From positions 1 through 26,773 of IMG/VR virus record IMGVR_UViG_3300013126_000204: a stretch of DNA of 26,773 bases. The stretch is one strand, 5' to 3'. The notes beneath the pieces are model-generated. The model was not told the DNA's origin. It saw only the letters and a list, made by a program, of their open reading frames with translations, and did no database searches. Within the stretch, counting starts at the first letter, position 1; each line of letters begins with the position of its first letter. The DNA comes from a virus. The position numbers and the translations under genes were made by a program. Of the stretch, positions 1 to 26,773 are shown piece after piece.

Positions 1-36
1 ATTCTCAAAAAGTTGGCCGTTTAATTTTGTATTCAT
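1..36 (-). CDS. Partial tail gene (start only), perhaps distal tail protein
   Basis: Only the first 12 codons are in the window (MNTKLNGQLFEN). The ATG at 36-34 overlaps the stop codon of the tape measure gene in a TAATG junction, and an AAGGAG ribosome site lies 7 bases before it, so the start is well supported. In siphophages the gene after the tape measure usually encodes the distal tail (Dit) protein. Function is inferred from position only; the peptide is too short to recognise. Confidence 0.6.
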   Translation of the reverse strand, partial: MNTKLNGQLFEN

Positions 37-2036
37 TAGTAGGCTCCTTGGTTTGCTAATTCTAATTGTCGGGCTATCTTGGTGCCTATCTCTTCTAGGC
101 TCCTATCGTCGGTATTATGTATATCGCCCTCAAAGGTAATATTTATAGTCCCGCCTCCGCCCTGGCCGTCCATTATGCGCCTTGTTTGGTCTGCCGGGAT
201 AACACTAGAGCCATTTGGTAAAATAACTAGCTCGCCGCCTCGCTCGTTAATAATGGCTGGGCCTCCTGCAAAGTTGGAAACTCCCCGGGCAAATCTTGGT
301 AATGTTGGTAGGTCCGGCGTACCTGGCAATTTGTTATAGCCGGTAATGATTTTATTTACGCCGTCGATAACGCTATTTACTCCCCCGGAAATTGCGCCTT
401 TAAGTTTTCCAAACCAATCGGATACCGTGTTATAAATACCTCTAACAAAGCCCGATATTGCGTTAAATGCGCGCTCAAACGGTCCGGCCATAGCATTATA
501 AATACTACTACCTACTCCCGATACCCAACTACTAATGCCTCCCCAAATACTGCGAATTGCTCCGGCAATTGCGTTAAATGCGCTAGAGGTCCAACCGCTT
601 AAAGCGTTCCAACGGCCCGATACCCAATTTACCACCGAATTGACGACGGCCATTACCTCATCGCCTATCATCTTCCAAATCCAACTTATAAATAAATATA
701 TGCCGTAGACAATGCCGTACAGTATCGCGTAGCCAATTCTAAACGGTAGAGTAATAAAATCCCACCAAAGTAAAACGGCCGCTTTAATAAAGTCGCCTAT
801 TACTGTAAAAACTGTAACAAAAAAACTACTTATCGCGGTCCAAACTGCTATAGTGACGTCTTTTACCTGGGTCCAATGAGTAATCAATAAATATGCCAAT
901 CCGGCTACTACTGCGCCGATAAGTATAAACGGCCAAGTTGCGGCCAAAACTGCAACGGCGGCGGCTGTGGCGGCTGTTACTGTGGCCCACCAAGCCGGTA
1001 GCCCGGCGATCAATGCGGTAATCAAATAAACGGCGTAACCGGTAGCAAAACCGATAGTAATAGCCGCTAGTCCTTTCCAATGCTCAATAATAAAGGCTAT
1101 AACGTCGCCAAGGACTTTAAAAGTACCAAGTAAAACGGTGCCGATAGCCTCCGATATTTTAGCTATGGCGTCCTGGTTTTTCGATAGCCAATCTATGAGG
1201 CTAGCAATACCGGCGCTCACTTTATCAAATAGCCCGCCTTTAACAATATCCCCGGTATCTGTTAAACCTAGGAATTTCCTAGTTAGCATACCGATATTAT
1301 CCTGTAGAGTACTTAATAAGCCGTTTAAACTTGTGCTTTGGGCTTTCATACCTCCGGCAAACATTCCGCCTTGATCGGTCATTGATTTAAATGCGGTCTC
1401 TAGTTGAGGAAATCCAACCTTGCCCTCTTCTACTAATTTCCTAACCTCTGCCTCTGATACTCCGAATTGTTTAGCAAGCTCGCCAATGATTGGGATACCT
1501 CGCCCGGTCAACTGGTTAATATCCTCGGCAAATAGTCGGCCTTGGGTCCTGGCCTTGCCGTAAAGTTCGGATAATTCCCCGATTGGGATACCTAAGCCAC
1601 TAGAAATATCCCCTAGCCTGGTTAGATTAGGGATTATATCGGTAGCTGAAAAGCCAAACGCTAGCAATTTTTTACCGGCCTCTGCTAGCTCGGGAAACTC
1701 AAACGGCGTAGCGGCGGCAAACTTAGAAATCTCCTGTAGTAATCCTGCCGCCTTAGTGCCGTCGTGTAACATTGTATTAAATGAAATTCGGGTTTGCTCA
1801 AAATCACCCGCTTTTTTTAGCGCTGTAGTTCCTAGATAGGTTAATCCGGCGGTAACTGCTCCGGTAGCGGCCGCGGCAAGTGCAAAATTTGAGTTCATTA
1901 AACCCGCAAAACCACCGACTTTTTTACCGGCCGGCTCGAGCTTATTAACTTCTTTATCTACTTCGTCAATGCCTTTTTTAAAACCCGATACGTCGGCCTT
2001 AACGCTAGCTACTATTTCACCTACATTAAACGCCAT
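36..2036 (-). CDS. Tail tape measure protein
   Basis: A 666-residue tape measure protein: it sits inside the tail tube, sets tail length and helps DNA entry. Residues about 75-230 resemble the TP901-type tape measure core (DFEQTRISFNTML, ATPFEFPELAEAGKKL, GRLFAEDINQLTGRGIP). Several long hydrophobic stretches follow at about 290-460, then a Trp/Gly/Ser-rich region and a C-terminal segment with RFARGVSNFAGGPAIINERGGE, common near the end of such proteins. It follows the two tail assembly chaperone frames directly, which is the canonical order. The start has a GAGAGGG ribosome site. By the usual rule of about 0.15 nm per residue this predicts a tail of roughly 100 nm (inference). Confidence 0.9.
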   Translation of the reverse strand: MAFNVGEIVASVKADVSGFKKGIDEVDKEVNKLEPAGKKVGGFAGLMNSNFALAAAATGAVTAGLTYLGTTALKKAGDFEQTRISFNTMLHDGTKAAGLLQEISKFAAATPFEFPELAEAGKKLLAFGFSATDIIPNLTRLGDISSGLGIPIGELSELYGKARTQGRLFAEDINQLTGRGIPIIGELAKQFGVSEAEVRKLVEEGKVGFPQLETAFKSMTDQGGMFAGGMKAQSTSLNGLLSTLQDNIGMLTRKFLGLTDTGDIVKGGLFDKVSAGIASLIDWLSKNQDAIAKISEAIGTVLLGTFKVLGDVIAFIIEHWKGLAAITIGFATGYAVYLITALIAGLPAWWATVTAATAAAVAVLAATWPFILIGAVVAGLAYLLITHWTQVKDVTIAVWTAISSFFVTVFTVIGDFIKAAVLLWWDFITLPFRIGYAILYGIVYGIYLFISWIWKMIGDEVMAVVNSVVNWVSGRWNALSGWTSSAFNAIAGAIRSIWGGISSWVSGVGSSIYNAMAGPFERAFNAISGFVRGIYNTVSDWFGKLKGAISGGVNSVIDGVNKIITGYNKLPGTPDLPTLPRFARGVSNFAGGPAIINERGGELVILPNGSSVIPADQTRRIMDGQGGGGTINITFEGDIHNTDDRSLEEIGTKIARQLELANQGAY

Positions 2037-2039
2037 ATT

Positions 2040-2366
2040 TTACCCTCTCTTTTGGTTTCCTTGTAATTGTTCTTTTAACTTGGCAATCCCGGCGTGGTCT
2101 ACGGTCTCATCGAGGTAATAGGGTATAGTATCTTCTTGCTTGTCGCTAATTACTCCTCTTAAATGCTTTTCTAGGCGGCCTATAATTCCCTTATTCGTAC
2201 ACTCTTTAAAATCTATATCAAATACTGGTTTTGGCTCGCTTGCTATTTGTAGGTCTACTAGCGCCTCCTCTGCTTTTAACTGATCTATCGCGTAGTAATA
2301 GGCTAAAAACGTCTTATAACTCATACTCGCAACCTCGGCGTGGCTAAATCCATAAAATCTAGCCAC
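2040..2366 (-). CDS. Tail assembly chaperone, downstream frame (gpT-like part of a frameshift product)
   Basis: About 108 residues, placed between the first tail chaperone and the tape measure. The only in-frame start near its beginning is a GTG at 2366 without a ribosome site. The frame is open upstream as far as the A9 run at 2387-2395, so the protein is probably made as a C-terminal extension of the gene at 2384-2698 by -1 frameshifting, as in lambda G/GT. The sequence (ARFYGFSHAEVASMSYKTF) is typical of the second part of siphophage chaperones, which bind the tape measure and recruit the major tail protein. The alternative is a separate, weakly translated protein. Confidence 0.8.
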   Translation of the reverse strand: MARFYGFSHAEVASMSYKTFLAYYYAIDQLKAEEALVDLQIASEPKPVFDIDFKECTNKGIIGRLEKHLRGVISDKQEDTIPYYLDETVDHAGIAKLKEQLQGNQKRG

Positions 2367-2383
2367 CCGGGCGTACGGTAAAA

Positions 2384-2698
2384 TTATTTTTTTTTACTTA
2401 GTGCCGTTTTAAGCGTGTCCTCATCGCTACCGACTATAAACAAAATTAACCCGCGCATTTGTCGGCTGTTTAGCTTTTTGAGTACGTCAATAGGTAGCTC
2501 CGGTATGAGTTTATTAAACTCCAAAGCTACTATATCCATTTGCTTATCTGGGTCCTCTATGCCCTCGGTCTTGCTCTGCAATTCCCCTAAAACTCCTAAA
2601 TCTTTAGTCGCCGGAGTTTTAAATTTGTATTTTACCCCGCCTAGCTGCACCTCTTGATACTCTAGTTCATCTAGGTTTAAAAAATTATCACTTGTCAT
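2384..2698 (-). CDS. Tail assembly chaperone, upstream frame (gpG-like)
   Basis: A 104-residue acidic protein (MTSDNFLNLDELEYQEVQLGG) ending in DTLKTALSKKK. It lies between the major tail protein and the tape measure, the standard place for the tail assembly chaperone. Its last codons form the A9 slippery run, so a minor product should continue into the next frame. The start is strong: GAGGAGGTGGAATTATG, one of the phage's stereotyped ribosome cassettes. Assignment rests on position, size and the frameshift signal; sequence similarity is only suggestive. Confidence 0.82.
   Translation of the reverse strand: MTSDNFLNLDELEYQEVQLGGVKYKFKTPATKDLGVLGELQSKTEGIEDPDKQMDIVALEFNKLIPELPIDVLKKLNSRQMRGLILFIVGSDEDTLKTALSKKK
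2387..2395 (-). other. Programmed -1 ribosomal frameshift site (A9 slippery run)
   Basis: Nine consecutive A residues on the coding strand sit immediately before the TAA stop of the upstream chaperone frame (codons AGT AAA AAA AAA TAA). A one-base backward slip puts the ribosome in the frame of the 2040-2366 gene, through ATA ATT TTA and on into ARFYGF. Frame arithmetic confirms that the shift needed is -1. This is the expected position for the conserved siphophage chaperone frameshift. Confidence 0.75.
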
Positions 2699-2748
2699 AA
2701 TTCCACCTCCTCTAAGGTACTCAACTTATTACTATTTTTTGGTCGCGA

Positions 2749-3249
2749 TTAGATCGTAGTATCGCCGATAGTAGCTAGATAATTGCCGCTAGACTTGCTA
2801 GTGTCAACCAAAGCCATAACGTCGGCCTCAACGACTTGAATACCATCTTTTTTATAATCTAATTTTGTCTCGCTGATGATAACGCCTTTATGGATAATAA
2901 TATCCTCGGACTTATCAGAGCCGTTTGCAACCGGGTGCAATACCAACTGTTTAGCTTTTGTAGACAATTTGAAACCTGGGGCCGCGCCAATGGTTAACTT
3001 CTTTTTTCCGCCGCTCTCGGTCAAAGTACCGGCCGGGATAGCATTAGCCAAGTTTTCCATTGTTATATCTGCCAAAGGAATTTTAACGCTAAATTTCTCG
3101 CTCTTTAAAGAGCTATCTAGTACGCCGGTATATTGATCTACTTCTAAATCTTCATACTCCGGTGCATAGTTTACCTCGCAACCACCTTTAGTCAAACCAA
3201 GGTCGGTACCGCCAAGGGTTAAAGTACATACTCCAATTCTTACGCCCAT
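2749..3249 (-). CDS. Major tail protein (tail tube)
   Basis: A 166-residue protein with the features of a siphophage major tail tube subunit: beta-rich, a CTLTLGGTDLGLTKGGCEV start and a regular alternation of short strands. It lies after the tail terminator and before the tail chaperones, as expected. A strong AAGGAGG ribosome site precedes the ATG, and a good sigma70-like promoter lies at 3287-3315, which suits a protein needed in many copies. No C-terminal Ig-like domain is present. Confidence comes mainly from gene order. Confidence 0.8.
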   Translation of the reverse strand: MGVRIGVCTLTLGGTDLGLTKGGCEVNYAPEYEDLEVDQYTGVLDSSLKSEKFSVKIPLADITMENLANAIPAGTLTESGGKKKLTIGAAPGFKLSTKAKQLVLHPVANGSDKSEDIIIHKGVIISETKLDYKKDGIQVVEADVMALVDTSKSSGNYLATIGDTTI

Positions 3250-3286
3250 TTTTAAAGCCTCCTTTAATAATGCTTAATTTAATTTT

Positions 3287-3315
3287 ATTATCTAACTTTG
3301 ATTATGTAATTGCAA
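3287..3315 (-). promoter_or_regulatory. Putative sigma70-type promoter before the major tail gene
   Basis: On the minus strand, TTGCAA (3315-3310), a 17-base spacer and GATAAT (3292-3287). The -35 box lies in the end of the upstream gene. The -10 box and the bases after it share 16 identical bases with the promoter candidate at 9005-9033. Confidence 0.45.
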
Positions 3316-3677
3316 GTTACCTCATAGTTGCCGTTTTCGTTCTCGCCTATCCCGGTTGGCTCCTGGATAGCCTCGATAAGATATACCGTTTTGCTATCTA
3401 GTGTTATATGGTGCTGACCCTGTAAAGCGGTATAAATCGCTTGCGCAAAGGCCATAGCCTCGTCGAAATCTTTACCTCTAGTTAAAACCTGGAACGTAGG
3501 TGATTTTAGGCCGGTTTCTGTATCGGGGGCCAAGCCTCCGGTAGCATAAATACCGGCGCATTTTATAGGGTTAGCCGGGATTTTGCCTATGAAAATATTA
3601 GCGTCGGTTTTGATACCGTCCCCCATCTTGCCTACTCCGCTAGTCTCTAAAAATGTACCAATCGCATTTATAATCAT
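3288..3677 (-). CDS. Tail terminator / minor capsid-like protein (SPP1 gp17 position)
   Basis: A 129-residue protein between the HK97 gp10-like protein and the major tail protein. It has the pattern of a tail terminator or tail completion protein: an N-terminal helix, a central VLTRGKDFDEAMAFAQAIYTAL helix-containing segment and a C-terminal beta strand (NGNYEVTCNYIIKV). Such proteins cap the tail tube and join it to the head. A TAGGAGT site supports the start. The function is inferred from gene order and fold pattern, without a diagnostic motif. Confidence 0.7.
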   Translation of the reverse strand: MIINAIGTFLETSGVGKMGDGIKTDANIFIGKIPANPIKCAGIYATGGLAPDTETGLKSPTFQVLTRGKDFDEAMAFAQAIYTALQGQHHITLDSKTVYLIEAIQEPTGIGENENGNYEVTCNYIIKVR

Positions 3678-3687
3678 AAAACTACTC

Positions 3688-4065
3688 CTATAAAACTTTA
3701 CGTATTTCCGCCTCTATATCACCCTTGTATAGCCTCTCCCTGGCCTTAACCGGGTCCTCGAGATATTTACCTTTGCGGCCTTTTTTAAATTTATACTCCG
3801 GGTGTTCGTGCAATCGTAGGGCGTACGGCGTATTATAGCCAACCTCCGCCTCTATAAAATTGCCTTTATCGTCGATCTTCGCCGGGGTAACGTTTCCGGT
3901 CCCTGCCAAGGTGCCTATATCGTGGGGTACTTGCTTGCCGCTCTCATTGAGTATATCGCCGGCCGCCTCATTGACCGCCCGCTTAATACCATCAAGCGCC
4001 GCGCTCTTAGCTTTTTTTATATTTTTCTGTACGTCGTCGATACCCTCAAATTTAAAGTTGCTCAT
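3688..4065 (-). CDS. HK97 gp10-like head-tail joining protein
   Basis: A 125-residue protein with features of the HK97 gp10 family: an N-terminal amphipathic helix (DDVQKNIKKAKSAALDGI), a PHDIGTLAGTG segment and the conserved GYNTPYALRLHEHPEYKF block followed by a basic GRKGKYLEDP. Members are tail completion or head-tail connection proteins. The start overlaps the end of the upstream closure gene by 14 bases, implying translational coupling. Confidence 0.82.
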   Translation of the reverse strand: MSNFKFEGIDDVQKNIKKAKSAALDGIKRAVNEAAGDILNESGKQVPHDIGTLAGTGNVTPAKIDDKGNFIEAEVGYNTPYALRLHEHPEYKFKKGRKGKYLEDPVKARERLYKGDIEAEIRKVL

Positions 4066-4366
4066 ATCTTAATAATACCTCTTTATGGCTAGGGTCGCCA
4101 CTTGGAAATCGCAATAGTTCACATTTTACTACTACAAATTCCCTACTCTGCCAAGTTACCCGGTGGTCAACGTCTATATCGTCCTCCGCGCTAAAAAACC
4201 CTCTGGCGTCCGCTATAGTGATTAAACCGGTGCCGGTCCATTTGGTGACCTCTTTTAATTCAATGCGGCAAAACGTACTAAGTGCGTCGCCATAACTTCT
4301 ATTACCATTAGCGTCCAATGCACCCGGTCTTCGGACCGCTACACTCTCATTTAATAAATCGTCCAT
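4052..4366 (-). CDS. Head closure / head-tail adaptor (SPP1 gp16-like)
   Basis: A 104-residue beta-rich protein in the position of the head closure protein that seals the portal-connector channel after packaging. The segment TWQSREFVVVKCELLRF is typical of the small-barrel adaptor family. The ribosome site is AGGGGGAC before the ATG. It is 7 bases from the preceding connector gene and overlaps the next gene, so the connector block is one tight operon. Confidence 0.72.
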   Translation of the reverse strand: MDDLLNESVAVRRPGALDANGNRSYGDALSTFCRIELKEVTKWTGTGLITIADARGFFSAEDDIDVDHRVTWQSREFVVVKCELLRFPSGDPSHKEVLLRYEQL

Positions 4367-4373
4367 AGTCCCC

Positions 4374-5078
4374 CTAGATTAGATAGCCAACGCGGCTAAT
4401 ATAATTTTGTAGTAAATTCTCGGCCTCTTTTGGCATTGGGACGTCGCTAGATAGTCCGCCCTCTAAAGTCTCGGAAACGTTGCCGATTGAGTATGATTTA
4501 ACGCCCTCCGCGATCATCTTAGCGCGTCCGGTGTTAAATTTACCGGCCAAGATTGATAGCGCTATTTCGCATTGTGCAAACTTTACCTTGGTAGGTATCT
4601 CCGGTATCAACTCTATATTATCGCCAACGGATAGGCCGGTTGGTGGCACGTCGTAAAGCTCAAAAGTGCCGGTAATCGGCTCGTAGGCCTTAACCTCGGT
4701 AAAAAATCCAAGGTTGCCGCCATTAGTGAACTTAGCGCCGGCATATTTGTACTCTCGGGTCGTCAATGAGGTGGATTTAGAGCTAGTATTTTTAAATACT
4801 TTAGGGCTAACTATTTCATCGACGTAAAAACCAAAGGCGCTAGGCTTATCATTGCGTGGAAACGCTAGGGCCTGGGCCTCGCTATACTTGCCATCGTGAA
4901 ATCGGAGGCGGTCTATAATTTTGGTTGCCATTTTAAGAGCCGACGCGCGATTTTCTGCCGTGGCATTGGCCCAAGCATTAGCGCCATAGTAGAAATTAGT
5001 AAAATAATCGATTGCCTCTTCTATAGTAATATAGCTATTGGCGTATGGGTCGCCCGGGTTAGAATTTATATTTTCCAT
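4374..5078 (-). CDS. Head-tail connector, DnaT-like/gp6-type, with an inserted segment
   Basis: A 234-residue protein whose N-terminus (DPYANSYITIEEAIDYF, ALKMATKIIDRL, ALAFPRNDKP) matches the 'DnaT-like' adaptor proteins of phages, which bind the portal and form the first connector ring. The helical C-terminal part resumes at about residue 165 (VKFAQCEIALSIL). Between these parts lies a segment of about 65 residues (about 95-160), rich in Gly, Thr and beta strands, that makes the protein longer than the usual 160-180 residues. An AAGGA site precedes the ATG. CTAG sequences, common in the native phage genes, reappear here after being rare in the DGR module. Confidence 0.75.
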   Translation of the reverse strand: MENINSNPGDPYANSYITIEEAIDYFTNFYYGANAWANATAENRASALKMATKIIDRLRFHDGKYSEAQALAFPRNDKPSAFGFYVDEIVSPKVFKNTSSKSTSLTTREYKYAGAKFTNGGNLGFFTEVKAYEPITGTFELYDVPPTGLSVGDNIELIPEIPTKVKFAQCEIALSILAGKFNTGRAKMIAEGVKSYSIGNVSETLEGGLSSDVPMPKEAENLLQNYISRVGYLI

Positions 5079-5104
5079 TTTTATTTTTCCTTGTCTTAAT
5101 TATT

Positions 5105-5335
5105 CTATTCTGGCAAATACTCAAAATTATCAAAATTATCAACTTGCATTGTCTTCACCTCTACTCCAAAGTAAATATCCTCTCCTCTGTCTATCGGGTC
5201 TGCTTGCTCGACATATTGCGTTGATTGATCAAACGCTGGTATTTCTTGAAAAACAACAGGTTTATAACCGTCTAATTGTTCTTGACTTGCTTCAAATTCT
5301 CCATCAATTATTGCACCGTAAACTTGCTCTGGCAT
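5105..5335 (-). CDS. Small acidic protein downstream of the DGR reverse transcriptase
   Basis: About 76 residues (MPEQVYGAIIDGEFEASQEQLDG), strongly acidic, with a GYKPVVFQEIPAFDQSTQYVEQ segment like small hypothetical proteins found after tail-fibre or receptor genes in other phages. A GTG two codons upstream (5341) is a possible alternative start; both overlap the end of the reverse transcriptase gene by about 32-38 bases. It does not look like the DGR accessory protein Avd, which is a basic four- or five-helix bundle of about 120 residues. Function unknown. Confidence 0.65.
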   Translation of the reverse strand: MPEQVYGAIIDGEFEASQEQLDGYKPVVFQEIPAFDQSTQYVEQADPIDRGEDIYFGVEVKTMQVDNFDNFEYLPE

Positions 5336-6359
5336 ATTCACTCACAATCTTTTTTGCTAAATTAATATTCAATATTTCTTTAATATATTTATTGTAAAAT
5401 TTGTAACTATTACTCCGTTTTATCCAACCCCAATATGATATTACCGCACAAGCGTCTTTACGACTGGCTTCGTCTTTTTTCTTGATTTTTACCATACGGC
5501 GTTTGACTCTCAAACAATTTCTTTTTCGCAATATCGTCTTATTTTTGAAAAACCGTAATCCTAAAAAATCAATTGCTCTGTCTTTAACTGGTGAAATCTG
5601 CCAGTTGTCTTTCATTTTTAATTTTAGTCTGGCAAGATATTTCTCAATCTCTTTTCTTGCTTTGTGGAGTTTTCGCTTATTACCTCCCAATATAACCAAG
5701 TCGTCAACATAGCGGATATAATAATTTATGCCTAATTCTTCCTTAATAAAGTGGTCAAGTCCTTGCATAAAAAAGTTTGAAAACCACTGGCTGGTATAAT
5801 TACCTATCGGCAACCCCTTGTTACTGTTAATTATTTCCTCAATTAAATATATGCAATCTTGATCTTTTATTTTGTTTCTGAACATTTGCTTTAATATATC
5901 GTTATCAACAGAGTTATAAAACTTTGAAATGTCCATTTTAAGGCAATATTTCGTTCCTCGGTGGTTTGTGTCCAACCAATGCCTTAAAATCTTCTGTCCG
6001 TGGCTTGTGCCTCGGTTTGGGACACTTCCACAGTTATATTCATACATTCCGCTCATAATAATATCGTGAAGCTGAAGCATTAAAGACCAATGTATTATCT
6101 GGTCTGGGAAGTATCTCGGCTTAAATATTACCCGCTCTTTTTTGTTTGCCCCGTCAAGTATTGTCTTGATAGTATAGGGCGAAGCCTTGTAACTCTTATT
6201 TACAAGCATTTTTTGCACTTCCTTGGAATAATAATCAATGTTGTCCAAAACTTTTTTAACGAACTTTTTATTGCGTTTTCCCGCTGAAGATTTGTGTATT
6301 GCCTTGCGGATATTTTCAATGTCGCAAATTTTATCGTAAATAAAGCCTACTCGTTTCAT
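5304..6359 (-). CDS. DGR reverse transcriptase
   Basis: A 351-residue reverse transcriptase that copies the template-repeat RNA into cDNA with errors at adenines. Visible motifs: KMDISKFYNSVD (motif A, Asp143), GLPIGNYTSQWFSN (motif 4/B, residues 182-195), YIRYVDDLVILGG (catalytic YVDD, Asp219/Asp220) and a FLGLRF segment at 265-270. The IGN-x-TSQ form of motif 4, instead of the QGxxxSP form of group II intron and retroviral enzymes, is characteristic of the DGR and related branches. There is no maturase X domain or HNH endonuclease. The template repeat lies 133 bases upstream and the diversified gene just beyond it, the standard DGR layout. Composition is more AT-rich than in the head genes. 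Confidence 0.95.
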   Translation of the reverse strand: MKRVGFIYDKICDIENIRKAIHKSSAGKRNKKFVKKVLDNIDYYSKEVQKMLVNKSYKASPYTIKTILDGANKKERVIFKPRYFPDQIIHWSLMLQLHDIIMSGMYEYNCGSVPNRGTSHGQKILRHWLDTNHRGTKYCLKMDISKFYNSVDNDILKQMFRNKIKDQDCIYLIEEIINSNKGLPIGNYTSQWFSNFFMQGLDHFIKEELGINYYIRYVDDLVILGGNKRKLHKARKEIEKYLARLKLKMKDNWQISPVKDRAIDFLGLRFFKNKTILRKRNCLRVKRRMVKIKKKDEASRKDACAVISYWGWIKRSNSYKFYNKYIKEILNINLAKKIVSEYARASLRCNN

Positions 6360-6433
6360 TAATTACTTTCTTATTAGCCTCAAGGTATTTCGAGAATGAA
6401 CCTACTAAACCCTGCTCTTAACGGCTTAATTTT

Positions 6434-6445
6434 CACCAAGGGGTG
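6434..6445 (-). other. Small hairpin between template repeat and reverse transcriptase
   Basis: CACC-4-base loop-GGTG inverted repeat within the roughly 130-base spacer between the template repeat and the reverse transcriptase start. In studied DGRs this spacer is part of the RNA needed for cDNA priming. The stem is short, so the assignment is tentative. Confidence 0.25.
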
Positions 6446-6491
6446 AGGAATATGGAATGCAAGTTTTTAATAATAAATCTAATAAGAGTCT

Positions 6492-6595
6492 GACCGCCAA
6501 TGTTCACATTCGTGTTAGACGAGGTGTTATTCAAGTTCCAGTAGAACAGCCCCGTATTCGTACCATTGTTCCAGTTACCGCCGAATTGAGCGACC
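6492..6595 (-). repeat. DGR template repeat (TR)
   Basis: A 104-bp non-coding copy of the 3' end of the target gene. Aligned without gaps to 6689-6792 (offset 197) it differs at 21 positions. Read in the coding direction, 20 of these are adenines in this copy (20 of its 28 adenines) and one is T to C (6517, synonymous). Read in the target's frame it would encode VAQFGGNWNNG and GLFYWNLNNT, with many AAC codons at the sites to be varied, as in other DGRs. It fills most of the 306-base gap 6360-6665. Confidence 0.96.
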
Positions 6596-6629
6596 ACGCA
6601 CTCCATATCCCTATGTTATTTAATTGTTA

Positions 6630-6658
6630 ATTTTATATATGGGAGAGGTATCTCCCAA
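6630..6658 (-). promoter_or_regulatory. Candidate promoter for the template-repeat RNA
   Basis: On the minus strand, TTGGGA (6658-6653), a 17-base spacer and TAAAAT (6635-6630). A start near 6623 would place the transcript about 30 bases before the template repeat. The -35 box overlaps the hairpin at 6641-6656, so the two assignments partly compete. Confidence 0.3.
6641..6656 (-). other. DGR target-side hairpin/cruciform downstream of the variable repeat
   Basis: Perfect 6-bp inverted repeat GGGAGA / TCTCCC with a 4-base loop (GGTA on plus, TACC on minus), 10 bases after the target stop codon and about 32 bases past the variable repeat. DGRs such as that of Bordetella phage BPP-1 need a short-stem, tetraloop hairpin just after the variable repeat for efficient homing. 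The same structure could instead end the target mRNA, but no T tract follows it. Confidence 0.5.
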
Positions 6659-6665
6659 ACCCTCT

Positions 6666-8024
6666 CTAAAGAGCTTTTTTAAGAAGACGACCGCCAAGGT
6701 ACACAAGCGTGACGGACGAGGTGAAATTCAAGGGCCAGGAGAACAGCCCCGAAGACGCACCAGAGTTCCAGTGACCGCCGAACCGAGCGACCCTTTGACC
6801 TGTGTTTCTGTAATAATAATCCGAATAATATGTATTTGACGCTCCACCTGTTGAAACTACTGGCAATTCCGCAAACTGTAAATTTGAATCAAATCCCATT
6901 TGCTTGGCATATCCGTCTGAATTTGCATTAACATACCCAAGTTGTTCGTAAGGACTAGCAAAGACATTGGAGGTATAATTGCTTGCGTCCTTGCAAACCC
7001 AACCTTGATATTCATTGATATTTAATCCGTCAATCCATTGGTAAACGCTACCGTAAATGTTTTCAATTCCCCTATAAACAAAAGGACTTTTACCGTCTGA
7101 ATTGCTGGTTAAACTACCGCTTGAAGCAACTATATTTGAACTAAAACCGCTCTTCCAACCCGTATTATAAAGAAAATTACCAACTTCAATATTGACTGTC
7201 GTGCCGTCAAAAGTAATGGCTTTATTGCTTGCGTCATAAACATCAATCGAGGTAATAGTCCGTCCATAACAAATCTGATTTCCACCCTGTGAAGTTCCAA
7301 TACTTATTGGTTGACCGACCGCATATAAATTGGCGTTAGCGTTGGCCAATATAATTCTATTGGTATTGCTTTCTGCAACTGTGGCAAGGTGCGTTGCCGT
7401 GTATTGTCCGCTTGTCCAACCATTCATTATTGCTTGTGAATTTAAGTTTGCGAACTCAACCAAGAACAGACATTGCAATAAATCGGTTGTATGAATATCC
7501 ATTTGCTGATAACCATTGTAGAGGTTGCCTGCGTTTCCATATGCTCTGGCGTAAGTACGAAAGTCAACAATAGTTTTGCTAATCAAAGGATATTTATCTG
7601 TCTTGCTTTCAAGTTTGTTGTCACCACTCAAAGACCCAACATATTTACCTATGTCAAAGTAGGGCAATTCACGACTATTTACAAAATCACAAAAGCACAT
7701 TGGCAAATAGAACCCAAAGTACTGTTTTTTAGAAATTTCTATCTTTTTAATTCCGACTACATCGGTTTTTTTGATATAGAACTTTGGAATACGAATAAAC
7801 ACATTGCCAAAACTGTCGGTAACTTGTTTAATTTCCTTATAAATATCAGCATTGTCAAAGTCGTTTCTAACTGGCGTATTCCCAACTCCTGCGTTTGCAA
7901 CCATTCCAATAGAGTCACCAGTCCTTGTCAAAACCGTACCAGAGTTTTTGTCCCAAGAAACACCATAAATTTTAGCTTGGGAAATACCCTCAATAATTCT
8001 TCGGAATCTTAACCTGTTTGGCAT
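6666..8024 (-). CDS. DGR-diversified C-type-lectin-like protein (receptor-binding candidate)
   Basis: A 452-residue structural protein whose C-terminus has the C-type-lectin/formylglycine-enzyme-like fold of DGR targets: GIENIYGSVYQWIDG near 316-330, then FGGHWNSG, GLFSWPLN and LGGR at 415-446. The variable repeat covers residues about 411-445 and ends seven residues before the C-terminus. The N-terminal 300 residues (phage attachment part; RIPKFYIKKTDV, DFVNSRELPYFDIGKYVGS) resemble phage structural proteins that carry such heads. The start has a TAGGAGT site and is 14 bases after the preceding structural gene, so the two are co-transcribed. The gene lies in the head block, so it could be a head fibre or decoration rather than a tail tip protein. 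Confidence 0.92.
   Translation of the reverse strand: MPNRLRFRRIIEGISQAKIYGVSWDKNSGTVLTRTGDSIGMVANAGVGNTPVRNDFDNADIYKEIKQVTDSFGNVFIRIPKFYIKKTDVVGIKKIEISKKQYFGFYLPMCFCDFVNSRELPYFDIGKYVGSLSGDNKLESKTDKYPLISKTIVDFRTYARAYGNAGNLYNGYQQMDIHTTDLLQCLFLVEFANLNSQAIMNGWTSGQYTATHLATVAESNTNRIILANANANLYAVGQPISIGTSQGGNQICYGRTITSIDVYDASNKAITFDGTTVNIEVGNFLYNTGWKSGFSSNIVASSGSLTSNSDGKSPFVYRGIENIYGSVYQWIDGLNINEYQGWVCKDASNYTSNVFASPYEQLGYVNANSDGYAKQMGFDSNLQFAELPVVSTGGASNTYYSDYYYRNTGQRVARFGGHWNSGASSGLFSWPLNFTSSVTLVYLGGRLLKKAL
6689..6792 (-). repeat. DGR variable repeat (VR)
   Basis: The diversified copy, inside the last part of the target gene (codons about 411-445). It pairs with the template at 6492-6595. The 21 base differences give 13 amino acid differences, all between the fixed framework residues FGG, W, GLF, W and GG of the C-type-lectin fold. 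The 3' boundary has the form GGCGGTC, after which the two copies diverge; this end should hold the initiation-of-mutagenic-homing site. Confidence 0.95.
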
Positions 8025-8038
8025 TTTAGACTCCTAAA

Positions 8039-8974
8039 TTAGTTTAATTCTGTGTTCAATTTGATTGTGAATTTCTGAGCTGCGTCTGGCGTGAAAGCGT
8101 CAAGAGTTTCAATTCCTACCCAAAGTGAGGTTTGACCGTTAGCGCACTGAAAAGGTATGCGAACAGTAGCGTCCATTGTTCGGCTCATATCGGAGTTGGT
8201 AGTGTCGGCAGCAGTGATAAGAGCGGGCATATCAATATAAGTAATTCTCTTACCAGCGTCAGCATACTTGTCTTGCCAAGGCAAATTGTCGGCAGAAACA
8301 GTAGGGTTGCTGGCATTAAAAAAGTGCAACCTCAAGCGAGGCGTGATTGACTTTTTATTGGTTGAAACTCTAATTTGAGTGATATAACCACTTCCACCAG
8401 CAATACGAGCGACATTAGCAATCTCACTTAATCCGCCGGCGGCGGCTAATACAGCGTCATTTGCACTATATGCAGTAGCGTCAGGAGTAGCTCTGGTTAT
8501 TTCAACAGAGGAAACGATAGTGCGGCCTCCGACTTCGCCGATATGATCTTCTCCTGCCTTAATTTGAACATCTCCAATATCAATGGTAGGAGTTGCATTT
8601 AATTGGACCTTGATAGGGGTAGAATCATCAATTAAAACTTTTTCACCTCCACTAGGAATATCGGCCTGTAGTGGTGAAGCATAGAGATCAAGGTTAGCGT
8701 CAACACTGATAGCGTCGACCCTTAAGTTAAAATTTTTAGCTCTGCCAACGTAAACATTAAAACTTTCATTTTTAGAAATAACTTTAGTATAGGCGTCAAA
8801 ATACTCTCCTGTGTCACCGTTACCGATCAAAAACGTTATTGTAGCGCTCTTGCCAGTTGTTATCTTGGCAAAGACTTTTAAACCCTTGTAACCGCTAAGA
8901 TTTATACCGGTTCCAATAGCCGGGTTAGCTAAATCTGCGGAGGTAATGTTCTTTTTTAAAATAATGTTTTCCAT
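8039..8974 (-). CDS. Virion structural protein, probable decoration/fibre-base protein
   Basis: A 311-residue beta-rich protein. Residues about 1-105 look like one beta-sandwich domain (GLKVFAKITTGKSATITFLIG). A linker carries the GDVQIKAGEDHIGEVGG segment, found in structural proteins encoded near phage capsid genes. A second beta domain spans about 150-311 (ITPRLRLHFFNASNP, LWVGIETLDAF). It directly precedes the DGR target, so it may anchor that protein on the virion. It has its own promoter candidate at 9005-9033 and an AAGGAGTGAGG site. Exact role unknown. Confidence 0.7.
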   Translation of the reverse strand: MENIILKKNITSADLANPAIGTGINLSGYKGLKVFAKITTGKSATITFLIGNGDTGEYFDAYTKVISKNESFNVYVGRAKNFNLRVDAISVDANLDLYASPLQADIPSGGEKVLIDDSTPIKVQLNATPTIDIGDVQIKAGEDHIGEVGGRTIVSSVEITRATPDATAYSANDAVLAAAGGLSEIANVARIAGGSGYITQIRVSTNKKSITPRLRLHFFNASNPTVSADNLPWQDKYADAGKRITYIDMPALITAADTTNSDMSRTMDATVRIPFQCANGQTSLWVGIETLDAFTPDAAQKFTIKLNTELN

Positions 8975-9004
8975 TTCCTCACTCCTTTAATTAAATTTAA
9001 TTTT

Positions 9005-9033
9005 ATTATATTACGATTTTAAAATATTAACAA
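9005..9033 (-). promoter_or_regulatory. Putative sigma70-type promoter before the decoration/DGR target operon
   Basis: On the minus strand, TTGTTA (9033-9028), 17-base spacer, perfect TATAAT (9010-9005). The -35 lies in the 3' end of the glycosyltransferase gene. The block from the -10 onwards (8994-9009) shares 16 identical bases with 3276-3291 before the major tail gene. Confidence 0.5.
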
Positions 9034-9976
9034 TTTCCATAGCCGATCTTCTCATTGTAAAATTTAGCGCATAATCAGATATTTGTTTAGCTACCGATCT
9101 CATATAATGGCGATTTTGATAGGCTATTTTAAGTTGTCGGGCCAAGTCTTCAACATCGCATTTAACAAAATTACCTAGGTCCCCCTTAATATGGTCATAC
9201 TCGGCCGGGACTAATTTAGTTTTGACCGGATACATAAACCTATCGTCGAAATATTCACTTATACCGTGTTCGTTCGGCGCGATAACCGGTATGCCGGTCG
9301 CCATTGCTTCAAGTGGTGGTATGCCGAAACCCTCCCCTCTGCTAGGGTAAACAAAACAATCCGCCGAATATAATAAATCGCGTAACTCTTCCGGGCTATA
9401 AGCCTGGTTAATAACTTTAACATTTGGGTATTCCTTTAGGCTGATTATTTTTTGGCCGTGTTCTTTTGCCACCGTCTTAAAAATTATCTGTACCGGGTCC
9501 TCTGGCTTAAATGCTAAATTCCAAGCCTCGAAAAGCTCGTGCCACCCCTTGCGAATATTAAAGGCCTCATATTGCAAAAATGTAAAAGTCTTATTTGCTT
9601 TTCTTTGTTTAAATGCAAATATATCGTCATTTAATCCAAGATTGACCACCTTACAATCTATCCCGGCCTTTTTAAATACCTCTTTACCCCATCGAGTAGG
9701 ATTTATAACTAAATCGGATTGTTTTAATAATGGTATCCAATCGTCGGGTATCTTGTCTGTCTCAAACATTGTAAAAATTACTTTTTTCTTGCCGTGCGCC
9801 CAAACGATATTATTAGGATAGCTATAAACTAGGCTAGCGTCGCATTTATCCCGGCGCTCTTTATCTAGCTTATCAACTACAGTAATTCCCATCTCCTCGA
9901 AATATTGCAAAAAAAGCGCCTTACTGACGCCGTAACCGTTATTTTTATCGTTAACGGTAATAAACTCTAGTAGCAT
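9011..9976 (-). CDS. GT-B glycosyltransferase (GT4-like) behind the major capsid gene
   Basis: A 321-residue glycosyltransferase of GT-B fold. The C-terminal donor site is clear: SADCFVYPSRGEGFGIPPLEAMATG (residues about 204-228) with the two glutamates of the GT4 E-x7-E motif. The N-terminal acceptor domain is short. It is a paralogue of the gene at 22204-23271 (shared FTMFET, VYPSRGEGFG, EAMATG). The start is strongly supported by GAGGAGGTGGATTTATG. It follows the major capsid gene and an intergenic structured element, so its acceptor may be a capsid or decoration protein. Native-type base composition (contains CTAG) separates it from the module that follows. Confidence 0.88.
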   Translation of the reverse strand: MLLEFITVNDKNNGYGVSKALFLQYFEEMGITVVDKLDKERRDKCDASLVYSYPNNIVWAHGKKKVIFTMFETDKIPDDWIPLLKQSDLVINPTRWGKEVFKKAGIDCKVVNLGLNDDIFAFKQRKANKTFTFLQYEAFNIRKGWHELFEAWNLAFKPEDPVQIIFKTVAKEHGQKIISLKEYPNVKVINQAYSPEELRDLLYSADCFVYPSRGEGFGIPPLEAMATGIPVIAPNEHGISEYFDDRFMYPVKTKLVPAEYDHIKGDLGNFVKCDVEDLARQLKIAYQNRHYMRSVAKQISDYALNFTMRRSAMEIVNILKS

Positions 9977-10000
9977 AAATCCACCTCCTCAAGTGATTTA

Positions 10001-10107
10001 TTTAGCGGGTTGGTAAATGCCTCCGGGGCCAAGGAGGTGGAACTTATGTAGCCTCTATGCTTTGAGTACATAACCCCGGGTGCATTTACTAGCCCGCTAG
10101 GGGCTAG
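10001..10107. ncRNA. Structured intergenic element with an inverted ribosome-site cassette
   Basis: Between the major capsid and glycosyltransferase genes. Bases 10004-10020 pair with 10082-10098 over 17 bp, and 10022-10028 with 10074-10080. As a plus-strand RNA the helix has G-U wobbles at 10/92, 12/90 and 22/80; on the minus strand these are A-C mismatches. Inside, 10044-10050 pairs with 10067-10073. The single-stranded part holds AAGGAGGTGGAACTTATG (10031-10048, plus), the reverse complement of the cassette used before several minus-strand genes. An alternative 7-bp hairpin (10089-10095 with 10101-10107) competes with the long stem. Either strand could be transcribed; no known RNA family is recognised. 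Confidence 0.45.
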
Positions 10108-10135
10108 CTATATTGTCGTTGAAAACAATTTACTA

Positions 10136-11041
10136 TTAGGCCAAGACGATAACGCCAAGCTCTGGTCTAACTGTCTTTACGCCATAAAGGACGTCTACAG
10201 TTGCCATATAACCACCTTTAGTATGGTTATAAGATACCATTACTCTTAAACCTACGCCGTCCTCTTCTGCGTAGTAGCTATCCGGCGCACTTTTACCCTG
10301 TGGTAAGCCAAGGGGTCGAGTTGCAAGAACGGTAGCGCCTCTCTGAAAAGCCAAATTTTTTGTAGAGATAGGGGAAGTACCGCTAGTCTCAATTTGCTGG
10401 TTCATAAAGTTATCAATACCGTACTTTCGGCCAATTTGTGCCTCGATAAGAGACTTGCCGTCGCCATTTACCCAAGCGGCGTTAACAAATTTTTCCTCGC
10501 TTAATAGAGTGGCCTCGTCTTTTGGTGACCATACGGCGTATCTATCAATTAAAGGGGCCTTAGCCAAGTTTAAAGCTGTTCTGGCTGATAAAAGCAAGGC
10601 AGCGTCTGCATCAACACCGGAAACTCCGACTTCACCGGTAAAGGTGTCGGTCATTTCTTCGATAAGATCGGCGTCGATTTGCTCACCGATTTTAGCGATA
10701 CCCTCTTCCATAAGAGCTTTTTGTACGTCAACTTTTGACATAAATTTAGCAACGTCCTCAATGAGGAAACCGATATATTTATGCTTATCAAGTTTAACGT
10801 CTACTTTGGTACCGGTCGCTTTTTCAATCTCATAATCGCCGTTTTTATCCTTTACAGTCATACCTGTAAATTTGTCGATTTGGATTGTCTGACCAAATAC
10901 TGCTACTTCATCGTCGTAATCACGTCTAACCAATCTGGTCATCGTGGTTGCGGCTTTAAGATACTCTAGCGACTTTGACGCTACAACTACTGGTATCCCA
11001 AGGGATACGTCGGTTGTGTTTATAACTCCTGTTTCACCCAT
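10136..11041 (-). CDS. Major capsid protein
   Basis: A 301-residue HK97-fold-type coat protein. It follows the scaffold gene, has no N-terminal delta domain of its own, and shows the usual elements: an N-arm (TMTRLVRRDYDDEVAVFGQTIQI), a spine helix (VDVQKALMEEGIAKIGEQIDADLIEEM), RYAVWSPKDEATLL and a C-terminal strand pair (GGYMATVDVLYGVKTVRPELGV). The pattern resembles the P22 gp5-like coat family found with separate scaffolds. An AGGAGGG site lies before the ATG. In most siphophages the connector genes follow immediately; here a glycosyltransferase and the DGR module intervene. Confidence 0.9.
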   Translation of the reverse strand: MGETGVINTTDVSLGIPVVVASKSLEYLKAATTMTRLVRRDYDDEVAVFGQTIQIDKFTGMTVKDKNGDYEIEKATGTKVDVKLDKHKYIGFLIEDVAKFMSKVDVQKALMEEGIAKIGEQIDADLIEEMTDTFTGEVGVSGVDADAALLLSARTALNLAKAPLIDRYAVWSPKDEATLLSEEKFVNAAWVNGDGKSLIEAQIGRKYGIDNFMNQQIETSGTSPISTKNLAFQRGATVLATRPLGLPQGKSAPDSYYAEEDGVGLRVMVSYNHTKGGYMATVDVLYGVKTVRPELGVIVLA

Positions 11042-11090
11042 TTTATGCCCTCCTAAGGCTAATTTTGATAATGTACTTAAATGTTACTAC

Positions 11091-11762
11091 TTATTCACCC
11101 ATTAGTACACGGCCCTCTACAAAAGCCTTTGAAATATCCGCCTCATTTTTTCTAAAATATTCGAGATTTTTAATATCGCTATATTTATGAGTTGGTTTAT
11201 CTCCAACTGCTCCCGGTGCGCCTGGTGTACCTCCTGCTCCTGGATTGCTTGGACTACCTACTGGCGGCTTTGGTGCCACGGTCCCAAATAGATAGGGTTT
11301 GCTTTCCTTTAGAGCTTTAACGACGTCCTCCATACCCTGTACGTTGCCTTGGGCGTCTACAGTTATGCCGCTTAGGTCCGCAAGTGCGAAACCGTCGGCC
11401 GCGCTAACTATGCCCTCCTTAATTGCTAACTCGGTAAAGATTGAACGCTTTAGCGTTGTCTGGGCTAATTCCTTAGCCGTGTTAAGCTCCGCGTCCTTTT
11501 GCTTTATTAGCTCCTCATAGTTTTTGTCTGCTAATAACTTCTCTTCTGCCGCCTTAGCCTCCGCCGCCGCGCGCTCCGCCTCCTTTGCTTTTAGTTCTTT
11601 GAGTTCTTTATTGACCTCTTGGAACTTAGCGCCCGGTACGTAGCCCTCGGGTGGCGTATTATTAGCCGCCCCTGCTCCGGCTTGGTTTTTGTCGTCTGCG
11701 GCCCCTGCTCCGGCTCCTGCGCCCTCGCCTGCTCCGCCTGCCCCTGCTCCTGTCTCGCTCAT
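11091..11762 (-). CDS. Capsid scaffold protein
   Basis: A 223-residue scaffold: an N-terminal Gly/Ala-rich low-complexity stretch (residues about 4-35), a highly charged coiled-coil region (about 50-115, KELKELKAKEAERAAAEAK), a short folded part, a Pro/Gly-rich linker and a C-terminal helix that would bind the coat protein. Scaffolds assemble the procapsid and leave before DNA entry. It lies immediately before the major capsid gene. The start has a GGAGGTGGA site, and a promoter with a structured leader lies upstream. Confidence 0.88.
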   Translation of the reverse strand: MSETGAGAGGAGEGAGAGAGAADDKNQAGAGAANNTPPEGYVPGAKFQEVNKELKELKAKEAERAAAEAKAAEEKLLADKNYEELIKQKDAELNTAKELAQTTLKRSIFTELAIKEGIVSAADGFALADLSGITVDAQGNVQGMEDVVKALKESKPYLFGTVAPKPPVGSPSNPGAGGTPGAPGAVGDKPTHKYSDIKNLEYFRKNEADISKAFVEGRVLMGE

Positions 11763-11823
11763 TGTCCACCTCCATTAGTTTTTATAACGTATTACTATAA
11801 CGCGTGGTTGATTAAGGCTCAAA

Positions 11824-11871
11824 CCATAGGCCCGCGATTGTTTAAACCTACAATCGTAAAGGTAACCCTAT
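11824..11871 (-). promoter_or_regulatory. Structured 5' leader hairpin of the scaffold/capsid transcript
   Basis: Two nested inverted repeats: 11824-11829 with 11866-11871 (CATAGG/CCTATG) and 11834-11840 with 11849-11855 (7 bp, 8-base loop). A start about 7 bases after the -10 box at 11875-11880 would put this fold at the very 5' end of the mRNA, where it could protect or regulate it. No T tract follows, so a terminator is unlikely. Confidence 0.4.
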
Positions 11872-11874
11872 GTA

Positions 11875-11905
11875 TATTATAAATACTTTATCTTTAAATT
11901 GGCAA
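11875..11905 (-). promoter_or_regulatory. Putative promoter before scaffold and major capsid genes
   Basis: On the minus strand, TTGCCA (11905-11900) and TATAAT (11880-11875), separated by 19 bases. The boxes are good but the spacer is long, so the call is moderate. The -35 box lies in the last codons of the 48-residue gene. Confidence 0.4.
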
Positions 11906-12040
11906 TAGCTCGCTATCCTTAGTCTCTAGCGCTCCTACGTTTTCCTCTAATTCGTCCTCTGCGGCCTTAATTTCTGCCTCGGTATCTGTATCCTCATAAA
12001 CCGGGACTTTTCCCAATTCTGGGTCGTCTATATATTTCAT
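11894..12040 (-). CDS. Small acidic protein (48 aa) between MuF and scaffold genes
   Basis: A 48-residue frame, MKYIDDPELGKVPVYEDTDT, continuing to ELLPI. The ATG overlaps the TGA of the MuF-type gene (ATGA) and has a GAGGAG ribosome site, both strong signs of a real, coupled gene. It is very acidic (about one third Asp/Glu). Function unknown; small acidic proteins at this place in other phages are virion or assembly factors, but no motif supports a specific role. Confidence 0.7.
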   Translation of the reverse strand: MKYIDDPELGKVPVYEDTDTEAEIKAAEDELEENVGALETKDSELLPI

Positions 12041-13608
12041 TTGGTTATCTCCTCAAAATATTTAAACATATCCGGGGCGTATTTCTTGAACTCTCCCGGC
12101 TTTAATCTATATTGCGCGTAACCATCGGCTAAAATCTCATCATATTGGCGCAAATATTTAATATAGCTTTTTGGTAGCCGTTTGTTATTAGCTGTTAATC
12201 CCATAAATAGAGTTTTTGCGTCCTCTTTTGTAATAGGGCTACCATTTGCGGTATGGGTATTGATAAGACGATTATAAATAACCTCCCGCATATCCTCTTT
12301 TGGTAAACTGGTAAATTTATCCGTTTTGGTTAGCATATCGTAGGCTTTTCTCTTTGTAACAATATCGCCAAATTTTGCCTCTACCTCTCTGACCGGGTTA
12401 GTCCTGGCGTCTATGGCGTGGCCTAATTCGTGGTAAAACGTACTATCGCTACCCTTTCCAAGTGTTTTAATAGTAATAGTATTCATCGCCGGGGTATACG
12501 TGCCGTGTAAAGTTTTTGCCGTTCTGCCGCCCTGTACTACTACGCCCTTATCCTGGATAAATTTAGCCTCGAAATTGCTAAGTTTAAACGTTTCTTTTTT
12601 GCCGTTAAATTCTACGGTAATATCCTTTGGTAATACTTTCGCCGGTTTAGGTGCCTTGGTGATACTCTTCTTTGGTACTGGCGCGCCGTCATCTTCGGCC
12701 GGGAAACTAAACCCGGCTTTTTTTAATCTCTCGCGCTCTATTGGGTCCGCGCTCTTTGAGGCTTTTTTAAATTCCTCGCTCATTGGGTCATATTTTGGAC
12801 TATATGGCGCGCTCCTATGCTTACAATTTGGCCCGAAAATATGGCGGCTTTGCGCTTTTATCTGGGCTAACGTTGGATAGCCTGGCGTATTGCCTGTAAC
12901 TGAATATATTTTACCCTCAACGTGGGCGCAATCATCAATAACGCCGGAGTGGACCGATATTTGCATTAAATCAAAACCATTCTCTAAGGTACGGTTTTCG
13001 CAACCAATCCGGGACGCCTCCGCGGCCTTGGTCCTGGCTAACATTGCGGCGTAGGTATCTAATTGCCAACTCTTGCCGCCCTTATCGAGAAAACTAACTA
13101 TTCCTTTGCTTTCAAGCAATCCGGCAACATTTTTAGTTAAATCTTTATTGGTCATTCCGGTTATAACGTTCTTTGCAAACTCGGCCGCTATCTCCTGCTT
13201 GGTGATCTGGTCCATAGTCTGCATAGTGGTTAGTTTAACCACCTTTAAACCGTTGGCAAATTGTAGGTATGTATCGGAGGCTATCGCCTTTACGGCGTCC
13301 TGGTGCAACTGGCTAAAGGCCGTATATTTCACGGTCTCGCCCAATGCCGCCAATTCCTTTACTGCGGTATCGGCGGCGTGTCGGTAAATTTCGGGTATAT
13401 TTTTTTCTACCCACTCCTTAGTAGATTTGTCTATTGATTGCAAAATTCGGTCTACCTGGATAAGTAGAGCCTCTTTTTGTGCCGTAGATCGTCCTATCAT
13501 ATTCTTGGCGTCAATTATCTTTAAAAGCTCTAAATAACCATCTTTATAGAGTTGGATAATCTTAGCCGTTTTGGCCTCATCGTAGGCGGCGGCCGTTAAT
13601 ATTGCCAT
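12037..13608 (-). CDS. MuF-type minor head protein with C-terminal metallopeptidase-like domain
   Basis: A 523-residue protein. The N-terminal 270 residues are the minor head (MuF/phage minor capsid) domain that binds the portal, with the conserved Cys/His pattern at its end: DDCAH (225-229) and the FGPNCKH block (258-264). A linker (about 275-330, Lys/Pro-rich) leads to a second domain with HELGH (393-397), a gluzincin-type HExxH zinc site, and DEILADGYAQY near 490-500, whose Glu491 could be the third zinc ligand. Such C-terminal domains on MuF proteins are often effectors carried in the head. The gene follows the portal by 12 bases. Confidence 0.85.
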   Translation of the reverse strand: MAILTAAAYDEAKTAKIIQLYKDGYLELLKIIDAKNMIGRSTAQKEALLIQVDRILQSIDKSTKEWVEKNIPEIYRHAADTAVKELAALGETVKYTAFSQLHQDAVKAIASDTYLQFANGLKVVKLTTMQTMDQITKQEIAAEFAKNVITGMTNKDLTKNVAGLLESKGIVSFLDKGGKSWQLDTYAAMLARTKAAEASRIGCENRTLENGFDLMQISVHSGVIDDCAHVEGKIYSVTGNTPGYPTLAQIKAQSRHIFGPNCKHRSAPYSPKYDPMSEEFKKASKSADPIERERLKKAGFSFPAEDDGAPVPKKSITKAPKPAKVLPKDITVEFNGKKETFKLSNFEAKFIQDKGVVVQGGRTAKTLHGTYTPAMNTITIKTLGKGSDSTFYHELGHAIDARTNPVREVEAKFGDIVTKRKAYDMLTKTDKFTSLPKEDMREVIYNRLINTHTANGSPITKEDAKTLFMGLTANNKRLPKSYIKYLRQYDEILADGYAQYRLKPGEFKKYAPDMFKYFEEITK

Positions 13609-13620
13609 AGTACGCCTCCG

Positions 13621-15102
13621 TTATTTCATCATTTTTTTATCGGGAGTTTTGCCGTTTTTATCCATTGGCATTTTATCGTTTGGCTTGCCATCGCTAGGCT
13701 TACCGTTTTTATCTTCGCCAAAACCTAGGTCTAAATTTCCACCTCCGATATTTGCGGTAGCCTGTTTTATACTCTCGGCTTTTTCGTCCTGTATTCTCTT
13801 AATCTCTTCTGCAATATCATCATCACTACCACCGTCCAATCGCCTTATAGAGCTTTCGAGCGACGTATTGCCGGCCCTCATTCTTGCCTCTTCAACCTGG
13901 GAGGCCTCGATTGTATCCTGTGGTATACCGTCTTGCCATTGAATAGCTGGTAGCTTATCTATTTTTATCCCGCCAAGCTGTAGGGCTACTTTAAACGCCC
14001 ACTTTAGCGCGGCGTCGTAGTAGTTCTTTTTACGGCTAATCTTTGCCATTGTTCGGATAAGTTTAAATTTGAGCGCTCTACCGGAGGCGGCTACGCCGTC
14101 TTTATCTAAGCCAAAAGCGGCCGGGGCTGTCTCTGAAAATAAAAATAAAAACTCTACGATCTTATCAATCTCTTTAAATGCACTATCTAGGCTAGCGTCC
14201 CAAACGATATACTCGGGTTTTTGTAGGCCACCGGCTCCGGTATTGCCTCTAACCTCGACTAAATCAAAGTTTGCGCCCTTAACTGTACCGTCTTCTCTAA
14301 TAACTCCCGGGGGTACGGCTAATTTAGGGTCGCTATGTTTATCTAAAATATTGGCTAGGCGGCTCATACGGTTATTAGCCTCATCAAATAGGCTAAGTAG
14401 GTCCACGTAGTCACTATATCCATAGTCGCGCTCGGAGGTGCGCCAATTCGGGATAACTCTAACGCAAAAATCATCTACTCCGGTTTGTACGCTAGGCTCA
14501 ACGCTTGCATACATCGGCAAAGTAGATAGCGGTACCTCTTGCTCAATCTTGCCGCTCTTGCCGATCAAATATAGCTTATTCTCGATAGTTCCCTTGCTGT
14601 GTATTTCCTGGCGCAAATATTCATTTTTGCCGTCTGATTTAAGCCAAGATAATTTTATCTTTAGGGGTTTCCTGGCGTTGTCTGCCTCGTATTCCTTGGT
14701 AACTAGCTCCGGGCTTAGGTACTCGGCTATAACGTTCTCGTCCGCGTCCCGGCGCATTTTTAGTACAATATCACCAAGGTATGAACTGGTTAGCGACGCC
14801 TCATAGTTTTGAGTATGTAGGTCGTTCTCTTCTATAAACTTCTCTAGGAACTCGGTAGCCTTTTTATCCATACCCTCGGGGTATTTCAAAGTAATAGGCT
14901 CGCCAAATAATAAGTCGGCCGATACCTTAGAGATCAACCCGCCAAAATTACAAACTATGTAAATTAGGATTTTCTTTTTAACTGCCATCTCGGCGCTAAA
15001 CTTAGAAAATGCGGCGGTATGCGTACCCTCGAATATATCACGGTATAGGGAGTACTTTGTTACTCTGGCGTTGTCGCTTGGACTTAGCCACTCATTAGCC
15101 AT
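13621..15102 (-). CDS. Portal protein (SPP1 gp6-like)
   Basis: A 493-residue portal, the ring at the special capsid vertex through which DNA enters and leaves. The sequence shows portal-type segments: an N-terminal FGGLISKVSADLLFGEPI, a WRTSERDYGYSDYVDLLSLFDEANNRMSRLANILDKHSDP helix region (about 215-260) and LFSETAPAAFGLDKDGVAASGRALKFKL (about 345-370). The C-terminal 40 residues are a charged, low-complexity Lys/Asp/Gly/Met tail. It lies between terminase and MuF genes, the canonical place. An AAGGAGG site precedes the ATG. Confidence 0.9.
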   Translation of the reverse strand: MANEWLSPSDNARVTKYSLYRDIFEGTHTAAFSKFSAEMAVKKKILIYIVCNFGGLISKVSADLLFGEPITLKYPEGMDKKATEFLEKFIEENDLHTQNYEASLTSSYLGDIVLKMRRDADENVIAEYLSPELVTKEYEADNARKPLKIKLSWLKSDGKNEYLRQEIHSKGTIENKLYLIGKSGKIEQEVPLSTLPMYASVEPSVQTGVDDFCVRVIPNWRTSERDYGYSDYVDLLSLFDEANNRMSRLANILDKHSDPKLAVPPGVIREDGTVKGANFDLVEVRGNTGAGGLQKPEYIVWDASLDSAFKEIDKIVEFLFLFSETAPAAFGLDKDGVAASGRALKFKLIRTMAKISRKKNYYDAALKWAFKVALQLGGIKIDKLPAIQWQDGIPQDTIEASQVEEARMRAGNTSLESSIRRLDGGSDDDIAEEIKRIQDEKAESIKQATANIGGGNLDLGFGEDKNGKPSDGKPNDKMPMDKNGKTPDKKMMK

Positions 15103-15126
15103 ATTATTAACCTCCTTTAATATTTT

Positions 15127-16584
15127 TTAAAAACCATCTGGTTTATTGGTGTATGTTCTGGTTAGTTCTGGGTCATCGAGTGCTAAACCGTTTGACCAAA
15201 AGCTATCACCGTGGCCCTCAGGTGTCTGTAATGCCTGTAAATCGTTATCTACTGCCAATATCTGGTTAAACTGTCGGGACCCGGCTAGCATTTGTATAGC
15301 TCGCTCTGTTACCTCGCCGTCACTATTTATTTTAGTTTTACCGACTAGCTTTTGCAAGTTTGCCGCCATAGAGTTTTTAGTTTTAACACTAAATACCACC
15401 GGTTCCATTTCTACCGGTACTAATCCTTGCTCTACAAAGCTCTCAAATTCCCCCTTTGTATTATCATACCTTAATTTGTCGATATGAAACGTTTTTATAG
15501 CCGTCTTTAGATAATCAAGTTGCTTTATATAATCCCAACCGTCCATAAACTTTTCGTGCAACTGCATATATTTATCCTCGCCAAGTTTCACGTAAACAAC
15601 GAAATGGCTAGGGTGAGCTTTTTTACCTATATCGTGACCGGCTACAACGTCGAACTTTTGGACCAATGCCAATATCTCGGGCGGTAATTCCTGGTCGTGC
15701 GGGTAGTTAATTAGCTCATAAACCAAAACCCTAAGTAATTGGGTCTCTTCAAAAAATGAGTTCTCAGAGTATACCGGCTTGCATTGATATTCTTGGTTAA
15801 AAATCTTTACTCCGCGCATATCTCGCCTATCGCAAAGCTCTTGATAACTAAACCATTCGGGCCAAAGTGTTTTTTTCTCTGCCTCGTTAGTAATGGCCGG
15901 GAGGACTACAACCTTAAACTTTTTTTTCATCTCCGGCTTAAAAAAGAAGTCTTGCCAAGTCTGGGGAGTGCCGACGCCGTACGCCTCGCCCCCTTTCATC
16001 ACCATATCGAGCAACTCGGTAAATACCACCCGGTTAACTTTTTCGATAACTGTAGGGTTTAGCTTATTCTCTGGGTCTCTAAGCGGGTCGTCAATAAATA
16101 TACGCTGACAATGGATACCTCGCTTAAACGTTAATAAGCCGTGCGGCTCTAGGGTGATAGGCGGCGCGTCCTTCGGCGCGTCTTTCCATTTGTAGGATAT
16201 AACGCCCTGGGCCGTTGGCTTTAAATCCCGGAGGCTAGCATAGTAGGGGTTACATTGTATGAAGTCTTTTATTTTGCCGATATGGTATTTACTCATACCC
16301 TCGGAATAACTAAAGTAGTGATTTTCACTACCGGTAAAGGCGTCAACGATTAGGGCGTGCATAAACTTTGCATAAATCCCGGTACTCTTAAAATGGTCCC
16401 TAGCGCCAACTCTAAATAGCCAAGGGAAATTTTCGTACAAGCTAGCCAAGTAGTCTATATAGCGTCCACCTATGAAGTTATCAAACGACTTGCTAAAAAC
16501 CTCATAAATGAAAAATCTATAATCAACTATTGCCCGGGCTAGATTGGCCTGTATTTGCGTCTGAGATAGCTTCAAAGTCTGCAA
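15127..16584 (-). CDS. Terminase large subunit
   Basis: A 485-residue DNA-packaging motor. ATPase domain: a variant Walker A (GARDHFKST, 60-68) and Walker B (RIFIDDP, 161-167). Nuclease domain of RNase H fold: Asp318 in GHDIG, Asp374 in RYDNTKG and Asp460 in GHGDSFWS are the likely metal ligands. The N-terminus overlaps the small subunit gene by 62 bases; an internal start would shorten that overlap, but no better ribosome site is obvious. The Walker A form with Arg-Asp-His-Phe-Lys is seen in a subset of phage terminases. Confidence 0.92.
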   Translation of the reverse strand: MQTLKLSQTQIQANLARAIVDYRFFIYEVFSKSFDNFIGGRYIDYLASLYENFPWLFRVGARDHFKSTGIYAKFMHALIVDAFTGSENHYFSYSEGMSKYHIGKIKDFIQCNPYYASLRDLKPTAQGVISYKWKDAPKDAPPITLEPHGLLTFKRGIHCQRIFIDDPLRDPENKLNPTVIEKVNRVVFTELLDMVMKGGEAYGVGTPQTWQDFFFKPEMKKKFKVVVLPAITNEAEKKTLWPEWFSYQELCDRRDMRGVKIFNQEYQCKPVYSENSFFEETQLLRVLVYELINYPHDQELPPEILALVQKFDVVAGHDIGKKAHPSHFVVYVKLGEDKYMQLHEKFMDGWDYIKQLDYLKTAIKTFHIDKLRYDNTKGEFESFVEQGLVPVEMEPVVFSVKTKNSMAANLQKLVGKTKINSDGEVTERAIQMLAGSRQFNQILAVDNDLQALQTPEGHGDSFWSNGLALDDPELTRTYTNKPDGF

Positions 16585-17179
16585 AGTCGTCCTCGTTAGT
16601 TATTGCTTTTTTCTCTAGCTGATTTTTTACCGCCTTAGCGATTGCGGCAACTCCAACGTTTACCTCTCCGGCAATATCTAGGTCTTGTTTGTCTTTCATA
16701 TCGGTAACGTTCTTAGCAACGAAGATAGGGAACGCCCCGGAGTAAAAGCCTTGCATACCATTTCTAATTAAAAAATTCTTTTGTAATTTCTTTGCTTTTT
16801 TATAAGCACCGCAAAAATCCGGGTGTTTTAATTCCCCGGCGTCGTCGGTATCATTGGCCCATCTTTCCAAGGTATCATCATCAACCCCAATACTAACCGC
16901 GAACAATTCAAAGGTAGGGAAGTCGTTAACAACTTCTACCTCTACCTCAACCGGACCAACTACGGAGTTCTTTACTATTTTCTTTTTAATAGTGTATGGA
17001 CGGCTAAAAAATTCTAAAATTTGTTTGCAAAATTTCGGGTCGTATTTTGACGGTCGGCCCAATTTAATTTTTACAACCGGTTTTAGTTTTTCTTTTTTCT
17101 CTTTTTTTATTTTAAGTGGTTGAGCTATTTTTTTTTCTTTTTTCTCTGTTGTTTTTTCTTGTGTTTTTTTCTTAACCAT
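16523..17179 (-). CDS. Terminase small subunit
   Basis: A 218-residue protein with a very Lys-rich N-terminus (residues 1-40), then GRPSKYDPKFCKQILEFF, typical of phage small terminases, an HTH-type segment (FELFAVSIGVDDDTLERWAN, about 89-108) and a helical oligomerisation part. It recognises the packaging site and recruits the large subunit. The start has a weak GAGAGGGG ribosome site. The repeat-rich gap just upstream is a good candidate for its binding site. Confidence 0.85.
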   Translation of the reverse strand: MVKKKTQEKTTEKKEKKIAQPLKIKKEKKEKLKPVVKIKLGRPSKYDPKFCKQILEFFSRPYTIKKKIVKNSVVGPVEVEVEVVNDFPTFELFAVSIGVDDDTLERWANDTDDAGELKHPDFCGAYKKAKKLQKNFLIRNGMQGFYSGAFPIFVAKNVTDMKDKQDLDIAGEVNVGVAAIAKAVKNQLEKKAITNEDDFADFEAISDANTGQSSPGNS

Positions 17180-17187
17180 TTTACTTA

Positions 17188-17388
17188 TTACCCCTCTCCC
17201 CTATTTGCATAGGTATATAGTTTCACGCTCAAATTTTTAATTTTTTCTCGGTAGGGGAGGGTAGGGGAGTGGTCGGCAATAGTCATAAAACGACTATTTA
17301 GCTCTACAATCCCCTATCTCTGCCTCTACCCCCCTTTGTGTATCTAAGTGTTAATATTGCCTCTAAAAGCCTCTAAAAGCCTCTAACT
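17188..17388. repeat. Repeat-rich gap before the terminase: packaging-site or operator candidate
   Basis: Three tandem copies of GCCTCTA with 10-bp period (17359, 17369, 17379), a further GCCTCTA at 17322, copies of TAGGGGAG at 17252, 17262 and 17414 and an inverted copy at 17196, plus a 7-bp inverted repeat AATAGTC/GACTATT near 17278-17298. Tandem and inverted repeats next to the small terminase gene are typical of pac or cos sites. An operator or origin cannot be excluded. Confidence 0.45.
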
Positions 17389-17785
17389 AGGCTCCTGTAG
17401 CCGGGGGAGTGGTTAGGGGAGTGGGGACCGGGCCGGTTAGTTGCTCTATTTTGGCTATCAATCTGGGGTGTTCTTTGTCAAAATGCCAATACAAATTTTT
17501 AACTTTAAACTGCCTATCGTTGGCTACAAAGCCGCATTTTTCTAGTAGGTCCGCTAGCAATTCATCGCTTAAATCGCATAGCTTATTATTATAATATATC
17601 TCTGCCGTCAAACTACAATCCCCGGTTATTGGCTCACTTGGTCGCTGTTTTAATACCTGGTAAAAAAACAACCTTTCGTAGGATAAAGCCCGGGCGCTTT
17701 TGATACTTGTAGGGTGGCCGTATCTCATTACTAATTGACGGCTGTTACTTTTTCTTGGTAAATTTCCGTCTACCTTTATTAGCAT
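17387..17785 (-). CDS. RusA-like Holliday junction resolvase
   Basis: A 132-residue protein with the layout of RusA endonucleases, which cut branched DNA during phage recombination and before packaging: an N-terminal strand, a basic KSNSRQLVMRYGHP part, then YNNKLCDLSDELLADLLEKCGFVANDRQF and KEHPRLIAKIEQL. The family's DxDN and DD acid residues appear here as DLSDE and ND, so the site is divergent and activity is uncertain. A Pro/Thr-rich tail ends the protein. The ATG lies in the last codons of the sugar reductase gene (overlap of 7 bases). Confidence 0.65.
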   Translation of the reverse strand: MLIKVDGNLPRKSNSRQLVMRYGHPTSIKSARALSYERLFFYQVLKQRPSEPITGDCSLTAEIYYNNKLCDLSDELLADLLEKCGFVANDRQFKVKNLYWHFDKEHPRLIAKIEQLTGPVPTPLTTPPATGA

Positions 17786-18747
17786 ATTGCGGTTTTGTCT
17801 TGGACGTTTTCGTTAATTTTTTCGCGCCAATAATCCAATAGGTCGCTCATTGTTTGTTTAAATTTATAGCTAGGCTCCCAACCGGTCGCGGCCTTTAGTC
17901 GGCTACAATCACCTATTAAAATCTTAACGTCGCTAGGTCTCATTCTGGCCGGGTCCTGGACTATCTGCAAATCTTTCATAGCCTCGGGGTTAGCCAATGA
18001 TATTAAAGTATCTAGTACCTCCTGGGCTGTATGGCCCTCGCCTGTAGCAATGTTATAAACTTCGCCCGGCTCGCCTTTTTCTACCAATAAACGATAAGCC
18101 CGGACGGTATCGCGGACGTCGGTAAAATCTCTAATACTGGTTAGGTCGCCAACCTGGATAATTTTATTTGGATTAAAACCGGCCTCTATTTCTGCTATTT
18201 GTTTAGCAAAAGTAGACGTCATATATTGTTCGCCTCTACCTGGCCCGGTATGGTTAAATGCTCTAGTTCTGATCGTTTTGATTCCATAGCTTCTAAAATA
18301 CTGGTAGCACGTAAAATCGGCCGCTACCTTGGATACTGCATATTGAGACAATGGCCTTAGTGGGTTTGTCTCTTTAATTGGTACCTCATTCTCTAGCACT
18401 AAACCGTACTCCTCGGAACTACAAGCAACTTGAACGGTACAATCAATACCCAAAGCTCCTACGGCCTCGAGGATATGGCGGGTGCCGCCGTGATTAACCG
18501 CGTCAACCATTCCGGGCACTTTAAAACTCGTAGGAACGAACGCAAAAGCCGCCAAGTGAAAAATAGCGCTTGGCTTATAAATGTTTAGAACGCTCAAAAC
18601 TTCCTCTTGATCTAGGATATTCATTTTGACCATATCACCGGACCCCATACGGTCGGTTTTAATAACCTCGTAGCCGTTATCCTCTAGCTCTTTGATTAGG
18701 TGCTTTGCCACAAAACCGGCCGCCCCTGTAATTAACGCTCTTTTCAT
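17779..18747 (-). CDS. NAD(P)-dependent nucleotide-sugar epimerase/reductase (extended SDR)
   Basis: A 322-residue extended short-chain dehydrogenase/reductase. Rossmann motif TGAAGFVAKHL (7-17; the third glycine is Ala), catalytic SQYAVSK (Tyr136, Lys140), CSSEEYG (109-115), and RAFNHTGPGR and RPSDVKILIGDCS, which are most like GDP-mannose 4,6-dehydratase and GDP-4-keto-6-deoxymannose reductase. It probably makes an activated deoxysugar such as GDP-rhamnose in the cytoplasm for the neighbouring glycosyltransferases. The start has TTAGGAGGTGGAATTATG. Exact substrate not determinable from sequence alone. Confidence 0.88.
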   Translation of the reverse strand: MKRALITGAAGFVAKHLIKELEDNGYEVIKTDRMGSGDMVKMNILDQEEVLSVLNIYKPSAIFHLAAFAFVPTSFKVPGMVDAVNHGGTRHILEAVGALGIDCTVQVACSSEEYGLVLENEVPIKETNPLRPLSQYAVSKVAADFTCYQYFRSYGIKTIRTRAFNHTGPGRGEQYMTSTFAKQIAEIEAGFNPNKIIQVGDLTSIRDFTDVRDTVRAYRLLVEKGEPGEVYNIATGEGHTAQEVLDTLISLANPEAMKDLQIVQDPARMRPSDVKILIGDCSRLKAATGWEPSYKFKQTMSDLLDYWREKINENVQDKTAIC

Positions 18748-18767
18748 AATTCCACCTCCTAAGTAGA

Positions 18768-19667
18768 TTATTTTTTAATCAATTTATTATAAATAATTAT
18801 ATGTTTTTGCGCTATTTTTGGCAAATTATAACGTTTTTTATATAAATTATTAAAGTTTTTTGCTAATTTTTCCTCTAAATCGCTTAAATATTGGCATTTT
18901 ATAACGCTTTTTTTGTCTTCTTTTATATCACTAAACCAATCAATATCCTTAACGTATAGCGGCCGATTGCACGCTATAACTAACTTTGCGGCGGCACTAG
19001 AGCCAATTATACCGACGTTATAATACCAAAGTACCACGGCGTCGGCTGACTTTAAAAACTTGATTAAATTATCCTCCGTTAACCAACTTTTAGGCTCTTT
19101 AAATTTATACCCTAGATTATTACAAACCCTCCGTATCCTATGCCTATCGCTCCGCCCTATCCCAAACGTTGCAATCACCGGCTTAACCTCCGGCGTATAA
19201 AGCGGGACCTCTACTATATCTAAATGCCCGCATAGATTATCGGCAATAAATAAACCAACCTCCGGCCGCGTTACTATCGCCTGGTCAATCTGACTAAAAT
19301 CTAACTCCTCCGGTATCGCGCTATCGTGAAACGTTACAACCACCTTGCCGCCGTTATCTCTCACCTCCCGCATTATCCTATTTAGCCAAGATACGCGGTA
19401 TAGTGTCGCCTGGTACTGGATATGCAAAACATCGGGCCGGTAGGCTATTAACTCCTCCTTGAACGCCAAGGCGTTACCGTCCCACGCCCTAACAGTAAAT
19501 ATCCGGCTTACCATCGGCCCATCTTTGGCCGTTAGTTTGTTTGAAATATTCGCGAAAATTCTAAAATTTGGGTTATCCTGGCGTTTGGCCATCTCTGCAA
19601 TTAGTCCGGTTACATACTCGGAAATACCGCATTTTACGCCCCACGTCGTTAAATGAGCTACTCGCAT
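18768..19667 (-). CDS. GT-B type glycosyltransferase
   Basis: A 299-residue protein with a GT-B N-terminal domain (MRVAHLTTWGVKCGISEYVTGL, then PDVLHIQYQ, VVVTFHDS) as in GT4 family members. The C-terminal domain is reduced and lacks the clear E-x7-E motif; instead it has SADAVVLWYYNVGIIGSSAAAKLVIACNRP. The last 60 residues are Lys/Asn/Ile-rich, more AT-rich than the rest. It overlaps the GT2 gene by 10 bases, so both are translated together. Acceptor unknown. Confidence 0.75.
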   Translation of the reverse strand: MRVAHLTTWGVKCGISEYVTGLIAEMAKRQDNPNFRIFANISNKLTAKDGPMVSRIFTVRAWDGNALAFKEELIAYRPDVLHIQYQATLYRVSWLNRIMREVRDNGGKVVVTFHDSAIPEELDFSQIDQAIVTRPEVGLFIADNLCGHLDIVEVPLYTPEVKPVIATFGIGRSDRHRIRRVCNNLGYKFKEPKSWLTEDNLIKFLKSADAVVLWYYNVGIIGSSAAAKLVIACNRPLYVKDIDWFSDIKEDKKSVIKCQYLSDLEEKLAKNFNNLYKKRYNLPKIAQKHIIIYNKLIKK

Positions 19668-20350
19668 AATCTAGCCCTTTCCGCATCTACAAAGTCCCGG
19701 AGGGCGCTAGGATATTCACCGGTAAACGGTGTAACCTCTCTATCGTCTAGTATGTGGTCCGGGTCCGAAACCTCGGCGCATTTAGTCCCGCCGATCTTAT
19801 CGTAGAGTTTCCACCTTTCCCATACTTCGCGCTGTGGCTTAATATAGCCTAAATGGAAATATCTAACCGGTACCGCCGCTCGGCTCTCTACGCCCTGTAG
19901 CCCCTCGTGGACGCCAAGGCCCCAACGTATGCGCGGGATATTTCTAAATAGTACCTCCTGGGGTTGGATAAATTGGTAATTAAAAATATCTCTCATAAAG
20001 TGCCAAAACTCGACGCTATAACAATCGGCCACCGGGTCGTTAATAATTTTTCTAATTTTTTCCTCGGCGTCGTCCGGGTAAATTTCGTCCGCGTCAACCT
20101 TTAAAATCCAATCGGAGGTAGTAAAATCCTTGGCTAGGTTTCTAGCGTCGGAAAAATTAAACTCTTTGAAAAAATCAAAGTATTCAACTACTTTGACATT
20201 AGGAAATTTACCTTTGCTTTTTAACCAAAATACCGTCTTGCTAGAACTTACAATCACTACCTCATCAACCCAACTAAGTGATTGTAATACATTTAATAGG
20301 TACGGCTCCGGGGCCGGACCTATCAATAAATTTATTGCTAGTTTTTGCAT
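19658..20350 (-). CDS. Family 2-type glycosyltransferase (GT-A)
   Basis: A 230-residue GT-A enzyme. The metal-binding DxD is in LKVDADEIY (residues 86-88), preceded by FSDARNLAKDFTTSDW, typical of family 2. The C-terminal part (YFHLGYIKPQREVWERWKLYDKIGG) is like glycosyltransferases of the WaaE/LgtF type. The ATG at 20350 is chosen because a GAGGTGGAACTT ribosome cassette lies directly before it; a GTG at 20359 lies inside that cassette. It transfers a nucleotide-activated sugar, probably within the same pathway as its neighbours. Confidence 0.85.
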   Translation of the reverse strand: MQKLAINLLIGPAPEPYLLNVLQSLSWVDEVVIVSSSKTVFWLKSKGKFPNVKVVEYFDFFKEFNFSDARNLAKDFTTSDWILKVDADEIYPDDAEEKIRKIINDPVADCYSVEFWHFMRDIFNYQFIQPQEVLFRNIPRIRWGLGVHEGLQGVESRAAVPVRYFHLGYIKPQREVWERWKLYDKIGGTKCAEVSDPDHILDDREVTPFTGEYPSALRDFVDAERARLCE

Positions 20351-20368
20351 AAGTTCCACCTCATACTA

Positions 20369-20527
20369 TTATTTTTTATGTAAACGATCTATTAGGGCCG
20401 TGACGGCCCCATAGATCAAAAAAGAGCCAATAACCAATCTAACCCAACCATAGGGTATAAATATCAATGCGGCCATTATCGCCGCCCCTATAATCATCAC
20501 TAAAACGTATTCTAAATATTTGCGCAT
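20369..20527 (-). CDS. Small two-helix membrane protein (holin candidate)
   Basis: A 52-residue frame starting MRKYLEYVLVMIIGAAIMAA and ending in RLHKK. It has two hydrophobic segments (about 7-25 and 29-46) and a charged C-terminus. The ATG has a GAGG site 7 bases upstream, and the gene sits 12 bases after the secreted lytic transglycosylase gene. Adjacent lysin and small two-helix protein is the usual lysis pair, so it is a class II holin candidate. Function is inferred from topology and position only. Confidence 0.6.
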   Translation of the reverse strand: MRKYLEYVLVMIIGAAIMAALIFIPYGWVRLVIGSFLIYGAVTALIDRLHKK

Positions 20528-20539
20528 ATTCTAACCTCT

Positions 20540-21145
20540 TTAATACCAATGGCATATTATATCACCCTTTTTAGTATGGCAAATTCTAGGTACTAGCCAA
20601 TGCGCCCACGCGGCGCTAGGGTTTCCATACGTCCCCTTTATGTAGGTAAAACCAAACTCTAGCTCGCTCTCTAAATCACCTAAATTTTTTTGTTTACTGC
20701 AAGGGTTGGCCTGGAATAGCCCGCAAGCTGTCTCGGAGGGGTTTTTAATCCCAACTATCCAACTACTTTCCTTGTCAACTAATTTATATAACGCGTCCCA
20801 ATGCTCCGGCCCAAATTCTACCGCGTTTTTTTCCTTTGCTCTCTCAATAGCCGTATTACTTTTTTGCCGGCTCTCAACTCTAGGCCTGGTAGGTTTTTTG
20901 CTTGGCATAATAGTCGGTACTGGACTACTAGGCTCCGGCACAACCGGTATAATATCCACCCTAGGAGTAATTTTGCTAATATTTCCGGTAGTCGATATAA
21001 CATTTGCTACCCTCCCTATCTCATATATTTTATTTATACTGAACGGCTCCCCGCCGTCTTCGCTATTGGCCTCTTGCTTATCACTCGCTACCGGTATCGC
21101 TGTCATTGCTAACGCAATTACGAGGCCGCAAAATGATTTATTCAT
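20540..21145 (-). CDS. Secreted lytic transglycosylase (endolysin candidate)
   Basis: A 201-residue protein. N-terminal signal peptide (MNKSFCGLVIALAMTAIPVAS), a Pro/Ser-rich linker (60-95) and a C-terminal SLT lysozyme-like domain: catalytic Glu126 in VDKESSW, then CGLFQANPC (141-149) and YGNPSAAWAHW (173-183). It cleaves peptidoglycan outside the membrane, at lysis or perhaps entry. Export by its own signal peptide would mean that a holin is needed only for timing. The ribosome site (AAGGAT) lies in a short palindrome at 21147-21159. Confidence 0.85.
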   Translation of the reverse strand: MNKSFCGLVIALAMTAIPVASDKQEANSEDGGEPFSINKIYEIGRVANVISTTGNISKITPRVDIIPVVPEPSSPVPTIMPSKKPTRPRVESRQKSNTAIERAKEKNAVEFGPEHWDALYKLVDKESSWIVGIKNPSETACGLFQANPCSKQKNLGDLESELEFGFTYIKGTYGNPSAAWAHWLVPRICHTKKGDIICHWY

Positions 21146-21146
21146 A

Positions 21147-21159
21147 GGATTAAATCCTT
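21147..21159 (-). promoter_or_regulatory. Palindrome covering the ribosome site of the transglycosylase gene
   Basis: AGGATT-T-AATCCT on the minus strand, directly before ATG 21145. The AAGGAT ribosome site forms one arm, so folding could limit translation. The stem is short (4-6 bp), so the effect is uncertain. Confidence 0.3.
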
Positions 21160-21182
21160 GTTTATTGTTCCCATTGCCTCCA

Positions 21183-21191
21183 ATTATACCA
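21183..21191 (-). promoter_or_regulatory. Extended -10 promoter candidate for the lysis genes
   Basis: TGGTATAAT on the minus strand: a perfect TATAAT with the TGN extension, about 38 bases before the transglycosylase ATG. No -35 box is recognisable at normal spacing. Confidence 0.35.
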
Positions 21192-21199
21192 TAGGATTT

Positions 21200-21508
21200 T
21201 TAGCGCCCGCCCAATTTTTGGGCCATTCTGTTTAATTTCTGGGGGATACTTTCCTTTATCGCGTCCTGGTTTAACTGCATACCGTTTAGTAACATACTAC
21301 TTTGATATGCTCCGTTGTATGTTGTGTCGGTTGATAAAACTATTAAATGGTCGCTTAGGGTCAAATCTAGGGCCTCGGAGGAAACGGCTAGGGCAAAGCC
21401 GGTTAATTTATCGTCCAAGTATAGCCGTTGCCAATCTTGGAGGCTCTGCCCTATGCAATTCTCTATTTGATTTATTAAATCTTTTTTTGCTTGGCTAAGA
21501 TCGGCCAT
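21200..21508 (-). CDS. Protein of unknown function (102 aa)
   Basis: A 102-residue protein starting MADLSQAKKDLINQIENCIG, mostly helical by pattern, with no signal peptide or membrane segment and no recognised motif. Its ATG overlaps the end of the coiled-coil gene by 14 bases, and it precedes the lysis genes. It could be a structural or regulatory accessory protein; not recognised. Confidence 0.7.
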   Translation of the reverse strand: MADLSQAKKDLINQIENCIGQSLQDWQRLYLDDKLTGFALAVSSEALDLTLSDHLIVLSTDTTYNGAYQSSMLLNGMQLNQDAIKESIPQKLNRMAQKLGGR

Positions 21509-22175
21509 TTTCTATTTGCTCTAGCACTCCAACCGGCGCTAGTTTCTTTATTTTTATATATTTTTTAGCCGTTGATAATCTTCCCTTTAGATCGTGCAAA
21601 TCTGCTTTTAGCCTGGCTACTAATTCGGCTAGTTTTAATTTTTCGGCTAGTACTTCCTGTACGCGCGCCTTGCCGTCAATCTCTCCTCTAAGATCAAATA
21701 AAGTTTTTTGCAAGCCCTCGATCTTATAATTGCGATAATTTACTTGCTGATTGAGGCATTTATAAACTCGCTGATATTCTACCTGGTCGCCCTGGATAGT
21801 AGCTAATAAATCGTCAATCTCTTTTTTTTGCTCGCCTATTTTTTTATCTCTATCCTCGAGGTCGGCGTAGCTCTGGGTTGATATGGCCGTTAAATTTTCC
21901 TCTTGCGCCCTTATCCTGGCATTTAATAACTCTATTTTTTCGTCTTTTTCCTCGACTAGGTTATTTTTTTGCCTTAACTGGCCGCTCTCGATACTTAGCA
22001 ATCTCTTAGTTTCTTCTAAATCTTCCTTTAATTTTTTCTCTTTTTGCTTAAAATCATATACCAATTTATCGCAATATTTCTCTTTTTGCTCAAATAACAC
22101 TCTCCAATGCTTGGAGTTTTTCACCTTGCCGTCATAGTGATTAGTACTAATAATTGTTAATCCTAAAAAGTTCAT
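21495..22175 (-). CDS. Coiled-coil protein of unknown function
   Basis: A 226-residue protein that is almost entirely coiled coil from about residue 30 to 210, rich in Lys, Glu, Leu and Gln, with heptad-like spacing (EEKDEKIELLNARIRAQEENL). The N-terminal 12 residues (MNFLGLTIISTN) are hydrophobic but too short for a clear membrane helix. The start has TTTAGGAGGTGGAATTATG. It lies upstream of the lysis genes, where a spanin-like or structural role is conceivable, but there is no signal or lipobox. Confidence 0.75.
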   Translation of the reverse strand: MNFLGLTIISTNHYDGKVKNSKHWRVLFEQKEKYCDKLVYDFKQKEKKLKEDLEETKRLLSIESGQLRQKNNLVEEKDEKIELLNARIRAQEENLTAISTQSYADLEDRDKKIGEQKKEIDDLLATIQGDQVEYQRVYKCLNQQVNYRNYKIEGLQKTLFDLRGEIDGKARVQEVLAEKLKLAELVARLKADLHDLKGRLSTAKKYIKIKKLAPVGVLEQIENGRS

Positions 22176-22203
22176 AATTCCACCTCCTAAAGTGATTTTA
22201 AAC

Positions 22204-23271
22204 TTACCTTGTTTTTTTACCGTACTTTAATTGCTTTATAACCTGTTTGAGTTTGCCCGCTCCAACGTCGGGGTTAGCCTTAGTTTTCATAATATTAGCC
22301 GCTAACCAACCTTTAACCTTTGCCTCCTTTCGGTTTAAAAATATATGTCTCATTAGTTTGGCTATTTCGTCCTTATCCGGGGCGGCCCATTTGCCAAGTA
22401 TCGGGTCAATCCCTAATAATTCACTTTTAGGGTATTTAGCCGGGACCAAATCAAATTTTTCTATCGGGTACGAATACATCGGGTTGCTAATATCCTCTAG
22501 CGCTGACCAATTCGTTAATATGGTCGGTAGGCCTGTAGCCATAGCCTCGCGGGGTGGTAGTCCGAAACCCTCGCCCCGGCTTGGATAAACGAACGCGTCG
22601 GCCTCAAAATATAGCTTTTGCATTTGTTCGGTTGTATAGTCCTCCTCGATAATCTCTATATTCTTTTTTGGTAAAAATGTTACCGGGGACCCTTGGCGGG
22701 TTTTGACTATAAACCGGACCGGCTCGTTACTGCCGAACTCCTCATAAAATGCTGATAGTGCGGCTTTTATATTCTTGCGCTCGTCCATATTCGCCACGGC
22801 TAGAAAAGTAAATATTTCGCGATTATCCGGGCGGTCCATATACTGGTAGTCGGCTAAATTTATCCCTAGCTGTATTACCTCGATATGCTTTTTTACGCCG
22901 GACTTAATAAATACATCTTTGCAAAACTGACTAGGCACTAGAACGCAATCGCATAACCGATTTAAGCAATTTACCCAATATTGAGGTAGCCGGGTGGTCT
23001 CAAACATCGTAAACGCCATTTTTGGGCCTTTAACGTCCTGGTATTGGCCAAGAGTAGGGGGTAGGTGGTAGATAATTGCCGGGTCACTTAGATTTATTTT
23101 TTCTTTTAAGATTGCTAGTAATTCCGGCTTACTGAATTTGTCTATCTTCCAATCCTGGGCCTTAAAATTAACCTCAAAGCCTTGGTTTTTAAGCCCAAGG
23201 GCTAAATTTTGCGCGCTGTATCCGTATCCATCAATCGCCAACAACGGCGCTATTATCGTTACTTTTTGCAT
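22204..23271 (-). CDS. GT4-like glycosyltransferase
   Basis: A 355-residue GT-B glycosyltransferase. N-terminal domain with DGYGYSAQNLALGL (14-27), FTMFETTRLP; C-terminal donor site VYPSRGEGFGLPPREAMATG (about 228-247) with Glu234 and Glu242 in the E-x7-E arrangement. It is a paralogue of the gene at 9011-9976, suggesting duplication or a shared source. It overlaps the preceding gene by 41 bases, an unusually long overlap that hints at a later start, but the N-terminal strand VTIIAPLLAIDGYG supports the one given. Confidence 0.86.
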   Translation of the reverse strand: MQKVTIIAPLLAIDGYGYSAQNLALGLKNQGFEVNFKAQDWKIDKFSKPELLAILKEKINLSDPAIIYHLPPTLGQYQDVKGPKMAFTMFETTRLPQYWVNCLNRLCDCVLVPSQFCKDVFIKSGVKKHIEVIQLGINLADYQYMDRPDNREIFTFLAVANMDERKNIKAALSAFYEEFGSNEPVRFIVKTRQGSPVTFLPKKNIEIIEEDYTTEQMQKLYFEADAFVYPSRGEGFGLPPREAMATGLPTILTNWSALEDISNPMYSYPIEKFDLVPAKYPKSELLGIDPILGKWAAPDKDEIAKLMRHIFLNRKEAKVKGWLAANIMKTKANPDVGAGKLKQVIKQLKYGKKTR

Positions 23272-23608
23272 TTTGGCCCTCCTCCGGGATTGTTAAGTTA
23301 AATTTTAAACTTCTACCTCTGCCGTCTGTTACTCCAATCGTTTTATTTGCCGCTCTTAGCGCCTCCGCCGCGTCCTCTATCGTTGGCTCCGGCTCTTCTT
23401 GCTGTCTCCTGGTTAGCCTCCGAACTTCTTTTTTAATCGCTCCGTACGTTACCCCGGGCGTCTTCTCTTCGTGGGCTATGATTGCCTCGGCGTTGGCTAT
23501 GTAGGCCTCTTGGTTTGTCGCTTTTTTAAATGTTTTTACTACTAAATCGAGATTTTGGCCGGATAACATCGCGAATTTGCGCAATATTTTAGCTTTTTTT
23601 GAGTTCAT
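23231..23608 (-). CDS. Protein of unknown function (125 aa)
   Basis: A 125-residue, charged protein (MNSKKAKILRKFAMLSGQNL) with a basic N-terminal half, KEVRRLTRRQQEE near 60-72, and a likely disordered C-terminus (NAKSNDNSAVVGD). Its start overlaps the zinc-ribbon gene by 20 bases. No family recognised; a nucleic-acid-binding role would fit the basic part. Confidence 0.65.
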   Translation of the reverse strand: MNSKKAKILRKFAMLSGQNLDLVVKTFKKATNQEAYIANAEAIIAHEEKTPGVTYGAIKKEVRRLTRRQQEEPEPTIEDAAEALRAANKTIGVTDGRGRSLKFNLTIPEEGQNAKSNDNSAVVGD

Positions 23609-23789
23609 TTTTTTTAACCTCTTTTAGCTTATCCTTAATCATTTTTTGGCGCTCCTCTTTGGTTTTGCCTAGCTCCTCGACGGTCCAAACGATTTTACAA
23701 TTATTACATCGGTAGCCCCGGCCGTCCTGCTTGGCGCTTACTGATCGGCCGCAATTAGCGCAATAAATTTTAGTATTATCTTTAGTCAT
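23589..23789 (-). CDS. Small zinc-ribbon protein
   Basis: A 66-residue protein with two CxxC knuckles (CANC at 9-12 and CNNC at 28-31) spaced as in zinc ribbons, followed by a Lys-rich helix (KTKEERQKMIKDKLKEVKKN). Such proteins bind nucleic acids or act as transcription accessory factors in phages. Specific role unknown. It lies 13 bases after the nucleotidyltransferase gene. Confidence 0.75.
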   Translation of the reverse strand: MTKDNTKIYCANCGRSVSAKQDGRGYRCNNCKIVWTVEELGKTKEERQKMIKDKLKEVKKNELKKS

Positions 23790-23802
23790 CTTAGTAATCT
23801 CC

Positions 23803-24243
23803 TTATTTTCTTATAAATTGCCTAACGGCGTTACCTACTAAATCGCTCGAACTGTTGGCTTTACCACCGCCTACATTAAATACCATCTCGATACCCTCCA
23901 ACCGGCAAACCTCATACTCGGGTATATTGTCTTCTCTCCGGTCGCCACCATTGGCGAAAATGTCCGGTTTTAGAAACTGTAAACTCTCTACTACGGTCTC
24001 ATCTTTATCACTTGACAAAAAAACCTCATCAACCGGCTTTAGGGCCGCGATTAACTCCGATCTCTCCGCCATTGGCATAAAGACGTAACCCTTTTTATTC
24101 TTTAAAAATTCGTCGTTGTTGAGTATTACTACTAGCTTATCGCCTAGCTTTTTAGCCTCCTCGAACATTCGGAGGTGGCCGACGTGGATAGGGTCAAACC
24201 CTCCCGATACTGCCACAATGATTTTTTTATTTTCCTTGTTCAT
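23803..24243 (-). CDS. Cytidylyltransferase-like nucleotidyltransferase (RfaE/TagD type)
   Basis: A 146-residue HIGH-superfamily nucleotidyltransferase: SGGFDPIHVGHLRMFEEAKKLG contains the HxGH motif (20-23), followed by VVILNNDEFLKNKKG and MPMAERSELIAAL. Closest in pattern to the RfaE/HldE C-terminal adenylyltransferase and to glycerol-3-phosphate cytidylyltransferases, which activate sugar or polyol phosphates. The ATG at 24243 is chosen over the upstream one at 24282 because AAGGAGTGGAGCG lies before it and the fold begins here. It may supply the glycosyltransferases with an activated sugar. Confidence 0.85.
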   Translation of the reverse strand: MNKENKKIIVAVSGGFDPIHVGHLRMFEEAKKLGDKLVVILNNDEFLKNKKGYVFMPMAERSELIAALKPVDEVFLSSDKDETVVESLQFLKPDIFANGGDRREDNIPEYEVCRLEGIEMVFNVGGGKANSSSDLVGNAVRQFIRK

Positions 24244-24784
24244 CGCTCCACTCCTTGTATGTTTTACCGCTAATAGTTTCAAATCTAGTATTGCAAACGT
24301 TACAGTCGGCCCAAATCACCGTTTTATAGTCATTGACTATTTTAAAGTCTGTACCGCCGCATATAGGGCATTTGTCCGGCTCCCTAATTGCTTTATTTTC
24401 TTCCTCTGCCATTATCCCGGACCATCTGGCCTTTTCTCGCTTTTCAAACCTTAAATCGGCCTCCTCGCGCTTTTTAATCATTTCCTGTAATTCAAATACA
24501 AACGGTAAAACTCTAGTAATCTGTTGGGTCCCCATCTCTCCCCGGCCCTGGCTAGTTGAAACTCTGATAATTTCGGAGGGGATACCCTGTAGTTTGTCTA
24601 CTGTCTTGCCGAACTTTGCGGCCGCTAGTTGCTCATTGGCATACTCAAACTCGTAATCCGTTAACCAACCAAAGTATTTAGTATAAATCATTCCCTTGGC
24701 CTTGTAGTGCGCCTCTGCCTCCTCTCCTAACTTTTTAAAGTCCCGATTTTTCATTAGGCCGCGTACTCGATCTAATCCGTCCAT
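24227..24784 (-). CDS. Unknown early protein with C-terminal zinc ribbon
   Basis: A 185-residue protein. The N-terminal 130 residues are mostly helical with KKREEADLRFEKREKARWS; residues 138-165 form a zinc ribbon (CPICGG and CNVC). The start overlaps the stop of the replication gene in a TAATG junction. A helicase-loader or single-strand DNA-binding role would fit the position after a replication initiator, but no Walker motif is present. Not recognised. Confidence 0.7.
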   Translation of the reverse strand: MDGLDRVRGLMKNRDFKKLGEEAEAHYKAKGMIYTKYFGWLTDYEFEYANEQLAAAKFGKTVDKLQGIPSEIIRVSTSQGRGEMGTQQITRVLPFVFELQEMIKKREEADLRFEKREKARWSGIMAEEENKAIREPDKCPICGGTDFKIVNDYKTVIWADCNVCNTRFETISGKTYKEWSDEQGK

Positions 24785-25725
24785 TACTCACCTCCTGGGG
24801 TGTTACTATTTTTATAAAATATTGTTTTGCCGTCTATTTTTTTGTAAACATATTCACCGGAGTTTACCGCTTTTTCTAGCTCCTCCTTGGTCCAAAATAT
24901 TTTACCGTCTTCGGCCTTGGCCCAATATTCCGCCTCGTCGATCTCTAGGCTCATCAATTTACCAATATGATCTACTGCCTCGCCCTGGGGGTTTTTACGC
25001 CGGAGGAGTACAACCGGGTCTAGTCTGGTCCGCCACCATTTATCCGCCCGGGCGTTTTCCATAGCCTTATAAATATCGTCTAGGCTGTAGGTCTCTAACC
25101 AATATTCTAAATTAGCTAGTAAAGGCTCAAAGGCTGATAATCTTTTGCCAAAAATTAAATTATATTTGCCTATAATCTTTTTAGCTTTATCCTCTAAATC
25201 TGAATTTTTAACCGGTTTCTGATTTATGGATTTATGATTTATGGATTTATGGTTTATTGGTTTAGGATTTATAGGGGGTTTGTAACCCCTTTCTAACCCC
25301 TTAAAATCATCAATACTAGACTTAATAACTTTAACCCCTTTGTAACCACTCTCTAACCCCTTAATAACATCATCAAAATATTGGAGTACTTCGGCCGGTA
25401 TCTTAGCTAATTCCTTGGCCTTTGCCTCCATAACCCTATCTCTACCTACATAGTCGCAATAAGAAAAGTCATTATTTATATAAACCCATTCATCATAGAA
25501 AAAATAAAGCCTATTCTCGGCAAGCTCTATTTTGCATTGCTCTAATTGGGCCTCATTGAATTTTAATAAAAAACAAACCTCTAAATCTCTTTGCTCAAAT
25601 ATTCTAGTTAACCCGATATTATCGTTACTCACTAGAAATAATGCTAGTAGCGTAGCCGGGGCGCTAACCTCTTTTAATTGTTTGCTATACCAAATATTTT
25701 TTGGATACAAAATTCTAGTTTTCAT
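24784..25725 (-). CDS. DnaD-like replication initiator / replisome organiser
   Basis: A 313-residue protein. The N-terminal 115 residues have a winged-helix pattern; the middle (about 118-175) is repetitive, with two copies of a DD-x-KGLE-x-GYK unit and a KSINHKSINQ stretch; the C-terminus holds WWRTRLDPVVLLRRKNPQGE (230-249) and AVDHIGKL, typical of phage DnaD-type replication proteins that recruit the helicase. ATG 25725 is chosen because AGGAGGTGGAACTT precedes it; a GTG at 25734 lies in that site. The central part of the gene holds DNA repeats that could be the origin. Confidence 0.78.
   Translation of the reverse strand: MKTRILYPKNIWYSKQLKEVSAPATLLALFLVSNDNIGLTRIFEQRDLEVCFLLKFNEAQLEQCKIELAENRLYFFYDEWVYINNDFSYCDYVGRDRVMEAKAKELAKIPAEVLQYFDDVIKGLESGYKGVKVIKSSIDDFKGLERGYKPPINPKPINHKSINHKSINQKPVKNSDLEDKAKKIIGKYNLIFGKRLSAFEPLLANLEYWLETYSLDDIYKAMENARADKWWRTRLDPVVLLRRKNPQGEAVDHIGKLMSLEIDEAEYWAKAEDGKIFWTKEELEKAVNSGEYVYKKIDGKTIFYKNSNTPGGE
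25221..25362. repeat. Iterated repeats within the replication gene (origin candidate)
   Basis: Two sets, given on plus. GATTTATG at 25221, 25229, 25236 and 25244, with variants at 25252 and 25266. TAACCCCTT at 25283, 25294, 25332 and 25354, with a variant at 25343. The second set has 11-base spacing (283-294; 332-343-354), which is not a multiple of three, so it cannot come from repeated codons alone. Lambda and many other phages carry their origin iterons inside the initiator gene. Confidence 0.5.
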
Positions 25726-25751
25726 AAGTTCCACCTCCTAAAATGGAGTTA

Positions 25752-26024
25752 CTATTTTTTATCTAAATTTTGGTCGTCATCGAGGACCTTATACCCTGGT
25801 ACGTCGGTGCCTTTATTTGTCTCATAAATTACCAGTTGCCTCTTAATCTGCAATGAGTATTTATTACCACCTAGCCAAACTAGGGTAAAATCCTCGGTTG
25901 CTACCGTGTAGTCTGAAAATCTAGGCTTTAAAAACTTCCAAAATTCCCACCAACGCGGCTTAACCTCAATAATGTAGCTTTTTATATACTCGCGGCTATT
26001 ATTGCTTAGGTCTTGCATTAGCAT
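25752..26024 (-). CDS. Protein of unknown function (90 aa)
   Basis: A 90-residue protein with a Trp-rich segment (PRWWEFWKFLKPRF, about 23-36) and a beta-rich second half (DYTVATEDFTLVWLGGNKYSLQIKRQ). The first ATG overlaps the end of the HTH gene by 7 bases; the ATG two codons later forms a TAATG junction with that gene's stop and may be the true start. Function unknown; encoded between the HTH protein and the replication initiator. Confidence 0.65.
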   Translation of the reverse strand: MLMQDLSNNSREYIKSYIIEVKPRWWEFWKFLKPRFSDYTVATEDFTLVWLGGNKYSLQIKRQLVIYETNKGTDVPGYKVLDDDQNLDKK

Positions 26025-26218
26025 TTTGCGCCGGTCCTTGGCAAGCTATCAAAATAGCTTTGCACTTCTTCTTTAGTTGTTACCAACTGGTTACCCTCCA
26101 AAACGACGCTAGGGATAATGCCGGACTTCATACGCTCCCGGATACCTTTAATCCCCAATGGCAAAATAGCCAATTTATCTACATCGTATGGACTTAGCCA
26201 CTTCTTTTTTTTCTCCAT
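26018..26218 (-). CDS. Excisionase/MerR-like helix-turn-helix protein
   Basis: A 66-residue protein with the pattern of the HTH_17 (excisionase-like) family: WLSPYDVDKLAILPLGIKGIRERMKSG (recognition helix) followed by IIPSVVLEGNQLVTTKEEVQSYFDSL. It probably binds DNA near its own promoter or the origin, or directs excision if the phage is temperate. First gene after the promoter at 26250-26278; the AAGGAGTGGAATA site supports the start. Confidence 0.65.
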   Translation of the reverse strand: MEKKKKWLSPYDVDKLAILPLGIKGIRERMKSGIIPSVVLEGNQLVTTKEEVQSYFDSLPRTGAKC

Positions 26219-26249
26219 TATTCCACTCCTTAGTTATTACTTATTTACT

Positions 26250-26278
26250 ATTCTATTACTTTTGTATCAACTTAGCAA
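26250..26278 (-). promoter_or_regulatory. Putative early promoter
   Basis: On the minus strand, TTGCTA (26278-26273), exactly 17 bases, TAGAAT (26255-26250). The transcript would start about 25 bases before the HTH gene. It lies beside a DnaA-box-like sequence and AT-rich direct repeats. Confidence 0.5.
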
Positions 26279-26286
26279 TTACTTAG

Positions 26287-26295
26287 TTATCCACA
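26287..26295 (+). promoter_or_regulatory. DnaA box-like sequence
   Basis: TTATCCACA, a perfect match to the bacterial DnaA box consensus. The 87-base gap 26219-26305 is AT-rich and holds two copies of CTTAGTTAT (26229 and 26282). A single box is weak evidence for an origin. Confidence 0.4.
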
Positions 26296-26305
26296 ACCTT
26301 TACGC

Positions 26306-26587
26306 TTATTTCCCGAAATTATCCGCAAGTATGGATAAGTCGGTAATATCCACTTTACCATCTAAATTTATATCTCCCCGGGCCATTTGAGGGTATACCC
26401 CAAATCTAAAAACTAAGATCAATAAAATTGTGGTAACGGCAAACGCTATATCTATGGCCCTGGCTATCCTCCGGCTCCGCCTGGCGTATTTATTATGGCA
26501 TACGGCGCATAGTACGCCTCTGGTAGTGATTAAAAACGCTTTTCTCTCTCCGCACTTTTCGCAAATTGGTAAATCTTCTTCTCTCAT
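26306..26587 (-). CDS. Zinc-ribbon / transmembrane / dockerin-repeat protein
   Basis: A 93-residue protein with three parts: a zinc ribbon (CEKC at 9-12, CAVC at 27-30), a basic ARRSRRIAR stretch followed by one transmembrane helix (about 46-64), and a C-terminal GDINLDGKVDITDLSILADNF, a near-perfect type I dockerin/EF-hand-like calcium repeat. By the positive-inside rule the ribbon is cytoplasmic and the dockerin repeat is outside. True dockerins have two such repeats; this has one. The ATG overlaps the preceding TGA and has an AAGGTGG site. Role unknown. Confidence 0.75.
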   Translation of the reverse strand: MREEDLPICEKCGERKAFLITTRGVLCAVCHNKYARRSRRIARAIDIAFAVTTILLILVFRFGVYPQMARGDINLDGKVDITDLSILADNFGK

Positions 26588-26773
26588 AATAGGCCACCTT
26601 GTTTATAGTTAAATTCTTTATCTAATTCCGCATTGGATACGTGGGCCTGGTGCATTGCCTCCCTGGCGCCCTCCGGCGGGTATCCTAGTTCCTCACGCCA
26701 ACGATCAATATTTAAGTTTCGCGCCGTTGCTACGGTTATATCGGTCGGCAAAAAACGCATTCGATATTTTGGA
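26584..26773 (-). CDS. Partial or small unknown protein
   Basis: A frame that is open to the window edge. From the ATG at 26760 it encodes 58 residues (MRFLPTDITVATARNLNIDR, continuing to YKQGGLL). There is no ribosome site in the 13 bases before that ATG, so the gene may begin outside the window. Its TGA overlaps the ATG of the dockerin-repeat gene (ATGA), which supports a real coding frame. Function not recognised. Confidence 0.6.
   Translation of the reverse strand, partial: PKYRMRFLPTDITVATARNLNIDRWREELGYPPEGAREAMHQAHVSNAELDKEFNYKQGGLL

What the first reader, a model, noticed from the sequence alone, without database searches (positions are those of the whole stretch)
5304..8024. Complete diversity-generating retroelement with a clear adenine mutation signature
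Seen directly: a 104-bp template (6492-6595) and variable repeat (6689-6792) align without gaps and differ at 21 positions. In the coding direction 20 of 21 are adenines in the template (20 of 28 adenines changed), and the single exception is synonymous. The reverse transcriptase has the IGNYTSQ motif of DGR enzymes and the target ends in a C-type-lectin-like fold. The 13 residue changes fall between fixed framework residues. The high share of changed adenines suggests recent or repeated mutagenic homing.
Basis: partly seen in the sequence, partly recalled or inferred. Interest (0 to 1): 0.85.

Follow-up and report, generated by a model that had tools for sequence, protein, structure and literature searches.

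The report
Active phage diversity-generating retroelement without Avd
A phage genome carries a working gene-scrambling retroelement that rewrites the tip of a tail protein at set positions; near-identical sister phages differ almost only there, and its guide RNA seems to be held in a looped, knotted fold that has not been catalogued.

Summary
The template repeat (TR, 6492-6595) and variable repeat (VR, 6689-6792), both on the minus strand, differ at 21 positions: 20 at template adenines (20 of 28; p = 5e-14), and the one exception is silent. The RT (5304-6359) is a DGR RT, and the target (6666-8024) folds like known DGR variable proteins (TaqVP, Z 26). Every defining part of a DGR is present except Avd.

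Three near-identical sister phages (0-1 differences in 3.1-7.3 kb) differ by 5, 18 and 19 bases inside VR, 40 of 42 at template adenines.

Rfam RT-18 RNA lies between TR and RT. A 16-bp helix encloses TR (12 of 16 pairs with compensatory changes; G-U far outnumbers A-C). A pseudoknot pairs the bases just after TR with bases just before RT. Both recur in unselected relatives. None of 187 related loci has an Avd match; the same tests find neither helix in 50 BPP-1-type loci, where Avd is nearly universal (66 of 70).

The element is a new member of a known kind. The RNA fold and its proposed roles are the new, testable part; prior description could not be excluded.

The parts
6666..8024 (-). Target gene: 452-aa tail protein with C-terminal C-type-lectin-like variable domain
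   Evidence: phrog_5302 tail protein E 1e-51; model pLDDT 92, TaqVP Z 26.2
6689..6792 (-). Variable repeat (VR), 104 nt, inside the target gene
   Evidence: 21 mismatches to TR, 20 at TR adenines; variable between sister phages
6640..6657 (-). Hairpin 31 nt downstream of VR (TGGGAGA-TACC-TCTCCCA, 7-bp stem, 4-nt loop), counterpart of the BPP-1 target hairpin/cruciform
   Evidence: p 0.03 here; same place with different stem sequences in most relatives; rule of 7-10 bp stem, 4-nt loop, 4-34 bp from VR in PMC3240598
6597..6612 (-). 5' arm of helix P1 (AGGGAUAUGGAGUGCG), 1 nt upstream of TR
   Evidence: covariation
6492..6595 (-). Template repeat (TR), 104 nt, non-coding
   Evidence: 1 difference from relatives whose VRs differ at 23-25 positions
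6479..6487 (-). Segment J (UCUUAUUAG), 4 nt downstream of TR
   Evidence: pairs with J'
6446..6461 (-). 3' arm of helix P1 (UGCAUUCCAUAUUCCU)
6367..6445 (-). RT-18 RNA (Rfam RF03021), positional equivalent of the BPP-1 spacer (Sp) RNA
   Evidence: 73.4 bits, E 1.4e-11; BPP-1 Sp matches RF03022 Phage_DGR at the same place
6369..6377 (-). Segment J' (CUAAUAAGA), 9 nt upstream of the RT start codon; predicted primer strand ending in A6369
   Evidence: the priming role is inference
5304..6359 (-). Reverse transcriptase, 351 aa, IGNYTSQ and YVDD motifs

Best explanation
This is an active, Avd-less diversity-generating retroelement of a tailed phage. Shown: the layout target-VR-hairpin-TR-structured RNA-RT, the adenine-directed TR/VR differences, recent VR turnover between otherwise identical phages, the lectin-like target (predicted fold), and two covarying RNA helices around TR (P1, which encloses TR, and J/J', which crosses P1 as a pseudoknot). 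Inferred: TR RNA is transcribed together with its flanks; P1 and the RT-18 fold hold the RNA on the RT; J/J' places an RNA duplex in the active site so that an adenine at the end of J' (A6369) primes cDNA opposite C6488; the RT copies TR with errors at adenines and stops where P1 closes at the 5' edge of TR; the cDNA then replaces VR, guided by the end of VR and the hairpin behind it. The product is a tail protein with a re-drawn binding surface, presumably for host recognition. The stated confidence is for an active Avd-less DGR; for the roles given to P1 and J/J' it is about 0.45.
For: Adenine signature p 5e-14. Sister phages: 0 differences in 7,300 bp against 5 in VR (p 5e-10), and 1 in 3,900 against 18 (p 1e-28); 40 of 42 VR differences at TR adenines. 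RT classification. Target fold. RT-18 RNA. P1: 92% of cells paired against 39-55% when slid, 62 double-changed cells against 16 in shuffles, 70 G-U against 8 A-C cells; in 127 unselected loci mean z 3.0, 46% at p <= 0.02. J/J': 12 double-changed cells against 3.5; in 127 loci 75% start at the expected offset against 37% in shuffles. No Avd. RNA region 0.9% diverged against 6.3% for the two genes.
Against: No biochemistry. The free-energy fold of the whole RNA is not unusual (z -0.6); the RNA case rests on covariation. J/J' is AT-rich here and its signal is moderate (mean z 1.7). The test does not recover a J/J' duplex in BPP-1-type loci, so the analogy to BPP-1 priming is not confirmed by sequence. 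Alignment A2 (29 rows) was chosen after P1 had been seen; the unselected test is. No reads were available, so activity is shown in the sister lineage and not in the window's own population.
Confidence: 0.93

Rival explanations
1. A decayed or dormant DGR: the TR/VR differences are old and no homing happens now.
For: A single genome cannot tell old from new mutation; the share of changed adenines (20/28) alone does not date them.
Against: All ORFs are intact. Sister phages with 0-1 differences in 3.1-7.3 kb have different VRs, and the RNA flanks are more conserved than the genes.
Confidence: 0.05
2. VR differences between sister phages come from ordinary recombination with other phage strains, not from mutagenic homing.
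For: Phage tail genes recombine often (general knowledge).
Against: Flanks on both sides are identical to the base, and 40 of 42 differences sit at template adenines. Swaps would bring in differences at other bases too.
Confidence: 0.02
3. P1 is a DNA-level inverted repeat (cruciform or terminator part) and not an RNA helix.
For: BPP-1 target sites do use a DNA hairpin, downstream of VR (PMC3240598).
Against: Across relatives P1 keeps 70 G-U cells but only 8 A-C cells, and one G-U pair is kept in 27 of 29 rows: only the sense-strand RNA pairs. The arms are about 135 nt apart, too far for a simple hairpin.
Confidence: 0.07
4. The RT belongs to a retron, group II intron or DRT defence system that happens to lie next to a repeat.
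For: Generic RT models for group II, retron St85 and Drt3a match weakly.
Against: All scores are far below their cut-offs. Most related RTs carry a TR/VR pair at the same place (160 of 187 loci with a repeat pair), and the tree groups it with DGR RTs.
Confidence: 0.01

Closest known systems
BPP-1 diversity-generating retroelement (Bordetella phage, mtd/avd/TR/brt)
   Same: Gene order, adenine-directed TR>VR transfer, lectin-fold target, hairpin after VR, structured RNA between TR and RT (Rfam RF03022 in BPP-1).
   Different: No avd gene; a different RNA family (RT-18); a long helix encloses TR that the same test does not find in 50 BPP-1-type loci.
DGR of Lactobacillus phage LBR48, Butyrivibrio phage Arawn, Faecalibacterium phage Epona
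   Same: RT 43-48% identical for LBR48 and Arawn, same RT clade, RNA at the same position (RT-18 or RT-4), no avd annotated in the stretches fetched.
   Different: Other hosts; only partial identity of RT and flanks.
Rfam RT-18, RT-17 and RT-4 RNAs
   Same: RF03021 matches 6367-6445; RT-17 and RT-4 match the same place in more distant relatives.
   Different: The RT-18 model stops short of P1 and does not hold the J/J' pseudoknot. The Rfam description shown by the tool does not name DGRs.
Thermus aquaticus DGR variable protein TaqVP (5vf4)
   Same: Fold of the target (Z 26.2, 273 residues, 3.0 A).
   Different: 19% sequence identity over the aligned residues; TaqVP is from a thermophilic bacterium, this target is a phage tail protein.

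Membership tests
Diversity-generating retroelement | TR/VR pair with mismatches concentrated at TR adenines | tested here: met
   20 of 21, p 5e-14
Diversity-generating retroelement | RT of the DGR clade next to TR | tested here: met
   few outgroups in the tree
Diversity-generating retroelement | VR at the 3' end of a target gene, usually of C-type-lectin fold | tested here: met
   VR ends about 20 nt before the stop; predicted fold matches TaqVP, TvpA and Mtd
Diversity-generating retroelement | Directional transfer: TR constant while VR varies | tested here: met
   TR 0-1 differences, VR 5-25 differences among four related phages
Diversity-generating retroelement | cDNA copied from TR RNA with errors at adenines | not testable with these tools
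   Needs biochemistry
Diversity-generating retroelement | Hairpin downstream of VR (phage DGRs) | tested here: met
   7-bp stem, 4-nt loop, 31 nt after VR; same place with other sequences in relatives. The published GRNA loop rule fits only the opposite strand (GGTA)
BPP-1-type (Avd-dependent) DGR | avd gene upstream of TR | tested here: not met
   No bAvd match in the record or in 187 related loci, against 66 of 70 BPP-1-type loci
BPP-1-type (Avd-dependent) DGR | Sp RNA of Rfam family Phage_DGR (RF03022) | tested here: not met
   RT-18 instead
Rfam RT-18 RNA | Covariance-model score above the gathering cut-off | tested here: met
   73.4 against 41.3 bits

The most novel reading that the evidence does not exclude
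Avd-less DGRs form a lineage with their own RNA machine: a helix (P1) that closes off TR as a loop and stops the RT at its 5' edge, crossed by a pseudoknot (J/J') that presents the primer adenine just upstream of the RT gene. Together with the RT-18 fold these would take over the work that Avd and the avd mRNA do in BPP-1.
Probability: 0.45. Interest if true: 0.65.

Novelty: new member of a known kind. Interest (0 to 1): 0.48.

Why it matters
DGRs are the best-known natural system for targeted, repeated gene diversification, but the mechanism is known almost only from the Avd-bearing Bordetella phage element. Here many Avd-less elements share a covarying RNA fold that names the likely primer base and the likely stop for cDNA synthesis, so how a DGR works without Avd becomes directly testable. 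It also gives a probable function to the Rfam RT-18 RNA (and likely RT-17 and RT-4): the DGR spacer RNA. The sister phages are a clean natural record of homing in the wild.

Tried and rejected
Group II, retron and DRT readings of the RT: rejected on scores, tree and context. Pfam and PDB sequence search of the target: no match, so the fold was predicted instead. Whole-RNA minimum-energy folding: not unusual (z -0.6), so covariation was used. A perfect TR-enclosing helix in BPP-1 itself and in 50 BPP-1-type loci: not found above chance; imperfect or shorter pairing there is not excluded. DNA-level similarity of the RT-18 stretch in phage records: none. Literature on RT-18, RF03021/RF03022 or a DGR RNA homoduplex: nothing in the held library; Weinberg et al. 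2017 is not held, and the BPP-1 RNP structure paper did not turn up, so prior description of these helices could not be excluded.

Full report
OBSERVATION. Template and variable repeat are 104 nt each, gap-free, on the minus strand, with 21 mismatches: 20 at template adenines (28 adenines in all; hypergeometric p 4.6e-14) and one silent T>C. Thirteen residues differ, between fixed framework residues such as FGG, GLF and SS.

SURROUNDINGS. The record is a 26,773-base viral contig classed as linear. Neighbouring genes are those of a tailed phage: tape measure, head-tail adaptor, P22-like coat protein, scaffold, SPP1-type portal, terminase. Order in the reading direction of the DGR: target (8024-6666) with VR at its end, a hairpin (6657-6640), TR (6595-6492), Rfam RT-18 RNA (6445-6367), RT (6359-5304).

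IDENTITY OF THE PARTS. The RT matches phrog_1423 (E 1.7e-103). Its best solved relative by sequence is the 8ub7 series 'Reverse transcriptase' (E 8e-29), followed at a distance by group II RTs; that 8ub7 is the BPP-1 bRT complex is my own knowledge. In a tree it falls in a fully supported clade with the LBR48, Arawn and Epona RTs, apart from four group II RTs and a Drt3a RT; the deep branches, including the place of BPP-1, are not resolved. The target has no Pfam match, but an AlphaFold2 model (mean pLDDT 92) matches the Thermus aquaticus DGR variable protein at Z 26.2 over 273 residues, then Treponema TvpA (13.3) and Mtd (about 11).

ACTIVITY. Three contigs from other samples carry a sister phage (RT 97% identical). 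Outside VR they are identical to each other to 0, 1 and 1 differences in 7,300, 3,900 and 3,100 aligned bases; inside the 104-nt VR they differ at 5, 18 and 19 positions (Fisher p 5e-10, 1e-28, 2e-28). Of these 42 differences 40 fall at template adenines; the two others are one and the same C/G site. TR is unchanged among them. This is what mutagenic homing predicts; recombination or ordinary drift does not.

FAMILY. Searches of phage, viral-contig and genome collections gave 187 loci with related RTs; many of the genomic ones are Bacillota, the nearest being Salirhabdus and Alkalihalobacillus at 63-64%. A custom scan found a repeat pair in 160; most show mismatches confined to TR adenines and the same spacing, while a minority are partial repeats or other duplications.

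RNA, RT-18. RT-18 RNA was found at 73 bits, and the same place in relatives holds RT-18, RT-17 or RT-4. In BPP-1 the same place, the Sp RNA known to fold and recruit the RT-Avd complex (PMC12875486), matches Rfam's Phage_DGR. So RT-18 is very likely the spacer RNA of this DGR lineage. Two further helices lie outside the Rfam model.

RNA, P1. P1 pairs 6612-6597 with 6461-6446 and so encloses TR. In 29 aligned relatives 12 of 16 pairs change on both sides; 92% of cells pair against 39-55% when slid; 62 double changes against 16 in shuffles. G-U cells outnumber A-C cells 70 to 8, which places the helix in the sense RNA. These 29 rows were picked after P1 had been seen. The unselected test of 127 loci gives mean z 3.0 with 46% at p <= 0.02, and swapping 3' flanks between loci lowers the mean score from 22.9 to 15.7. 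In most of the 42 strongest loci the 5' arm ends 0-7 nt before TR.

RNA, J/J'. J/J' pairs 6487-6479 (just after TR) with 6377-6369 (just before RT). It crosses P1, hence a pseudoknot that standard folding misses. Twelve double changes against 3.5 in shuffles; in 127 loci 75% of best helices begin within the expected seven-base offset against 37% in shuffles, with 34 different helix sequences among the significant ones. This is good but weaker support than for P1.

AVD. No bAvd match in this record. Of eight relatives searched as whole records or genomes, seven gave none and one gave a sub-threshold hit. In the held loci 0 of 187 relatives match an Avd profile, against 66 of 70 BPP-1-type loci. 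In 50 BPP-1-type loci the P1 and J tests give chance values (mean z 0.17 and 0.28). P1 therefore goes with the Avd-less lineage. Since the two groups also differ by descent, this is a correlation and not proof that P1 replaces Avd.

MECHANISM. Shown: transfer signature, recent turnover, RNA helices by covariation. Inferred: priming from an adenine at the end of J' (compare the internal spacer adenine that primes in BPP-1, PMC12875486), stopping at P1, and homing into VR with help of the hairpin, whose size, loop length and distance fit the published rule (PMC3240598). Coupling of J' to RT translation is possible because J' lies 9 nt before the RT start; untested.

VERDICT. An active Avd-less phage DGR: a new member of a known kind. 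The RNA anatomy of its lineage is the part worth a specialist's time. Whether it has been described could not be settled, since the key papers are not in the library.

Noticed in passing
9011-9976, 17779-18747, 19658-20359, 22204-23271: Several glycosyltransferase-like genes and a sugar-nucleotide epimerase/dehydratase: a sugar-modification set, perhaps for virion or DNA glycosylation.
   Followed up: partly
12037-13608: Minor head protein (Phage_min_cap2) whose C-terminal part carries an HELGH zinc-metallopeptidase-like motif, with a sub-threshold Pfam match to a metallopeptidase family.
   Followed up: no
26306-26587: Small protein ending in a dockerin-like repeat (GDINLDGKVDITDLSILADNFGK) after a hydrophobic stretch.
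   Followed up: no
5105-5341: 78-aa ORF overlapping the RT end; the stretch 5105-5303 is 37% diverged from the sister phages although the RT gene is only 5% diverged.
   Followed up: no
L078 1865-1926: RAGATH-18 RNA match about 1.8 kb upstream of TR in a related DGR locus.
   Followed up: no
L036, L098, L100, L106, L127: Several extra TR/VR-like matches per locus, suggesting more than one target or tandem repeats.
   Followed up: no
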